From positions 268,001 through 332,000 of the forward strand of contig JAUQPB010000002.1 of the NCBI GenBank assembly GCA_030550585.1: a DNA stretch of 64,000 nt. Direction: 5' to 3'. Both the position numbers and the translations under genes were made by a program. A model generated the notes under the pieces. That model did no database searches. It was not told the DNA's origin and saw only the letters and a list, made by a program, of their open reading frames with translations. Shown here piece after piece: positions 1 to 64,000 of this stretch (positions are counted from its first letter, which is position 1; the number at the start of each line of letters is the position of its first letter). The DNA is from Thermoproteota archaeon. GTDB taxonomy: Archaea; Thermoproteota; Thermoprotei_A; Sulfolobales; Ignisphaeraceae.

Positions 1-110
1 ACTATAAATATATGGTCATCCGTTGCTACAACACCCAGAAACCTAGATTTGAAAAGGCGTTCCTCGATGATGTCAGGGACAATATGTAATGAAATTAAAT
101 TGAGGTTCAT
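1..110 (-). CDS. Partial unknown protein, N-terminal 36 residues
   Basis: An open frame begins at an ATG (108-110) that overlaps the stop codon of the upstream glycosyltransferase gene in an ATGA arrangement and runs without a stop off the left edge. The visible start is MNLNLISLHIVPDIIEERLF. The overlap and shared direction point to translational coupling in the glycosyltransferase operon. Too little is visible to name a function. An alternative is that the upstream gene is frameshifted and this is its second half, because that gene is short for a GT4 enzyme. Confidence 0.4.
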   Translation of the reverse strand, partial: MNLNLISLHIVPDIIEERLFKSRFLGVVATDDHIFI

Positions 111-853
111 ATACTCAGATATTGTGGAGAAGGTACAGTAATGACAAGATCGTCTTCGTCTAGAGATACTCCAGGATCGAGAGAAACCACTTTGTTAGTC
201 CATTCATCGCCCATCTCATGGGGGATTGCTTTAGAGACTGCGAGCAGGGTGTTGTATCTTTTCAAAAGTTTTGCAAATTTCATGTGGCTTAACTTGTGAA
301 TTGTGGTAAACTCTGCTATTGCCTCTAGCTCAAAGGCTTTTTCAATCAGCGTGTTGTCTGTTAGAAGGTGTCGCCATAGAACAGACGCTTTTAGTATATT
401 GCGGAGCCTCTTCTTGGAGCTGTAGAAAGGTGGTAGCTGGAGCAGCCCAATCTTTGGGATCTCCAAAAGATCTCCAATGGCATTCCCAATGTAGATGGCG
501 TCAAAGGTTTCATGCAAAGCCACAACAGCTTCGAAGTTGCCGACCCCTATATGGAGTCTTAGAGTTGCTGGAAAGAGGAGCTGTGTCACCTCGCCAAAGA
601 ACCTTATCTTTCGAATAAAATTGGGGTGTTCAATGTAGCCAACCACCTTTATGTTGCTGTTCATCAACTCTTTGACAACCTCTCTAACCTCTTTCCCAAC
701 CTCCTTCCTAGACTTGGATAGTGGATGTGAGAAGAATAGATGTGTGTTGAAGTGTTTTGAATACTCTTTCAACGACCTCAAAGCCCTTAAACCTCCGCCA
801 GTATAAGGCAAAGGGTTTGACACGCATATTATACTAGGCTTTTCTGCAGCCAT
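107..853 (-). CDS. Glycosyltransferase, GT4-like N-terminal domain only
   Basis: This 248-residue protein resembles the N-terminal (acceptor-side) Rossmann domain of GT4 glycosyltransferases: a start ICVSNPLPYTGGGLRAL with the glycine-rich loop typical after the first strand, a middle with HETFDAIYIGNA, and VSKAIPHEM near the end where GT4 proteins switch to the C-terminal domain. The nucleotide-sugar-binding C-terminal domain is absent, so the protein is about half the usual 350-420 residues. It could be a natural single-domain protein, half of a split enzyme with the next gene, or a frameshifted gene. It lies 2 bp after another GT4 gene in the same direction. Its role is probably in glycan or lipid glycosylation, without a specified donor. 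Confidence 0.6.
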   Translation of the reverse strand: MAAEKPSIICVSNPLPYTGGGLRALRSLKEYSKHFNTHLFFSHPLSKSRKEVGKEVREVVKELMNSNIKVVGYIEHPNFIRKIRFFGEVTQLLFPATLRLHIGVGNFEAVVALHETFDAIYIGNAIGDLLEIPKIGLLQLPPFYSSKKRLRNILKASVLWRHLLTDNTLIEKAFELEAIAEFTTIHKLSHMKFAKLLKRYNTLLAVSKAIPHEMGDEWTNKVVSLDPGVSLDEDDLVITVPSPQYLSI

Positions 854-855
854 AC

Positions 856-2106
856 CTACAAGACCCTCGTCAACATATTTGACAGCTTCTCAACGAATTT
901 CTCTAGCGTCAAATTCTTTGCTTTCTCAACGGCTTTTGCTGACAGTGTTTTCCACATGCCTTCATCTGTTAAGAGCTTTGATATAGCCTCTACAGCTTCT
1001 TCAGAGTTTGTATATCCTAGTGCATATGCCCCCTCTTCTGCTAGGTCGCTCCAAGCACCGCCAGACTTGTGTAGCACTACAGGTAGACCCCTAGCCATTG
1101 CCTCTGCTACCGCTATTCCCCAGTGCTCGTTAACTGTTGCATGTAGAAACACCTTTGCCCTATCCATGACAGCGTTTATTGTTTTTCTCGGTGCGTCTGG
1201 AATCAGATAAACATCTGCATCGACATCGACCACCCTACTGGTTTTGAACTCATTTTTAGTCGCTATTTTTTCAAGCCTTGTCAAATAGTTTAAGGCGGTC
1301 TTTGTTTTTGCACCGCCAAATATATACAGCTTTGTGTTCGGCACCTCTCTTCTTAGCCTCGGCAAGACCTCTTCTATGACCCAGTGATACCTCTTCTCTT
1401 CGGAGAACCTGCCAAGCATAACAACAGCATTCTCTCTTTCGCTAAACTCTCTTGGTTTTTCAACAATCTCTACATTTGGTGCTATTGGAGGATTTAAAAC
1501 CTCTGGACTCTCGCCATAAACCATTTTCGCTAGATTTGCTGTCCACCTAGAGTTTGCCAGAACAAGAGATGCTATCTGGAAGGGGTTCTCCCTCAAATAC
1601 CTCGGCAAGAGCTTCACATAGATTTTCCAGTATATATTCAATGGAAATCTGCTGTACCTCTCAAGAACATATGGATCCTCTTCGTAGTGTAATCCAAGCC
1701 CTTTAAACTTCTTGTCGATCGACACCTCATGCGGAAAGTGTATATACTCGATAAGCTTTGTACCGCTCTTCACAATAAACCCTTCAACAGGCTTGTACGT
1801 GCCATCGTCCACAAAGACTATGTGTGCGCCAAACCTCTCAACAGCCCTCCTAATGGTCTCCCCCATCAAAAACCTCAGATATATGCCAAAAGCCCTGAGC
1901 CCAACCGAATACAAAGAGACCTTTGGATATCTACTCAAGTCAATTCCAAACCAATCGACATACCCACCAACATCGACTCTAACAGGAGATGCCAAAACAG
2001 GTGTAAACCCCATAACATCAAACGTGTATGCAGATGCAGCACACACAGCCCCTCCTCCACCAGGTCTATTCCAATAACGGCGCGCTACAACAACATAGCC
2101 ACCCAT
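856..2106 (-). CDS. Glycosyltransferase family 4
   Basis: This is a two-domain GT-B enzyme that would transfer a sugar from a nucleotide donor. The N-terminal half has a glycine-rich stretch RPGGGGAVCAASAY. The C-terminal half has the GT4 hallmarks VVMLGRFSEEKRYHWVIE, KLYIFGGA and the donor-site region VNEHWGIAVAEAMARGLPVV with the conserved EX7E-type spacing. The domain layout resembles ALG11-like mannosyltransferases, but donor and acceptor cannot be read from sequence. I prefer the ATG at 2106 because a GGTG motif lies about 9 nt upstream; the GTG at 2118 falls inside that motif. It is co-directional with the GT4-like gene 2 bp downstream. Confidence 0.85.
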   Translation of the reverse strand: MGGYVVVARRYWNRPGGGGAVCAASAYTFDVMGFTPVLASPVRVDVGGYVDWFGIDLSRYPKVSLYSVGLRAFGIYLRFLMGETIRRAVERFGAHIVFVDDGTYKPVEGFIVKSGTKLIEYIHFPHEVSIDKKFKGLGLHYEEDPYVLERYSRFPLNIYWKIYVKLLPRYLRENPFQIASLVLANSRWTANLAKMVYGESPEVLNPPIAPNVEIVEKPREFSERENAVVMLGRFSEEKRYHWVIEEVLPRLRREVPNTKLYIFGGAKTKTALNYLTRLEKIATKNEFKTSRVVDVDADVYLIPDAPRKTINAVMDRAKVFLHATVNEHWGIAVAEAMARGLPVVLHKSGGAWSDLAEEGAYALGYTNSEEAVEAISKLLTDEGMWKTLSAKAVEKAKNLTLEKFVEKLSNMLTRVL

Positions 2107-2199
2107 ATCAAATAGCACCTAAGCGGAACCTTTACAAAATTGAAGGGGTTGGGGGTTTATAAAATCTGCTAAAATTCGAGCTCCGTGCACTCACCATTG

Positions 2200-3135
2200 C
2201 TAATATGTGATGCAATTCAGTACAATGTCGCATATGCTTCTGTTTCCAATTTTTCTCATCTTCTTAAGTGAATAGATGACATAATAATAGTAGTATTTGA
2301 TGCGGTTCAATGTTCTTTCTCTCCATATTGCAAAGCCTTTGCTTAGAGACTTGTATGCCTTGTTAGAGTAGTATATGTAGGCTGGTAGTCCAAAAACCGC
2401 TTTAAGAACTTTTGCTAGCGATATGTCTTTAAGGTTTAGTAGCACTGACGCTTTTGCTATTATCACGAAATCTTCCTTGGTGAGTCTGTCTCCTGCACTC
2501 CTAAGATGTATATTATTTACGTCAATAACGACCCATTTAAATCCTTTGCACTCAACGTATTTCTTTATCCACGCATCTTCGTATATATGCAGCCATGGAG
2601 GCAGTTTAACCCCCTCTATAGCCTCGCGTCTAAGCAAGGTGTCGTGCAGACCACCCCTGATACTAAAGTTTTGTATAGCGAAGCTTTTCTCTTGGAACCC
2701 TCTTGCAGCTAGCCATGCAATTCGTTCTCGCCAATATGGTGTATAGTCTATGCCCCAGATTAGCCCAACATCTCTTTGTAGAATATATTGCTGTGCATTA
2801 TCCCACCAGCCATCGCCAAGAACAAAGTCGTCGTCTTGGAAAAACAGCCACTCTGCTTTGGTGTTCTCAAAGAATATGTCTATAGCTGTCTGCCTGGCAG
2901 TCGCTCTTGTCGCTTTGTGATAGCCGTAAAGCCTGCTTCCAGATACCACCAGCTCTTTTCCATGCTCATCAGCAAACCTCTTGACAAACTCTCTAGTTCT
3001 AGGAGATGTAGAGTCGTCAACAAGTACTATGAGTTTATACGGTATTTGTAGAGATGATTTCCACGCCCTGTAAAATGCCTCCTCCCCAACCCTCTCAACA
3101 CTATTCTTTGTAATCATAGACATTACTATATCCAT
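2200..3135 (-). CDS. Glycosyltransferase family 2
   Basis: This GT-A fold enzyme of 311 residues starts MDIVMSMITKNSVERVGEEAF, followed by YKLIVLVDDSTSPRTREFV and the metal/nucleotide-sugar motif WLFFQDDDFVLGDGWW, where the DDD supplies the DXD-type aspartates. A second acidic motif, IYEDAWIKKYV, fits the catalytic-base region. The last 90 residues are basic and aromatic (RIKYYYYYVIYSLKKMRKI) and may associate with the membrane. A GGTGG motif precedes the ATG by about 7 nt and a TATA-like element lies near 3172-3182, so this gene probably starts the leftward glycosyltransferase transcript. Likely role: assembly of a surface or N-linked glycan (inference from neighbours). Confidence 0.85.
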   Translation of the reverse strand: MDIVMSMITKNSVERVGEEAFYRAWKSSLQIPYKLIVLVDDSTSPRTREFVKRFADEHGKELVVSGSRLYGYHKATRATARQTAIDIFFENTKAEWLFFQDDDFVLGDGWWDNAQQYILQRDVGLIWGIDYTPYWRERIAWLAARGFQEKSFAIQNFSIRGGLHDTLLRREAIEGVKLPPWLHIYEDAWIKKYVECKGFKWVVIDVNNIHLRSAGDRLTKEDFVIIAKASVLLNLKDISLAKVLKAVFGLPAYIYYSNKAYKSLSKGFAIWRERTLNRIKYYYYYVIYSLKKMRKIGNRSICDIVLNCITY

Positions 3136-3183
3136 GACAAAGCCACCTACATCACACTATCTATGCATTAACATATAAAAATT

Positions 3184-3572
3184 GCGAATAAATAAAAATC
3201 TAGGTTATACCCGATAAGTATTATGATGAGCTGTAGATAATTTGGCGTGCATGGATTTATAAATAGGTATAGCATTTAAGAGCTACATTATAAATGAAGC
3301 CAAATAGATAAGAAAACGATTATAACTCCATGTGCTGATGAAAGCTTGAGGCTCTCAGAAGCAGAGATATAACATAGGGGATGTACACAAAGATCTGATC
3401 TAAGCTTTAACAGCCATGGTTTTTGGCTTCACATAGATTGGTAGAGATTCTCTTATTGTACAGAATTTCTAAGCTCGAAATAGAATCCCATTTTCATGTG
3501 CTTATATTATTACAAATTATGAACACTTAGTTAAAAGACTTGGCAAGTTTTATATACAGGCTATAAATATTG
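3184..3572. other. Gene-free stretch, AT-rich
   Basis: About 390 bp between the 5' region of the GT2 gene and the 3' end of the dihydropteroate synthase-like gene. I see no convincing ORF, tRNA-like fold or repeat. It holds several TATA-like strings (for example near 3254-3262 and 3288-3296) and two isolated C-box-like ATGATGA/CTGATGA strings without matching D boxes. Confidence 0.4.
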
Positions 3573-5144
3573 TTATGTATCGTTTCTTTGTATTTTTATT
3601 GGCTTTGGCAACATGAATAGTGGCTGTTCTTGTACATAGTTTTTGCCTAGCTTTAGAGCCTCTTCTGCTTTTGCCAGTTCTGCCCCTAGGTACAGTGCAT
3701 GGGATGTTTGTGACGCCAGTCCTAGTTCAACAATTTTGTTTCTTATTGCTTTTGCAGTCCTCCCTTTTATCAGTATCCTCCCCTTTCTACCTATGTATAG
3801 AGCTTCTATATAGCCCTCTTCGTGGTTAACCCTTATTTTGAATACCCCCATCGGGTCTAGTGTGTATGGTTTCTCCTCCTCTTCTGCATACACAACCTGG
3901 TCGTAGTTGTCTATTGGCGTGTCATACCTTCTCTTGTCTTTTAGAATTAGAAGCGATATTCCAAGATCTTTTGGCAGAGTCTCTAAACTGCTTGCAATAG
4001 CCATCATCTGGGTGGCTATTTTGACCTCTCTTGTCGAGCCCTTTGCCTTTGTGCTGTGCTCTACTGTTAGAACCATGCTCGCCCCTATCTCCTGCGCTAA
4101 TGCAACTAGAATGGCGTTCACCCCCACGCTATCAGCATCTATAAGCTCTGCAACGTTTCCAATGCCCATGAAAAGCGGCACATCTTTTCTAATCTCCTTG
4201 AATTTTGCATATGCCTGAAGAGACTTGAATGTGTTTCCGATTGGCTCTAGAATTGCATCTGCAAAGACCTTTTCAAATCCGTGGCTCTTCACAACATCAA
4301 CTGTTTTTGCTAGAAGCTCAACCCTTTCTCCATAGTCTCTTGGAATAGAGTTGTCGGCGGGGTTTCTAGGAATAGCCACAACAGCTATGTTCTTGTCAAC
4401 CCCTTTTACATGCTCTATGTTGGTCAAATCTATGTTTATAACCATGTCGGCCCCAGCCTCAACACCTCTGAGAATTTCGCTTGGTATGGAGGTGTCGATG
4501 GCTATAGGAACATCGAAAACACTTTTAACAGCTCTAACAACTCTGTGAACATCGTCTGGGTGGGGCTCCAAAGCCTCGAAGCCAAGGCTTATCACATCAG
4601 CTCCAGACTCAATCAAGTAGGAAACCCTTTTAACGAGCTCCTCATCAGATAGCATGTGGCTATGCGAAATCTCAGAGGCAACTCTTATTGGAGGCGGCTC
4701 TAAAGCCACATACAAACCGCCTACTGCAAAGCCCCTCTTCTCCAAAGCTCTCTTCTCAACCTCGGCCAAAACCCTTTTACACCTCTCAAGTCTAAGGCTC
4801 TGCAAAACCTCGTCTGCAGGTTTATCAGGTGATAAAACATCTAGGCCAACCTTGAGGACATCCGGTAGGTCAACAGCGTTTACAGGCCCTTTGACAGTTC
4901 TAACACCAGTTACAGATTCTACAACCTTTCCAGAGCCTCTGACAAGACCAGGCAATATGATGTAGTCATAGCTGTTCTTGCCAACCCTTCCAGCGAGAAG
5001 CTTGGCAACATAGTCAACGGTCATAAAGGCCGCTATGTCTACGGGTGCAACAAAAACATCTATTTCATAGCCTGCAACAGAACCTAGAACCCTTCTCACA
5101 ATAGGCTCTGCCAGCCTACCAGTGACAATGAGTATCCTAGCCAA
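3573..5144 (-). CDS. Dihydropteroate synthase-like protein (archaeal DHPS-related family)
   Basis: The protein belongs to the archaeal DHPS-related family (MJ0107-like). The N-terminal ~150 residues are a separate domain beginning ARILIVTGRLAEPIVRRV. The centre is a pterin-binding-type TIM barrel with VISLGFEALEPHPDDV, PIAIDTSIPSEILRG, ADMVINIDLTN and LFMGIGNVAELIDADSVG. The C-terminal ~120 residues match the small domain seen in these long homologues. True DHPS condenses p-aminobenzoate (or an analogue) with a pterin in folate or methanopterin synthesis; whether this long family does so is not established to my knowledge. I prefer the TTG at 5144 because GGTGATG lies 7 nt upstream and it gives the family-typical N-terminus; an ATG at 5165 is possible. 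It is followed upstream by the Cys-rich unknown and thiC on the same strand. Confidence 0.75.
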   Translation of the reverse strand: MARILIVTGRLAEPIVRRVLGSVAGYEIDVFVAPVDIAAFMTVDYVAKLLAGRVGKNSYDYIILPGLVRGSGKVVESVTGVRTVKGPVNAVDLPDVLKVGLDVLSPDKPADEVLQSLRLERCKRVLAEVEKRALEKRGFAVGGLYVALEPPPIRVASEISHSHMLSDEELVKRVSYLIESGADVISLGFEALEPHPDDVHRVVRAVKSVFDVPIAIDTSIPSEILRGVEAGADMVINIDLTNIEHVKGVDKNIAVVAIPRNPADNSIPRDYGERVELLAKTVDVVKSHGFEKVFADAILEPIGNTFKSLQAYAKFKEIRKDVPLFMGIGNVAELIDADSVGVNAILVALAQEIGASMVLTVEHSTKAKGSTREVKIATQMMAIASSLETLPKDLGISLLILKDKRRYDTPIDNYDQVVYAEEEEKPYTLDPMGVFKIRVNHEEGYIEALYIGRKGRILIKGRTAKAIRNKIVELGLASQTSHALYLGAELAKAEEALKLGKNYVQEQPLFMLPKPIKIQRNDT

Positions 5145-5291
5145 GCAGTTCATCACCATAGCCATTACATTGCCTAGAACACAAAATTCTCTCTAAAGCT
5201 ATATAGGCTTTCACAAAATATTTCTTAAACAAAACTGTATGTAGATTCACAGAGACTCGAATCAGATTTGCGGCTGGGTTGCAGCTTTTGC

Positions 5292-5792
5292 TCAGCTACT
5301 TTGTTTCCTCTCTATTTCAAGAGCTTTTCTATACTCTAGACTGTGCATCTCTAGCTTCTTCAAAACCTCTCTATTCGTTTTCACAAGCTCGTCTACCAGG
5401 TGGAGGTATCTGGCGACCCTTACAGCGTCTGGGGATATCTCAACAAGCTTCTCCCCATCAACTACAACATAGTGTTTCCTCTCAATCTTCTCACCAAGTA
5501 TATACTCAGCCTCGTTAACAGCTGCGTGAAGCTGGAAGCAGTGGGGACTACCATCAACTGTTACAACTGTTATCGACCTTGGCTTAGACGATCTGACTAT
5601 ACTCGCTATCTTTCCGTAGAGTGCTGGGTGCTCCCTCTCGGGACATGCATACAGAACTGTCTTTCCCTTCGCCAACTCCTCTACAATGCGGCTGTTTATG
5701 TTTCTCAGGCATGCCGATACTATGAGGAGGTCTCCTCTTAGACAAGGTGTTTTAACCCATGTGCTCCAAAGCCAGGATTCACACAAGCTCAT
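5292..5792 (-). CDS. Cysteine-containing protein of unknown function, coupled to thiC
   Basis: I do not recognise the family. The 166-residue protein has scattered conserved-looking cysteines ([35 protein letters not shown]), an alternating alpha/beta pattern ([36 protein letters not shown]) and an amphipathic, charged C-terminal helix. The start at 5792 is preceded by GGGGAGG at 5 nt, and the gene overlaps the end of thiC by 14 bp, so the two are almost certainly co-translated. Metal or Fe-S binding is possible from the cysteines but unproven. The thiC linkage suggests a role near thiamine pyrimidine synthesis, for example cluster supply or handling of the CO by-product; both are guesses. 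Confidence 0.7.
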
Positions 5793-7107
5793 ATGCGCCT
5801 CCCCTCTCAAGTCTCTTCAAAAGACTTTCTACAGATATCCCACCTCTGTTCTTAAGCCACTTGTCTAGAAGCAGAAAAACACAGTACTGTCCGCACATGG
5901 TGCAGCTCTTCAAGTTTCCCTCAAACTGTGTTCTGATGGCGAGAGCCTTTTTCGGGTCTGGAGATAGCTTTATCTGCTTCTCCCAATCGAGTACAGCCCT
6001 AGCCATACTCATCTCAGCGTCTACCCTACCAGCTCTAGAACCGAGCTTCACCAGATCCCCAGCGTGGGCAGCTATCTTAGCCGCTATAAGCCCCTCCTTA
6101 ACCTGCTCAGGATTTGGCAAACCCAGGTGCTCCGATGGTGTGAGATAGCATATGAGGTCAGCCCCAGCGGCAGAGGCTATTGCCGCACCTATAGCACTTG
6201 CTATGTGGTCATAGCCAGCAGCAGCATCTGTTACAAGTGGCCCTAGAACATAGTATGGGACACCCCCACTCAAACTCTTCATAAGCTTGATATCCACAAC
6301 AACCTTGTCTAGCGTCATATGCCCAGGGCCCTCAATCATCACTTGAACCCCCTTGCTTATAGCATCTCTAGCAAGCCTAGCATTGTTTACCAGCTCAGCT
6401 ATCTGAAGCTCATCATGAGCATCAAATATTGTTCCAGGTCTAAGAGCATCCCCAAGGCTTATAACAGCATTGTATTCTCTGAAAAGCTCTAGCAGATAAT
6501 CCCAGTGCTTGATATATGGATTCTCAGAATTGTTTTCAAGCATCCACACAGCCAGCATAGAACCACCTCTACTAACAATAGGCATAAGCCTATTGCTTTT
6601 CAAAGCCTTTTCAGCAAGCTCCTTAGATATCCCAGCATGTATAGTCATAAAGTCCACACCATCCCTAAGCTGCTTCTCAACAACAGAAATGAAGAAATCA
6701 GATGGTATGGACAACCCATACCTAGCAACACCCTCAATCCAAGCCTGATAAGTAGGCACAGTCCCAAAGGGAAGAGGCTTAGAAGCATCAATAAGCCTTT
6801 TCCTAACCTCATCAAGATCACCACCTGTTGATAGATTCATTATCGTATCAGAACCATATTCAACAGCAACCCTAGCCTTCTCAACCTCCATATCAATATC
6901 AACAACAGTTCCACTAGTACCAATATTCACATTAACCTTAGTCGAAAGCCCCTCACCAATAGCAACAAGCTTCAGACCTCTCCTTCTAACATTACCAAAA
7001 ACAACAATCCTACCACCCTCAACACCCCTCCTAACAAAATCTACATCAACACCTTCAGCACTAGCAACACCCTTAATCACACCTTCATCAATCGCTCTCC
7101 TACTCAT
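5779..7107 (-). CDS. thiC: Phosphomethylpyrimidine synthase ThiC
   Basis: ThiC is the radical-SAM enzyme that rearranges 5-aminoimidazole ribotide to HMP-phosphate in thiamine synthesis. Family motifs are present: the N-terminal [19 protein letters not shown], the ThiC signature [56 protein letters not shown] and [11 protein letters not shown]. The C-terminal 4Fe-4S motif is CTMCGQYC (about residues 402-409), which is CX2CX3C rather than the CX2CX4C usually quoted. The ATG at 7107 gives the expected N-terminus; a TATA-like element 20-30 nt upstream and no Shine-Dalgarno motif suggest a leaderless or near-leaderless message. It lies just beyond the distal end of the CRISPR array and is transcribed in the same direction. 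Confidence 0.95.
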
Positions 7108-7122
7108 GCCGAACAACCAAAA

Positions 7123-7139
7123 CAATATATGGTATTTAT
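7123..7139 (-). promoter_or_regulatory. Candidate thiC promoter (TATA region)
   Basis: On the minus strand this reads CATAAATACCATATATT, two overlapping TATA-like elements centred about 20 and 29 nt before the thiC ATG at 7107. That spacing fits a leaderless or very short-leader transcript. No riboswitch-like structure is evident in the remaining short gap. Confidence 0.4.
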
Positions 7140-7200
7140 GAATGTAAAGCATGAAAACACAGATATATAATCTTATCGCTATTCACTCAAAAATCCTAAC

Positions 7201-8886
7201 CATATCTTTCCCTTATGGGAGTTTCTAAAATGAAGTGCATATTCAATCTTAGGAGGACATGCATTGTCGTTGAACTTTCTACTCCCTTATGGGAGTTTCG
7301 ATAGAGTCCGACACAAGGCTAGCAGACATGATCGAAGAAATAGACCTATCTTTCTACTCCCTTATGGGAGTTTCGTCTGGCAGTACTGCACACGCCAAAG
7401 CTGTTGCGGCGGCCACTTTCTACTCCCTTATGGGAGTTTCCAGGGTTTTGGTTTTTCATGGGTTTCAACCGTGTTATATAATATGTGCAGACTTTCTACT
7501 CCCTTATGGGAGTTTCTCTTGTTGAAGTAGATCAAGACCTTGAGCTGCCAATACTTGGTGTTAAAACTTTCTACTCCCTTATGGGAGTTTCTAAATATCG
7601 GAGGTTGATCCAGATAAATTTACCAGATAAATTTAACCTTTCTACTCCCTTATGGGAGTTTCATGAACATCACCACACTATACTACTCTAGAATAGCCTA
7701 GAACTAACTTTCTACTCCCTTATGGGAGTTTCCTGTTTGAGTCATCTGTGGTTCAAGAGTTTCTGAAGAATCCTGTTCTTTCTACTCCCTTATGGGAGTT
7801 TCTCAGAATCAACACCGCTAGAGAGCGTACAGACATCTTTAATCTTTCTACTCCCTTATGGGAGTTTCAGAAAAATGCAGTTGGATCCGAAGCAACGCTA
7901 CAGACCATCTCCTACCTTTCTACTCCCTTATGGGAGTTTCTGAGTCTAAACTCAGTAAAGACGATATAATTCCGAAAACAATAACACTTTCTACTCCCTT
8001 ATGGGAGTTTCTGGAATAAACATCAGCTACAATACCTTAAGAAGATACGTAAAAGAGCTCTTTCTACTCCCTTATGGGAGTTTCTCCATAAAACCTAATT
8101 GTTAATAGAAACGGTTTTGATGGTGTTACTTCTCTCTTTCTACTCCCTTATGGGAGTTTCAAGTATGGAGTTGTAGCAGAATTGACAATCGCCTTTATGA
8201 AAGTAGCCTTTCTACTCCCTTATGGGAGTTTCCCGGCGTAACATCAAGACGGCTGGACTATCACTGTCATTTGTGGCAACACCTGACTTTCTACTCCCTT
8301 ATGGGAGTTTCCCGAACTCATCTTCTTAAGTTCATCCGAATTTGGCTTAGCCTCTTTCTACTCCCTTATGGGAGTTTCTCTTCTCATACCTAGAGTCCAA
8401 GCCCCACATTCTGAGAACTATCTTTCCTAAAGCTTTCTACTCCCTTATGGGAGTTTCGAATAAGAGTTAGCAAATAGTGGTGTATTACTTGGTGTGATTT
8501 CTTTCTTTCTACTCCCTTATGGGAGTTTCGGAGGAAGGATAGAGAGTGTGATTCTTGATGCAGGTGTTGATAAGCATCTTTCTACTCCCTTATGGGAGTT
8601 TCCGTTTATTAAATCACTGAGAAGGCTCAGGGAGTGGAACATCTACATCTTTCTACTCCCTTATGGGAGTTTCTCGCCGCCAAGATCTATGGCAAGAGGT
8701 CTCACAAATATAAGAAAGCTTTCTACTCCCTTATGGGAGTTTCTCGGCTACGCATATATACGATGTAGATAATGATGAAATGTATGCGTTCTTTCTACTC
8801 CCTTATGGGAGTTTCAGGGATCTACTGCTACGAAAACGGTTACTATAGAGAGTGTGAAGAGCTTTCTACTCCCTTATGGGAGTTTC
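7201..8886 (-). CRISPR. CRISPR array, 24 repeats and 23 spacers, transcribed leftward
   Basis: There are 23 identical 25-bp repeats (first perfect copy 7275-7299, last 8862-8886) plus one degenerate copy at 7201-7225 that keeps only the last 17 bases. The plus-strand repeat starts CTTTCT, contains the hairpin core ACTCCCTTATGGGAGT (6-bp stem, 4-nt loop) and ends TTC. Spacers are 41-54 nt, long for archaea. The complement ends in GAAAG, as do crenarchaeal repeats in crRNA orientation, so transcription should run right to left. The degenerate copy at the left then marks the old, leader-distal end, and a TATA box sits just right of 8886. No cas gene is in the window, so the type cannot be assigned from context. 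Confidence 0.97.
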
Positions 8887-8910
8887 TTGCATTCACACCT
8901 ATATACTTTC

Positions 8911-8918
8911 TATAAAAG
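8911..8918 (-). promoter_or_regulatory. Candidate CRISPR leader promoter (TATA box)
   Basis: The minus strand reads GGAAAAGGCTTTTATAGAAAG here: a purine-rich BRE-like stretch followed by a TTTATA-type TATA box centred about 28 nt from the first repeat. The predicted start site falls at or within a few bases of the leader-proximal repeat at 8886. This agrees with the array orientation deduced independently from the repeat end and the degenerate distal copy. Confidence 0.5.
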
Positions 8919-9519
8919 CCTTTTCCAGCCCTGCTTAAAAAGCTTTTTGACTCTAATCAGAAAGTCCATAGGTTCGTCAATGGTCTATGCCATGTGTGTT
9001 CTGGTGGAAAAGAGTTGACTTTATGTAGCTGTTTCGATGGTTGGATGAAAAGAATTGAATGTTTTTGTTCCGATGACTAAGAATAGACTGTAATACTAAG
9101 AGAGAGTTGATTGGCTGTTCATGGGTGTGGTGAAAGTGGTTTTGAATTTGCAGAGGTTTAATAGTGATGACCCTATTAAAAAGTGTGTTTTCTCGATTAC
9201 AATGGGGCTTGCATAGTATATGGAGATCTGCGACTATTCAAGTTAACTATTGTTTGATTGTATATTCAATATTTTTCAGCAGCTTCTGTGTTCTTTTATG
9301 TGTTAGAATTTTGTGGGTGTTCTCAATGGGTTTAATGTGCTCAGTTGGGTGTGTAGTCATCATCTTCAATTATTTATCAGATACTGGCGGTTTCATCAAC
9401 TTGTATTTTTGATGGTTGCAGTGAATTGGTTGTTTCACTATGCTTTTAAGTATTCTTTTTTGAGAAAAATAAATGGTTTGGTCTTCGGATCATCGTGAAT
9501 TAGAATTATTAATGTTGAG
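8919..9519. other. CRISPR leader-side gene-free stretch
   Basis: About 600 bp right of the array with no supported gene. Short plus-strand frames (9164-9412 and 9313-9498) exist, but the DNA is T-rich and they translate into featureless hydrophobic sequence, so I do not call them. The part next to the array is presumably leader sequence used in spacer acquisition; its length cannot be set without a second array for comparison. Confidence 0.4.
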
Positions 9520-9711
9520 CTAGTCATAGATTATTGCTTCTTTAAGGGTTGGTTCATGTGATAGTGGTGTTAGTATGGGGATTGGGCTACTTGGGGCATA
9601 TCTGTTACATTTATGTGGTTTGATCTCCCCGAAGATGTTGCATATGATGGTGTTGCCGCGGATTACGGCATGTTTACAAGAGGAGCATCTGAGACTCACG
9701 TTCTCAACCAA
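9520..9711 (-). CDS. Small zinc-ribbon-like protein
   Basis: A 63-residue protein of unknown function with a compact four-cysteine pattern, LRCSSCKHAVIRGNTIICN followed by HKCNRY: CX2C, then single cysteines 12 and 13 residues apart. It could be a small zinc- or cluster-binding module. The C-terminal half is proline-rich and lacks cysteines. The start is a TTG at 9711. A strong TATA element on the minus strand at 9733-9740 lies 25 nt before the TTG, exactly the spacing of a leaderless archaeal gene, which supports this being real despite its size. It is isolated between the CRISPR leader side and a divergent CBS-domain gene. Confidence 0.55.
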   Translation of the reverse strand: MVENVSLRCSSCKHAVIRGNTIICNIFGEIKPHKCNRYAPSSPIPILTPLSHEPTLKEAIIYD

Positions 9712-9732
9712 TTTATATCTAGGCTAATCTGA

Positions 9733-9740
9733 TTTATATA
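9733..9740 (-). promoter_or_regulatory. Candidate TATA box for the small zinc-ribbon gene
   Basis: The minus strand reads TTAAAAATATATAAATC with the TATATAAA core centred 25 nt before the TTG start at 9711, the expected distance from TATA centre to transcription start in archaea. Confidence 0.5.
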
Positions 9741-9909
9741 TTTTTAAGCTTGATGTTGTCTTGATTAAAACTTGTATAATATTTGCTTTCATTGTAGTAT
9801 AAACTAGTCTAACTAGGATGTGCATCGATGGTTAACGAATTAGCAGATTGTTGGCAGGTTGTGGTCTGGGAGACAAAGCTAAAATAGCTGTGGTGTGTAA
9901 TATAGTAGT

Positions 9910-11073
9910 GTGGTGGGAGTTTTGCCTATTGTACGTGAATTGTCGGTTGAGCCCCCAGTTATATTGAAACCGACTATGAGGATAGGTGAAGTACTGCCCA
10001 AGATGAAGGAGCATAGAATTGTTGTAGCTCCTGTTGTAAATGATGACAATGTGTTGATCGGTGTTTTGAGCTATAGGAACATTCTTATGAGGGGTGTTGG
10101 CAGGGATACCAAGGTTCAAACTGTTATGGAGCCTCCATACTCACTCAATGAAAATGTAGATTTTGACAGGGCTGTTATGGCTTTTGTCAATTGGAGGGCT
10201 AGGGAAATACCTGTGACAAATGCTAATGAGGTTGTGGTAGGGGTTGTCTCTAGGAACATTATATTGGATTATATGCTTAGAAATGGGCTGGTGCCTTCTG
10301 CAACAGTAGATTCTGCGATGAGCAAACCAGCTATAACAATTGAGGAGAGTGAGAGCATTGCTAGGGCAAGGTGGCTGATGCTGAAAAGCGGTATCTCAAG
10401 ACTTGTTGTAGTCGATAAGACTGGGAGAGTGGCAGGTGTGATAACATTAAGCGATATTGTTGAGAGGCTCTACACCATTAGGCTGAGTAAAAGAAAAGGT
10501 TATGAGTGGATACAGAGCGAGGAATCGTTTTTAGCAGCTCCAGTAGCAGACTATATGACTAGTCCCCCAATCACAATTCCATCGGGGTCCAGCCTAGTTA
10601 AAGCGATAAACATTCTATTGGAGAATAGGATATCCGGAGCCCCTGTGGTCACAGCTGATGACAAGCCGCTGGGGGTGTTCAGCGGACTGGATGCATTGAA
10701 GCTTTATTTAGACCAGCTAAAGATTTCCATGCCTATCGAGGCTAAGATATCCCAGGTTGTGAAAGAGGACTTTACAAGGCTTCAGATAGAGAAGCTTGTC
10801 AACAGCTACCTATCGAAGTTTTCGAGATATGTAAATGTGATAGACTTTAAACTAGCTGTGAAGGAAGAGACAAAGACCGATAAAGAAGGTAGAAGAAGAT
10901 ACAATGTTAGGGTAAGGGTTGTCACAGATTCTGGTGCACTAACATCACAGTCTGTATGCTGGGACCTGTCAACATGTGTGAGGGAGGCTCTCGAAATCAT
11001 TGAAAAGAGATTGAGAAAACAGGTTGAGAAAGCTGTTACTGCGAAGAGAAAGAAGAAGAGAGAGGGTGACTAG
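9910..11073 (+). CDS. Four-CBS-domain protein with HPF/RaiA-like C-terminal domain
   Basis: Four tandem CBS domains fill about residues 8-280; each has the pattern of a PxTI/PPxI start and a G-V-[LI]-[ST] strand (IGVLSYRNIL, VGVVSRNII, AGVITLSDIV, LGVFSGLDAL). CBS pairs bind adenine nucleotides and gate partner domains. The last ~110 residues (IEKLVNSYLSKFSRYVNVID, RRRYNVRVRVVTDSGAL, DLSTCVREALEIIEKRLRKQ, basic tail) resemble the beta-alpha-beta-beta-beta-alpha pattern and basic ending of ribosome hibernation (S30AE/HPF) domains; this is my pattern reading and needs a profile test. If right, the protein would tie adenylate status to ribosome inactivation. The GTG at 9910 is taken as start, without a clear Shine-Dalgarno motif. 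Its stop overlaps that of the convergent MscS-like gene by 4 bp. Confidence 0.75.
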   Translation: MVGVLPIVRELSVEPPVILKPTMRIGEVLPKMKEHRIVVAPVVNDDNVLIGVLSYRNILMRGVGRDTKVQTVMEPPYSLNENVDFDRAVMAFVNWRAREIPVTNANEVVVGVVSRNIILDYMLRNGLVPSATVDSAMSKPAITIEESESIARARWLMLKSGISRLVVVDKTGRVAGVITLSDIVERLYTIRLSKRKGYEWIQSEESFLAAPVADYMTSPPITIPSGSSLVKAINILLENRISGAPVVTADDKPLGVFSGLDALKLYLDQLKISMPIEAKISQVVKEDFTRLQIEKLVNSYLSKFSRYVNVIDFKLAVKEETKTDKEGRRRYNVRVRVVTDSGALTSQSVCWDLSTCVREALEIIEKRLRKQVEKAVTAKRKKKREGD

Positions 11074-11867
11074 AGAATTTCAACTCTAAACCGATTGGCA
11101 ATACTTTTTGAAAGAGCTTTATAGACATCGGATATACACGATGTTGCAACTCCAGGAGCTCGCAGACCAACCTCTACTAGGAATGATGCTTCCCCCTCTT
11201 TCACCTCCAGCAACCTAATATCGTTAATACTTGTCACAAACCTTGATTTCGATAGTATCTCCCTAATAGTGTTGATAATCCTGTCTATGTCTAACCCATG
11301 TCCATATACATACAATTTGAATTTCAGTATCTGAAGAGATTGTTTAACAATAACAGAGTTTAGAACTTGTCTATATGGTATAAAGACTATTCTATTATCT
11401 GAGGTGATTATCTCCATAAAGTTTCCCTCTAGCAAAACAACCTTACCTTCATATACACCATCATCTACGTTAACCTGGATGTATTCGCCATCTCTTAGAA
11501 GTCCAGATGACACAAGTATCAAATAGCTGAAGCTGTTCTCTATAAGTGGTCTCAGAGAGACTATCACAGCAATAATTATGATAACTACTATGGTAACTGA
11601 AAACCAGAGGGAGTATTGAACGAAGCTGGATATGGCTATCGGTATTGCAATTAAGGCAGATAGCACCAAAACTATGATTTTTATCAATTCCTCTACTCTT
11701 CTAGATATCACACCCTTTACTCTAAGCCCTCTAAGAACCCTTCCAACAACAATATATATGGCTATTACTATAGCAATGGCAACAACTATATACAGAATCA
11801 TGTATAGGAAGCTCAGCTCAATTGTTATAGGCCCTAAAGAAATGGTACTACTGCTAGCGTTGCCCAC
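11070..11867 (-). CDS. MscS-family mechanosensitive channel-like protein
   Basis: This 265-residue protein has an N-terminal membrane helix (FLYMILYIVVAIAIVIAIYI), two further hydrophobic segments (about residues 61-85 and 90-108) and then the MscS beta domain, recognisable by LLRDGEYIQV, YEGKVVLLEGNFMEIITSDN and VFIPYRQVLNSVIVKQ. It likely forms a stretch-gated channel releasing solutes under osmotic downshock. The GTG at 11867 has GGTGAG 8 nt upstream, located at the very end of trkA, and the intergenic gap is only 3 bp, so it is translationally coupled to trkA. With trkA and trkH nearby, this cluster may cover both K+ uptake and emergency release. Confidence 0.8.
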   Translation of the reverse strand: MGNASSSTISLGPITIELSFLYMILYIVVAIAIVIAIYIVVGRVLRGLRVKGVISRRVEELIKIIVLVLSALIAIPIAISSFVQYSLWFSVTIVVIIIIAVIVSLRPLIENSFSYLILVSSGLLRDGEYIQVNVDDGVYEGKVVLLEGNFMEIITSDNRIVFIPYRQVLNSVIVKQSLQILKFKLYVYGHGLDIDRIINTIREILSKSRFVTSINDIRLLEVKEGEASFLVEVGLRAPGVATSCISDVYKALSKSIANRFRVEIL

Positions 11868-11870
11868 TTG

Positions 11871-12512
11871 CTACTCACCAAAAAGCTTGCTGATCAAATG
11901 TTTTTCACCGAATATAGCAACTATATCGCCAGGCTCGATAGTGGTATCCTTCTCTAATGGTATTGGAGAGCCGCTTCTAATTATAGCAATGACTCTCATC
12001 CCCTCCTCCTCCAAGTCCTTAACAGTTCTTGAAACTATTCGCGAGGCGGGAGAAACAATATGGATCATAATGCTTCTATCGCCAACATCTACAAAGTATG
12101 TGTCAAAAATCTTAGTCAAGATATTGCTACTCAACTCTTTTGACTTCACTATAACCTCACTCACAATGCCATATGTCTTCAGGAACCTTCCAACAATATT
12201 GTTACCGACAACAGCTATGGCCTTAGGTATTTTCATTTCCTTTGCAAGCATAGAGACAAATATGTTGACCATATCATTATCATGAATAGCCACAACAACA
12301 TCTGCCTTGTCGAGCCCCACTTCTAGATAGAGTTTCTCATCAAATAGATCTCCTGTGAATACAGGTATGTCAAATTCTCTAGAAAGTATCTCAGCATCTC
12401 TTTGGCTATCTGTGAGTACAACAAAATCGCCTTTTTCATAGCCAAGTCCCCTCTTTATAGATGTGATGAGCTCTATAACCTCCTTTGAGCCTCCAACAAT
12501 GAAAATCTTCAT
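11871..12512 (-). CDS. trkA: TrkA-type potassium uptake regulatory subunit
   Basis: A 213-residue TrkA protein with an N-terminal RCK/Rossmann domain (MKIFIVGGSKEVIELITSI; acidic strand end VVLTDSQRDAEI; GDLFDEKLYLEVGLDKADVV) that binds NAD(H) or ATP/ADP, and a C-terminal TrkA_C domain (about residues 140-213, with LEKDTTIEPGDIVAIFGE). The usual GXGXXG loop reads GGSKEV, so the nucleotide loop is divergent. It would assemble as a ring under TrkH and gate it. The gene lies downstream of trkH on the same strand after a 225-bp gap containing TATA-like elements, so it may have its own promoter; it is coupled to the MscS-like gene. Confidence 0.88.
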   Translation of the reverse strand: MKIFIVGGSKEVIELITSIKRGLGYEKGDFVVLTDSQRDAEILSREFDIPVFTGDLFDEKLYLEVGLDKADVVVAIHDNDMVNIFVSMLAKEMKIPKAIAVVGNNIVGRFLKTYGIVSEVIVKSKELSSNILTKIFDTYFVDVGDRSIMIHIVSPASRIVSRTVKDLEEEGMRVIAIIRSGSPIPLEKDTTIEPGDIVAIFGEKHLISKLFGE

Positions 12513-12737
12513 ATCACTGTCATCTCAATAGATATTGATGTTTGCTTCAATAGTATCTGGAATTGGAAATTTATAACTTCTTTTTTAAGTCTTTATAGCT
12601 TTGAAACTGCTCAAAGAAATCTATCAAATACTGCTTTTCGTATAAAAGAGTTTGGATATTGCTTAGCAATAATGTGCAAAGCCAAATTCTTTGAGCTTGA
12701 ATGCCGAGGTCAATATTTTAGTATGCCTAGAGAGTTT

Positions 12738-14222
12738 TCACAGCAACGCTTTTCTTCTATAGTAATAACCTATCAGCAGGTAGAGGGGTAGGAACTCCAA
12801 CCTACCAAAATACATTGCTGTGACCAGAGTTACCTTTGACGCTATAGGCATTGTTGGTGTTGTTATTCCTACGGAGAGCCCTACACAGGAGAGTGCTGAG
12901 GTTACTTCGAACATGCTGTCTACAAAATCATAGCTTGTGATGTTGACTGTTACTAGGCTTAGGTATAGTGCTAGAGATAAGATGATTTGCATTAGCGCAT
13001 ATATGATTATGTATGTTATTGCTGAGGCTATTTCCTCATCGCCTAGCACCTCCTCTCCTAGCTTCTTAGTGATTCTAAAGCCTTTTGGCAAAACAGATCT
13101 CTCTATATCCCATAAAATACTTTTTAATGCTATTACAACCCTCTTTGTCTTTATCCCGCCAGCTGTTGAAAATGTTGCTCCGCCAATGGCCATAGAAATT
13201 ATTAGTATAATCTTGAACACTGTTGGGTATTGCTTTATATCCCCTATCTGAAAACCTGTTGTTGTGTAAGCCGATACCACATGGTATACTAGTGGAACGG
13301 TGAGGTTAGACACATTTAGTGAGGTTGACGTAAATAGCGTTGCCAGAACTAGTATAAGGAGTATTGCGAAAAAGCCTTTTGTCTCAGAGGATTTGGCAAA
13401 CGCTTTGAGATCCCCTGTGGATAGCTTGTATAGATCTCTAAAATTGAGAGCACCTATAATCATTATTATAGATGTTGTTATCAAGACTATAGAATTTCCT
13501 CTGAAGAACCAGTAGCCAATATTCTGATCTTTTGTTGACATACCACCTGTTGCTATAGCTGTCATTGAATGTGTTAACGCGTCTAGGAAACCCATACCAC
13601 TTGCTATAAGCAGTACAGCACCGAAAATAGTGTAGGCAGAGTACATCACAAAGAGATCTATCATAGACTTTCTAATTGTTGCAACCAGCTTAGCCCCTCT
13701 CTCAACAGGGTATATCCTGATTAGTGATGCGTGGAGAAACGGGAGTATGGTGCCCGCTACAACAACTGTTCCCAACTCTCCAAGCCACTGGGTCATAGCT
13801 CTCCACACAAGAACTACATAGGGTATGGACTCGAGGTTCTCAAATACTGTTAGTCCTGTTCCACTAAACCCGCTGATAGACTCGAAGAAGGCGTCTAGAG
13901 GGTTTATGCCTAGTGTGGTGATGTAGATTATCGATGTTGATATTGGTACTGTGATCCAGACAAGGGCAACGGAAATCATAGCATCTAATGGATTGTCTAT
14001 CAAATGCCTCTTCAATCCATATGCAAGAGAGCTCCAGAAAACAAGCAGGATTGTGCAGGCCTCTAAATATTTTATTGATACCCTATAGCCGTTGTAGTCT
14101 CCTGTGTACAGGTAGTATAGAAGAAATGAAATGCCGTTGATCGTAGCTATAACAGTTAGAGCCAGATTTATTTGGGAAATGGCAGAGGCTATGGCAAAAA
14201 ATCTCCTCGTTTTTGTCACCAA
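12738..14222 (-). CDS. trkH: TrkH-family potassium uptake protein
   Basis: This is the membrane subunit of a Trk/Ktr K+ transporter with the four M-P-M repeats expected of the family. The selectivity-filter loops can be picked out: SGFSGTGLTVFE, AIATGGMSTKDQ, SAYTTTGFQIGD and SALSCVGLSVGI, each supplying a filter glycine. About ten hydrophobic segments are visible in 494 residues, the usual length. The start is TTG (14222) or the adjacent GTG (14219); the gene is co-directional with thiolase and DUF35, only 18 bp downstream of the latter, so read-through is possible. Confidence 0.92.
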   Translation of the reverse strand: MVTKTRRFFAIASAISQINLALTVIATINGISFLLYYLYTGDYNGYRVSIKYLEACTILLVFWSSLAYGLKRHLIDNPLDAMISVALVWITVPISTSIIYITTLGINPLDAFFESISGFSGTGLTVFENLESIPYVVLVWRAMTQWLGELGTVVVAGTILPFLHASLIRIYPVERGAKLVATIRKSMIDLFVMYSAYTIFGAVLLIASGMGFLDALTHSMTAIATGGMSTKDQNIGYWFFRGNSIVLITTSIIMIIGALNFRDLYKLSTGDLKAFAKSSETKGFFAILLILVLATLFTSTSLNVSNLTVPLVYHVVSAYTTTGFQIGDIKQYPTVFKIILIISMAIGGATFSTAGGIKTKRVVIALKSILWDIERSVLPKGFRITKKLGEEVLGDEEIASAITYIIIYALMQIILSLALYLSLVTVNITSYDFVDSMFEVTSALSCVGLSVGITTPTMPIASKVTLVTAMYFGRLEFLPLYLLIGYYYRRKALL

Positions 14223-14240
14223 AAAACACTAGTTTTGTAG

Positions 14241-14642
14241 TTAAGATGTTGTGGGCGTGAATTTAATTCCGTATACTATCAATCCCTCGTCTGACTCTTC
14301 CCAAACTCTTCTCAAAGTTGCTTCAACAGGCATGCCTATGTATACCTCATCTGGCTTCACATCTGTTAGTGGTGCTAAAACCTTTACACCGTTTTCCAGC
14401 TCTATCAACGCTATTATGAGTGGTGCTAGATGTCTGTACCCCTCTGGAACTGTATACTCTATTGTATAGCTTATTATCTTCCCCCTCTTTGGCAGCTCAA
14501 CTTTTTCTACCTCGAGGGATCCGCAATATGGGCAGGCTGGCTTCGGTGGATAGAACACCCTACCACATCTTTTGCATTTAGAGCCCTCTAATCGGTATCT
14601 AGCCCCCCTTTCTCTCCAAACCCTCGCAGGAGACATCCTCAT
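14241..14642 (-). CDS. DUF35 OB-fold/zinc-ribbon acyl-CoA-associated protein
   Basis: The protein has an N-terminal zinc ribbon (KCKRCGRVFYPPKPACPYCG, two CX2C pairs) and a C-terminal OB-fold (GKIISYTIEYTVPEGY, PLIIALIELENGVKVLAPL). In archaea such DUF35 proteins bridge acetoacetyl-CoA thiolase and HMG-CoA synthase and channel acetoacetyl-CoA into the mevalonate pathway. A GAGGTGAG motif ends 4 nt before the ATG at 14642 and overlaps the upstream GTG (14651), so I prefer the ATG. It follows the thiolase gene directly. HMG-CoA synthase, the third partner, is not in the window. Confidence 0.9.
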   Translation of the reverse strand: MRMSPARVWRERGARYRLEGSKCKRCGRVFYPPKPACPYCGSLEVEKVELPKRGKIISYTIEYTVPEGYRHLAPLIIALIELENGVKVLAPLTDVKPDEVYIGMPVEATLRRVWEESDEGLIVYGIKFTPTTS

Positions 14643-14647
14643 GTAGC

Positions 14648-15799
14648 TCACCTCTTCAAAATAGTTACAGTTGTTAGTGTTGCAACACCCCCAGTATTCA
14701 TGGCAAGCCCATATTCAGCTTTGCCCACTTTAACACCTGGAAAATCTCCTCTAAGCTGCATAGCTATCTCAGCCACTTGGTAAACCCCCGTGGCACCAAC
14801 TGGGTGGCCCCTCGCTTTTAGCCCTCCACTCAAGTTGATAGAGGGTTTGTCTCCTGCCGCGAATCTACCATCTTTTATAAGCTTCCACGACTCTCCTAAC
14901 CCAGCAAAACCAAGTCCTTCAATCGATAGGAGAGCTGTTATTGTAAATGCATCGTGTATTTCTGCAACATCTATATCCCTTGGCCCAACGCCAGCCATTT
15001 TATATGCTTTTTCAGCTGCCATCCTAATGCTCATGGGATTGAGCAGATCCTCTCTAGATGCTAGGTCAAGGCCGTCGCTCCCCATACCAACACCAGCTAT
15101 TTGGATAGGGGTATCACTAATCTTTCTAGCAACATCCTCTGAGGCTAGCAAGATGGCGGCTGCGCCATCGCCTATGGGTGAAGAGTCCATCAATCTTATT
15201 GGATCTGCTATAACAGCCGATTTCAAGACATCCTCTATTGTGATTCTATTTCTCAGTTGTGCGTAGGGGTTTTGAGAGCCATATTCATGCATTCTAACAG
15301 GCCATATTGCAAGATCCTCTCTTTTCGCTTCGTATCTATGCATATAGAGCCTCATTACAAGAGCGTTGAGCGCCACAAAGCTTGCTCCATATATCGCCTC
15401 GTGCTCGAAATCAGCTGCCTGCGCCAATGCAGCTGTTGTTGTTGCTGTTGGGTAGTCAGACATCTTCTCAACTCCAACAACAAGCACCTGGTTGTAGAGC
15501 CCCGAGGCGACAAGGGCGTAGCCAGCTGCTATAGCATGCCCCCCGCTTCCACATGCAGCCTCTACTTTGAATCCCCCTCTGCCTCTGAGACCAACTGCAT
15601 CTGCAACCAATGCTGCTAAAGAGTCTTGCTGGAAAAGCGAGCTGCTCATCATATTGCCAACAACTATGGCCTCTGGAGAAAACAGTTTAACGTCGTTAAC
15701 AAGGTTTTTCACAGCCATGTGAACAAGCTCTTGGAATCCCTTGTCATAATGTCTATCAATCTTTGCCATGCCAACTCCTGCCACAAACACCTTTCTCAA
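14648..15799 (-). CDS. Thiolase (acetyl-CoA C-acetyltransferase type)
   Basis: This archaeal (SCP2-like) thiolase condenses two acetyl-CoA to acetoacetyl-CoA or degrades 3-ketoacyl-CoA. Catalytic features are visible: the nucleophilic cysteine in VEAACGSGGHAIAAG (about residue 85), the EIHDAFTITAL segment, and the C-terminal GGLKARGHPVGATGVYQ carrying the catalytic His. Length 383 is normal. The TTG at 15799 is the start; a TATA element (minus strand, near 15836-15845) lies about 40 nt upstream. Pairing with DUF35 suggests a role in mevalonate/isoprenoid lipid synthesis, but a fatty-acid or ketone role cannot be excluded. Confidence 0.92.
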   Translation of the reverse strand: MRKVFVAGVGMAKIDRHYDKGFQELVHMAVKNLVNDVKLFSPEAIVVGNMMSSSLFQQDSLAALVADAVGLRGRGGFKVEAACGSGGHAIAAGYALVASGLYNQVLVVGVEKMSDYPTATTTAALAQAADFEHEAIYGASFVALNALVMRLYMHRYEAKREDLAIWPVRMHEYGSQNPYAQLRNRITIEDVLKSAVIADPIRLMDSSPIGDGAAAILLASEDVARKISDTPIQIAGVGMGSDGLDLASREDLLNPMSIRMAAEKAYKMAGVGPRDIDVAEIHDAFTITALLSIEGLGFAGLGESWKLIKDGRFAAGDKPSINLSGGLKARGHPVGATGVYQVAEIAMQLRGDFPGVKVGKAEYGLAMNTGGVATLTTVTILKR

Positions 15800-15947
15800 A
15801 CTGCATCACATTGCAAATGTTTTTGTACAAGGGTTATATAAAGCATATTTTTCCGTAAAGCCAACCACATACTAGATGTCTTGAGTCATGCCCACTGAAC
15901 TGTGATGAGTATCGGGGTATAGGAAGAAAGTTGATGGTGGTGTCGCT

Positions 15948-17090
15948 ATGGAGTTTAGAGCGCATTATTGGAGTATGCTAAGACCAGATGCTGTGGAGGC
16001 TCTACATAACGAGGTGTTTAGAAAGGTTCTGAGCTGGTACTACTCAGTGCTGGTAGAGGACTATCCAGCTAAATTCCACATTGCAAAGGCCATTCCAATA
16101 CCAAGCGACATCAACATCAGCTCTTGTGACGAGGAATGCCTGTGGGCTGTCCACAGAGACCTTGAGAAGAGCTTCCTATCGCTGTGGAGAGAGGTTAGGA
16201 AAGAGGGCATAAAATTCAGAGAGTTTAAGAAGATGTATGGAGAAGCGCCTAGAAACTTCCTCGACCTGAAGATAGCCATAGCTAAGAGCATTCTGAAAAA
16301 CTGCAGGTTTTGTGAATGGAGATGTGGAGTCAATAGGTATACTGGAAATGGAGGGGCCTGTAGACTGGATTCGAAGACCTATGTACACAGCTGGTTTCTG
16401 CATATAGGCGAGGAAGCGCCTCTAGTGCCCAGCGGGACGATATTTTATGGGAGTTGCAATTTCAGATGTGTATATTGCCAAAACTGGGATATATCACAGG
16501 AAAACCCGTTTAGCGGGGTTGTTGTTGGGCCACGGCAGCTAGCATTAATGCAAAAAGAGCTTAGAGATAGTGGTGCTAGGAACATTAACCATGTTGGCGG
16601 CGAGCCAACACCCAATCTGTACACGATTTTGGAGAGTCTAAGGCATCTAGATGTAAATGTTGTGCAGTTGTGGAACAGCAATTTCTATATGAGTCTAGAG
16701 TCAATGGATCTGCTAAAACATGTGATTGACATATGGCTTCCAGACTTCAAATATGGTAACAACGACTGTGCCTTGAGGTTATCAAAAATCCCTAGATATG
16801 TTGATGTTGTTGGCAGAAACCATAAGATTGCAATTGAATGGGGAGATATGATAATAAGGCATCTGGTTCTGCCAAACCACATAGAGTGCTGCTCGAAGAG
16901 AGTATTGAAGTGGATTGCAGACAATCTGCCGCTGGATAGAGTGTTGGTGAATATAATGGATCAGTATAGGCCAGAGTACAAAGCGTTTGAATACAAAGAC
17001 ATTTCGAGAAGACCATCAGCAAAGGAGTTGGAGGAGGTCTTCGACTATGCAGATAAGCTAGGGATTCTCTGGAGAGATATATCGAGATAG
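15948..17090 (+). CDS. Radical SAM protein, PflX-like (pyruvate formate-lyase activase-related)
   Basis: A 380-residue radical SAM protein. The cluster motif is SCNFRCVYCQNWDISQ (CX3CX2C, about residues 169-176). An N-terminal ~150-residue extension carries extra cysteines (CRFCEWRCGV, GNGGAC) that may bind a second metal site. Conserved downstream elements include NHVGGEPTPNLYTILESL, LWNSNFYMS and DIWLPDFKYGNN, typical of the COG1313/PflX group, whose substrates are mostly unknown. The start at 15948 is preceded by GGTGGTG. It diverges from the thiolase gene and precedes the AEP primase-like gene by about 100 bp. Confidence 0.85.
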   Translation: MEFRAHYWSMLRPDAVEALHNEVFRKVLSWYYSVLVEDYPAKFHIAKAIPIPSDINISSCDEECLWAVHRDLEKSFLSLWREVRKEGIKFREFKKMYGEAPRNFLDLKIAIAKSILKNCRFCEWRCGVNRYTGNGGACRLDSKTYVHSWFLHIGEEAPLVPSGTIFYGSCNFRCVYCQNWDISQENPFSGVVVGPRQLALMQKELRDSGARNINHVGGEPTPNLYTILESLRHLDVNVVQLWNSNFYMSLESMDLLKHVIDIWLPDFKYGNNDCALRLSKIPRYVDVVGRNHKIAIEWGDMIIRHLVLPNHIECCSKRVLKWIADNLPLDRVLVNIMDQYRPEYKAFEYKDISRRPSAKELEEVFDYADKLGILWRDISR

Positions 17091-17193
17091 AAAAGGCCAA
17101 GTTGAGAAGAAGTCATCAAAACGGCAAACAATTTGTGCCCCTGCTTAAAACACTGTTTTAGAAGATACTGTGTAGTAGCTGAGGATTCTGACC

Positions 17194-18708
17194 ATGGAGT
17201 TTGGAGACATATTGAAACACTATTCTAGTCCTATAGTGAAGGAGACCATCTTTGAGTATTGCAAAGATAGGTGGGTTGCGGTAGAGGGGACGGCTGAGAA
17301 TAGCAGAATATTCGTTAGGTATTTCGGTAAAAAGCCTCTGAAGCTCGACAACATGAATACCCTTCTCGATATTCTGACAAAATATAGGCACTTAAATCCC
17401 AGAACAGTCTACGCCTCTCTCAACATCTATGGCAAGTTAGGTACGGTAGAAGACCTTGAAAACCCCCTCAACATTGTTGCCACAACACCATTTTGGGACA
17501 TAGATGTTGAGGGTTTGGAGAACTGGAGACTAGCTATAGATGCTGCAAAAATTATAGTCGACTTTATAACGAGTAGATATGGCCAGCTGAAATCTCTGTA
17601 TATTGTCTGGAGTGGTGAGGGTGCTCATGTGAGATTGCATGAGAGGGCAATACCCCCAGAGCTCTTTGACACCTATAGCCCAGTTGATGTTGCCTATGCC
17701 ATTGTCGAGTACGTGCTTGAGAATGTAAAGGACAAAATATCTGAGTTGGTTCAGAGGTCTGGGGGCAAGGTCAAGGTGGAGAATCTTGTAGATCCAAAAA
17801 GAGTCTTCACAGCCCCGCTATCTATCCACAGAAAACATGATCTAGTAGCTGTTGCCATAGACGCTAAGAACATAGATTCGTTCGATATAAGCTGGGCCAA
17901 CATCAGAAACTTCAAGACAGACAACCCGTGGAAATATCTTAGCCCTGGAGAGGCCGAGGCCCTAGCTAGAGACGCTATAAAGATTCTCTCAGAGAAGAGA
18001 CATAGATATAGAACAGCTATAGGTGTAGGGGCTGGCAAAAGGGTTTTAGCTGAGGGCGATATAGATAGATTCAATGTTATGGCCCTTCTCCAGGCGGCTA
18101 GGTACTATCTCTTGACAGGAGATATTGAAAAGGCTAAGAGCTTTGGATTGAACAGAGCAATCTTCTATGCGTATCTAAAGTATTATGGCAGGTTCAAAGC
18201 CTATGCCAAGAGAAAAGAGGGTGTAAAGGAGGCTGAGCAAACAGCTCCAAGCTTAGAGGGTTTCGAAGCCAAAGGATCTTCCAAATCCTTGCCTATCGAA
18301 GATGGTGTTGAAACCTCTAGTGACGGCTTCTTCATGATTGGCGGCAGGGTTCAAACGCCAGAGGATTTTGATAGGAATGTTGTTAGAAAGGTAGAGGTGG
18401 TAGCACCTTTCGACATTGTTTGGGAGGCTACACTAAAATACGTCTCAAGGTTTCCTAGGCACATCCTAGTTGATCCACAAAAATTCTATAAGCATGTCTA
18501 TGAGCCTGTTAGAGACGGCTTTATGAAGAAAGTTGTTGAGGAGATTATAGAGCCTCCACCGCAGCAACTATATGTTAAAAAGGATGAGAGGAAACCCGTT
18601 GATATCGAGCCTATAATAAAACATGCTTCTCTGCTTAAGTGGGCTAAGAAACCCTCGTCTCAAGTCTCTCAACAGACGCAGGATAAGGGTGAAGAGAATC
18701 GACAATAA
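17194..18708 (+). CDS. AEP-superfamily primase-like protein (PriS-related)
   Basis: A 504-residue protein with the catalytic signatures of archaeo-eukaryotic primases: FWDIDVEG (two aspartates, about D102 and D104), WSGEGAHVRLH (residues 139-149, the SGxGxH nucleotide motif) and a basic/His motif FTAPLSIHRKHDL near residue 212, matching the PriS LPGSLHGKTGL region. Upstream, NPRTVYASLNIY resembles the strand before the catalytic site in PriS. It is longer than usual archaeal PriS (about 300-400) and has a C-terminal ~170-residue region without recognisable motifs. It may be this lineage's PriS or a second AEP used in repair or translesion synthesis; no priL is adjacent. Its last 65 bp overlap the convergent CinA-like gene. 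Confidence 0.75.
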   Translation: MEFGDILKHYSSPIVKETIFEYCKDRWVAVEGTAENSRIFVRYFGKKPLKLDNMNTLLDILTKYRHLNPRTVYASLNIYGKLGTVEDLENPLNIVATTPFWDIDVEGLENWRLAIDAAKIIVDFITSRYGQLKSLYIVWSGEGAHVRLHERAIPPELFDTYSPVDVAYAIVEYVLENVKDKISELVQRSGGKVKVENLVDPKRVFTAPLSIHRKHDLVAVAIDAKNIDSFDISWANIRNFKTDNPWKYLSPGEAEALARDAIKILSEKRHRYRTAIGVGAGKRVLAEGDIDRFNVMALLQAARYYLLTGDIEKAKSFGLNRAIFYAYLKYYGRFKAYAKRKEGVKEAEQTAPSLEGFEAKGSSKSLPIEDGVETSSDGFFMIGGRVQTPEDFDRNVVRKVEVVAPFDIVWEATLKYVSRFPRHILVDPQKFYKHVYEPVRDGFMKKVVEEIIEPPPQQLYVKKDERKPVDIEPIIKHASLLKWAKKPSSQVSQQTQDKGEENRQ

Positions 18709-19456
18709 ATTTTGCAACGTCTTCAGCTATGCTAATAGCTTTTTCGCTGCTCTCGTCCGAGGCCATTATATACAGCTCTACAACTGGCTTGCCAAGTTCC
18801 TCTCCCTTCGGATGCGACTTGATATAAACCCTAGCAAATTTCTTAACTGCCTTCTCAATGAACGGGGCTAGAGAAGCCTCTGGAACACCCACAATCTTAA
18901 TAGTTATCTCCGCTATGTGAAGCCTCGGACCAATACTCTTTAGCCTTGGCTCAACCCAGCCCTCCCACATACTCATCATCTCACTTGGGACGCCAGGCAA
19001 CGAAACAATGATGGTGTTTCCATGTTCTATCCAGCTGCCAGGTGCTGTCCCAACGGGGTTTGGAATTGGCTCTGCACCTTCTGGCAAATAGGCCATTTTA
19101 ACTCTCTCTGGCGTTAGAGGCAGGCCCTTCTTATCATACTTCTCCTTAACAGTTTTGAAAGCCTCCTCATTTAGAACAAGCCTCCTGCTCAAAGCTTTTG
19201 CAACAGCCTCTAGAGTTCTATCATCATATGTTGGTCCAAGACCACCTGTTGTCACTACGACCCTAGGTCTCTCATGTATCAGCACATTGCTCAAATATCT
19301 TGATACAGTCTCGACATCGTCAACAAGGGTTATTACGCCTATTACATTAAAGCCAAGCAGAGTGAGTCTCCTACCAATGTAAGCAGCATTTGTGTTTACA
19401 ACCCTCCCCTGGACAAGCTCAGTACCTATTGTGAATACCCACGCAGTATAGCTCAT
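18644..19456 (-). CDS. CinA N-terminal/MoCF-type domain protein
   Basis: This 270-residue protein belongs to the COG1058 group: the MoaB/MoeA-like (MoCF) fold shared by the CinA N-terminus and molybdopterin enzymes. Motifs are FTIGTELVQGRVVNTNAAYI, VVTTGGLGPTYDDRTLEAVA and NPVGTAPGSWIEHGNTIIVSLPGVPSEM. In CinA this domain hydrolyses ADP-ribose or related nucleotides; in archaea the stand-alone form is often loosely annotated as competence/molybdopterin-binding. The CinA deamidase domain is absent. The ATG at 19456 follows GGTGG. The 3' end overlaps the primase-like gene antisense by 65 bp. Confidence 0.85.
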   Translation of the reverse strand: MSYTAWVFTIGTELVQGRVVNTNAAYIGRRLTLLGFNVIGVITLVDDVETVSRYLSNVLIHERPRVVVTTGGLGPTYDDRTLEAVAKALSRRLVLNEEAFKTVKEKYDKKGLPLTPERVKMAYLPEGAEPIPNPVGTAPGSWIEHGNTIIVSLPGVPSEMMSMWEGWVEPRLKSIGPRLHIAEITIKIVGVPEASLAPFIEKAVKKFARVYIKSHPKGEELGKPVVELYIMASDESSEKAISIAEDVAKFIVDSLHPYPASVERLETRVS

Positions 19457-19616
19457 GGACAGTTCGCCACCGCATCGCTATCCAACTAAACTTTTTAAAT
19501 GTTGGCTTAATAAATGTGGTTAGCAATGTTGCGAAGCTTTTTATAAAGGCTCTCTTTCTCACTAGGCTACACACCTAAAAATCGACTAAGCCTTCGCGCA
19601 AAAAGGTGTTTTTGCA

Positions 19617-20528
19617 TTGAAGATATATCCACAGTGTGTGGTATGCCAAATCAATGTCCGCTACAGAGATTTGGAGAAAGCGAGGAACATGAACGATAAT
19701 GAGAAGATAGCTGTGATGAGCAATGTCATTGGCATTGTAAAGGATTTTATCGATGAATGTTCAAAAAATGCTGCATATCCTTGTGTACCAACTATTCTCG
19801 CCACAAAGCTATTCAGATATATGAAAAGGGTTCTAAGCAACGATGATCCTTATCTAGATGAGAAGATAGCTTCCCATAGAGAAGCTCTAAGGTTTTACGA
19901 CAGCATTAAGAAAATTGTTTTCAGCGAGACTGGTTTTGACAAGCGGTTGGAAAAGGCCATAAGGTTTTCTATACTTGGCAACCTCCTCGACATTGGAGTG
20001 CTCAACTACACTCCTCCAAAGGTTGAGGAGGTTGTTGAAAAGGCTTTGAAGATGGATATCTACGGAGATCTTAACAAAGCCGTAAACATTTTACTCAATT
20101 CGAGAACTATTGTTGTGATACTCGATAATTCGGGTGAGGCCGTTTTTGATAGACTCTTAGCAGATGTTCTGAGAGAGAATGGCACAAAGGTCTACGCTAT
20201 TGTTAAGGGTGGATCCTTCCAAAACGATGTAACGATAAAAGATGCTTTTGTGGCTGAGCTCGACAAAAGCTTTGATGCGGTGCTCGATACGGGGACTGAT
20301 GCCTCTAGTATCTTCTTAGATGAGCTGGGAGAGAGGACAAGAAAAGCTATAGAGGGGGCTGATGTAATAGTTGCAAAGGGTATGGCTAACTACGAGTATA
20401 TCACAGAGGTTGAGAGGGTTCTCGGCAAGACGGTTATATACCTTCTTGTGGCAAAATGCATGCCAATATCTATCGATACTGGAATACCGCTGGGCAAAGC
20501 AGGTGTCATAGTCCATGAAGCCTGGTAA
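19617..20528 (+). CDS. DUF89/ARMT1-like damage-control phosphatase
   Basis: This 303-residue DUF89 protein has a metal-dependent phosphatase core. An N-terminal CVVCQ (residues 8-11) marks the subfamily I zinc-type start. The catalytic segment VVILDNSGEAVFDRLLADVL provides the Asp/Asn metal ligands, VYAIVKGGSFQNDVTIKDA follows, and DVIVAKGMANYEYI is the conserved KGxANYE motif. Members remove phosphate from damaged or off-pathway sugar phosphates and phosphopantetheine-type metabolites. The TTG start has AAGGTG about 8 nt upstream. It stands alone between a divergent CinA-like gene and the rhomboid gene. Confidence 0.88.
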   Translation: MKIYPQCVVCQINVRYRDLEKARNMNDNEKIAVMSNVIGIVKDFIDECSKNAAYPCVPTILATKLFRYMKRVLSNDDPYLDEKIASHREALRFYDSIKKIVFSETGFDKRLEKAIRFSILGNLLDIGVLNYTPPKVEEVVEKALKMDIYGDLNKAVNILLNSRTIVVILDNSGEAVFDRLLADVLRENGTKVYAIVKGGSFQNDVTIKDAFVAELDKSFDAVLDTGTDASSIFLDELGERTRKAIEGADVIVAKGMANYEYITEVERVLGKTVIYLLVAKCMPISIDTGIPLGKAGVIVHEAW

Positions 20529-20617
20529 GCAAATTCTATGTGAATACCAAAGCTTTATAAAACTCTGAACAACACTATGCTTAGACGCTTGGAGATCTGT
20601 GGTGGTGCAACAAAATA

Positions 20618-21970
20618 ATGTCGTACGAATATGTGTGGATTGAAGAACGTAGAAAGAGACCTATAGCCACGATAGCCATTGTAGCCATAAATGTTGCTGT
20701 ATATCTGTATACATCCTACCAAAACTTTTTCGCTCAAACAACAGATGAGTGGATCAACGCTCTCTCATATGTACCAGTTCTTCTCCAAACACCATCTCAA
20801 TGGTATAGGATTATAACAAGCATGTTTACCCATGCAGACATATTCCACATATTCTTCAACATGTGGTTTCTATACTTCTTTGGCTCTGAAGTTGAGAAGA
20901 GCTTGGGCAGTCTAAAGTATCTGATACTCTATTTCGCTTCTGGTCTCCTAGCAATAGTTTTCCACACAGCCTTCATACCAATAGGCGGTGGCATAAACCT
21001 TGTTATCCCAGCTCTCGGAGCCTCTGGAGCCATAAGCGGTGTGCTAGGAGCATACCTAATGCTTTATCCAAGAAGAAAGCTGTCAGGCTGTTATCTAATA
21101 CTGATAATACCCCTATGCTTCACAATGACAGCATCGTGGTTTCTTTTGCTATGGTTCGCCACACAAGTTATCTATGGCTATCTCAGGTTCGGTGGCGTAG
21201 CATTCTTTGCTCATGTAGGCGGGTTTGTAAGTGGAATTGCACTTGTATACCCATTTGCCAGAAGAAGGGAAACCGTGGCAGAGCCGTTGTACCAGCCATT
21301 CTTCATGGAGTGGAGGCATAGACCTGGACTCGGAAGAACACTCAAAGCAGTTCTTGCAATACTTCTACTAGCTGTTATTGGCGGGGCAGCATACTCAACA
21401 TTGATAGCCCCATCGATGAGCGGAGTCTATATGTACACAATAAAGGTTGTTGAAAATGGTGGGAGCGTGACAGAGGACCAGGCATTCTTCTCGCCACCAA
21501 GTGACACTGTGCCTCCATCTACTGATAGTCCAAGGGTAGTCTTCAACAGTCTTCTGTGGTCTGGAATGCTAGTTAATCCTATGTATCCAAGCAATGTTGT
21601 TGTTAGATTACAGATTCCAGAAAAAATTATTAGAGATCCCAACTATGGTCTACGCATAAGGCTTTCAGTCGATGGTCTAGCCATGTATGACTCGAATCAC
21701 ATTCTAAAAAGCTTCAACGGGTCTATCAAAACCGATGTTATTAACGTTGGATATTATTGGCTGTGGCCTGTTGCAAGCATAGGCGAGTATAAAACGTTTT
21801 CTGTTAGCATCAATGGAGTGGATGTTGCAGGCAATGTTGGCTCTACAATAGTCTTTCCATTTGCGGGGATCTCAACACTTACATCAATTCTAGCGCTATA
21901 TATATCCATATACAAGGATCGTGAAATAGCCGAAGAGGAGCTATGGTTTGTAACACCATTTCAGATATAG
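20618..21970 (+). CDS. Rhomboid intramembrane serine protease with C-terminal extracytoplasmic domain
   Basis: The first ~215 residues form a six-helix rhomboid core: HxxxN-like FHIFFNMWFLYFFG in the second helix region, the catalytic serine in ALGASGAISG (Ser136) and the catalytic histidine in FFAHVGGFVSG (His199). A seventh hydrophobic helix (about 225-250) leads into a ~160-residue, beta-rich soluble region (VRLQIPEKI, LRIRLSVDGLAMYD, FSVSINGVDVAGNVG) and a last membrane helix (about 410-432). The soluble part resembles an Ig-like or substrate-binding module; I do not recognise the family. It is followed 1 bp later by moaB, so the two may be co-transcribed. Confidence 0.9.
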   Translation: MSYEYVWIEERRKRPIATIAIVAINVAVYLYTSYQNFFAQTTDEWINALSYVPVLLQTPSQWYRIITSMFTHADIFHIFFNMWFLYFFGSEVEKSLGSLKYLILYFASGLLAIVFHTAFIPIGGGINLVIPALGASGAISGVLGAYLMLYPRRKLSGCYLILIIPLCFTMTASWFLLLWFATQVIYGYLRFGGVAFFAHVGGFVSGIALVYPFARRRETVAEPLYQPFFMEWRHRPGLGRTLKAVLAILLLAVIGGAAYSTLIAPSMSGVYMYTIKVVENGGSVTEDQAFFSPPSDTVPPSTDSPRVVFNSLLWSGMLVNPMYPSNVVVRLQIPEKIIRDPNYGLRIRLSVDGLAMYDSNHILKSFNGSIKTDVINVGYYWLWPVASIGEYKTFSVSINGVDVAGNVGSTIVFPFAGISTLTSILALYISIYKDREIAEEELWFVTPFQI

Positions 21971-21971
21971 G

Positions 21972-22484
21972 ATGATGGAATTGGGCGCACATGGACATGA
22001 ACACCTTTTTGTTGACAGATTCTCTATATGCTTTATAGTCACAAGCGATAGTGTTTTAAGGGGCTTGAAAACCGATGAGATAAGGCCTATAGCAGAGAAT
22101 CTTGGTAGCCTATGCCCCAAGGCTCTTTTAAATGGTTATGTGGTTATAGGCAATAGTATGGGGGATATAAGGAAGGCTGTTCTAGACAACGCAAATAGAT
22201 GCGATGTGATTATTGTGTCTGGGGGAACTGGCATAAGCAGAAAAGATGTTAGTGTAGAGGCTGTCGAACCTGTTGCAGACAAGGCTCTGCCTGGTTTTGG
22301 AGAGCTCTTTAGAGCTATGAGCTATAGAGATGTTGGTGCTAGGGCATATCTATCGAGGGCCTCTGCCTATGTTGTAAACAGCTCCTTGGTTTTCGTTGTG
22401 CCGGGCAACCCAAGTGCTGTTAAACTGGCGCTGGAGATAATATGTGAAATGGCTCCGCATGCATTGTACGAGGCAAGGAGATAG
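21972..22484 (+). CDS. moaB: MoaB/Mog-type molybdopterin adenylyltransferase
   Basis: A 170-residue MoCF-domain protein that adenylylates molybdopterin during Mo/W cofactor synthesis. The key motifs are VIIVSGGTGISRKDVSVEAV (GGTG loop) and PGFGELFRAMSYRDVGARAYLSRA, the conserved ligand-binding segment, followed by VVPGNPSAVKLAL. Length matches the family. Tungsten-dependent oxidoreductases in hyperthermophiles need this cofactor. The gene begins 1 bp after the rhomboid stop, with two adjacent ATG codons (21972, 21975). Confidence 0.92.
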   Translation: MMELGAHGHEHLFVDRFSICFIVTSDSVLRGLKTDEIRPIAENLGSLCPKALLNGYVVIGNSMGDIRKAVLDNANRCDVIIVSGGTGISRKDVSVEAVEPVADKALPGFGELFRAMSYRDVGARAYLSRASAYVVNSSLVFVVPGNPSAVKLALEIICEMAPHALYEARR

Positions 22485-22508
22485 CTATTTGCTGAGGGTA
22501 TACGCATA

Positions 22509-24140
22509 TTGGTCAACGATGAAAATAGTGGCAATGAATATTTGACAGAGTCTCTAAGGCTTGCCGCTGGAAATACATTCATTCTATTTCTCGGCGAGTT
22601 TCTATACAATTTGATACTAGCGATAGGCTCTTTCTTCATTGCCAGAATTCTTGGTAGCGAGGGATACGGCGCATTTTCTCTGGCTTTGGTGCCCCCACTC
22701 TCACTTGTTTCGCTAATGTCTCTAGGTATAGACACAGCCGCAACCAGATACATACAAAAATTTCTTGCTGAGAAGAGAAGAGGGCATGCAGTAAGGGTTA
22801 TCAAAGCATCACTTCTCCTGAGATTTGGCATAAACCTAGTTGGATTCGTATCATGCTTTTTGTTTTCAACACAAATGGCACAGATATTCACCAATAGAGC
22901 TGAGCTTGGGCCATATGTTAAGGCAACATCTATCGTAGTTCTTTTCCAGGGTCTCTACAGCCTGTTTTTAGCGATTTTCATTGGTATGAACATGGCTGTG
23001 GGCGCATCTATAACAAAGGTTGTTTACAGCATTTCGAAGACAATCATATCGATCTCTCTTCTAGTAATATTTGGCATGGGTGTTATGGGGGCTTTGCTAG
23101 GTAATATTGCTGGATATGCAATCTCGCTGGTTGCTGCTACAGCCTTTCTAGTAATATCGTTGCGCAGGTCTGGCAATGATGAGGCTGGGGATGTGGGAGG
23201 TGTTGTTGCAGAGCTTCTACGCTATGGCATACCACTCTACATTTCGTCGATAGTCTCTATAGCTGTTTCCATATATCAGAACCTTTTATTGGCATACACA
23301 CTATCACTTACTGACATAGGGGGCTATAGAGCTATATCCAATTTTAGTGTGCTCATATCGGTTGTATCTGCACCCATCTCTGCATCGCTTTTACCTCTCT
23401 TTACACAGTTCTATGCAAGGTCTCAGAAGCTTGATGAGCTGCTCGATCTATCGAATAAGTATACAGCCTTTGTTTTAGTGCCTGTTACTATGGTTGCAAT
23501 GATATTTTCTAGAGAGCTCATATACCTTTTCTATGGCTCTCAATATCTATTTGCCTATCGATATCTCCCCCTACTGCTTGCACCAAACCTGTTATCAGGT
23601 CTCGGAGGAGTTACCGTGCCAGCCCTACTAAATGCTGTTGGAGATACCAAGGCGAATATGAAGGCGTCTATAATATCTTCAGTAGTGCTTGTAGCAACAT
23701 CTTATATACTAACCGTTGTTCTTGGCCTTGGCCTGTGGGGGTATCTAACATCTCTTCTAATATCATCGATTGCAGGTACCGTAGCAGCCATACAATACGC
23801 TAAACGATATGTGACAAGAGTTGTTGATGTTAGAAAAAGTATAGGAATATACACTGCATCAGCTCTAGCGCTAGTTGCTGTTGTCCCAATATTCTATATC
23901 CCTATTCCAAGGCTTGTAAGCTTGTTTAGATTAGTTACAGGGTTTGTATTGTTTATCTTGATTTACATAGCTTTGTCTATCTATGCTCGAATAATTGGCG
24001 AAGCCGATATAAAGTTCTTTGTAACAGCATTCAGCAAATTCCCGCTAGTGAACATAGTGATGGATGTTTTAGCGAGATACGCCATTGCTCTGACCAAACT
24101 TGTGAACGGCTCTAGGAGGGGGCACAAGAACCTTCACTAG
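22509..24140 (+). CDS. Polysaccharide/oligosaccharide flippase (MOP superfamily)
   Basis: A 543-residue polytopic membrane protein with about 14 hydrophobic segments, in the Wzx-like polysaccharide transport group of the MOP/MATE superfamily. The N-terminal segment (LGEFLYNLILAIGSFFIARI followed by LGSEGYGAFSLA) is the typical family signature, with the paired-repeat topology seen again from about residue 220 (LRYGIPLYISSIVSIAVSIY). It probably flips lipid-linked glycans for S-layer glycosylation. The start is a TTG at 22509; a later start is possible. It may belong with the glycosyltransferases at the left end functionally, but is not linked to them here. Confidence 0.88.
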   Translation: MVNDENSGNEYLTESLRLAAGNTFILFLGEFLYNLILAIGSFFIARILGSEGYGAFSLALVPPLSLVSLMSLGIDTAATRYIQKFLAEKRRGHAVRVIKASLLLRFGINLVGFVSCFLFSTQMAQIFTNRAELGPYVKATSIVVLFQGLYSLFLAIFIGMNMAVGASITKVVYSISKTIISISLLVIFGMGVMGALLGNIAGYAISLVAATAFLVISLRRSGNDEAGDVGGVVAELLRYGIPLYISSIVSIAVSIYQNLLLAYTLSLTDIGGYRAISNFSVLISVVSAPISASLLPLFTQFYARSQKLDELLDLSNKYTAFVLVPVTMVAMIFSRELIYLFYGSQYLFAYRYLPLLLAPNLLSGLGGVTVPALLNAVGDTKANMKASIISSVVLVATSYILTVVLGLGLWGYLTSLLISSIAGTVAAIQYAKRYVTRVVDVRKSIGIYTASALALVAVVPIFYIPIPRLVSLFRLVTGFVLFILIYIALSIYARIIGEADIKFFVTAFSKFPLVNIVMDVLARYAIALTKLVNGSRRGHKNLH

Positions 24141-24215
24141 CTTTAGCTTTTTGCATTCACCTACAGACTTTTAAATTAAGAACACATATTGTATTATCTT
24201 GCTGGCTGTGTGGAT

Positions 24216-25319
24216 ATGAGAGATATCGAGAAATATGCACGTCTAATTGTAGACTATTGTGTGTCTGTAAAGAAATTCGATGAGGTCGCCATATACGGTT
24301 CTGTGGAGGCAATGCCTCTTATCAGAGAGATTTGGAGAGAGGCTGTTGTTAGAGGGGCTTATCCGAGGCTGATAATAAACGATGATTATTTATCAGAGGT
24401 TTTCTACAGGTATGCCCCCAAGGAGCTTCTCGAGTATGTTTCGCCTATAGACAAGTTTATTGCTGAGAAAATTGCTGTGAGAATTTCAATTCTATCACCA
24501 CAACACTCAAAACCGTTGGTAAACGTTGACCCGGACAAGATTAGACAAAGATACAAAGCAATTAGAGAGATTAGAGATATTTTCACAAAGAGAGATGCGG
24601 CTGGGGATCTGAGATGGGTTGTGGCACCATATCCAACCTATGCCATGGCGCAAGAGGCGGGGATGTCGCCTATAGAATTCGAGGAGTTTGTTTATAGAGC
24701 TGTTAAGCTATATGAGAGCGATCCTGTCAGGGCCTGGATGGAGCAGGGCAGGTGGCAAGAGAAAATAGCTAGTATGCTATCTAAAGTTGATGAGCTTAGG
24801 ATAGTGTCGGAGAACACAGATCTTCTCGCTAAGGTTGGTGGAAGAACGTGGATAAATGATGATGGGAGAAACAATATGCCTGGTGGAGAAGTTTTCTCGG
24901 CTCCTCATGAGGATGGCGTTGAAGGGTTCATAGAGTTTGAGTTTCCAGCTGTGTATAGTGGTGTTGAGGTTGAGAGGGTGAGGCTCGTATTTAGGAGGGG
25001 GGAGGTTGTCGAGGCAAACGCTCTAAAAGGTTCGGAATTTCTTAGAAAGATGCTTGAAGTTGATGAAGGGGCTAGAAGAGTGGGTGAAATAGCGTTTGGG
25101 CTAAACTATGATATAAATAGATTTACAAAAGAGATACTGTTTGACGAGAAGATTGGCGGTACAATGCACATGGCCTTGGGCTCGGCATATCTCAAAACTG
25201 GTGGAAGGAATATGTCTTCGATTCACTGGGACATGGTAAAGGATATGAGGAGAGGGAGGGTTTATGCAGACAAGGATTTGATATATGAGAACGGCAAGTT
25301 CATAAAAGATGTTGTGTAG
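24216..25319 (+). CDS. Aminopeptidase, M29 family
   Basis: A thermophilic M29 metallo-aminopeptidase (AmpS/aminopeptidase T type). It starts MRDIEKYARLIVDYCVSVK, the family N-terminus. The metal-site half is recognisable from NNMPGGEVFSAPHEDGVEGF (Glu and His ligands), VGEIAFGLNYDINRFTKEILFDEKIGGTMHMALGSAY and a final SSIHWDMVKDM. Length (367 residues) is normal. I start at the ATG 24216; a TATA-like TTTTAAATT at 24168-24177 would place transcription near 24200. It removes N-terminal amino acids in the cytoplasm. It is followed 6 bp later by the alkyltransferase gene, probably in one transcript. Confidence 0.93.
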   Translation: MRDIEKYARLIVDYCVSVKKFDEVAIYGSVEAMPLIREIWREAVVRGAYPRLIINDDYLSEVFYRYAPKELLEYVSPIDKFIAEKIAVRISILSPQHSKPLVNVDPDKIRQRYKAIREIRDIFTKRDAAGDLRWVVAPYPTYAMAQEAGMSPIEFEEFVYRAVKLYESDPVRAWMEQGRWQEKIASMLSKVDELRIVSENTDLLAKVGGRTWINDDGRNNMPGGEVFSAPHEDGVEGFIEFEFPAVYSGVEVERVRLVFRRGEVVEANALKGSEFLRKMLEVDEGARRVGEIAFGLNYDINRFTKEILFDEKIGGTMHMALGSAYLKTGGRNMSSIHWDMVKDMRRGRVYADKDLIYENGKFIKDVV

Positions 25320-25325
25320 ATAGAA

Positions 25326-25679
25326 TTGATTGTTGTAGAGATAAACGGGGATAGGATAACCGTTAGAAAATGGAGTATGAGAGACATTGAAGAAATTGTT
25401 TATGCACTTGTCCAGCTAATTCCAATGGGGTGCGTCACAACATATAAAGACATTGCAAATGTGTTAAAACTGAGCCCTCGGCTCGTTGCAAAGGTGCTAA
25501 GCAGAAATAGAAGCCCCATAGCAATACCCTGTCACAGGGTTATAAAATCTGATGGGAGGTTGGGTGGATACACAATCAATGGGAGAAAGGCCCCAAAACT
25601 GAAGGAGCTTCTCTTAAGATTAGAGGGTTATAGCGACTGCATCTACAGTTTAGCTAAAGTGCTTGAAGTAGAGGACTAG
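25326..25679 (+). CDS. Short O6-alkylguanine-DNA alkyltransferase (MGMT/Ogt C-terminal domain)
   Basis: The protein has only the DNA-binding/active-site domain of MGMT: a helix-turn-helix (TTYKDIANVLKLSPRLVAKVLSRN), the Asn hinge, and the alkyl-acceptor site AIPCHRVIKSDGRLGGYTING with the reactive cysteine. At 117 residues it lacks the full N-terminal domain of typical archaeal Ogt (about 150-170) and has the size of alkyltransferase-like (ATL) proteins, yet it keeps the cysteine that ATLs lose. It should therefore be able to accept alkyl groups. The TTG at 25326 is the only reasonable start. It sits 6 bp after the M29 peptidase gene. Confidence 0.88.
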   Translation: MIVVEINGDRITVRKWSMRDIEEIVYALVQLIPMGCVTTYKDIANVLKLSPRLVAKVLSRNRSPIAIPCHRVIKSDGRLGGYTINGRKAPKLKELLLRLEGYSDCIYSLAKVLEVED

Positions 25680-25756
25680 CTCTACAATTTGTAACCGCAG
25701 ACCTTATTTACCTGCTAGCAGTAGAATAGCTATAGGGAGCTAAGTGTCTGAGATCT

Positions 25757-26506
25757 ATGAGAAGGATAAAGATTCCAGAAGGGTATAGACTTTCATCAGT
25801 AGACGACATTCTTAGGTTATTCTCTATAAAACAGATTCCCACAGACAATGTGGACGGCTCCATAATCCTAACAGTGAAGGAGGGCTTGCTGAAAAAGGCT
25901 GTAAATACATATAGGATATATGTTTGGGTGGTTGGGAGAAGCATCTTCTTTGGGCTGTACAGCGAGAATGGCTTAACAGCCTTTGCTAAGATGGATAGGG
26001 AAAAAGACGCGGCTTTGTTCAGCTGCATCGACAAAAGGTATCAGAGGCTTTGCGATGAGCTGTTCAAGTTGGTGAGCAGTGGTATAGAAGAGGTAGCGGA
26101 AAGAGGCTTAGCAACTGAGGTGAGGGCTATTAACAGATTTAGGCTTAGCAATGTTTATGAGAGGTTCCTCGACGGTTTTGCAGAGATAACAGTGGCTTCT
26201 GCAGTAATCAAGTACCCGGTTGTCGAGCGCAGAATCCTCGATAAGATTGCCACAGAGTTTGGCTCTGTTCAAGATATCATAGACTATATTGCCCAGAAAT
26301 ACAAAACAGGGACATACATAGCTGTTATGCTGGCACAAGAGTGGATGTTTGCTATCGCAATAAACATTGATTCAAAGGAGTATACTCCATCCTATATAAA
26401 CTGGGCAACGAATGCAAGAATTGTTGGAAGCGATGCCATAAAGAGGTTTGAACAGCATATAAATGAGATGAATGTAAAGTTCCATGTTTATAGGATGACC
26501 CAGTAG
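25757..26506 (+). CDS. Protein of unknown function
   Basis: A 249-residue soluble protein I do not recognise. It has an alpha/beta N-terminal part (SIILTVKEGLLKKAVNTYRIYVWVVGRSIFFGLYSE), a helical middle rich in charged residues (about 90-160), and a C-terminal part with VQDIIDYIAQKYKTGTYIAVMLAQEWMFAIAIN. No signal peptide, membrane segment or cysteine motif stands out. It starts with ATG at 25757, about 80 bp after the alkyltransferase gene in the same direction. Codon pattern and length make it a credible gene. Confidence 0.7.
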   Translation: MRRIKIPEGYRLSSVDDILRLFSIKQIPTDNVDGSIILTVKEGLLKKAVNTYRIYVWVVGRSIFFGLYSENGLTAFAKMDREKDAALFSCIDKRYQRLCDELFKLVSSGIEEVAERGLATEVRAINRFRLSNVYERFLDGFAEITVASAVIKYPVVERRILDKIATEFGSVQDIIDYIAQKYKTGTYIAVMLAQEWMFAIAINIDSKEYTPSYINWATNARIVGSDAIKRFEQHINEMNVKFHVYRMTQ

Positions 26507-26624
26507 GTTTTCTTCTATCAATTCAAAACATATGAAACCGGTATTCCGTGGACTTTCTGTGGGTTACTTTTTATATTTGCTAAACAACATAGGGTAGCCA
26601 GACCTATGAATTGGGGTGAGTATA

Positions 26625-27224
26625 ATGGAGCCAAAGAGACTTGTGTTAATAGCCATAGCTGCAGTAGCCATAGCAGCTATAGTTGGCATAGCAACGCTAA
26701 GCTATGTTGAGGCACAAGCAAGTCGCTACAATAATGGCAATGGCTGTATATGTCAATGTGGCAACAAGACAGTGACCATTAATACCCCATTCCAAAAGCT
26801 ATTTAACAAGACTTTCAAATGGCAGATACAAATAAAATGGCATAAGCCATTTGGCTTTAGAATAGAAAAGGGCGTTGCCCAACAAAACATTGTTGTTAGC
26901 GATGAATATAAGCAGAAGGTGTTGAGCATACTACAGTCTGATGCAAATGTAAGTAAGCTGCTTGCAGAGGGATACAATGTAACAATGATCAAACCAGTGA
27001 TCCAGGCATATGTCCAAGGTGATGGAACCGTAGCTATGAGGGCTGGCCAAGCCATTGTTGTGCTAACCCTAAAAACAGATGGCAAAATTGGCATAGCATA
27101 TGTGTTTGTAAATGTTGATCAGGGGAAGGTCGAAAAAGTGTTTACATTTGAGAAAACAATAATATTGCCACACAGCACATCAACAACTACAACAACTACC
27201 GCAACCCCCAGCACAAGCTTGTAA
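26625..27224 (+). CDS. Secreted or membrane-anchored protein with Thr-rich tail
   Basis: The N-terminus is a signal or anchor (KRLVLIAIAAVAIAAIVGIATLSYVEAQAS), followed by a cysteine cluster GCICQCGNKTV and a ~120-residue extracytoplasmic region with an alpha/beta pattern (VLSILQSDANVSKLLAEGYN, AIVVLTLKTDGKIGIAYVFVN) that resembles PepSY-type folds only in outline. The last 18 residues are Thr/Ser-rich (TSTTTTTTATPST), as in archaeal surface proteins with O-glycosylated stalks. The ATG at 26625 follows GGGGTGAG at 4-5 nt; the in-frame GTG (26616) lies within that motif. A TATA-like ACTTTTTATATTTGC lies near 26566-26578. Function unknown. Confidence 0.72.
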   Translation: MEPKRLVLIAIAAVAIAAIVGIATLSYVEAQASRYNNGNGCICQCGNKTVTINTPFQKLFNKTFKWQIQIKWHKPFGFRIEKGVAQQNIVVSDEYKQKVLSILQSDANVSKLLAEGYNVTMIKPVIQAYVQGDGTVAMRAGQAIVVLTLKTDGKIGIAYVFVNVDQGKVEKVFTFEKTIILPHSTSTTTTTTATPSTSL

Positions 27225-27272
27225 ATTAAGTGATATACTAGTTTATCATAGGTAGTAGCCCAAAAACAATTA

Positions 27273-27280
27273 TTTTTTTT
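27273..27280 (+). terminator. Oligo-T terminator
   Basis: A run of eight T residues about 50 bp after the stop of the secreted-protein gene, the usual archaeal intrinsic termination signal. It separates that gene from the pseudo-threonine-synthase gene. Confidence 0.45.
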
Positions 27281-27322
27281 ATTATCCACATTTAATAGAA
27301 TCTCAAAACCTTCTTCAATTGG

Positions 27323-28717
27323 GTGCGTCTCTTGCATCTAATCTGCCCTGTTTGCGGATCTGCCTATGAATTCAATGTATACTCTAAACTGTGTCCAAGA
27401 TGCGGCTCACCGCTGTTTGTAATGCATAGCATTTCACCAGACACATTCAAAAAGGTCTTGCTGGAGGCTAGGCATAGGTGGAACCTTGGCATCTGGAGTT
27501 TCCACGAGGTTCTACCGACAAGCTCTATTGGGAAAACCATTGGAGAGGCGTGGACACCAATTATCAAAGTCGAAAACTTTAGCAGAATAACAGGTGTTGA
27601 AGTGCTAGTGAAAAACGAGTCGAGAAACCCTAGTGGGACATTTATTGATAGGGGGACGGCAGTCGATTCATATATAGCCTACGTAAATGGCTTTAAAGAT
27701 GTTGTCTCAGCCTCCACAGGAGACTATGCAATATCCTTGTCCATATACTCTAAGCTCTATGGTCTTAGCACAACGCATTATATCCCTATTTTTATTGAAC
27801 AGTGGAAGAGATATATGCTAATGGTGCTGGGCAGCAAAATTATAGAGGTTGACAGCTATTCGAATGCTGTTAGGAAGGCTATGAGAGTCTCGAACAAGAG
27901 TAGCAATTTCTTGTCGCTGTCCATGTCCCCTACGGTCATAGACGGCTACAGAACAATAGTGTTTGAGGTTGTAGATATTCTAAAAGAAATAGACTGGATT
28001 GCGGTACCTGTAGGCGATGGTGTGCTTGCAACATCTATTTTGAAGGGTTTAAAAGAGATAGAGGCCTATTTAGAAATTGAAACACCCAATATACTTGCTG
28101 TGAAGCTTGGTGAAGAGGATGGCGCTGAACAGGACTTCTCAAAGTTGTTCTTAACAGAGTTGGGCGGCGGCATGCTCAGAGATGTGCTAAACAAGATACT
28201 AGGTGAGAAAGGAGTTTTTGTAGCAATCGATAAAGAGGCTGTATATTCGACAACAAATGAGATAGCCTACTATGATGGTCTCTTGGTGGATCCCGTTGGG
28301 GCAACAAGCTTGGCGGGAATTAAAAAAGCTGTGGAGCTAGGGGTTATTGATAGAGGAGATAGGGTGTTGGCTATAGTCAGCGGCAGCCCATCGAAAGACA
28401 CATACATTCTCTTCAAAATTCTGGAATATGGAAGAAGAGGGACAGGGGGATATCCAAACCTTAGAGAAGGTTATATGAGTGAGGTACAGATAAACATTCT
28501 GAAGATACTCTATGAATCTCGGCAAATACACTTGTATGAGATATGGAAAAGGCTTCAAGCCATGGGGCATAAGATAACTCTTCAAACTGTGTACAGCCAT
28601 GTGAAGAAGTTGTTGGAGAAGGGGTATGTGAGAGTTCTTGGCGTGAATGGAAGGAGGAAGATATATTCGATATCAGAACTTGGGGAAGAGTATCTAGAGA
28701 ATATGTATAGTAGATAG
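27323..28717 (+). CDS. Threonine synthase-like protein lacking the PLP lysine, fused to a winged helix
   Basis: Residues 1-30 form a zinc ribbon (C8, C11, C24, C27) as in archaeal threonine synthases. Residues ~70-380 follow fold-type II PLP enzymes: KNESRNPSGTFIDRG, SASTGDYAISLSIYSK, VPVGDGVLATSILKG, VGATSLAGIKKAVELG, AIVSGSPSKD. The catalytic motif is normally SFKDRG; here it is TFIDRG, with Ile (about residue 108) replacing the PLP-binding Lys, and other PLP loops are altered. Residues ~388-464 are a winged helix-turn-helix (SEVQINILKILYESRQ, TLQTVYSHVKKLLEKGYVRV, NGRRKIYSISELGEEYLE). The likely role is a ligand-binding transcription regulator derived from threonine synthase (inference). 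The start is GTG 27323 or TTG 27332. Confidence 0.85.
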   Translation: MRLLHLICPVCGSAYEFNVYSKLCPRCGSPLFVMHSISPDTFKKVLLEARHRWNLGIWSFHEVLPTSSIGKTIGEAWTPIIKVENFSRITGVEVLVKNESRNPSGTFIDRGTAVDSYIAYVNGFKDVVSASTGDYAISLSIYSKLYGLSTTHYIPIFIEQWKRYMLMVLGSKIIEVDSYSNAVRKAMRVSNKSSNFLSLSMSPTVIDGYRTIVFEVVDILKEIDWIAVPVGDGVLATSILKGLKEIEAYLEIETPNILAVKLGEEDGAEQDFSKLFLTELGGGMLRDVLNKILGEKGVFVAIDKEAVYSTTNEIAYYDGLLVDPVGATSLAGIKKAVELGVIDRGDRVLAIVSGSPSKDTYILFKILEYGRRGTGGYPNLREGYMSEVQINILKILYESRQIHLYEIWKRLQAMGHKITLQTVYSHVKKLLEKGYVRVLGVNGRRKIYSISELGEEYLENMYSR

Positions 28718-28879
28718 TCGGAGAATATTCATAGCCATTGCGGGCCTTTTATCTTGGTAGAAGAGGTTTGTGGAGAGAGCGATAGTAGGTCACGGCATAT
28801 TTTCACTAATGTTTATAACAAGTTAGCAAGTCTTATAATACCCTTCACATAGCTAGGAGAGAAAAAGAGTGTTATTCTA

Positions 28880-30247
28880 ATGGTTGACAGAATAAACAGG
28901 CTATTGATAGCCAACCGTGGGGAGATAGCTGTAAGAATAATCAAAACATGCAGAAAATTGGGCATAGAGGCAATAGCTGTTTATACAAATGTTGATAGCG
29001 ATGCTATGCATGTTAAGCTCGCAGATGAGGCTTATTCGCTGGGTTCCGACCCCTACGGCTATTTAGATATAGACAAAATTGTTTCAGTAGCTAAGAAGGC
29101 TAATGCCGATGCTGTTCACCCTGGCTATGGCTTCTTGTCTGAAAACGCCAGGTTTGCTAAGGCTGTTGAGGATTCTGGGATGATTTGGATTGGACCAAAA
29201 TGGAGCGTGATAGAGCTTTTAGAGTCGAAGTCTATGGTTAGGTCGATTGCCCACAGCATTGGGGTTCCGATAGTGCCGGGCTCTCTAGGCCCTGTTACGC
29301 TTGAGGAGGCTAGGAAGATTGCTGAGGAGATCGGCTTTCCCGTTTTGATTAAAGCTGATAGGGGTGGTGGTGGAAGAGGGATTAGAGTTGCCAACAGTTT
29401 AGATGAACTTGAAAGGCTTTTTCCGATAGCATTGAAAGAGGTTGAAACATCTTTTAAGGGCTCCAAGCTCTATATAGAGAAGTTTCTTCCGAAGGTAAGA
29501 CACATAGAGATTCAAATACTTGCAGACGCCCATGGCAACGTTGTTGCTCTTGGCGAAAGGGAGTGTAGTATTCAGAGAAGGTATCAGAAGGTTATTGAGG
29601 AAGCTCCATCACCTATCATAACAGATGATGATAGGAGGAAGCTGTACGAATATGCAATAAAGTTTATGAAGCATGTTAAATATGTTAATGCGGGTACCAT
29701 AGAGTTTATCAGAGATGAGAAAGGAAACTTCTATCTAATCGAGGTTAACAAGAGGATACAAGTTGAGCACCCAGTTACAGAAGCTATAACAGGTATCGAC
29801 ATTGTTGAGCAGCAGATAAAGATAGCTGAGGGAAGGGAGCTCGAAATAAAGGACAGCATATACAAATTTAATGGTCATGCAATAGAGGCTAGGGTTTATG
29901 CAGAAGACCCGGATAGGATGCTTCCATCACCTGGGAAGATAATGTGGGTGAGGTTCCCCAACACCAAAAACGTTAGGATAGACCATGCCCTTGCGCCAGG
30001 AGTGGATATACCACCTTTCTACGACCCAATGATAGCGAAGGTCATTGCCTGGGGGAGCACAAGAGAGGAGGCTAGGCAAAATCTAGTCAATGCACTATCA
30101 AATTTCGAGATCAGCGGTATCAAAACATCGATACCGCTATTAATAGAGATTCTGAGCACTAAGGAGTTTATCGATGGAGATTACGACACGTTGTTTCTGG
30201 GGCGCTACTTAGAGCAGAGGAGGTCAAAGGGTGTGTCGGCAAAATAG
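28880..30247 (+). CDS. Biotin carboxylase subunit (acetyl/propionyl-CoA or pyruvate carboxylase)
   Basis: An ATP-grasp biotin carboxylase of 455 residues that carboxylates biotin on a carrier protein with ATP and bicarbonate. Motifs are RLLIANRGEIAVRIIKTC at the N-terminus, VHPGYGFLSENA, the glycine-rich ATP loop IKADRGGGGRGIRVA, ERECSIQRRYQKVIEEAPSP and the catalytic EVNKRIQVEHPVTEAITG (NTR is NKR here). The biotin carrier and carboxyltransferase genes are not adjacent, so acyl-CoA versus pyruvate cannot be told apart. It is followed by a small membrane protein gene. Confidence 0.92.
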   Translation: MVDRINRLLIANRGEIAVRIIKTCRKLGIEAIAVYTNVDSDAMHVKLADEAYSLGSDPYGYLDIDKIVSVAKKANADAVHPGYGFLSENARFAKAVEDSGMIWIGPKWSVIELLESKSMVRSIAHSIGVPIVPGSLGPVTLEEARKIAEEIGFPVLIKADRGGGGRGIRVANSLDELERLFPIALKEVETSFKGSKLYIEKFLPKVRHIEIQILADAHGNVVALGERECSIQRRYQKVIEEAPSPIITDDDRRKLYEYAIKFMKHVKYVNAGTIEFIRDEKGNFYLIEVNKRIQVEHPVTEAITGIDIVEQQIKIAEGRELEIKDSIYKFNGHAIEARVYAEDPDRMLPSPGKIMWVRFPNTKNVRIDHALAPGVDIPPFYDPMIAKVIAWGSTREEARQNLVNALSNFEISGIKTSIPLLIEILSTKEFIDGDYDTLFLGRYLEQRRSKGVSAK

Positions 30248-30308
30248 AAACAGAGAATAAAGTTTATTAATGTTGCCATAGCTAAGACTGTTAGCTGGTG
30301 TATACAAG

Positions 30309-30596
30309 ATGAACAGAGATAAGATTGTTGGAATAGCATTGATTGGAGGATCTGCAATAGTTGCAATTCTAGTAATCTACCTGCTGTTTTTAGCATCATA
30401 TGAAATCGCCATACTTACAATGAAGATAATAATAACGCTTGCAGTTGTTGTGCTTGCAGCTGTTGTTGGATGGATAGGCTACACACTAGCTACAACACCG
30501 CCTCCAAAGCCTATTGAGGAGATAGAAAAGGAGATTGAGGAAGAGCTTAAGAAGCTTGAGCAAGAACAGAAACAGCAGGAACAGAAGAAGGCTTAG
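30309..30596 (+). CDS. Small two-helix membrane protein with charged coiled-coil tail
   Basis: A 95-residue protein of unknown function. Two membrane helices (about residues 8-30 and 36-57), a short Pro-rich linker (TTPPPKPIEE) and a Glu/Lys/Gln-rich C-terminal helix (residues 68-95) that looks like a coiled coil. The start ATG follows a GGTG about 11 nt upstream. It lies between biotin carboxylase and polB in the same direction. Confidence 0.7.
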   Translation: MNRDKIVGIALIGGSAIVAILVIYLLFLASYEIAILTMKIIITLAVVVLAAVVGWIGYTLATTPPPKPIEEIEKEIEEELKKLEQEQKQQEQKKA

Positions 30597-30624
30597 CTAC
30601 TTAATAGCGCACTAAACTTATAAT

Positions 30625-30635
30625 CTTTTTAAATC
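30625..30635 (+). promoter_or_regulatory. Candidate polB TATA box
   Basis: CTTTTTAAATC centred about 31 nt before the polB ATG places the predicted start site within about 5 nt of the start codon, consistent with a nearly leaderless transcript. Confidence 0.4.
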
Positions 30636-30660
30636 TAGCTATTATAGAACGGGTTTTCTA

Positions 30661-33060
30661 ATGAGTGAAAAGATTATTAGTGTATATGTTCTTGACGCAA
30701 GCTATGAGGTTGTCGGGTCAGAGCCTCACATAGTGATATGGGGGGTTGATGATAGTGGTAACAGGGTTTTGCTGAGGGATAGGAGGTTCAGACCCTACTT
30801 CTATGCAATTATAGATGACTCGTATCTAGATAAACTCGATGTAATAAAATCTTCTGTGAAGAGGCTTAGCAAACCAAAATCGCCTATAACATCTGTTGAG
30901 GTTGTTGAGAAGAGGTTTATGGGGAAACCTGTTAAGGCCCTTAGAATAGAGACTGTCATACCAGAGTTTGTAAGGGAATATAGAAACGATGTTGCTAGGA
31001 TACCAGGGGTTAGAATGGTTGTTGAGGCTGATATAAGATTCTCTCTTAGGTATCTCATAGACAACGATATATATCCATGTACATGGCACAAGTTTAGAGT
31101 TGTCGAAAAGAGTAGGTCGCAGGAGTATAGAGTTGACAAAGAGTATGAGGTTCTAGAGGTTCTGGAGAGAGATGAAAGTAGGTTGATGCCGCCTAAACTC
31201 AAGGTTTTGGCTCTAGACATCGAGGTTTATAATCCTCGTGGCGCCCCCAAGCCCGATAGAGACCCCGTTATAATAATATCTCTTATGAATTCAGATAACG
31301 AGATTCTTCTTCTCCAGGCTCAGGGAAAAGATGACAGGCGTTTAATTCAAGAATTTATAGAATATGTGAATAGGTATGACCCCGACATAGTTGTTGGATA
31401 CAATTCAAGCAATTTTGATCTTCCGTATCTTGTTGAAAGAGCTAGGAAGCTTGGTCTGAGACTAGATATTTCTAGGAGGAGGGGTGTGGAGCCCTCCAAG
31501 AGCGTCTATGGCCATGTATCCATTCCTGGGAGGTTACATGTGGATCTCTATGACTATGCTGAGGAAATAGCAGAAATAAAGGTTAAGTCTCTTGACGAGG
31601 TTGCAGAATACTTTGGCGTTATGAAGAAGAGTGAGAGAAGGAATGTGCCGTGGTACGAGATCTACAAGTATTGGGATGACGAGAAGCTCAGACCTATTCT
31701 GCTGGAGTATGCTAGAGACGATGTTGTTTCGACTTATGGTATTGCTGAAAAGATTCTGCCATTTGCCATGCAGCTCTCAAGCATAACAGGTCTTCCACTA
31801 GATCAAGTTGGCTCTGCTAGTGTTGGGTTTAGACTCGAATGGTTTTTGCTTAGAATTGCCAGAATGAGGGGGGAGCTAGCACCTAACAGAGTTGAAAAAG
31901 AGTATGAGCCCTACAGAGGTGCGATAGTCTTAGAGCCTAAGAAGGGTGTTCACGAAAATATTTGTGTGTTGGATTTCTCGGCTATGTACCCAAGCATAAT
32001 GATGAAGTATAACATCGGGCCTGACACGCTTGTTCTAGGCGAGGAATGCAACGACTGTTTCGAGGCGCCTGAAACAGGCTATAAATTCTCTAAGAAGAGT
32101 GAGGCCTTCTTCAAAACAGCTCTAAACATTCTGGTGAATGCTAGGAAAACTGTGAGGGAGCTGATGAAGAAGCTGCCAGCTGAGTCTCCAGAGTATAGAA
32201 TACTTGATGCAAGACAGAGGGCCTTGAAGGTTCTTGCAAATGCTTGCTATGGTTATATGGCTTGGACAGGGGCTAGATGGTACTGCAAAGAGTGTGCAGA
32301 GGCTGTGGCAGACTTTGGCAGAGAGACCATTAGGAAGGCAATAACCTTTGCAAAAGGGCTTGGTCTAGAGGTGATATATGGAGATACAGACTCTCTGTTT
32401 GTGAAATACAATAAAGACTTTGTAGAGAAGTTTATAGAGGTTGTTGAGAAGGAGCTTGGGCTTGAGATAAAGATTGACAAAATCTATCAGAGGGTGTTCT
32501 TCACAGAAGCCAAAAAGAGATACATTGGCTTAACAGAGGATGGTAGAATAGATGTTGTTGGGTTTGAGGCTGTTCGTGGGGACTGGGCAGAGATAGCCAA
32601 GGAGATGCAGGAGAGGGTTGCTGAGATAATCCTCAAGACAATGGACCACAGAAAGGCTATAGAGCTTGTAAAAGATGAGATTGAGAAGATTAGAAAACTG
32701 GTATCTCAGAATGCAATAGACCTTCAAAAGTTTGTTATATGGAAGACCATCACAAAGCCTATTAGTGAATACGAGGTTGAGGCACCTCATGTAACAGCAG
32801 CTAAATATCTTATTAAGAGTGGGTATAGTGTTGAGGTCGGGGATAAGATAGGGTATGTGATTGTGAAGGGAGTTGGAAAAATATCTGATAGAGCGAGACC
32901 GTATATGATGGTCGATGCCAAGGATCTGGACATAGACTACTACATCGAGCATCAGATAGTCCCGGCTGTGCTTAGAATATTAGAATACTTTGGTGTTAGT
33001 GAGAAGCATTTGAAAAGTATTGGAAAAGCTGGAAAGTCTTTGTTTGACTACAAAAAGTGA
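30661..33060 (+). CDS. polB: Family B DNA polymerase
   Basis: A replicative-type family B polymerase of 799 residues with intact proofreading and polymerase sites. Exonuclease motifs: LALDIEVYN (D186, E188), YNSSNFDLPYL and YARDDVVSTYG. Polymerase motifs: A, LDFSAMYPSIMMKYN; B, RALKVLANACYGYMAWTG; C, VIYGDTDSLFVKY. Extra cysteines (ECNDC between motifs A and B; YCKECAEA) could form stabilising disulfides. It acts with PCNA in genome replication or repair. Its stop is 5 bp from the stop of the convergent dnaG gene. Which crenarchaeal PolB paralogue it is cannot be fixed here. Confidence 0.95.
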   Translation: MSEKIISVYVLDASYEVVGSEPHIVIWGVDDSGNRVLLRDRRFRPYFYAIIDDSYLDKLDVIKSSVKRLSKPKSPITSVEVVEKRFMGKPVKALRIETVIPEFVREYRNDVARIPGVRMVVEADIRFSLRYLIDNDIYPCTWHKFRVVEKSRSQEYRVDKEYEVLEVLERDESRLMPPKLKVLALDIEVYNPRGAPKPDRDPVIIISLMNSDNEILLLQAQGKDDRRLIQEFIEYVNRYDPDIVVGYNSSNFDLPYLVERARKLGLRLDISRRRGVEPSKSVYGHVSIPGRLHVDLYDYAEEIAEIKVKSLDEVAEYFGVMKKSERRNVPWYEIYKYWDDEKLRPILLEYARDDVVSTYGIAEKILPFAMQLSSITGLPLDQVGSASVGFRLEWFLLRIARMRGELAPNRVEKEYEPYRGAIVLEPKKGVHENICVLDFSAMYPSIMMKYNIGPDTLVLGEECNDCFEAPETGYKFSKKSEAFFKTALNILVNARKTVRELMKKLPAESPEYRILDARQRALKVLANACYGYMAWTGARWYCKECAEAVADFGRETIRKAITFAKGLGLEVIYGDTDSLFVKYNKDFVEKFIEVVEKELGLEIKIDKIYQRVFFTEAKKRYIGLTEDGRIDVVGFEAVRGDWAEIAKEMQERVAEIILKTMDHRKAIELVKDEIEKIRKLVSQNAIDLQKFVIWKTITKPISEYEVEAPHVTAAKYLIKSGYSVEVGDKIGYVIVKGVGKISDRARPYMMVDAKDLDIDYYIEHQIVPAVLRILEYFGVSEKHLKSIGKAGKSLFDYKK

Positions 33061-33065
33061 TTAGA

Positions 33066-34352
33066 TTACGATGCTAAGCTGAAAATGTCTTGGAATGTGA
33101 CAACAAATACATTATCAGGCTTTTTACTGACATTGCCTATTCTAACGCCGAGAACAAGCTTAACACCCTTCTCAGAAGCTGTATCCAAAAGCCTCTGCGT
33201 TATCACGCCATCGAATACAATCGCCTGTACCTTGCCATAGTCCATCTGCTGAAGCTTCTCGACAAGATCCCTCACAGGAATTCTTTCAATAACATTCCAA
33301 TTACTGTCGAAAAGCAGCGCCTCTAGAGTGCCAACCAGTTTCTTACCTTCTTCAATAATTTTCAAAGGCATCTCGAAACCTGTAGCAGGTTTGGCTTCTG
33401 TCACCACAGTTGCCGGCGTAGGTGGTTTGACCTCTGTTGCTTCAGGCACTTGTGCAGTTGCTTGTGGCTGGGGTTGTGCGGCAACAGCTTCAGCTGTTTG
33501 TGGTGCTTGCTTGGCTTCTGCCTCAACTTTCTTCTCTATGCTTTCGAGAAACTGTTTAGCTGGGATAAGGTTTTTCAGTGCCTTGGCTATCTCTTTGCCT
33601 GTTAGCTCCTCAACTTCTTTGCCTTGTGGTGCTCTTGTCACATAGTCTATGTCGGCTACCTTGATAACCTCTCTAGCTATGAGCTCTCCGGCTCTGTCAC
33701 CATCAACAAAGAGTATGGCTGTTTTTCTAGCAGCTAATTTAACTATGCTTTCTGGAACCTTAGAGCCGTGTGCACCCTCTAATGCAATCACATTTCTGTA
33801 GCCATATCTCAGCATGTTTAATACATCTGCTCTTCCCTCAACAATTATAATTGTATCGGCGGAGTCTACATCTGGACCTGCAGGAAGTTTCTCAGGCCCA
33901 TAGTACATAAGCTCTGCTATTCTAACACCCTCGCTTATCTTATTCAGAATCTCTTTTATGTCAGGAGCTTTCTCGACAAAGTATTTTCTTGCTATTTCGC
34001 TTGCCCTCTCCATGATCTTCTTAAGCTTTTCTGCACGAACATCGACGATATCTATGATTTGTATTCTTGCTTGGTATGGTCCAACCTTCTCAACATTTTC
34101 TATTAGTGCGGCTAGAAGTGCTGTCTCTATTCTGTCTAGATTTGATGGTATCAACACCTCTCCAACTGTCTTACCCTTCTCAGTCTTTATCTCAACACTA
34201 ATTCTACCTATCCTCCCCTTGTCCTGCAAGTCTCTGAGATCGAATTCTTCTCCAAATATACCCTCTGTGAACCCGAAGATAGCGCCAATTATATCTGATT
34301 TCTCAACCTCTCCGTCAATCTCTATCTTAGCTCTAATAACATATTTTGCCAT
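33066..34352 (-). CDS. dnaG: Archaeal DnaG primase-like protein
   Basis: Archaeal DnaG with a central Toprim domain: the catalytic Glu in TIIIVEGRADVLNMLRYGYR, NVIALEGAHGSKVPESI and the DxD-type AILFVDGDRAGEL. The N-terminal domain (about 1-160) and the conserved C-terminal domain (GTLEALLFDSNWNVIERIPV ... VVTFQDI) flank an Ala/Pro/Gln-rich linker (about residues 280-325). In archaea DnaG associates with the exosome as an RNA-binding subunit and has some primase activity in vitro. The ATG at 34352 follows GGTGAGGGACA. It is downstream of tyrS, pheT and pheS in the same direction with a 26-bp gap to tyrS. Confidence 0.93.
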   Translation of the reverse strand: MAKYVIRAKIEIDGEVEKSDIIGAIFGFTEGIFGEEFDLRDLQDKGRIGRISVEIKTEKGKTVGEVLIPSNLDRIETALLAALIENVEKVGPYQARIQIIDIVDVRAEKLKKIMERASEIARKYFVEKAPDIKEILNKISEGVRIAELMYYGPEKLPAGPDVDSADTIIIVEGRADVLNMLRYGYRNVIALEGAHGSKVPESIVKLAARKTAILFVDGDRAGELIAREVIKVADIDYVTRAPQGKEVEELTGKEIAKALKNLIPAKQFLESIEKKVEAEAKQAPQTAEAVAAQPQPQATAQVPEATEVKPPTPATVVTEAKPATGFEMPLKIIEEGKKLVGTLEALLFDSNWNVIERIPVRDLVEKLQQMDYGKVQAIVFDGVITQRLLDTASEKGVKLVLGVRIGNVSKKPDNVFVVTFQDIFSLAS

Positions 34353-34378
34353 TGTCCCTCACCAAACCGTTTCACTAT

Positions 34379-35461
34379 CTATCTTGTGACGCTCTGACTT
34401 ATTTTTTCGAGTTCTAGCCAAAGCTCTTTCTCACTTTGTAGCACAGATCTAATTGGGCTCACAATCTTTATAAGTTCATTTGCTACTGCGTTTTTTAGAT
34501 CTAGGGGATGCAGAGCACCTTCTCTGTACAGTTTCTCAAGCTCTTCATAGCTGTAAACCTCTATTGTACCTCCATGCTCGGGCTTCCTCTCTATAACAAA
34601 CCTTCTGCTACCCTGGGCAAATATTATATGCTTTGCAATTGCCATTACAGGGTTTGTATCAACTTCTCTAGGAGGGCAATAAGCACCTCTAATCTTCTTA
34701 GCTATTGTGTTGTCATCATCTGTTAGAAATATTGCTTCTTCTGGTTTAGACTTGCTCATCTTAATTTCTGAGAGAGCGTCGTCAATCTCAATAGAGGCAT
34801 CCATTTTTGTAGAGCCTCTTAGAGAGGGTAGAAGTGGTGTGTGTATTGCTATAGGCTTTTTATACCCAAGCTTTTCAGCAACATCTCTTGCAAGCATGTG
34901 GGCCTTTCTCTGATCCATGCCACCCAAAGCTATATCCAAATCCATTTGGAATATGTCGGCAACCTGCATGAGTGGGTAGATGAGTTTCGAGAAGTCTAGC
35001 TCTCCCTCGCTGGCCTTCCTTCCCATTATTGTCAACGCTCTTTTCACCCTACTCAAACTGGTTTGCTTGGCTATCCTAATTATCTTCTCCCAGTATTCAA
35101 CTCTTTCAACAAGCTCCTCAGCATAAACCACTTTCACTCTTGACATGTTAACGCCTATAGCCTCTAAAACCCTTGCAACATGTTTTGCAGCAGCTCTTAT
35201 GAGCTCCATGTTCCCCCCAAGCTTATCGTTTATCCATGCATGCCACGTAGCGGCAAACAGAATCATTTCAACACCTGCATCGACAAGATCCTTGAATTTG
35301 AACATCCATATGAGCCAACCGATATGGCTAATGCCGCTTGGCTCGAAACCTATATACCCTCTAAGTCTTCTACCCTCTTCAAATGCCTTTCTAAGCTCCT
35401 CCTCAGTTACAATCTCCATAACATTTCTTTTAACAAGTGTAAGCCTCGTCTCCAAATCCAT
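34379..35461 (-). CDS. tyrS: Tyrosyl-tRNA synthetase
   Basis: An archaeal class I tyrosyl-tRNA synthetase of 360 residues. The HIGH motif appears as GISHIGWLIWM, the KMSKS loop as KMSKSKPEEAIFL, with substrate-site elements YIGFEPSG, ATWHAWINDKLGG, QVADIFQMDLDIALGGMDQRKAHMLARD. It charges tRNA-Tyr with tyrosine. It lies 20 bp after pheT in the same direction, so pheS-pheT-tyrS-dnaG looks like one translation-related transcript. Confidence 0.95.
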   Translation of the reverse strand: MDLETRLTLVKRNVMEIVTEEELRKAFEEGRRLRGYIGFEPSGISHIGWLIWMFKFKDLVDAGVEMILFAATWHAWINDKLGGNMELIRAAAKHVARVLEAIGVNMSRVKVVYAEELVERVEYWEKIIRIAKQTSLSRVKRALTIMGRKASEGELDFSKLIYPLMQVADIFQMDLDIALGGMDQRKAHMLARDVAEKLGYKKPIAIHTPLLPSLRGSTKMDASIEIDDALSEIKMSKSKPEEAIFLTDDDNTIAKKIRGAYCPPREVDTNPVMAIAKHIIFAQGSRRFVIERKPEHGGTIEVYSYEELEKLYREGALHPLDLKNAVANELIKIVSPIRSVLQSEKELWLELEKISQSVTR

Positions 35462-35480
35462 AGGAAAGACCTTCTACTAT

Positions 35481-37142
35481 TTACCTACTGATTAACTTGT
35501 GTAATATGTTTATAGATACTTCGGCTAAGGTGATCGGATATAGTATACCTAGTTTCTCAAGCTTCTCCGGGCTCACCTCCCCCAAAAAACCGACAAGCCT
35601 CTCCCCAATATACACATCAGCACATCTGCCCTTCGTAAACATGCTGATATTGCACGGCTTTAGAGCCAACATTTTGTCCAATCCAAGCTCTCTAGCGATA
35701 GTATATAGAGTTGCATGCATCTCCTCAAACCTCGTCTCGCTATCCATTATAGCCCAGCAAGCCCTCAACTCATTTCTCCACCTATTGTAGCATTCGCTAC
35801 ATTCTGCAACAACCTCCCCAATCTCAAAGACCTTAACAGGCTGTGGGGCATACTGAGAGTTTCTCAAAATGTTTATTATGGACTCTGCCAAGGCTGTTCG
35901 TAAAGCGTTTATCTCATTCGACGGTGCATTAACAACTATAGGCGTTTTTTCGAGCCCTAAAACCTCTGCGATTTGCTGGGGTATTAGAGTCAATGTGTTT
36001 AGCTCTACAAATCCAAGTCCGATCAAGACATCTCTTATGATGTTCGCAACATCTCTTCGACTAACACCTCTTCTTGCAATAGGCTTTGGCTCAATTTCTG
36101 CGAATCCAAGCTCCTCATAGCCTATGCCTATCGCTATATCCTCTACAACATCAACTGGATGTAGAATGTCTATTCTATAGTATGGCACCATGACAGCTAT
36201 TCTATTGCTATCCACACTATCTACTCTATAGCCCATCCTCTCCAAAGCCTTTCTAACCATCTCCACATCTCTGCCAGCGTCAATGCCAAGCCACATAGAT
36301 ACAAACCCTAGATCCAGCTCCATTTTCCTCGGTCTTATGCTAGGTGTTACAATTTCCTTATCTGGATACCTAATTACCGCGCCTAGAACCTCTCCACCGT
36401 AGAATGTCAGGGAATGTATTATTGTGTTCAACACATTGTTGACAGATTCAAAGTCTGTTCCAGTAACGTCTATCAGAATGTTTCTACTACCCTCTGTCAA
36501 TCTAGTGATATCACTGTTTATTACAGGTGGCAAGGAGATGACCTTTCCATCTGATAATATTGCTGGGTGCATTGAGCCGTTCAGAGAGAGCGAGCCGTAG
36601 AGCCTTCCCTGCTCGGTTAACGACAGAACATCTCTTATGCTAAACTCTCTATAGTCGTGCAGGGGTATCATGGTTGTCTTGTCTATGTCAACATCTTTGT
36701 ATATAAGTGTTGTTGATGGCAGTTTATCTAGATCGTGTAGACCTATGGCAACCTTTCTTCGCCCTCTACCAAATGTTGTGTGTAGCCTCTCCTGGAATTC
36801 TATCAATAGCTTTAGCCGCTCCTCATCGAGTTTAACATTTGTTACAGCTGCAACAGCTATATAGGGTCTTTTCTTGGGTGGCTCAACAAATACTTTGAAT
36901 GGGCAGCTCTTTAGAGATGGCTCGGAATATCTGTCTAGCCCCATATACATTCTAACAGCTTTTGATATTCCCTCAACAGAGAACATGTCTATTCGATCGC
37001 TTTGAACCTCTACAGCTATAGTATCCCCCTCCTCAATCTCCGTTTCACACTTCAGCCTAAACAGAATATCCCTCAGTTTGTCAATGTCTGAGATCCCGGT
37101 CATCTCCATTAGAAGACCTGTTCTAGCTCTGACCACAGGCAT
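35481..37142 (-). CDS. pheT: Phenylalanyl-tRNA synthetase beta subunit (archaeal type)
   Basis: The beta subunit of the (alpha-beta)2 PheRS, 553 residues as in archaea and eukaryotes, without the bacterial tRNA-binding and anticodon-binding extensions. Recognisable parts are the B1 domain with GDTIAVEVQSDRIDMFSVEGISKAVRMY, the B3/4 editing region (YIAVAAVTNV, TFGRGRRKVAIGLHDLDKL), the B5 domain and the catalytic-like module with NTLTLIP, NEINALRTALAESIINILR and VKVFEIGEV. GAGGTAG precedes the ATG. It begins 6 bp after pheS. Confidence 0.95.
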   Translation of the reverse strand: MPVVRARTGLLMEMTGISDIDKLRDILFRLKCETEIEEGDTIAVEVQSDRIDMFSVEGISKAVRMYMGLDRYSEPSLKSCPFKVFVEPPKKRPYIAVAAVTNVKLDEERLKLLIEFQERLHTTFGRGRRKVAIGLHDLDKLPSTTLIYKDVDIDKTTMIPLHDYREFSIRDVLSLTEQGRLYGSLSLNGSMHPAILSDGKVISLPPVINSDITRLTEGSRNILIDVTGTDFESVNNVLNTIIHSLTFYGGEVLGAVIRYPDKEIVTPSIRPRKMELDLGFVSMWLGIDAGRDVEMVRKALERMGYRVDSVDSNRIAVMVPYYRIDILHPVDVVEDIAIGIGYEELGFAEIEPKPIARRGVSRRDVANIIRDVLIGLGFVELNTLTLIPQQIAEVLGLEKTPIVVNAPSNEINALRTALAESIINILRNSQYAPQPVKVFEIGEVVAECSECYNRWRNELRACWAIMDSETRFEEMHATLYTIARELGLDKMLALKPCNISMFTKGRCADVYIGERLVGFLGEVSPEKLEKLGILYPITLAEVSINILHKLISR

Positions 37143-37148
37143 ATTGCA

Positions 37149-38645
37149 CTACCTCATATACAACCTTTTGACGTATGGAAATGTCCTTGTGAATTCGATG
37201 TCTTTAGAGAATAGAAGCCTTATATCATCGATTCCATATACAACCATAGCCAGTCTCTCCACCCCCATTCCCCACGCCCCAACAGGCGTATCAACACCTA
37301 GGATCTCCAGAACCTCTGGTCTGAACATCCCAGCCCCAAAAACCTCTATCCAGCCATATCCGGGGACATACCCATAGCCCTCAACACTAGGCTCTGTAAA
37401 TGGGAAGTAAGCTGGCTTGAATCTAAACTTTTCTATCCCTATAGCCCTCAGGATCTGGGCTAGCAAGCCCAGAAGCTTCCTAAAGTTGAATCCACGCTCC
37501 ATTATAACCCCATCAAAGTTTGTGAACTCTGGCGAGTGTCTAGGGTCTGGGTTATCTCTTCGGAAAACCCTCGCTATTGTGTATAGTCTTGCCGGAGGCT
37601 TTCTATTGATTAAATGCCTTGCTGTCACAGCTGTTGTATGTGATCTCAGTATAAGCTTAGATGCTTTCTCGTAAGACCACCTGTATCTCCATCCAATGCT
37701 TCCACAGCTTCCACCAGTTTCATGAACAGCCCTAGTCCTTTCAACAACATCTCTAAACATGGATAGATCTGCATAGCCCTCAACAACAAGTATATCGTGA
37801 ATATCTCTTGATGGGTGATCCTGTGCCTGGAACAGTATGTCAAAGTTCCACAGCTCGGGCACTATATAGTCGTCGTCTATCTCCTCGAACCCCAGATCCT
37901 CCATAACATCTCTTATCATATCGACAAACTCTTTGAAGAAATGCTTCTTTCCTGGGTATATCGCTGGGGGCAGGGCATCCAAGTTATAGGCTTTGAATAC
38001 AAAGTTTCTCCAGCTACCGGTTGCAAGCATGTCGTGTGTTAGCTTTGAGGCAGCCGGTTTTTGGTTTACAAGCTTTGCAGCATCTTCATATGGTATAGCA
38101 AGTTTGACAACTCTTCTCTTAGACGGTGAAACATTTATGAGTTTCCTCTTAACAAGCTCTTGGAATACAGCATCATTTTTAATGTTCTCATCGACCTCTC
38201 TTGCATTTGAAAATAGTGTAAGCATCTCCCTATGTTTTTCAAGAGGTGTGAAGCTCTGTAGTTTTATAATTCCCTTCTCTATCCTTATCCAGCCCCTTCT
38301 AACAGCCCAGCTAATACCTATAGACGCTATAGACTCTCCCAACACACTTCTAACATCCTCGATGCTTGTCGAGCCACCGCGGCTCCTCACAAACTCGGCA
38401 ACCTTCTCCTCTGGCAAAGCCTCTATGTATGAAAGCCCCTCCTCAGTTGTCTTGCCTATGTAGACGATATGCTCTTCCACCACAACAATGCCTTTTGATT
38501 TGAGAAGCTCCACTATAGAGTTCAGACCCTCTACACTAAGCCCAGTTTCTCTCGCCAATTCGTCGAGTTCTATAGGCTTGTTAAGCTCAACAATTTTTTT
38601 GAGTACATCGAATTCGCTTTTAGATAACTGTATCTCTAAAACAAT
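37149..38645 (-). CDS. pheS: Phenylalanyl-tRNA synthetase alpha subunit, apparent ATT/ATA start
   Basis: The catalytic subunit of PheRS. Class II motifs are visible: GFEEIDDDYIVPELWNFDILFQAQDHPSRD, YTIARVFRRDNPDPRHSPEF, PYFPFTEPSVEGYGYVPGYG-like segment and GAWGMGVERLAM (motif 3). The first ATG/GTG/TTG in frame is TTG 38558, but the open frame continues upstream as helix-turn-helix sequence (LEIQLSKSEFDVLKKIVEL, then NKPIELDELARETGL) that matches the DNA-binding-like N-terminus of archaeal PheS. Between the upstream stop and TTG 38558 no ATG/GTG/TTG exists. ATT 38645 lies 8 nt after GGTG, within this window's usual spacing; ATA 38648 is the alternative. The ~498-residue length then fits the family. 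Confidence 0.88.
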   Translation of the reverse strand: MVLEIQLSKSEFDVLKKIVELNKPIELDELARETGLSVEGLNSIVELLKSKGIVVVEEHIVYIGKTTEEGLSYIEALPEEKVAEFVRSRGGSTSIEDVRSVLGESIASIGISWAVRRGWIRIEKGIIKLQSFTPLEKHREMLTLFSNAREVDENIKNDAVFQELVKRKLINVSPSKRRVVKLAIPYEDAAKLVNQKPAASKLTHDMLATGSWRNFVFKAYNLDALPPAIYPGKKHFFKEFVDMIRDVMEDLGFEEIDDDYIVPELWNFDILFQAQDHPSRDIHDILVVEGYADLSMFRDVVERTRAVHETGGSCGSIGWRYRWSYEKASKLILRSHTTAVTARHLINRKPPARLYTIARVFRRDNPDPRHSPEFTNFDGVIMERGFNFRKLLGLLAQILRAIGIEKFRFKPAYFPFTEPSVEGYGYVPGYGWIEVFGAGMFRPEVLEILGVDTPVGAWGMGVERLAMVVYGIDDIRLLFSKDIEFTRTFPYVKRLYMR

Positions 38646-38765
38646 TATGGATGCACCACTGCAAATCCTATTTGGCTGTATACATCTATGCCTAGGAATA
38701 GCTTTTTATCTTTTATTGCTAAAACCCATCTGGGCTAAATACAAATGTTTCAAACATTGCCAAAG

Positions 38766-38773
38766 ATTTAAAA
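38766..38773 (+). promoter_or_regulatory. Candidate TATA box of the AIR-synthase-related gene
   Basis: TTTAAAAT centred 25-26 nt before the GTG at 38795 fits a leaderless transcript starting at that codon. The divergent pheS gene has its own TATA-like element on the minus strand near 38700-38712. Confidence 0.45.
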
Positions 38774-38794
38774 TGCTTAAACAGTCTAAGCCTT

Positions 38795-39832
38795 GTGGGC
38801 ATGCCTAACATGTCTGCCAAGCTACCACCAAATATGCTACTCAAATACATCTTTAGTAGAGTGGGCTCAAGAGACCCCTCAGTTATTGTAGGTCCCTCGA
38901 TAGGCGAGGACGCAGCCATAATCGATATTGGCGGCGGTAGGGTGTTAGCCGTTCATGCAGATCCTATAACAGGTGCTGTAGAGCACATTGGCTGGCTGTC
39001 TGTGCATATAGCATGCAACGATATTGCTGTTAGAGGTGCTAGACCCAAGTGGCTTGTGCCAGTGATTCTCTTGCCACAGTCAGCTGGCGACAAACTTGTA
39101 GACGAGATTTCTAGGCAAATGGATGAGGCAGCCAACGAGGTTGGCGCAATGATTGTTGGCGGCCATACAGAGTTTACTTTGGGTCTTTCAAGACCCATAA
39201 TATCTGTGACTGCCATTGGAGTTGCAGATAAGAGTCGGATTGTTGTAACAAGTGGCGCTAGAGTTGGAGACGCTGTTATAATGACCAAGACTGTTGGTGT
39301 TGAGGGCACAGCTATACTGTCAACAGATTTCAGAGATGTTTTACGCGGCTTAGGCGTTTCTGAAGATGTTCTGAAGAGAGGGAGGGAGTTCATCAAAAAG
39401 GTGAGTATAGTTAAGGAAGCGCTTGCACTAGCTGAGGCAGGGCTGGCAACATCTATGCATGATCCGACAGAAGGTGGCTTGGTTGGAGGCTTAGCCGAGA
39501 TTGCATACGCATCTAGGAAAACCATTGAGATATGGGAAGACAGGGTACCTATAGCCGCAGAGACCAGAATAATAGCTAGTGCGCTTAAAATAGATCCGCT
39601 GAAACTAATAGGCTCTGGATCGCTGGTGGCAACTATTCCAGAGGACAGGGTGTCCAAGGCTATAGAGATTCTCAGAGCCCTAGGAGTTGAAGCAACTGTT
39701 ATAGGAAGGGTTTTAGATGCTAGTGACTCCTATGTCGTTATACATAAGAGGGGTGGGGGCATAGAGAAGGTAACAGATGTGTACATTAGAGACGAGATAT
39801 ATACTGTTTGGGAGCGTTTGCAAGGCAAGTGA
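38795..39832 (+). CDS. AIR synthase-related protein (HypE/ThiL/PurM superfamily)
   Basis: A 345-residue member of the PurM/HypE/ThiL ATP-binding superfamily. It has the N-terminal acidic Mg-ATP motif GPSIGEDAAIIDIGGGRVLAVHADPITGAVEHIG, then HIACNDIAVRGARPKWL, GGHTEFTLGLSRPIISVTAIG and DPTEGGLVGGLAEIA. The C-terminus lacks the PRIC ending of true HypE. It matches the archaeal hydrogenase-expression-related group (COG1973-like), whose substrate is unknown; it could be a small-molecule kinase or ligase. The start is GTG 38795 (leaderless by TATA spacing) or ATG 38801. Confidence 0.8.
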   Translation: MGMPNMSAKLPPNMLLKYIFSRVGSRDPSVIVGPSIGEDAAIIDIGGGRVLAVHADPITGAVEHIGWLSVHIACNDIAVRGARPKWLVPVILLPQSAGDKLVDEISRQMDEAANEVGAMIVGGHTEFTLGLSRPIISVTAIGVADKSRIVVTSGARVGDAVIMTKTVGVEGTAILSTDFRDVLRGLGVSEDVLKRGREFIKKVSIVKEALALAEAGLATSMHDPTEGGLVGGLAEIAYASRKTIEIWEDRVPIAAETRIIASALKIDPLKLIGSGSLVATIPEDRVSKAIEILRALGVEATVIGRVLDASDSYVVIHKRGGGIEKVTDVYIRDEIYTVWERLQGK

Positions 39833-39990
39833 GTTAAAGAATCATAGAGAACCCACGTCGATGGCCCCACAATTAACGATAATTTTGCGTATCTCATATT
39901 CTCTACATTTCTAGATGGTTCTTTGCCACAATTGTTTTATAGATGTTAAAATATACATTGTCTGTGTAAATAACTTGTTTTTAAATCTTG
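39833..39990. other. Intergenic stretch before purE
   Basis: An AT-rich gap with no ORF. Beyond the purE TATA region I see only a second TATA-like TTTTTAAATC at 39979-39988 and no stable structure. Confidence 0.3.
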
Positions 39991-39996
39991 CATGTA

Positions 39997-40006
39997 TTTA
40001 ATATAT
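39997..40006 (+). promoter_or_regulatory. Candidate purE TATA box
   Basis: TTTAATATAT centred 25-26 nt before the ATG at 40027 fits leaderless initiation of the purE-purK transcript. Confidence 0.45.
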
Positions 40007-40026
40007 AACTAAGTAGATTTGTGGCG

Positions 40027-40512
40027 ATGCCTATGCCGAAGGTTGCTGTTATAATGGGTAGTAAGAATGATTGGGAGTATATGAAGGAGGCTGTCGAGGT
40101 TCTTAGGCAGTTTGGTGTTGAGGTAGAGGCAAGGGTTGTTTCTGCGCATAGAACACCCGAGTTCATGTTCGAATTCGCTAAAACAGCTGCTGAGAAGGGC
40201 TTCGAGGTTATAATTGCCGGTGCTGGTGGTGCAGCGCATCTCCCTGGAATGGTTGCATCGCTAACCCACCTACCTGTGATTGGGGTTCCCATACCCTCTA
40301 AACATTTGAATGGTCTGGACTCTCTCTTATCAATTGTTCAGATGCCCTATGGAACCCCTGTTGCAACTGTCGCCATAGGCGGTGCTCGAAATGCTGCTCT
40401 ACTTGCTTTGAGGATTCTGGGTATAAAGTATCCTGAGATTGCAGAAAAGCTGAAGAGGTTTGCGGAGGAGATGAAAAATGAAGTTCTTTCTACAAGACTT
40501 GAGCAGAGTTAG
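40027..40512 (+). CDS. purE: N5-carboxyaminoimidazole ribonucleotide mutase PurE
   Basis: Class I PurE, which moves the carboxylate of N5-CAIR to C4 in purine synthesis. Motifs: [27 protein letters not shown] (phosphate/substrate site), [15 protein letters not shown] with the class-specific loop, [23 protein letters not shown] and [23 protein letters not shown]-type ending. The presence of purK immediately after confirms the class I two-step route. A GTG at 40021 is an alternative start; ATG 40027 matches TATA spacing better. Confidence 0.96.
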
Positions 40513-41599
40513 AGTTGGTATTCTTGGTGGTGGACAGCTAGGGTGGATGATGGTTCTAGAGGGTAGGAAATACCCACTGAAATTCTATGTCATGGACTCT
40601 CCAGAAGCTCCAGCCTGTAAAGTTGCTGACAGGTGTTTCAAGCCTGATGAGTATAAGGAGATGATAGACTCTGTAGATGTTGTGACCTTCGAGTTTGAGC
40701 ATGTATACGAAGAAGCCCTTAGATACGCATATGAAAAAGACAAGCTTCTGCCAACTATTGAGAGTGTTGAGCTTAAGAGACAGCGGTGGAAGGAGAGAGT
40801 ATTCTACAAAGAACATGGCATACCAACGCCAAGATTCTTCATAGCACATGATGTGGAGGAGGTATATAGAATAGCGAAAAACGAGTTCGACTACAAATGC
40901 GTTATCAAGCAGTCGACAGGTGGCTACGACGGAAAGGGGCAATTCTTCATAAAGTCTAAAAACGATTTGGACAGTAGCATAGATGTCATTAAAAAGATTT
41001 CAGATGTCTTCGTAGTTGAGGAGTTTGTGGAATTCGACTACGAGGCATCTATAATAGCTATTAGAACATTTGATGGGGTGTTCAAAACATATCCGCCAAC
41101 GTATAACCGCAATGAGAAGGGAATTCTGGTGTACAACTATGGTCCAATAAGCAATACATATATATCGATGAAGATGGTCGAAATAGCTAAGAGACTAGCA
41201 GACTCTCTAAACTATGTCGGTGTCATGGGGATAGAATTCTTTGTCAGAGGAGATGAGGTGCTTGTAAACGAGTTTGCGCCAAGAGTACACAACACAGGAC
41301 ACTACACACTAGACGCTGCATTCACATCCCAATTCGAAAACCATGTAAGAGCGTTGCTAGGGCTAGAAATAGGCGAGACAAAGCTCCTTTCATGCGGGGG
41401 TATGGTAAACATCTTAGGACTTGCCAACCCACCACTAGAGGTTCTGAAATACGGGAAGCTATACTGGTATGGGAAAAACGAGGCTAGAAAAAGAAGGAAA
41501 ATGGGACATGTAAACATAGTTGGAGAAACACTAGAGGAGGTTAAAAACAAGATTGATAAGGTGATGGAGTTGCTATATCCAAATGGACTAGATCTATAG
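40478..41599 (+). CDS. purK: N5-carboxyaminoimidazole ribonucleotide synthase PurK
   Basis: An ATP-grasp enzyme of 373 residues that makes N5-CAIR from AIR, ATP and bicarbonate. The N-terminal [18 protein letters not shown] is the AIR-binding loop; the ATP-grasp core has [35 protein letters not shown] and [32 protein letters not shown], all diagnostic. It overlaps purE by 35 bp; its ATG at 40478 follows GGAGGAGATG, so it is translated by reinitiation or coupling. Confidence 0.96.
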
Positions 41600-41741
41600 A
41601 ATAAGGCATATAAACCAAAATTCCACAAATCTAAATTGAACATGATGAAACGGCTGTAAGCGGAATTGTGAAGAACCGTGTTTAAACTGATTACAAAATG
41701 AATCCATCGCTTATGATGTTCGAGAGGCTCTTTGTTATTGG

Positions 41742-41775
41742 AAAAATGTTTTTTGTTGAAAAAAGAGTTTAAAAA
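41742..41775 (-). terminator. Multi-T terminator of the ABC transporter operon
   Basis: Reading leftward after the binding-protein stop at 41783, the minus strand carries three T runs of 5-6 in about 35 nt. Clustered T runs are the usual archaeal terminator. Confidence 0.4.
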
Positions 41776-41782
41776 TTTTGTT

Positions 41783-43909
41783 TTACTTTCTTTTTATGAG
41801 CCATCCGATTGCGAATCCTATTATGAGTAGTGCTATTGCTAGTGCTGCTGTTATTGTCCAGTTTGTTACCTCTACTGTTGATGTTGATACTGATACCGAT
41901 GTTGTTGTGACTGTAGCCACTGATGTGACTGTGGCAGTAGCAGTAACTGTGTATGGAATTGTGACTGTTACTGCTTGTGTTGGAGCTGTTGGCGAAGTTG
42001 TTGGTGAAGTTGCTGAAGTTGTTGTTTGCGTTGCGACAGCTTGTAGATCTGCAAAGAACTTTGCAACTGGTATTCTGTTCTGCGGCTTTAGGAATGCTGG
42101 CACGGTGTCTATGTCTGGTGATGTGACTTGTGATGCTGGTTTTAGCTCATATAGTACGAATAGGAATCCTGGATCCCATGTTGTTGCATAGAATGAACCG
42201 TACTTAGCTATTCTATCTGTGTTTGGCCAGCCAACCCAGTAGTCCTCTGAATACTCGTACCAGTGTGGGTCTTGTCCTAGGATAAGGAATGGCAGGTCTC
42301 TAAGCCATATCTCCTGCAACTGTCTAAACAGCTGAACCCTCTTAGCATCATCAAATGTTCTACCAATCTCATCGAGTATGGCGTTTACCTGTGAATTGTT
42401 GTAGCCAGATATTGGCCCTGTCCATGGCTGTCTAGGCAGTCTAGAGTCCATGGCAACATCGAAGTTCACCCATGGTGATGCAGGGCCGAGTCTTGTGCTA
42501 TGCATCCACCAAGCAGAGTCGAAGTCTCCCTGCACAATCTTGTTCCATAGTGCTGAGAAGTCAAGTGTTTGGACATTTGCATCAACACCTAGTGTGTTTC
42601 TCCAGTATTGTGCAATCATTTGTGCAGAGGCTATTACTGGAACCCAGCCTGTTACAGCATATATTGTGAATGAGAAGGGCTGTCCGTTGGGGAGCTCTCT
42701 AATGCCATCACCGTTTATGTCTTTGATTCCAGCCTCGTCAAGAAGCTTCTTGGCGTTGTCTAATGTAGCATTAGCCATGAAGGCATCCACAAGATCCTTG
42801 GCTAGGTAGTGCTCAGTTCTCTCTATACCAGGTATTATAGGTACTGGATAGAGTTTTGGTGGTAGAAGATAGCCTGAGTAAGCGTTTAGCGAAATTTGTT
42901 TTAAGGCCTCCATGTTGTTTGCAAGCAGTGCATAATACAGTGCTTTTCTAACCCTCACATCATTAAACGGATACTTGTTCAGGTTGAATGCAAAGAACAC
43001 TACGCTACCTCCGAAGAAGCATGGTGGACAGTTGTGATTGTCGAAGGTACCTCTCTTTGGATTTTGCTGGATTATCTCCCAGAGCCTGTCGACAAAGTGT
43101 GACATCTGATCTCTTTCACCGTTGATCCAAGCAAGCCTCACTTGCTCATCGCTTTGAGGTGTGATGTGCATGACGAACTTTGGTGCTGGGTATCCAAAGT
43201 ATTTCTCGCCCCACCATTTGATGCCTAGCAGGTCAACTCTTATGAAGGTCCATGAATTTGCTGTGTAGTAGTATAGTTTGTATGGTCCTCCTCCAACTAT
43301 TTGACTTGGGTCGTCATCTTTGAAGTCTGTGGCGATTTTACAGCCCATCTGGCTGTATAGTTGCTCCCATCTGTGCTTGGGCAAGACGAACACTGTTAGA
43401 ATATCTGTTATTCTGAAGTAGTTAACATTGTTTGGATTTAGCTTGAACCTGACTGTGGTGCTGTCAACAACATCGACACTTGATAGGTAGTTCCATATAT
43501 AGCTAAATGAAGTGCTACAAAGCTTATTCACATCAAAACTCCATTTAACATCGTCAGCTGTTATGGGCTGGCCATCCCACCAATAAGCATCTGGCTTAAT
43601 CTTTATCTCTAGTGTTAGGGGGTCTACCCACCTCCAGCTATCTGCAAGGTAAGGCACGAAATCGTCGCTATATGGGCCATAGACGAAGAGGGCTGGGTAC
43701 ATAAGATAGTTTGATCCTGCTGCATAATTTGGTATCAGAATGTTGAAACCACTTGGTGTTCCCCACTGCGTAGAGATTATAACTGTGTCTTGTCTTGGTG
43801 GTGCCTGCTGGGCCTGTCCATATATCATAATTGTCGAGGCTATTATAACCAATGTAACTAGTACCGCTAATGCTATATGTAACTTATTTGGCTTTTTGAC
43901 TATGTTCAA
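41783..43909 (-). CDS. ABC transporter solute-binding protein, family 5, membrane-anchored
   Basis: A family 5 extracellular solute-binding protein (DppA/OppA type) of 708 residues. The N-terminus is a signal or anchor (LHIALAVLVTLVIIASTIMIY). The binding core has LADSWRWVDPLTLEIKIKPDAYWWDGQPITADDVKWSFD, the family signature, and NDVRVRKALYYALLANN. The tail has a ~75-residue Thr/Ser/Val-rich stalk (TTTSATSPTTSPTAPTQ) and a C-terminal membrane helix ending GWLIKRK, an archaeal anchoring layout. The substrate may be oligopeptide or oligosaccharide, since family 5 proteins in hyperthermophiles often bind sugars. The TTG start follows GGTGTGAG. It is last in the opp-like operon and probably has its own promoter. 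Confidence 0.93.
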   Translation of the reverse strand: MNIVKKPNKLHIALAVLVTLVIIASTIMIYGQAQQAPPRQDTVIISTQWGTPSGFNILIPNYAAGSNYLMYPALFVYGPYSDDFVPYLADSWRWVDPLTLEIKIKPDAYWWDGQPITADDVKWSFDVNKLCSTSFSYIWNYLSSVDVVDSTTVRFKLNPNNVNYFRITDILTVFVLPKHRWEQLYSQMGCKIATDFKDDDPSQIVGGGPYKLYYYTANSWTFIRVDLLGIKWWGEKYFGYPAPKFVMHITPQSDEQVRLAWINGERDQMSHFVDRLWEIIQQNPKRGTFDNHNCPPCFFGGSVVFFAFNLNKYPFNDVRVRKALYYALLANNMEALKQISLNAYSGYLLPPKLYPVPIIPGIERTEHYLAKDLVDAFMANATLDNAKKLLDEAGIKDINGDGIRELPNGQPFSFTIYAVTGWVPVIASAQMIAQYWRNTLGVDANVQTLDFSALWNKIVQGDFDSAWWMHSTRLGPASPWVNFDVAMDSRLPRQPWTGPISGYNNSQVNAILDEIGRTFDDAKRVQLFRQLQEIWLRDLPFLILGQDPHWYEYSEDYWVGWPNTDRIAKYGSFYATTWDPGFLFVLYELKPASQVTSPDIDTVPAFLKPQNRIPVAKFFADLQAVATQTTTSATSPTTSPTAPTQAVTVTIPYTVTATATVTSVATVTTTSVSVSTSTVEVTNWTITAALAIALLIIGFAIGWLIKRK

Positions 43910-43950
43910 AACTCACACCTACTAAAACTCTATATACTGCTATGTGAGAG

Positions 43951-43960
43951 TTTAAAAATT
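43951..43960 (-). promoter_or_regulatory. Candidate promoter for the binding-protein gene
   Basis: The minus strand reads AATTTTTAAA here, about 45 nt before the TTG start at 43909, leaving room for a ~20-nt leader that contains the GGTG motif. A separate promoter would allow the abundant binding protein to be made in excess of the transporter. Confidence 0.4.
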
Positions 43961-44010
43961 TTAGTTATACATTCGATGCTAAACAGAACATAGAATAAAA
44001 CATAGTTTGG

Positions 44011-44814
44011 TTATTTAAACCATGAGGTGTACAGCTTTGGTATAGAGTCTAGCAGATTACGTGTGTATTCATGCTTGGGGTTGTTCACAATTTCGTCGGG
44101 TGTTCCCTCCTCAATTATTTTACCTCTGTACATAACCATTATCCTGTCAGATATGTAGTATGCCAATCCCATGTCGTGGGTTATGAACATTATTGTTGTT
44201 CCAATTTCTTCTCTCAGCTTTGAAAACAGTCTTAGTATTCCAAGCCTCAGTGTAGCGTCTATCATGCTTGTTGGCTCATCTGCTATAACAAGCATTGGCC
44301 TTATCAAGAATATTCTTGCTATCATAACCCTCTGTCTCATACCCCCAGACAACTCAAATGGCCTTCTATTCAAAACTTCATCCGGTATTAGACCAACCAT
44401 TTGAAGTGCTTCTCTTACAAGCCTCTCTTTGGTGTCTCGATCTAGCTTCTCATTAAACAAATTGAATGCTCTATACATAAAGTCTCTGATCCTATGTGTT
44501 GGATTAAATGATGAGAAAGGATCTTGGAAAACCCCATTGACGTTCCTCCAGTACCATCTCAAATCAGAGCCTCCCCTCAGATCTCTCCAAATATCCCTAC
44601 CCATAAACTTTATGACCCCACTTGTAGGCTTGATTAACCTTAGAATCATTCTAGCCGTTGTTGTTTTTCCAGACCCTGATTCGCCTACCAGAGAGATTAT
44701 CTCTCCTTTTTTCACGCTAAAAGATACTTTGTCAACAGCTACTATCTGTCTTTTCCTTATATATCCAATCTCATATATTTTTGCCAGGTTTTTTACTTCT
44801 AGAATTGTGCTCAT
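44011..44814 (-). CDS. Oligopeptide-type ABC transporter ATP-binding protein (OppF/DppF-like)
   Basis: An ABC ATPase of 267 residues: Walker A GESGSGKTT, Q-loop at NGVFQDPFSSFNPTHRI, signature LSGGMRQRVMIA, Walker B LVIADEPTSMID and H-loop MFITHDMGLAYYI. The D-loop residue pattern TSMID departs from the common TSALD. It pairs with the neighbouring OppD-like ATPase to power import. The ATG at 44814 follows GAGGTGAG at about 5 nt. It lies 11 bp after the oppD-like gene. Confidence 0.93.
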   Translation of the reverse strand: MSTILEVKNLAKIYEIGYIRKRQIVAVDKVSFSVKKGEIISLVGESGSGKTTTARMILRLIKPTSGVIKFMGRDIWRDLRGGSDLRWYWRNVNGVFQDPFSSFNPTHRIRDFMYRAFNLFNEKLDRDTKERLVREALQMVGLIPDEVLNRRPFELSGGMRQRVMIARIFLIRPMLVIADEPTSMIDATLRLGILRLFSKLREEIGTTIMFITHDMGLAYYISDRIMVMYRGKIIEEGTPDEIVNNPKHEYTRNLLDSIPKLYTSWFK

Positions 44815-44825
44815 GTGGTCTCACC

Positions 44826-45806
44826 TCACTTTTTTGCATAGAGCCAGCATGCAACAAAACGCCCCTTCTCAACCTCTATCATAGGCGGCTCCTCCCTTCT
44901 ACAAACATCCATTGCATATGGGCATCTAGGGTGGAACCTACAGCCAGGTGGAGGATTGATAAGACTTGGTGGTTCGCCTGCAATTCCACCTGTCTGTTCA
45001 ACTCTTTTTCTAACCTCTGGCTCTGGAGTTAGAATTGAGAACATTAGGGCCTTGGAATATGGGTGGAATGGGTTGTGTATAAGATCTTCTGTTGGCCCAT
45101 CCTCAACTATTTTACCAGCATACATAACAACTATTCTTGTAGCTATTTGCCTTACAGTTGCAATATCATGTGTTATAAACATGATGCTCTTTGTCAAACC
45201 CATTTTGAAGACATTGTATAGTGTTGTTAGAACCATTTTCTGTGTTGACACATCTAGTGCTGATGTTGGCTCATCTGCTATTAGAAGAGATGGGTTTAGA
45301 AGTGTTGCTAGGGCGATCAACACCCTCTGTCTCATACCGCCTGATAGCTCGAAGGGATACATGTCTAAAGCTATTGGAGGAAGACCTATTTCCTCAAATC
45401 TTTTTCTAGCCATGTCCACTATTTTCTCTCTTGGCAAGCCAGTCTTCTCCTTTACAACATCTGCAATATAGTCTTTCACTCTTGTAACCGGTATAATCGC
45501 GTTCATTGCCGACTGTGGTATGAGAGATATTTTTGTTCCTGCAATCCTCTTTCTAGCCTCTGATATGGGAATACTGGTTACATCCTCCCCATCAATAATT
45601 ATCTTCCCTCCGACAAGCTTTAGCGGAGGGATAAAGTCTAGTGCAAGAACTCTTGAAAGTGTTGATTTGCCACAACCACTTTCTCCAACAACACCAACGA
45701 TCTCCCTTTCACCAATTTTGAGATTAACTCCGTCAACAGCTTTGACAGAGCCTCTCCTAAGCATATAGTATGCTCTCAGATCAATTGTTTCAACTACGTA
45801 TCCCAT
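44826..45806 (-). CDS. Oligopeptide-type ABC transporter ATP-binding protein (OppD/DppD-like)
   Basis: An ABC ATPase with Walker A GESGCGKST, signature LSGGMRQRVLIA, Walker B LLIADEPTSALD, H-loop MFITHDIATVRQI, and the C-terminal oligopeptide-transporter motif GCRFHPRCPYAMDVCRREEPP, whose cysteines can hold a cluster or metal. Longer frames start at 45851 inside the permease gene, but ATG 45806 follows GAGGTGAG and leaves a 10-bp gap after the permease stop, so I prefer it. Confidence 0.93.
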   Translation of the reverse strand: MGYVVETIDLRAYYMLRRGSVKAVDGVNLKIGEREIVGVVGESGCGKSTLSRVLALDFIPPLKLVGGKIIIDGEDVTSIPISEARKRIAGTKISLIPQSAMNAIIPVTRVKDYIADVVKEKTGLPREKIVDMARKRFEEIGLPPIALDMYPFELSGGMRQRVLIALATLLNPSLLIADEPTSALDVSTQKMVLTTLYNVFKMGLTKSIMFITHDIATVRQIATRIVVMYAGKIVEDGPTEDLIHNPFHPYSKALMFSILTPEPEVRKRVEQTGGIAGEPPSLINPPPGCRFHPRCPYAMDVCRREEPPMIEVEKGRFVACWLYAKK

Positions 45807-45816
45807 TGTTCTCACC

Positions 45817-46659
45817 TCATGCTGTTCCAAGTTTTGGTGAGAAGTACTCATCTAGTGATATTGCAACTAGATATAGTGAAAGGTATATTAATATCATGAC
45901 TAGTGTAGGTGGAACAACTGTCCACCAAATACCTTGTGTAATGTTCGCATATAATTGTGCTATGTAGAGTATGAGCCCAAGTGTAATGTCCTTTGTCATG
46001 CCAACACCGACAATGGTCAAACCAACTTCAGCTGTTATAGCTGATGTGAATAGCATTGCAAACGATGCTAATATATATGGCGATATTATTGGTACAATAT
46101 CCCTCAATATTATGCTGACTCTAGATGCACCAGACAGTATAGCCATCTTAATGAACTCTGACTGCAGTATGCTCATAGTTCTTGATCTGAACCCCCTTGC
46201 CCACCCACCCCAGGAAGTTATGCCGATGACAAATCCCACGAGCCATATATTTCTAGCTCCTGGACTTAGATAGGCTGCTAAGACCATCATAAGGAGTAGA
46301 GATGGTATAATAATGAAAACTTCTGAGATCACCATAATCACCTTATCGACTAAACCACCAAATACAGCAGCTATGGTTCCTAGAAACAGTGATAGACCTA
46401 GCGCAATCCCAGCTGCGACAGCACCAACAAGTAGGGAGCCTCTTATGCCATATAGGAGTTGTGCTAGAACATCCCTGCCCAGGGCGTCTATCCCAAGGGG
46501 ATGGCTAGGCGATGGCGGAGTGTACCTAGGCCCAACAATATCTGTTGGAGAGACTCTGTATATTAGAGGGCCCACCAAACCAAGGGCTACAATAGTCAAG
46601 AATATTGCCAGTCCTGCAACAAACTTTGGTATTCTGAACAAGTCTGTTAGTATGCTCAT
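45817..46659 (-). CDS. ABC transporter permease (OppC/DppC-like)
   Basis: A 280-residue BPD_transp permease with six hydrophobic segments. Family marks are the N-terminal HPLGIDALGRDVLAQLLYGIRGSLLVG, LLMMVLAAYL and the cytoplasmic EAA-type coupling segment GWARGFRSRTMSILQSEFIKMAILSGASRVSIILRDIVP. It forms the channel with the OppB-like permease. The ATG follows AGGTGAG; it begins 2 bp after the oppB-like stop. Confidence 0.93.
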   Translation of the reverse strand: MSILTDLFRIPKFVAGLAIFLTIVALGLVGPLIYRVSPTDIVGPRYTPPSPSHPLGIDALGRDVLAQLLYGIRGSLLVGAVAAGIALGLSLFLGTIAAVFGGLVDKVIMVISEVFIIIPSLLLMMVLAAYLSPGARNIWLVGFVIGITSWGGWARGFRSRTMSILQSEFIKMAILSGASRVSIILRDIVPIISPYILASFAMLFTSAITAEVGLTIVGVGMTKDITLGLILYIAQLYANITQGIWWTVVPPTLVMILIYLSLYLVAISLDEYFSPKLGTA

Positions 46660-46661
46660 CC

Positions 46662-47687
46662 CTACTCACCTGCATATGCATATCTAACCCTAGGGTCTAC
46701 TACAGCAAATATTATCTCTGATATGAAGTTGGCTAAGAGAATAGTCCCAATTAATATAACGAAGTATCCTTGGATAAGCATATAGTCCTGTGCTTGTATC
46801 GCTGACCAGAGGGCAGTGCCTATACCTGGATAGGCAAATATAATCTCAGTTATTATAGAGCCTGCAACACTCCATCCAAGTACTATGGCAAGACCAACAA
46901 TCTGTGGCAAAGCAGATAGCCTGAATAGGTAGCTCTGCGTTTTTCTCGGGGAAATTCCTATTACCCTGGCATAGTCCATGTAATCCATTGAAAGCTCTTG
47001 TATAGCTATATTCCTCATACTGAGCCCCCAGCCGCCAAGCGATGTTAGGAATATTGAAAGGAATGGAAGTATGTAGTGGTGGAGGTAGTCAACTATGAAA
47101 CTCCATGAGAGCGATGGTATCGCAGTTGGTGAATAAGCTCCACTTGCTGGAAACCATTTTGTGGCAACTGCTAGCAGGACAAGGTACATACCGAAAACAT
47201 ATGCTGGTGTACCCTGCAAAGCTGCAAGCAGGGGTAGCAACACCTTGTCAACAGCCTTTCCCCTATTCATAGCGGCTATAACGCCAACGTAATTGCCTAC
47301 AATCCATGAAGCTATTATTGCTGGGACAAGCAGTGCAAGTGTCCATGGTAGATACATTGCCACAATCTCATTGACAGTTCGTGGGAAGTATGTTATCGAT
47401 TTTCCAAGATCTCCGTGAAGCAGGTTGATAAGGAAGTCGAAGTACTGTTCATATAATGGTCTATCCAGCTTGAAGTAGTCCATAAGCATCTTCTCCACAG
47501 ATTTGATCATCTCCGGATTTGATGCAGATTGTTGCAGTATCTGATATACCTTTACAGCGAGAGGGTTTCCAGGTATTATCCTAGGTAACAGGAACATTAT
47601 TGTTGATGCAACGAAAAAGGATAGCACCATGATACCCAGTCTCTTCAGTATAAATACTATAAAAGGATTTATTTTTGGCAAGATCAC
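46662..47687 (-). CDS. ABC transporter permease (OppB/DppB-like)
   Basis: A 341-residue permease, first gene of the operon. The N-terminal helix FILKRLGIMVLSFFVASTIMFLLPRIIPGNP is typical of OppB/DppB. It is followed by a periplasmic-type loop (EKMLMDYFKLDRPLYEQYFDFLINLLHGDLGKSI) and the coupling segment RNIAIQELSMDYMDYARVIGISPRKTQSYLF. The GTG at 47687 is preceded by AAGGT a few nt upstream and by a TATA box about 55 nt upstream. Confidence 0.92.
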   Translation of the reverse strand: MILPKINPFIVFILKRLGIMVLSFFVASTIMFLLPRIIPGNPLAVKVYQILQQSASNPEMIKSVEKMLMDYFKLDRPLYEQYFDFLINLLHGDLGKSITYFPRTVNEIVAMYLPWTLALLVPAIIASWIVGNYVGVIAAMNRGKAVDKVLLPLLAALQGTPAYVFGMYLVLLAVATKWFPASGAYSPTAIPSLSWSFIVDYLHHYILPFLSIFLTSLGGWGLSMRNIAIQELSMDYMDYARVIGISPRKTQSYLFRLSALPQIVGLAIVLGWSVAGSIITEIIFAYPGIGTALWSAIQAQDYMLIQGYFVILIGTILLANFISEIIFAVVDPRVRYAYAGE

Positions 47688-47740
47688 ACCTTATATTGTT
47701 TTTACACACATTATGGACTAGTATTATGGTGTAGTGTAAG

Positions 47741-47748
47741 CTTTTTAA
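47741..47748 (-). promoter_or_regulatory. Candidate promoter of the ABC transporter operon
   Basis: The minus strand reads GGCTTAAAAAGCTTACAC; its TATA core predicts initiation near 47716-47720, leaving a ~30-nt leader with AAGGTG before the GTG at 47687. The divergent hypF gene has TATA-like elements at 47849-47858 and 47881-47890. Confidence 0.4.
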
Positions 47749-47917
47749 GCCTTTATTAGAGTATAGTAGTCTATTGGAAGTGTATTTTAGTCTGATTCAC
47801 AAACTCAGAAAGTAGATGGGGATTTCATAACCTTATTAGCTGTAGTTGAACTATAAAACATGAATGGCATGGGGCTAAGCAAAATTTAATGACGGTTTCG
47901 CATAGGGATTGTTAGGC

Positions 47918-50245
47918 ATGGTTGTTAAGGCTCTTCGCATTAGAATTGTTGGTGTTGTTCAAGGTGTTGGCTTCAGACCTTTTGTTTATAGGCTTGCTAC
48001 TAGGCTTGGCTTGAGGGGCTATGTTGTTAATCTGGGTGGTAGTGAGGTCGAGGTTTTTGTTGAAGGTGATGAAAGTGTTTTGAGGGTTTTTCTTGATAGG
48101 CTCTACTCTGAGAAGCCTCCTAATGCTAGGATTGAGAAGGTTTTTGTTGATTGGGCTGAGCCAGCGGGCTTCAAAGAGTTTTTGATTAGGGAGAGTGGGT
48201 CTGTGCAGGTTCTGAGGAGTATTATACCCCCCGACATCGGTATTTGCAGTGATTGTGTCAAGGAGATTCTGGACCCTAGCACAAGGTTCTATAGATACTA
48301 TTGGAATAGCTGTGTTAACTGTGGCCCAAGGTTCTCTATGATGTTTAGAACCCCGTATGACAGGGAAAACACTTCTATGGCTGTCTTCAAACTTTGTTCT
48401 GCTTGTGAAGCTGATTATAGGGATCCCAACAATGTTAGGAGATTCCATGCACAAGGTATTAGCTGCCCTGTTTGCGGTCCAAAGACATTTGTTTTTGATT
48501 CTAGTGGTAGGAAAATAGATGTCGAAGATGTTGTCAAGTTTGTTGCTGAGAAGATTTTGGAGGGGGCTATAGTTGCTATCAAGGGTGTTGGAGGCTACCA
48601 CATAGCCTGTCTAGCATCTGATGACAGTGTTGTTTTGGAGCTTAGAAAGAGGAAGAGGAGACCCACACAGCCATTTGCTGTTATGGCAAGGGACTACAGC
48701 GTTGTCGAGGAGATTGCAGTGCCTTTCAATGGGGCTAGAGAGCTTTTGGAATCTCCACAGAGACCAATAGTTATATTGCCTAAGAGGAGAGGCTCCAAAC
48801 TATCTGAGTATGTTGCACCTGGCTTGTCAACAGTTGGTGTTATGCTTCCATACACAGGATTCCAGGCGCTCCTCCTGAGGGAGATCCCAGAGGGCTTCTT
48901 AATAATGACTAGTGGTAATGTTCATGGAGAGTCCATGTGTACAAACATCAGATGTGTTTTTGAGAAACTTGGGAAGGTTGTTGACTATGTTGTTGAGCAT
49001 GAGAGGGAGATTGTTCACAGAGTTGACGATAGCGTCATAAGATTTGCTGATGGGGAGCCAGTTTTCCTTAGAAGGGCTAGGGGCTATGCGCCAGAGTGGA
49101 TAGAGGTTCCATTTGACTTGGTCGAGTCTATCGCTGTTGGAGCAGAGCTTCAAACAGCTGGTGCAGTGGCGTTTGAGAACAAGGTTGTTTTGACGCAGTT
49201 TATAGGGGATGTCGATGAGCCTGCTCAGCTAGATGATCTTAGGAGAGAGCTTATGTGGTTTGCAAAAATCTATGGGCTGAAGCCATCAATTGTTGTTGCT
49301 GATATGCATCCTCTGTACCATAATAAGAGGCTTGCCATAGAGCTTGCAAAAGATTTTGAAGCTGAGTACACAGAGGTTCAGCACCACCACGCACATATAG
49401 CAGCTGCTATGGCAGAGCACGGCATTGAAGATGGAAAAGTTGTTGGGATAGCAATTGATGGAACAGGCTATGGCGTCGACGGTGGTATATGGGGTGGGGA
49501 AGTGATGATAGCAAACTACACAGACTTTGTCAGAACAGGCAGTCTACAGCCATTTGTCTTGCCGGGTGGGGACACAGCAGCTCTCTACCCAGTAAAGTCA
49601 TTGATATCACTTCTGGCATTGGCTGGCTATAGCGAAGAGGAGGCTCTGAAGATTTTAGAGAAGAGAGACTTGATAAACTCGTTACCATACGGAAAAAAAG
49701 AGGCTGAGATAACGTATATACTTGCAAGAAGTGGTCGAGGACCCATTGTGACAAGCATGGGTAGAACACTAGACGCATTCTCAGCACTTCTAAGAGCGTG
49801 CACCATTAGAACATATGAGGGTGAGCCACCGATGAAGCTAGAGGCTATGGCTGACAACGGTGCATATCTAGACTATGAGCCAAGGATAAAAATGTTTGAT
49901 GGCAGGCTAGTAGTAGATGTTGTCGACCTTCTCAACTGGGTTTTGAGCAACGAGAATAAGAGGGAGAGCGACTTGGCAGCAACAATCCTAAGGTCTCTTG
50001 GAATAGCACTGGGGATGATAGCGCTGAGGAGTTTGAAGGGGCTGAGAAACACTATAAACACAGTTTTTTTGAGCGGCGGCTCAGCTGTAAACACACATAT
50101 TGTGAGGGGTGTTAAAGAGGCTTTGATGAGTGAGGGGATAAGCGTCAAGCTACCTAGGAAAGCTCCCCCAGGCGATGGGGGGATCGCGCTTGGCCAAATA
50201 GTTATAGCCTCTAAGAGGGTTTTGAATGGCGGAGGAAAGCACTAG
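47918..50245 (+). CDS. hypF: Carbamoyltransferase HypF
   Basis: HypF makes thiocarboxamide on HypE for the CN ligands of [NiFe]-hydrogenase. All domains are present in order: acylphosphatase (VQGVGFRPFVYRLA, about 10-90), two zinc fingers (CSDCVKEIL ... CVNCGPRFS; CSACEADY ... CPVCGP, about 105-190), a YrdC-like domain (KGVGGYHIACLAS, about 200-380) and a Kae1-like carbamoyltransferase domain (HHHAHIAAAMAEHG, IAIDGTGYGVDGGIWGGE, FLSGGSAVN). Length is normal (775). The longer frame from TTG 47909 is possible; ATG 47918 gives the canonical N-terminus. It overlaps hypD by 20 bp. Confidence 0.95.
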   Translation: MVVKALRIRIVGVVQGVGFRPFVYRLATRLGLRGYVVNLGGSEVEVFVEGDESVLRVFLDRLYSEKPPNARIEKVFVDWAEPAGFKEFLIRESGSVQVLRSIIPPDIGICSDCVKEILDPSTRFYRYYWNSCVNCGPRFSMMFRTPYDRENTSMAVFKLCSACEADYRDPNNVRRFHAQGISCPVCGPKTFVFDSSGRKIDVEDVVKFVAEKILEGAIVAIKGVGGYHIACLASDDSVVLELRKRKRRPTQPFAVMARDYSVVEEIAVPFNGARELLESPQRPIVILPKRRGSKLSEYVAPGLSTVGVMLPYTGFQALLLREIPEGFLIMTSGNVHGESMCTNIRCVFEKLGKVVDYVVEHEREIVHRVDDSVIRFADGEPVFLRRARGYAPEWIEVPFDLVESIAVGAELQTAGAVAFENKVVLTQFIGDVDEPAQLDDLRRELMWFAKIYGLKPSIVVADMHPLYHNKRLAIELAKDFEAEYTEVQHHHAHIAAAMAEHGIEDGKVVGIAIDGTGYGVDGGIWGGEVMIANYTDFVRTGSLQPFVLPGGDTAALYPVKSLISLLALAGYSEEEALKILEKRDLINSLPYGKKEAEITYILARSGRGPIVTSMGRTLDAFSALLRACTIRTYEGEPPMKLEAMADNGAYLDYEPRIKMFDGRLVVDVVDLLNWVLSNENKRESDLAATILRSLGIALGMIALRSLKGLRNTINTVFLSGGSAVNTHIVRGVKEALMSEGISVKLPRKAPPGDGGIALGQIVIASKRVLNGGGKH

Positions 50246-51452
50246 ATACTTCCTGGGTATAGCCGATAAGATTGAGAAGGCATTTAGAGAGAATAGAGAG
50301 CTTGTAAAAGCCATACTCAAAAAGATTGGCGAGTACTCCAAGAGCTTAGAGAGTCTCTATGGAAAGGACTTCAAGTTTAAGATAATGAACTTTTGTGGAA
50401 CACATGAATGGACTGTTACACACTTTGGGATTAGAAGCCTTGTGCCCAAGAACATAGAGCTTGTTGCCGGCCCCGGATGCCCAGTATGCGTAACACCGTC
50501 GCACTTCATAGAAGAGGCTATTAAACTTGCATTAGATGGCATAACTGTTTACACATATGGAGACACCTACAGGCTTAGAACATTGAATAGTGTTAGAGGG
50601 TATAGATCTCTGAGCGAGGTCAGGGGAGAGGGCAGCGTAAAGCTTGTTACAAGTCTTGTTGATGCCATTAAAGATGCTAGGAACAGTAACAGGGAGTCGG
50701 TGTTTATAGGGATAGGCTTTGAAACTGTTGCACCTGGGTATGCATCAGCAGTCTTAAAGGGATTGGTGCCAGAAAACCTCAAGATAATGAGTCTTGTCAA
50801 GCTGACGCCGCCAGCAATGTTCTACTCCCTAGAGATACTAAGGGAAAAGCCAACAGAGCCGCCTGTAATGGGCGTTATTGCACCTGGGCATGTATCGACA
50901 GTTACAGGGGCTAAGGCTTGGTCTGTTGTATCTGAGAACTATGGTATACCAGTTGTTGTATCAGGTTTTGAGCCTATCGATGTTCTGTTATCGATTTTAG
51001 AGATACTGAAGCAGCTTGTGAAGGGGGAGGCAAAGACTGTTATAGAATACAAAAGAGCTGTTACATGGCATGGGGATCTAAGGGCCCAGAGGATAGTAGC
51101 TAAAGCCTTCAGGGTTGTTGACGATGCTTGGAGAGGGATAGGGTTCCTGCCAAAGAGTGGGCTTAGATTGAGGGACGAGTATAGAAAATACGATGCGTTT
51201 GAGGGGCTTGGAGTAAAAGAGATTAAGCCAGGTGAATGGGGATACGACCTACCACCTGGATGTAGATGCGCGGAGGTGACACTTGGGAAGGCAAAGCCAA
51301 CGGACTGCCCACTATTCATGAAGGTGTGTACACCGGACAAGCCCTATGGACCATGCATGGTCTCTTTAGAAGGGGCGTGCGCTATATGGGCCAGGTTTGG
51401 AAGTGGGGGTTTGGCGGACGAGATAGCAAAAGAGCTTTCCTTAACAATCTAA
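50226..51452 (+). CDS. hypD: Hydrogenase maturation protein HypD
   Basis: HypD is the Fe-S scaffold that receives cyanide for the Fe(CN)2CO centre of [NiFe]-hydrogenase. Signature motifs: FKIMNFCGTHEWTVTHFGIRSL, ELVAGPGCPVCVTP (conserved redox cysteines) and a C-terminal 4Fe-4S region with CRCAEVTLG, PTDCPLFMKVC and GPCMVSLEGACAIWARFG. The N-terminal 50 residues are longer than in bacterial HypD. The gene overlaps hypF by 20 bp. Confidence 0.96.
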   Translation: MAEESTRYFLGIADKIEKAFRENRELVKAILKKIGEYSKSLESLYGKDFKFKIMNFCGTHEWTVTHFGIRSLVPKNIELVAGPGCPVCVTPSHFIEEAIKLALDGITVYTYGDTYRLRTLNSVRGYRSLSEVRGEGSVKLVTSLVDAIKDARNSNRESVFIGIGFETVAPGYASAVLKGLVPENLKIMSLVKLTPPAMFYSLEILREKPTEPPVMGVIAPGHVSTVTGAKAWSVVSENYGIPVVVSGFEPIDVLLSILEILKQLVKGEAKTVIEYKRAVTWHGDLRAQRIVAKAFRVVDDAWRGIGFLPKSGLRLRDEYRKYDAFEGLGVKEIKPGEWGYDLPPGCRCAEVTLGKAKPTDCPLFMKVCTPDKPYGPCMVSLEGACAIWARFGSGGLADEIAKELSLTI

Positions 51453-51566
51453 GCTTGGGCTAATGTCTGTTTCTATATCCGATGTTTTTGCAAGGAATCA
51501 CGTTAGTAAAATTTATTTACTTTGATCGCATCATAGATTGGATAAACAGTGTGTGGTTTGGCAAAA

Positions 51567-51872
51567 ATGTGTTGGGGTTCTCCAGCCGTCGTTGTCGATG
51601 TTGATTTGAGTAGTATGATTGCCAAGGTTGACTACGGTGATGGTATTGTCAGAGATGCTTTGATTGGTATAGCCGGTGAGAGGGTTTCTAGAGGAGATAT
51701 CGTAGTTGTTCACGCAGGTGTCATCATATCAAGGCTTTCTGACGAGGGTGTTTTAGAGCATATAAAGTTTCTTGATGAGGTTCTAGGCGAAGACGCTAAA
51801 GAGGCTGTGAAGGCTTATGAGACTTTGCTCGAACTTGCAAAGTCTCTGAGAGGCGGATCTGAAAATGGATAG
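51567..51872 (+). CDS. hypC: Hydrogenase maturation chaperone HypC
   Basis: HypC binds HypD and the hydrogenase large subunit. The family requires an N-terminal Met-Cys; the ATG at 51567 gives MCWGSPAVVVDVD, matching this, whereas the GTG at 51549 would give an unusual six-residue extension (MCGLAK). The rest is a small beta barrel (AKVDYGDGIVRDALIG, GDIVVVHAGVIISRL) plus a helical C-terminal tail of about 45 residues. It overlaps hypE by 8 bp. The gap after hypD is about 110 bp and may carry a secondary promoter. Confidence 0.93.
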   Translation: MCWGSPAVVVDVDLSSMIAKVDYGDGIVRDALIGIAGERVSRGDIVVVHAGVIISRLSDEGVLEHIKFLDEVLGEDAKEAVKAYETLLELAKSLRGGSENG

Positions 51873-52911
51873 GGTTACACTTGCGCATGGATCTGGCGGT
51901 GTAGAAACATTTGAGATTCTTGAGAGGCTTATATTCAGGCGTGTTGAGGATAAGCTGAAGAGGGTTGGAAACGGATTTGGAATCGATGTCTTGGACGATG
52001 GTGCTGTAATACCGCTTCCAAGTGGAGATCACATAGTGGTTTCAATAGATGCATACACAGTTAACCCACCTTTCTTCCCAGGCGGCAACATAGGGACGCT
52101 AGCAGCTGCTGGCTCTATAAACGATGTGCTGATGATGGGTGGAAGGCCCATAGCTATTCTAGACTCTATTATTGTTGAAGAAGGCTTTCCCATAGAAGAT
52201 CTCGAGAGAATTATGCAGTCGTTTCTAGATATTCTGAAAAGCGAGAACATTGCCTTGATTGGTGGAGACTTCAAGGTGATGCCAAAAGGTGGTGTAGATA
52301 AAATAGTTATAACAACTACTGCCATAGGCATTGCTAGGAAGCCTATTGTTGACAGTCCCAAGCCGGGGGACAAGATAATTGTTAGTGATTTTGTTGGCGA
52401 TCACGGAGCTGTTATAATGCTTCTTCAAATGGGTTTAGAGAAGAACGTTGAAGAATTCGGAAAAGGGCTTCTGAAAAGCGATGCAAAGCCTCTTACAAAA
52501 CTCATGCTACCACTCATAGAGAGATTCTCTAACTACATAAACGCTGCCAGAGATCCCACGAGAGGTGGCTTAGCTGGTACACTAAATGAGTGGGCTTCTA
52601 GAACCGGGGGTGTGATAGTCGTCGAAGAGCCTTCTATACCGATAAGAGATTCGGTTAAGAGATACTGTGAAATGCTTGGTGTAGACCCCCTGTACCTAGC
52701 ATCAGAAGGTGTGGCGGTGCTTTCAGTCGATCCCACTGTAGCTGAAGAGGTTGTCGAGTATATGAAGAGCCTCGGCTTTGAGAATGCTAGGATAATCGGA
52801 GAGGTTAAATCGAGTGAGAAATTCAAGGGCTATGTACTCATGAAAACAAGTGTTGGTGGCTACAGAATTTTGGAGCCTCCAAGAGGAGAGCTAGTGCCAA
52901 GAATATGCTGA
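51865..52911 (+). CDS. hypE: Carbamoyl dehydratase HypE
   Basis: HypE uses ATP to dehydrate the carbamoyl group on its C-terminal cysteine to thiocyanate. It has HGSGGVETFEILERLIFR, LDDGAVIPLPSGDHIVVSIDAYTVNPPFFPGGNIG, GGDFKVMPKGGVDKIVITTTAIG, AARDPTRGGLAGTLNEWA, and the essential ending LVPRIC. It completes hypF-D-C-E; hypA and hypB (nickel insertion) and hydrogenase structural genes are not in the window. Confidence 0.96.
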   Translation: MDRVTLAHGSGGVETFEILERLIFRRVEDKLKRVGNGFGIDVLDDGAVIPLPSGDHIVVSIDAYTVNPPFFPGGNIGTLAAAGSINDVLMMGGRPIAILDSIIVEEGFPIEDLERIMQSFLDILKSENIALIGGDFKVMPKGGVDKIVITTTAIGIARKPIVDSPKPGDKIIVSDFVGDHGAVIMLLQMGLEKNVEEFGKGLLKSDAKPLTKLMLPLIERFSNYINAARDPTRGGLAGTLNEWASRTGGVIVVEEPSIPIRDSVKRYCEMLGVDPLYLASEGVAVLSVDPTVAEEVVEYMKSLGFENARIIGEVKSSEKFKGYVLMKTSVGGYRILEPPRGELVPRIC

Positions 52912-52926
52912 TGAAGGGGCCAAGCT

Positions 52927-53511
52927 TTGAGGAGACTTAGAATAGGCTCCACAGTAGTCTCTAGAGATGGGTTTGCAGGTGTTAGGATAGCTACAGGCAG
53001 AGAGACTCTATGTATAGATGTTATAAATGTGGATGGCTGTAGCTATCTGCTGTATACACATCTGCACCCCAGACACTTTCCAGGAGTAGAGAAGATAGAT
53101 ATTGGGAAAACGGTCTCACCATCAGTAGGGCCACACAGAATTGGGCCAGGCAACACAATTACTCTTGGTGGATTCACAGTCAAAGCTGTTGATGCATATA
53201 ACATTGGTGAAGGTAAAGAAGTTGTGCATCCAAAAGGACTTGGAGTTGGATATATCGTGAAAACTAATGACATAACAGTTTATCATATGGGTGACACAGA
53301 CCTCATTCCAGAGATTCTAGATATTGATGCTAAGATAGATATACTGTTTATTCCAATTGGATGCAAAAATGTTTTATGCCCCGAGGAGGCTTTAGAGGTA
53401 GTCAAGAGCCTTAGACCATTTATCGCCATACCAATTCACTATGAGGATAAAAGCCTTTTGTACACCTTTAGAGACATTGTCCAGCCATATACACAGGTAG
53501 TTATTATGTAG
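52927..53511 (+). CDS. Metallo-beta-lactamase-fold protein with altered metal motif
   Basis: A 194-residue protein with an MBL fold. The family HxHxDH motif appears as THLHPRHF (Asp replaced by Arg), with later motifs ITVYHMGDTDLIPEIL (GDT metal Asp) and FIAIPIHYEDKSL (terminal His). The Arg replacement should affect the second metal site, so it may use one metal or be a degraded hydrolase. It starts at a TTG 15 bp after hypE and ends 1 bp before the acyl-CoA-synthetase-like gene, so it appears part of the hyp transcript. Substrate unknown. Confidence 0.78.
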   Translation: MRRLRIGSTVVSRDGFAGVRIATGRETLCIDVINVDGCSYLLYTHLHPRHFPGVEKIDIGKTVSPSVGPHRIGPGNTITLGGFTVKAVDAYNIGEGKEVVHPKGLGVGYIVKTNDITVYHMGDTDLIPEILDIDAKIDILFIPIGCKNVLCPEEALEVVKSLRPFIAIPIHYEDKSLLYTFRDIVQPYTQVVIM

Positions 53512-53512
53512 T

Positions 53513-55375
53513 GTGATTAGGTTGCTTGAAAGGGTTTTAGAGAAGCTATACAGCGATGAATCTATAGTACCGCCTATAATGAGGTGGAAATATGTAGATG
53601 TCAGAGAGTATGAAGCTGTTTACAGAAGGAGTGTAGGTGATGTAGCTGGTTTCTGGGGTGAGGAGGCTAAGAAGCTTGTATGGGCAAAACCATGGAGAAG
53701 CGTAATAGAGGGTGTACCACCACATGTGAGGTGGTTTGTTGGTGGGGAGATAAGTGCTTATCACAATGTTGTAGAGAGGCATAGAGGCACTTGGGTATGG
53801 AATAAACCAGCTATCATATGGGAGAGTGAGCAGGGGGATGAAGAGGCAATATCCTATGAGAGTCTCCACAACCTCGTCGAGAAGCTGTCAAGTGCTTTGA
53901 AGAGCATAGGCATTGGTGCTGGGGATTGGGTGGTATTCTATGTGCCACCTACAATAGAGTCGATAGCTCTTATGCTAGCATCCATAAGGATTGGAGCCCC
54001 ATTCGAAGCTGTTTTCACTGGATTTGGATTCTACGAGCTTGGCAATAGAATCGCCTCTAGGAGACCAAGGCTGTTGGTTACAACCGACGGGTTCTATAGG
54101 AGGGGCAGAGTAATAGACACGGTTTTAACTGTTAGAAGAGCAATTGAATATGCTAAGCATAGATGTTCTACAGTGGTTATAGAGAGAATTGGGTCTGTCA
54201 AGCTTATGGAAAGCGAGATGAGTTTCGATAGCCTGAAGAGCCTTGGCGGAGAAAGAGTAGATAGCTTCACAGGGCCTTCTGACCACCCCCTCTTCGGACT
54301 TCACATAGCATATGAGGATGGCTACAAGCCTATCACACATGGTGTTGGCGGATACCTAGTGCAAACATACTCGACTAGTAGATGGATTGGTTTGAGACCG
54401 CACGACACATACTTTTGCACTGTGTGGCCTGGGTGGATAACGGGGATAACATATGTTGTCTTCGGCCCTCTGATGATAGGCTCGACAATTGTCCTATATG
54501 AAGGGAGCTTCGACTATCCATCAATTGATAGGTGGTGGGATATTATAGAGAGGTATGCCGTGACATTGTTTCTGACAACAGGATCTGCACTACGAATGCT
54601 TAGCAGGGCTGGGAACCAGCATGTCAAGGCACATAACATGGACACGCTAAAAGCTATTCTCGTAACTGCAGAGCCTCTCGAGAAAGATGTTTGGTGGTGG
54701 ACATACAGAGTTGTTGGAACTGGGGGCACAGCCATGATAACATCTGTGCCTGAGAGCCTCTCCGGCAGAATACCAGTTCTAAACATGTATATACAGAGCG
54801 AGTTAGCAACATTTGTACTGGGGAACCTGATAAACTATACATTTACCCCAGTTGTGCCAGGATCTGTTGGAAGACCTATACCAGGCTTTGACATAGATGT
54901 TGTTGACGAGCATGGAAACAGCGTTAGAGACTCTATAGGAGAGCTTGTGCTGAGAAAACCGTGGCCCTCAATGCCAGTTGAAGCGCCGAAGGAATTCTTT
55001 GATAGTTGGAGAGAGGGCTTCTATAGAACAGGAGACTATGCATATATGAAGAAAGACTTCACGGTATTTGTTCTCGGAAGAAGAGACGGTGTGATGAAAG
55101 TGAGTGGCTATAGGCTTAGTCCAGGTGCTGTGGAAAATATTTTGAGAGAGAAGCTAGGGAAAAACGTTATAGTTGTCGGGATGCCAGATGAGGCAAGATT
55201 CGAGGCGCCGATGATAATATCGAAGGAGGGGCTGGACCTGAAAACAGTGAGAAACTTGGTTAGAGAGTATGTAGGCGCTATATCAGAGCCCATTGGAATA
55301 AAGGTGATGAACTTCGATGAAAAAGCCCCGAAAAGTGCTTTGAGGTTAGATATAAAGAAAGCGTTTTGGTCGTAG
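53513..55375 (+). CDS. Acetyl/acyl-CoA synthetase homologue with degenerate ATP motifs
   Basis: The overall layout is that of AMP-forming acetyl-CoA synthetases: an N-terminal ACAS segment (WGEEAKKLVWAKPW, NVVERH), the large ANL domain and a C-terminal lid (YRTGDYAYMKKDFTVFVLGRRDGVMKVSGYRLSPG). The ATP P-loop, normally YTSGSTGKPKG, is AYEDGYKPI (residues 266-274); the WQTE-type motif is YIQSELA; and the final PKTRSGK lysine motif reads PKSALRLDIKK. TGD and GRRD are kept. Loss of the phosphate loop suggests it does not adenylate in the usual way: it may be a pseudoenzyme, acyl-CoA sensor or diverged ligase. It follows the MBL gene at 1 bp. Confidence 0.85.
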   Translation: MIRLLERVLEKLYSDESIVPPIMRWKYVDVREYEAVYRRSVGDVAGFWGEEAKKLVWAKPWRSVIEGVPPHVRWFVGGEISAYHNVVERHRGTWVWNKPAIIWESEQGDEEAISYESLHNLVEKLSSALKSIGIGAGDWVVFYVPPTIESIALMLASIRIGAPFEAVFTGFGFYELGNRIASRRPRLLVTTDGFYRRGRVIDTVLTVRRAIEYAKHRCSTVVIERIGSVKLMESEMSFDSLKSLGGERVDSFTGPSDHPLFGLHIAYEDGYKPITHGVGGYLVQTYSTSRWIGLRPHDTYFCTVWPGWITGITYVVFGPLMIGSTIVLYEGSFDYPSIDRWWDIIERYAVTLFLTTGSALRMLSRAGNQHVKAHNMDTLKAILVTAEPLEKDVWWWTYRVVGTGGTAMITSVPESLSGRIPVLNMYIQSELATFVLGNLINYTFTPVVPGSVGRPIPGFDIDVVDEHGNSVRDSIGELVLRKPWPSMPVEAPKEFFDSWREGFYRTGDYAYMKKDFTVFVLGRRDGVMKVSGYRLSPGAVENILREKLGKNVIVVGMPDEARFEAPMIISKEGLDLKTVRNLVREYVGAISEPIGIKVMNFDEKAPKSALRLDIKKAFWS

Positions 55376-55453
55376 AACAATCAATTACATGTTCAAAGCC
55401 TTAGAAGACTGTAAAGAAATGTCTAAATATAATAGATTTCAGGTGGAGCATCG

Positions 55454-55549
55454 ATGAGAGGTTTCAATCCGATTAGTTTTATTGAAAAGTGTATGTGGGT
55501 AAGCTCCATCATAAAAATAACTAAGTCTTTTATTGCTCGGCAATTGTAG
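55454..55549 (+). CDS. Possible 31-residue small protein
   Basis: A short ORF encoding MRGFNPISFIEKCMWVSS followed by IIKITKSFIARQL. It is preceded by AGGTGGAG at 5 nt, as good a ribosome-binding site as in real genes here, and by a TATA-like AAATATAAT at 55425-55433. It ends 23 bp before the membrane-protein gene. It might be a small amphipathic peptide or a leader affecting the next gene. The TATA and Shine-Dalgarno positions fit a short leader only if initiation is nearer the TATA than usual, so this is tentative. Confidence 0.35.
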   Translation: MRGFNPISFIEKCMWVSSIIKITKSFIARQL

Positions 55550-55572
55550 TAGTCCTTAGCGTTTTCTGCAAA

Positions 55573-56988
55573 GTGATGGTGTTGATCTGTAATATGCTCA
55601 TCAAAAAGGTTTCTTGGCATGGATTTAGAACCGTGTTTGTTATTCTCATTGTTTTTGCCTTGTATGTTCTCTCTGTTAATGCGGTCTTCTATACTCCCTA
55701 TACCATAGGTGCTATGGCTCTTTCCAGAAGCATGATTAGTGGATCGCCTTATATTGAGCCTTGGATTTGCCTCTCTGGTAGATGGGCTGATGTAGTCTAT
55801 GCTAATGGTAGATGTGTTTTTGCTGGCCCGCTAGGCCTTGGAATCGTTCTTGCCATACCGATGAAGCTAGCAGATGTTTTCAATGCAAAGGATCTGATAG
55901 TTGCAGGCTTTACAATGGCTTTTCTCGGCTCTCTATCAGTTTACATCTCTGCAAAGCTCTATGAAACGATTTTCGGAGATTGTAGAAGAGCTATTGTGGT
56001 GGCTATAGTCAATGGCTTGGCGGGGCCTCTATACATATACTCAACACATGTTTTTCCACAGGCTCCTCTAACACTTTTCTACACGCTTTACACACTGTCG
56101 CTAGTCAAGCTCTGTAATGGGGGTGAAAAGCTTTGGGCTGCTTTGGCAGGATTCTCAGCATCTATGTCAATTGTTTTAGACCCTTCAACATCTATACCAA
56201 TATTCTTTACATCTGCAACGGTTTTGGCAAAAATGATTAGAGACTATCTGAAGGATCATAAAAGCATTTGGAGAATCCTTACACATGTTCTCATATACAT
56301 AATATCTGCTTCTCCAATTACAGCAATGCAGTTGATCTATAACGCCTATACAACAGGTGACATGTTCACATTTCCGGAGCAGATATATTTAAAGAGGATA
56401 GGTGTTGAGGGGTTCGACCTAGCTAATATCCCATATGGGCTGTTCATACTGTTTATAGATCCTAGGAAGAGTCTCCTAGTTCTATACCCACTCTACATAC
56501 TCGCAGTTATCTACATGCCAAAAGCTCTTAAGAGGCTTGGTTTATATGAGAAGATAGTCTATGTAGCTTCTATCGCCATTCCAATTCTAGTGTATTCTAG
56601 TTGGTATGATGTGGATGGGGGGCTTTGCTATGGACCAAGGTTCCTAACAACAATAACTCCTCTTCTAATAGCCCCACTCGCACTTGGATTAGAAAACAAG
56701 GCTGTTTTGATAGTGCTTGCCATTCTGGGGCTATATTCATATGCTGAAAACCTTGTGGTTGTTATCTCAACGCCTTATCCAAGTGCCATCGAATATCTAA
56801 AGCCATTTGAAATCCAGTTGATAACATCTATAAACAGCTTTGTGGAGGGAACTAGATCAGCATATATATACACGGTAATTTCGGAATTCTTTAAAGAACC
56901 TGTTGTCACAGCAATATCGCTAGCAGCATTGAATATTTTGGCTGGAGCTGTAACCGCCTTGGCTATACATAAGGCAAAACAGTGTTAA
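55573..56988 (+). CDS. Polytopic membrane protein, possible GT-C-type mannosyltransferase-like
   Basis: A 471-residue protein with about ten hydrophobic segments. After the first helix (FVILIVFALYVLSVNAVF) comes an extracytoplasmic loop with YIEPWICLSGRW, and near residue 365 a loop WYDVDGGLCYGPRFLTTITPLL of the type seen in archaeal and actinobacterial GT-C-like membrane proteins. Two cysteines in the first loop could pair. I do not see a classical DXD, so glycosyltransferase activity is only suggested by topology. The GTG at 55573 is taken as start; ATG 55594 is an alternative. Confidence 0.7.
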   Translation: MMVLICNMLIKKVSWHGFRTVFVILIVFALYVLSVNAVFYTPYTIGAMALSRSMISGSPYIEPWICLSGRWADVVYANGRCVFAGPLGLGIVLAIPMKLADVFNAKDLIVAGFTMAFLGSLSVYISAKLYETIFGDCRRAIVVAIVNGLAGPLYIYSTHVFPQAPLTLFYTLYTLSLVKLCNGGEKLWAALAGFSASMSIVLDPSTSIPIFFTSATVLAKMIRDYLKDHKSIWRILTHVLIYIISASPITAMQLIYNAYTTGDMFTFPEQIYLKRIGVEGFDLANIPYGLFILFIDPRKSLLVLYPLYILAVIYMPKALKRLGLYEKIVYVASIAIPILVYSSWYDVDGGLCYGPRFLTTITPLLIAPLALGLENKAVLIVLAILGLYSYAENLVVVISTPYPSAIEYLKPFEIQLITSINSFVEGTRSAYIYTVISEFFKEPVVTAISLAALNILAGAVTALAIHKAKQC

Positions 56989-57112
56989 GCGATAAATAAT
57001 GTAGCTTTAGAGGCGGTAAGGCAATCAAAGCTTTAAACGGTTCAAAGCTGTATTTTGCTCTAAAGATGTATTTAGGTATAGGGGTAGCAATAGAAGCTGA
57101 GGTTTGCGTTTC

Positions 57113-57940
57113 ATGGCAGCTTGTGTAGAGGTGTCTAGCCTATCTGTTGAGACTCTAAATGGGTTTAAGATTTTGGAAAACATTTCTCTATCTATAGATT
57201 GTGGGGACTTCGTTGTTGTCTCTGGTCCTAGTGGTGGAGGTAAATCAACATTGTTGAAGGTTTTGCTTGGTATTAGAGATGCTTTAGAAAATCTGCGTGT
57301 GGCAGGCGATGTCAGGGTTTTGGGTGTGGATGTTCTGAAGTATGGTTTTACTAAGCTTTTTGGAAGGGTTGGTGTTGTTCTTCAAAATCCTGTTAACCAA
57401 GTCTTTTCGCTGACAGTTGAAGAGGAGGTGGCGTTTCCTTTAGAGAACGCTGGTTTGGATGTTAGCGAAATTCGTAGAAGAGTTGACGAGGCTCTGAAGG
57501 TTATGGAGCTGGATAGTCTGAGGAATAGATTTGTTAACACGCTTTCGATGGGGCAGATCCAGAGGGTTGTACTAGCATCTGCAATAGCGTTGAGACCAGA
57601 GCTACTTATCCTCGATGAGCCATGTTCGTATCTTGACCCTGTGGCGAAGAAGAGGTTCTATGAGTATGTCTACAGCTATTGGAGAGATAGGAAGGCGACT
57701 ATAGTTGTTGTCGAGCACGATCTCGACTATGTGCTGGGCTTTGCAACAAAGCTTCTAATACTCAATAGAAAAGTAGTTGCCTATGGATCTCCTCTAAAGG
57801 TTTTGAGTGAGATGAATATAGGGGATTATGGAGTTAAAGAGCCTATCTACATCAAAATATCTAAACAGTTCAACAAAGTTGCCAGAAATGTTGAGGAGTC
57901 TATCGAATACCTAAAGAGCGTTATATGCAGAAACGAATAG
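57113..57940 (+). CDS. ECF transporter ATPase (EcfA type)
   Basis: An ABC ATPase of the energy-coupling factor type: Walker A GPSGGGKST, Q-loop VGVVLQNPVNQVFSLTVEEEVAFPLEN (NQ-x-F and EEVAFP are ECF marks), signature TLSMGQIQRV, Walker B LLILDEPCSYLDP and H-loop VVVEHDLDY. The ATG at 57113 follows GAGG at 10 nt; TTG 57104 is too close to it. It is convergent with ecfT, overlapping by 20 bp, and could supply the second ATPase (A') for the leftward S-A-T genes. Confidence 0.9.
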   Translation: MAACVEVSSLSVETLNGFKILENISLSIDCGDFVVVSGPSGGGKSTLLKVLLGIRDALENLRVAGDVRVLGVDVLKYGFTKLFGRVGVVLQNPVNQVFSLTVEEEVAFPLENAGLDVSEIRRRVDEALKVMELDSLRNRFVNTLSMGQIQRVVLASAIALRPELLILDEPCSYLDPVAKKRFYEYVYSYWRDRKATIVVVEHDLDYVLGFATKLLILNRKVVAYGSPLKVLSEMNIGDYGVKEPIYIKISKQFNKVARNVEESIEYLKSVICRNE

Positions 57941-58694
57941 CTATAGCCAATCCAGCAAGACACAAAAGCACAGCAATTGCATCTCTAAATCCAAAGACCT
58001 CCGAATACAAATAGCTTCTCTTGCTATTTAAACCAAAACCTTTTACCTCAAGCGCTATAGTAACCTCATCAACTCTATTCAATGCCGATATTATCAGCGG
58101 GACAAAAACTGCGAAAGAGCTTCTAAGTCTACTAAGAAAGTTTCTTCTGATGAAAAGCCCTCTCGTCTTCTGAATATGCAGTATCTCAATCAGGTCGCTG
58201 GCTATCACCGATAGAAATCGAAGGGCTATAACAAATCCATGGCCATACTTGTATGGAATTCCAATACTGTTTAGAATACGTGCAATGGACTGGGGTTTCG
58301 TTGTTATGAAGAATATGTAGAAAGCTAGGGACATTATCAGTAGTCTGACTATGGCCGTAGCTACAGAGGCAGACAATCCTATTAGCGATGTCGTTGACGG
58401 GGATCTAAATATCGAGTAGATGTATGAGAATAGAATCATCGGCGATATGAAAATCATTAGGGAGGTGATTAGAGAGGCAACCCTCTTTACGCTAATCGAT
58501 AATAATGCCATTGAAAGAAAGGTTGCTAGTGTAAGTAGCAACACAACTAGTTTGTTGCATAGAAAGGCTATGGCTATACCTGCAAACATCAGAACTGCTT
58601 TTGTCAAGGGGTGGAGCTTGCCCAGAAAGCTCTTTTCCGAATAGAACAGAAAAATTTGGGACAAATTCCTCAGGTAGATGCTTGTTAACGACAT
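57921..58694 (-). CDS. ECF transporter transmembrane protein EcfT
   Basis: A 257-residue CbiQ/EcfT protein with about five to six hydrophobic segments. The N-terminal GKLHPLTKAVLMFAGIAIAF matches the (D/H)P-x-x-K start. The coupling helices carry ILHIQKTRGLFI (Ala-Arg-Gly-like XRG motif) and EVTIALEVKGFGL (second ARG-type motif reading VKG). It couples ATPases to the S component in the membrane. It overlaps the upstream ATPase gene by 10 bp and begins after GAGG. Confidence 0.88.
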   Translation of the reverse strand: MSLTSIYLRNLSQIFLFYSEKSFLGKLHPLTKAVLMFAGIAIAFLCNKLVVLLLTLATFLSMALLSISVKRVASLITSLMIFISPMILFSYIYSIFRSPSTTSLIGLSASVATAIVRLLIMSLAFYIFFITTKPQSIARILNSIGIPYKYGHGFVIALRFLSVIASDLIEILHIQKTRGLFIRRNFLSRLRSSFAVFVPLIISALNRVDEVTIALEVKGFGLNSKRSYLYSEVFGFRDAIAVLLCLAGLAIAIRFCI

Positions 58695-59554
58695 AGAGTT
58701 TTCCTCAACCTGTCCAATTCGAGTAGCAGGTCATCCAAATCTGTGGCCCTGTCCCAGCGAATCCCTAGTCGTTGAGCAAGCTCCACCTCTGTTGGCATCA
58801 CCAAATTGTTTTTAGTGAAAATACTTGGATTGTCTAAGACATCTTCTATAGAACCTCTAAAAACGATCCTGCCCTCGTTAAGGATTAGCAGTTTAGCCTT
58901 TGGCAACATGGTGATTATATCGGTGTCGTGGGTCGCAATAACAATTGCTGTTTCCAGCAAATTATTTATCTTATTGATTATATCTATAAATCTCTTCTTA
59001 AGGCCATAGTCGAGACCTGCTGTTGGTTCGTCCAATAAAAGGAGGGGAGGTTTGTGGATAAGAGCTGAGGCTAAGACAACCCTTCTTGCTTCTCCCTCAC
59101 TCAAGCTAAATGGTGATCTATCTAGCAAGTCGATGATGTCCAGCTTTGTTGCTATATCCAAAACATTTTTAGTTATCGTGCTATTGTCTATACCTAGGTT
59201 CCTAGCAACAAAGCTTATCTCGTCAAAAACTTTCGAGTTGAACATGTAGAGCCATGGGTTTTGATGCACATACCCAACAAGCCTCGCCAGATCTGCATCA
59301 GATAAACTGGTGATATCCCTGCCACATAGAGATGCATAGCCTCTAACAGGTTTTAGTATCCCCGCCAACACCTTCAAAAAAGTTGATTTGCCCGAGCCGT
59401 TAGGGCCTAGAACCAAGACAAGCTCTCTCTTTCGAATCTGCAGAGATATACCCTTCAAAACATATTCTTCTCCATATCTAAACCATAGATCGTCAACGCG
59501 AGCCACAGGATCGCAACTATCTTCAGAGCTCCTCGACTTGAACAGGGCTAACAC
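58685..59554 (-). CDS. ECF transporter ATPase (EcfA type)
   Basis: An EcfA ATPase: VDDLWFRYGEEYVLKGISLQI, Walker A GPNGSGKST, Q-loop VGYVHQNPWLYMFNSKVFDEI, signature SLSEGEARRVVLASA, Walker B LLLLDEPTAGLDYGLKK and H-loop IVIATHDTDI. The GTG at 59554 is supported by AGGTGGAG 6 nt upstream; it overlaps the pantoate kinase stop by 32 bp. A GTG at 59506 would give a shorter family-like start but lacks a ribosome site. A 120-residue tail follows the nucleotide domain, as in other EcfA proteins. Confidence 0.9.
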   Translation of the reverse strand: MLALFKSRSSEDSCDPVARVDDLWFRYGEEYVLKGISLQIRKRELVLVLGPNGSGKSTFLKVLAGILKPVRGYASLCGRDITSLSDADLARLVGYVHQNPWLYMFNSKVFDEISFVARNLGIDNSTITKNVLDIATKLDIIDLLDRSPFSLSEGEARRVVLASALIHKPPLLLLDEPTAGLDYGLKKRFIDIINKINNLLETAIVIATHDTDIITMLPKAKLLILNEGRIVFRGSIEDVLDNPSIFTKNNLVMPTEVELAQRLGIRWDRATDLDDLLLELDRLRKTLCR

Positions 59555-60446
59555 CCGGTCTCCACCTATATACCCACACTGGATCGGTTTTCTCGATAAT
59601 TTCGAGGGCCTTGTCTGCAGCTCGATAATCAACTATTGTAAATAGGGCCTCCCCCACCATGTTCATAGAGGCGCCTATAACGCCATCAACATCTTGCAGA
59701 AGTTCTATAACCTGTCTGATTTTTGGTGTTAGAAACCCTGCTTCTACTGCGAATTGGTAGCAGTTTCTAATGAAGTTCTCTGGGGTTGGACTAGCCTCTA
59801 TCCTTCTCAGAGTCTCTAAGCCAATTGCCCTAACCTTTTCTAGGTGATCAGAACTGGAAAGGATAGAGTTCTTGGGTATGGGTCTATAGAAAGCTGTTAA
59901 AGCGATTAGATTTGGTTCCATAGGTATGCACCTAACCTCTGCTATTCTAGGGCCACCAGGCTTAGAGACTAGAACAATTCCGTTGCAAGGCTTTAGAACC
60001 CCCACCACCGTTCCCAAACCAGACTTGCATATTATATCCGCCTCATGCGCTATCTCCGCAACATCGTCGAAGTCTATTGGCATATCCAATGCTTTGGCAA
60101 GTGCAAAGGCTATGGCAACAGCTGATCCACCGCTAGAACCGTATCCACCTCCTATTGGCACAGATATTCTCTGGTCTATGTAAACCCTACCACCCCTTCT
60201 CCCGGCCATTGCAAAAATCCTTTCAGCTATGTATCTAGCTAGGCAACCATCTATGTAAGAGCCGTTGACCCTATTTACAACCACAAGCCCATCACTATGG
60301 CTTAGATCCACAGACACCTCGGCAACTATTGCATTTGCTATTCCCAGCCCACCTCCGACAGCCCCTGTTTCTCTAAGATCAGAGGCTATATGTGGTGCAA
60401 AGAACCCTGATATACCTGCTGAAGCAGTTGACCTTACCCTCCTCAT
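59523..60446 (-). CDS. Pantoate kinase (archaeal CoA biosynthesis, GHMP family)
   Basis: A COG1829 GHMP kinase that phosphorylates pantoate, the archaeal first step towards 4'-phosphopantothenate. Motifs: the N-terminal ASAGISGFFAPHIASDL and RETGAVGGGLGIA (PGHITGFF and GSRGAGL in the family), the ATP loop SVPIGGGYGSSGGSAVAIAFALA, and CKSGLGTVVGVLKPCNGIVLVSKPGG. Start: the ATG at 60446 follows GGTGAG at 9 nt; GTG 60458 lies 12 bp earlier. The gene sits between the S-component gene and an EcfA gene, an unusual place for this enzyme. Other GHMP kinases (for example mevalonate-type) are less likely given the N-terminal motif. Confidence 0.85.
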   Translation of the reverse strand: MRRVRSTASAGISGFFAPHIASDLRETGAVGGGLGIANAIVAEVSVDLSHSDGLVVVNRVNGSYIDGCLARYIAERIFAMAGRRGGRVYIDQRISVPIGGGYGSSGGSAVAIAFALAKALDMPIDFDDVAEIAHEADIICKSGLGTVVGVLKPCNGIVLVSKPGGPRIAEVRCIPMEPNLIALTAFYRPIPKNSILSSSDHLEKVRAIGLETLRRIEASPTPENFIRNCYQFAVEAGFLTPKIRQVIELLQDVDGVIGASMNMVGEALFTIVDYRAADKALEIIEKTDPVWVYRWRPGVSPVQVEEL

Positions 60447-60454
60447 TAACACCC

Positions 60455-61204
60455 TCACCTATACCTCTTCAGCCACATCTCAACAGCTCTTGCAATTGGT
60501 GGGGTAAGGTATATCATGAAGGGTATCTCTGTGTAGTAGGTCCATAGAAACCATATTAGGGCGGCTGCAAACGGAGCCTTGGTCTGGAACTCTGGAGGAA
60601 CGCCCACAATATTAAGACTAGCTGCATAGGTGTAAGCCCATAGGCCAAAGCCTATGTAGAGAGAGCCTATCATCAATCCAAGGCTATAAGCTAGCGCCTC
60701 ATTCGGGTATATATAGCCTCTCCTTCTAAACATGAGCATTACCATGGATATGGCTACACCAGCTCCTGAGACAATGGCAACCGATATGAATACCAGGGCT
60801 GTTGTGAAATCGATGAATTTAATGGTGTATAGGTAGTAGAGAGCTGCTACAGGTATGAATTGGAGGATTATAGCTAGAATGCCCAAAGCTTTAGAATCCC
60901 TCCTAGCCTTCTTCGCAACAAGACCTAGAATGTAAAAGCCTAGAAAATTTGCTGGAACACCCACAGATAAGCTAACTAGCGCATTTCCATGGACAACCAT
61001 ATCGCTTATAAAAATCCCTATAGCAGCCCCCAAACCGCCTACAACAGGGCCAAAAACTTCTGAAAAAACAGCAGGCACAAAAACAGAAGGCCAAAACCTA
61101 ACACCGCCAACAACTATAGCAAAAATGCCAAAAGTTGTTGCTATGCCAACTAAAGCATATAGAGCGGCATTAACTATTGCTATCACAAAGTCTCTGACCT
61201 TCAT
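60455..61204 (-). CDS. Probable ECF transporter substrate-binding (S) component
   Basis: A ~249-residue membrane protein with about six hydrophobic segments. The region FGPVVGGLGAAIGIFISDMVVHGNALVSLSVGVPANFLGFYILGLVA resembles S-component loops (GPIVGGLAGALGDLI-type). It directly precedes pantoate kinase, EcfA and EcfT, the order of a dedicated ECF operon. The ATG at 61204 follows GAGGTGAG; the GTG at 61234 falls within AAGGTG. The substrate is not readable from sequence; the neighbouring kinase suggests pantoate or a related acid. Confidence 0.72.
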   Translation of the reverse strand: MKVRDFVIAIVNAALYALVGIATTFGIFAIVVGGVRFWPSVFVPAVFSEVFGPVVGGLGAAIGIFISDMVVHGNALVSLSVGVPANFLGFYILGLVAKKARRDSKALGILAIILQFIPVAALYYLYTIKFIDFTTALVFISVAIVSGAGVAISMVMLMFRRRGYIYPNEALAYSLGLMIGSLYIGFGLWAYTYAASLNIVGVPPEFQTKAPFAAALIWFLWTYYTEIPFMIYLTPPIARAVEMWLKRYR

Positions 61205-61249
61205 ATAAGCAACACTCACCTCTATGTGATACACCTTAAGAAGAATGCA

Positions 61250-61297
61250 GTTTAAATATTTAAACTCTTTTCTTAAATAAGTTTAAATAGTTTAAAT
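61250..61297. promoter_or_regulatory. AT-rich palindrome and iterated GTTTAAAT, candidate operator/promoter
   Basis: A perfect 16-bp palindrome GTTTAAATATTTAAAC at 61250-61265 is followed by CTTAAATAAG (a palindrome apart from its centre) and two direct GTTTAAAT copies at 61281-61288 and 61290-61297. On the minus strand these provide TATA-like elements about 45-90 nt before the S-component ATG. Iterated palindromic half-sites over a promoter are typical of a regulator binding site. Confidence 0.5.
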
Positions 61298-61461
61298 AAA
61301 CAAAAAGCGCTCTGTCTAAATAATCCAACTTGTGTGTCGCAGTTCCTCAACTAATGTTGTCGTTGTTTAATGAAAGTTTATTTCTTGTCTCTACATCTAT
61401 CTCTTTTTGTGATGAGCCGTGGCACATCTGATTTGTGATGTGTTTGTCGCAGCCGTCTGAC

Positions 61462-63042
61462 CTACTGTTTTCTCCAGACAGGCTTTCCTCCAATGTATGT
61501 GGCTAGGACCTTTATGTTCTTCAACTCTCTCTCATCTGTTTTCAGAGGGTCTCTGTCAACGATTATGAAATCTGCTAGCTTTCCCGGCTCTAGAGTACCC
61601 AGATCCTCTTCTTCGAGTAGTATATATGCAGAGCCGTATGTGTAGTGGTGGAGGGCCTCTTCTACTGTTAGGCTCTGGCTCTCTGTATACCTATAGTGTT
61701 TAACGTTCTCGTATTTCCCCCTTGTAACTGCAGCGTATATTGTCTGCCACGGGTTTGCGGGCTCAACTGGGCTGTCCGTCCCAATGCCTACAGGAATTCC
61801 TTTTTCAATCATTGTCTTGAATGGGTATAGCCACTTTATCCTCTCCTCACCCAACCTCTGCAAAGCCCACCAATCAGATATGACAAAGTTTGGCTGAACA
61901 GACGCTGCAACCCCAAGCCTAGCCATTCTATCTATTTGATCTTCTCTAAGAACCGATGCATGCTCAATTCTATGTCTATACATCCTCGCATTCGGAAGCT
62001 CCTGGTATATATCTAAGATTACATCTATTGCCCTGTCGCCAATGCCGTGAATGGCCAGCTGAAGACCAGACTCATGGATTTTTCTGGCAGCTGCTCTAAG
62101 ATCTCTTGGATCTGTTGCTGGATAGCCGCTGGTTGAGGGGTCGTCTGAATAGGGTTTTGATAGCCATGCTGTTCTAGCACCTAGACTGCCATCTGCATAG
62201 AGCTTGACCCCAACTATTTTCAGGTACTCGTCTCCAAAACCACTCCTAAGCCCCACATCCCTTGCGACGTCTATGAAACTCCAAGACTTTCTAAAGTCTA
62301 GATAAACTCTAACCCTTATAGGCAGCTGCTTCTCCTTCCAAAGCTCTGTCAAAGCCTTTAAAACCTTTGGATCGCATCCAACGAAGCCAGCTGTTGTAAC
62401 GCCTTGCGAGGCTAGGTGGTTTAAGGCTCTTAGAAGAATCTTTTTATAGTCTTCAACAGATATGGAATCCTCAATCTTCTCCCTAACAGTGTTGAGGGCA
62501 TCCTCTCTAACAATACCTGTTGGAACACCCCTATCATCTCTAACAACATTGGGAGACTCAATCGTTGAAACGCTTGCGAGTTCCAAACCCCTTGAGTTGA
62601 GGACAGCAACATGCATGCAGATCCTGTAGAGTATAACCGGCCTATTGCTAACAACCTCGTCGAGATCCCATCTAGTTGGCCACCTCCTCTCCTCGAAAAG
62701 CTCTTGATCCCATCCAAATCCAATAATCCATAGAGTGTCAACAGATTTTGAAAACTCTTTCAGCCTCTCCTTAAGCTCTCTAATACTTTTAACGCCACGG
62801 AGATCGAGCATGCCAAGCTGAAGACCAAGCTCATCCAAGTGGATGTGAGAATCTATGAAGCCAGGCAGGACAGTTGCACCATTCAAATCGACAACATCTC
62901 CGCCAAGCAAACCAGCCACGCTTTTCGCAATGTCATTGCTACCGGCGTAGAGTATCCTACCCCACCCAACAACGATGGCCTCAACCCTCTTAACGGGCTT
63001 GAAAGACAGGTAGATATTTCCATTGACAAATGCTGTAACCAG
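61462..63042 (-). CDS. Amidohydrolase (YtcJ-like), apparent CTG start
   Basis: A metal-dependent amidohydrolase of the YtcJ/PF07969 group. Metal site: PGFIDSHIHLDELG (HxH), later QLAIHGIGDRAID, HRIEHASVLRED and GIGTDSPVEPANPW (final Asp), with TLEPGKLADFIIVDRDPL closing the small beta domain. The first ATG/GTG/TTG in frame is GTG 62919, but that drops the first beta-sandwich strands. The frame continues to a stop 41 codons upstream with family-like sequence (FVNGNIYL, AIVVGWGRILYAGS). No ATG/GTG/TTG lies there, but CTG 63042 follows GGTG by 7 nt. Substrate unknown; the family acts on exocyclic amides or cyclic urea-like bonds. Confidence 0.85.
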   Translation of the reverse strand: MVTAFVNGNIYLSFKPVKRVEAIVVGWGRILYAGSNDIAKSVAGLLGGDVVDLNGATVLPGFIDSHIHLDELGLQLGMLDLRGVKSIRELKERLKEFSKSVDTLWIIGFGWDQELFEERRWPTRWDLDEVVSNRPVILYRICMHVAVLNSRGLELASVSTIESPNVVRDDRGVPTGIVREDALNTVREKIEDSISVEDYKKILLRALNHLASQGVTTAGFVGCDPKVLKALTELWKEKQLPIRVRVYLDFRKSWSFIDVARDVGLRSGFGDEYLKIVGVKLYADGSLGARTAWLSKPYSDDPSTSGYPATDPRDLRAAARKIHESGLQLAIHGIGDRAIDVILDIYQELPNARMYRHRIEHASVLREDQIDRMARLGVAASVQPNFVISDWWALQRLGEERIKWLYPFKTMIEKGIPVGIGTDSPVEPANPWQTIYAAVTRGKYENVKHYRYTESQSLTVEEALHHYTYGSAYILLEEEDLGTLEPGKLADFIIVDRDPLKTDERELKNIKVLATYIGGKPVWRKQ

Positions 63043-63212
63043 ATATCATCACCAAAGAAAAATATGTTGAGGAAACATTAAAAACTTGTGCTACGCAAAG
63101 ACCGCATCTCTAAACTTATTTAAATTTTAACTTCTTTGAACTTATATAGCGGCAATGCTTTAATTGACTCGCGTTTTATCTGTGCTGTAATGCGCTTGTG
63201 CTGGTGAATCCC

Positions 63213-63986
63213 ATGGTTATCTACCCTGTTAAGCATGTTTCGTGGAGCGAAGTTGCTGAATGGAGTTTGAGACTTGCAAGGATTGTTGATGGTAGTGGGT
63301 TTAAGCCAGATGTTGTAGTCGCTGTTGGTAGAGGTGGTCTAGCAGTCTCTAGGATTCTAGCTGACGTTCTAGACGTTGACAAAATCCTTTATTTGCCTAT
63401 TAGATGGAGAGAAAAGTCTAGAAGACCTGGCGAAAACTATTTAGCTGAGCTAATAAGGTGCTTTGCAAAGGGCTCTGGCATAGAGCTTTGTATAGCCGAT
63501 GTTGTTAAGGGCCTCAGCATAGAAACAGCATTCAACTTTGAAATTGATTTGAATGGGTCTAAAGCACTCGCAGTTGAAGAGATATCTGCCACAGGCCTGC
63601 ACCTCGCAAAAGCTAGGGAGATTCTGATCAAAAAATGGAGAGCAGGAGATGTTAAGACAGCAACCCTAGTCTGGAAAACATCTACATCGCAGCTAAAGCC
63701 CGACTATGTATTCATCGAGACTAGAAGCTTTGTGTGGTTCCAATTCCCATGGTCAAGAGCATCAGACTACAAACAGTTTGCTAAAGTCGCCATGGAGGAG
63801 GAGTGCAGAAGAGGAGGCAAATGCTCATGGAGCATAGAAGAAATTGGAGAACTCTTCAAAAAATGGTATGGATTCGACCCAGACAAAAAATACTTAGAGA
63901 TAGCTCTTGAGAAACTCACAAAAGAGGAGATACTAAATAGGGTAAATAAACAGAATGTAATAGTCTATGAGATAAGAATTCAGTAG
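63213..63986 (+). CDS. Phosphoribosyltransferase-like protein
   Basis: The N-terminal ~170 residues follow the PRT type I fold (COG2236-like): VSWSEVAEWSLRLARIV, PDVVVAVGRGGLAVSRILADVL (pyrophosphate/GRGG loop) and the PRPP loop region ALAVEEISATGLHLAKAREIL, where the usual VDDxxDTG reads VEEISATG. The C-terminal ~90 residues (FVWFQFPWSRASDYKQF, ELFKKWYGFDPDKKYLEI) extend beyond the core. It may be a purine salvage PRT or a relative with altered substrate. The ATG at 63213 follows GGTG at 6 nt; a TATA-like element lies near 63139-63148. The gene appears complete 14 bp before the window end. Confidence 0.8.
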   Translation: MVIYPVKHVSWSEVAEWSLRLARIVDGSGFKPDVVVAVGRGGLAVSRILADVLDVDKILYLPIRWREKSRRPGENYLAELIRCFAKGSGIELCIADVVKGLSIETAFNFEIDLNGSKALAVEEISATGLHLAKAREILIKKWRAGDVKTATLVWKTSTSQLKPDYVFIETRSFVWFQFPWSRASDYKQFAKVAMEEECRRGGKCSWSIEEIGELFKKWYGFDPDKKYLEIALEKLTKEEILNRVNKQNVIVYEIRIQ

Positions 63987-64000
63987 AAACTAAAGAGCAA

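Follow-up and report, generated by a model that had tools for sequence, protein, structure and literature searches.

A lysine-less threonine synthase-winged helix fusion in Thermoproteota, proposed as a PLP/B6-responsive transcription regulator

In the present study, a 64,000-nucleotide stretch of genomic DNA from a Thermoproteota archaeon (hereafter the window) was found to encode P0001, a protein in which a threonine-synthase-like body without its catalytic lysine is joined to a winged helix. We consider it probable that P0001 is an enzyme-derived one-component regulator, which governs the uptake and synthesis of vitamin B6 by sensing PLP or another form of the vitamin. This reading is proposed because the loss of the lysine tracks the fusion, and because of the B6 genes next to fused genes, their co-occurrence across genomes and an operator shared between B6 promoters. 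For the family as a whole, we lean towards the view that lysine-less ThrC-PadR-like fusions in Thermoproteota and Asgard MAGs are the missing archaeal B6 regulator, a non-covalent PLP sensor that would have arisen independently of bacterial MocR. A search of the open-licence literature found neither this fusion nor any archaeal B6 regulator described.

P0001 is encoded by a single 464-aa open reading frame that starts with GTG (27323-28717, forward strand, as are all its domains below), and it was characterised by domain matches, alignment and AlphaFold2 modelling. An N-terminal zinc ribbon (27338-27427; C8, C11, C24, C27) is followed by a fold-type II threonine-synthase-like body (residues 74-362, 27542-28408), the proposed sensor domain, which is matched by Pfam PALP over residues 74-354 (1.7e-43). 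The ribbon cysteines are conserved in two alignments; among relatives C11, C24 and C27 are invariant and C8 is invariant or nearly so. The AlphaFold2 model, made from an alignment of 31 sequences, has a mean pLDDT of 87.8, and its body adopts the threonine-synthase fold with a TM-score of 0.79 to 6nmx (normalised by target). The best Foldseek matches of this body are threonine synthases, which are also the nearest solved relatives of P0001. The zinc ribbon and fold-type II body claimed in an earlier, sequence-only reading of the gene were thus borne out by the conserved cysteines, the PALP match and the structural searches.

Alignment with Lys-containing ThrC places Ile108 (codon 27644-27646) where the enzyme has its catalytic PLP lysine: P0001 reads NPSGTFIDRG here and canonical enzymes read NPTGSFKDRG. 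The cofactor loops have changed as well, from ASTGNT to ASTGDYAIS and from PVGNAGN to PVGDGVL, so both the substitution and the altered loops of that reading were confirmed. Since the Asn of the PLP loop has become Asp, the PLP affinity of P0001's subgroup is uncertain. It had also been feared that homologues retain the lysine and that the Ile is a sequencing error; a homologue search with alignment of the Lys position found this not to be general, four distant fused loci keeping Lys. The orthologues in the window's genus, which are 82, 66, 55, 46 and 44% identical to P0001, all carry Ile, and distant fused homologues have other non-Lys residues; a sequencing error at Ile108 was therefore ruled out. 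Across the fused proteins lacking Lys, the position is taken by R, I, L, V, M, A, T, F, Y or S, therefore the catalytic constraint on it is gone. P0001 shares with ThrC and NF004170 proteins the zinc ribbon and a fold-type II body for which ThrC is nearest, but it lacks the Schiff-base lysine of SFKDRG; judged by this defining lysine, P0001 would have no threonine synthase activity.

That P0001 is a decaying pseudogene, or a neutral fusion without specific function, is barely credible. The catalytic residue is lost, and a second paralogue in the same genome is very divergent and has no standard start codon upstream of the part encoding the zinc ribbon. P0001 itself, however, is intact, its orthologues at 82, 66, 55 and 44% identity have open frames, and K97, D109 and R110, together with the zinc cysteines and winged-helix positions, are invariant or nearly so among relatives. 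As a separate observation, the genome has a further Lys-bearing ThrC-like gene (L132:6618-7681, forward strand) that appears split into frames of 241 and 82 aa, which suggests a frameshift or assembly error.

The C-terminal domain of P0001 (residues 387-463, 28481-28711) is modelled as helix-helix-helix-strand-strand-helix, with a pLDDT of at least about 90 except in the last few residues; when folded alone, the domain reached 90.7. Residues 386-460 are matched by FUR/PadR/BlaI-type winged-helix models, and in Foldseek the isolated domain matches the DNA-binding domains of RosR, PadR, MarR and Fur. All 19 homologous winged-helix domains match PadR (PF03551) at E <= 0.01, and that of P0001 scores 27.6 bits on its own, against a cut-off of 27. 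The claim of a C-terminal winged helix therefore held in the AlphaFold2 models as well as in the PF03551 and Foldseek matches, and the predicted structure gave no sign of another kind of domain. P0001 thus resembles the PadR family in profile and structure. One helix (452-463) follows the wing, no PadR C-terminal dimerisation domain was seen, and the proposed sensor is, unlike in PadR proteins, the N-terminal PLP-enzyme body.

It is very unlikely that catalysis persists without the lysine, the winged helix being a protein-interaction or structural domain. Such an activity would suit the Arg-bearing subgroup, which keeps much of the PLP site (the GN loop, the GSGG loop and TGSGLK), and the four fused loci that keep Lys. 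Against it stand the drift of the Lys position to at least ten residues, the canonical Lys-bearing ThrC encoded in P0001's own genome, the PadR-like winged helix in 19/19 domains and a conserved transporter linkage (see below) that suits a regulator.

Relatives with this architecture are spread across Thermoproteota and are also found in Asgard archaea, the carriers including Desulfurococcales, Bathyarchaeota, Terraquivivens, Nitrososphaerales, Jordarchaeum, Thorarchaeota and Lokiarchaeota MAGs. The scan of named genomes covered 80 loci, with a search pattern that stops before the Lys column. About 36 of the proteins found are fused, and all of these are without Lys except four (L189, L194, L201, L218); the unfused proteins keep it, except the short L251 (SYVDR). 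In a tree built on the body alone, from which the winged helix and the Lys column had been removed, fused and unfused proteins fall on opposite sides of one branch (support 66/95), so that a single origin of the fused proteins is moderately supported. The Lys position needs three changes on this tree, and the simplest reading would be one fusion with loss of Lys, after which Lys was regained twice inside the Arg group. The second paralogue in P0001's genome (SYADRA; G000:C1, about 94395-95550; L089:8396-9550, reverse strand) is also Lys-less. It opens right after the pdxT stop codon with no in-frame ATG, GTG or TTG ahead of the zinc ribbon, and may have a different start or an indel.

The NCBIfam model NF004170 aligns over the full length of P0001, winged helix included, with 174 bits, which is below the curated cut-off of 421 for membership. 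In the phylum search, the hits above this cut-off carry Arg at the Lys position in 7/7 cases. Apparently, NF004170/PRK05638 'threonine synthase' describes Lys-less winged-helix fusions under a wrong name, and through it automatic annotation probably mislabels the family.

The gene neighbourhoods of the fused family point to vitamin B6. Among 65 fused loci examined, the same-strand +1/+2 gene codes for a small membrane protein, an ECF S component (PF07155), in 28 (8 GTDB families), and in 6 more, from 4 other GTDB families, the S component is divergent from the fused gene. In families f2 and f9, genes for a double ABC ATPase and an EcfT-like protein often come after the S component. Within two genes, a B6 transport or synthesis neighbour was present at 19/36 fused versus 0/43 unfused named loci (p 1e-8). 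The second paralogue lies directly 3' of pdxS-pdxT, its orthologue in G003 lies 2.8 kb from pdxS, and both G333 and the Nitrososphaerales MAG L199 carry a fused gene divergent from pdxST.

It had been proposed to look among the neighbours of homologues for threonine or B6 genes; what was found is mostly ECF S or pdxST, while thrC adjoins mainly in GTDB family f21 and a few Bathyarchaeota MAGs. Canonical thrC and the fused gene are divergently arranged in f21 (G241, G422, G378, G206, G283, G440) and in the Bathyarchaeota loci L198 and L210, and in L229 thrC is close by. These loci, and the descent of the body from threonine synthase, would suit a Lys-less regulator of amino-acid genes that senses phosphohomoserine, threonine or homoserine. 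We regard this as unlikely, since most thrC-adjoining fused loci also have an S component directly downstream, the neighbours elsewhere are ECF S or pdxST, and the operator in the window's genus is common to ECF and pdxS promoters. Of the three ligands first offered for the sensor, PLP/B6 is thereby favoured by gene context, and homoserine phosphate and an amino acid are not.

P0001 itself is not beside B6 genes, and its link to B6 therefore runs through homologues and the shared motif. For the fused family, linkage to B6 genes or operator sharing with them is found; for P0001 it comes only through the shared operator and co-occurrence within the genus. The local context in the window was rejected as a functional clue, as the neighbouring genes pointed to no pathway: upstream are a 202-aa protein, an MGMT-like and an aminopeptidase-like gene, and downstream is a biotin carboxylase gene, a pairing that is kept mainly in close relatives. 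A thiC-like hydroxymethylpyrimidine synthase gene also lies in the window (5779-7152, reverse strand; G000:C7:273860-275080).

The only solved relative of the archaeal S component is HmpT (4hzu chain S), which was first named for hydroxymethylpyrimidine and is reported to transport pyridoxamine (PMC4860826). The family COG4720/PF07155 includes PdxU and PdxU2/HmpT (PMC9997740). In the archaeal proteins, the HmpT ligand residues E41 and D68 are kept in 40/42 and 42/42 loci, respectively, and invariant Lys and Glu stand in place of H84 and Q87 (42/42). To judge from these residues, the substrate site is uniform and differs from that of HmpT, and because of the replacements the exact substrate is not proven. 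Near the S component, and usually directly after it, an AIR-synthase/ThiL-fold gene was seen in 9 genomes of 5 families (for example L111:9338-10345, forward strand, and L158:6152-7174, reverse strand); in G002, a similar-looking gene is divergent from S. It is possible that this gene encodes a B6 kinase or related enzyme.

Co-occurrence was evaluated in 300 Thermoproteota genomes, 55 of which were fused-positive by full-length NF004170 matches; low-scoring fused members, such as P0001's own group, are outside these 55. PF07155 was present in 55/55 fused-positive genomes versus 115/245 others, and pdxS in 7/55 versus 137/245 (p 2.6e-5 with one genome per genus). The transporter and pdxS were nearly exclusive, with both in 31 genomes, the transporter only in 139, pdxS only in 113 and neither in 17 (p 8e-15, one genome per genus). 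As a control, the fused gene showed no association with thiC (genus p 0.84); since its association with pdxS is present and that with thiC absent, its B6 link is specific. PF07155 was also anticorrelated with thiC (p 1.7e-4), more weakly than with pdxS, and part of the complementarity between PF07155 and pdxS is therefore attributed to general auxotrophy or lineage. P0001's own genus has pdxS and the transporter both, and within it P0001 and the transporter are both present or both absent in 10/11 genomes.

These data also bear on the reading that another vitamin is regulated, such as through a thiamin or hydroxymethylpyrimidine ECF system. Such a role would agree with the first name of HmpT, with the AIRS/ThiL-fold gene that follows S in several genomes and with the anticorrelation of PF07155 and thiC. 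It is nevertheless quite unlikely, because the fused genes are associated with pdxS and not thiC, several are physically linked to pdxST, and the ECF operator recurs at pdxS promoters.

This candidate operator is a tandem repeat, TTCGATTA-N5-TTCGATTA, found in the window's genus at the ECF operon promoter and, in degenerate form, at three pdxS promoters. In the window's genome, the S-A-T ECF operon (G000:C4:651221 onward) lies in trans to P0001, and at its promoter (G000:C4:651130-651220) TTCGATTATATATTTCGATTA abuts a downstream TATA-like AAGCTTA. The TTCGATTATATATTTCGATTA element is conserved in G009, G003, G008 and G002, and the exact element occurs once each in G000, G009 and G003. A matrix trained on four S-operon sites was applied to 353 upstream regions and ranked the pdxS promoters of G008, G010 and G002, which were absent from training, at 6, 7 and 10 of 353; in these three genomes no fused gene was seen beside pdxST. 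No site was found at the S promoters of G006 and G014, where no P0001 orthologue was found; the sole congener having the transporter without P0001 lacks the site at its S promoter. G012 is an exception, with the fused gene present yet no site at its S operon. A site ahead of P0001 itself was looked for and not found, and genome-wide counts with up to two mismatches showed no excess over a reversed-pattern control; the informative operator evidence consists of the exact matches and the promoter-restricted test only. Another factor could bind the TTCGATTA site.

As for the B6-regulator reading, it is suggested that P0001 descends from a threonine synthase and that its Lys-less body is most likely a ligand site and not a catalyst. 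The candidate ligand would be PLP, a PLP-amino acid adduct or another B6 vitamer, held without a Schiff base to a lysine of the protein. Among the Foldseek matches, 3vsc is a Lys-to-Ala fold-type II enzyme crystallised with a PLP external Schiff base; therefore, a fold of this type is able to keep PLP bound when its lysine is absent. The body would report ligand occupancy to the C-terminal PadR-like winged helix, which we infer to bind DNA, covering the tandem repeat that adjoins the TATA-like element at B6-gene promoters. In the window's genome the proposed target in trans is the S-A-T operon, and close relatives have a similar site at pdxS as well. Loading of the sensor under B6 sufficiency would most likely repress uptake and synthesis, this direction of control being a guess.

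In bacteria, PdxR regulons include pdxST and pdxU, many MocR/PdxR proteins bind direct repeats, and MocR is reported to be absent from Archaea (PMC5320631). Like MocR/PdxR, P0001 is proposed to be an enzyme-derived one-component regulator with a PLP-enzyme sensor domain, and its context supports PLP-responsive control of B6 genes. The MocR/PdxR sensor is a fold-type I aminotransferase and its GntR winged helix is N-terminal, whereas P0001 has a fold-type II threonine-synthase body and a C-terminal PadR-like domain; unlike MocR/PdxR, it has lost the lysine and belongs to an archaeal family. On present comparison P0001 would work like MocR/PdxR yet is not a member, as fold, DNA-binding domain and domain order differ. 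The parallel to MocR-type regulators drawn from sequence, with another PLP fold and a C-terminal DNA-binding domain, is supported by the fusion-tied loss of Lys, the modelled winged helix and the linkage to transport and synthesis genes. Bacillus CysK is an O-acetylserine sensor partner of the CymR repressor, and thus also a fold-type II PLP enzyme that serves as metabolite sensor for a winged-helix regulator. CysK and CymR are two proteins and CysK stays an enzyme, whereas P0001 is one fused chain without the lysine.

If the proposal is true, archaeal B6 genes would be regulated by an independently recruited sensor of another PLP fold, convergent with MocR/PdxR, and the conversion of a PLP enzyme to a cofactor sensor after lysine loss would become testable. 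The annotation of a whole 'threonine synthase' protein family would be corrected. A B6 role would also be assigned to archaeal PF07155 transporters; vitamin B6 transport has been described as poorly studied (PMC9997740).

Two further kinds of repeat were observed near fused genes. In L124 and L125, upstream of the fused gene, inverted repeats resembling TCCTATATATAGGA were seen within or close to the interval that separates this gene from the divergent S component, and may possibly be an operator in another lineage. In L098, an inverted repeat, CAGTTAAGCGCAATTTAACTG, lies upstream of the fused gene, with canonical thrC on the opposite strand.
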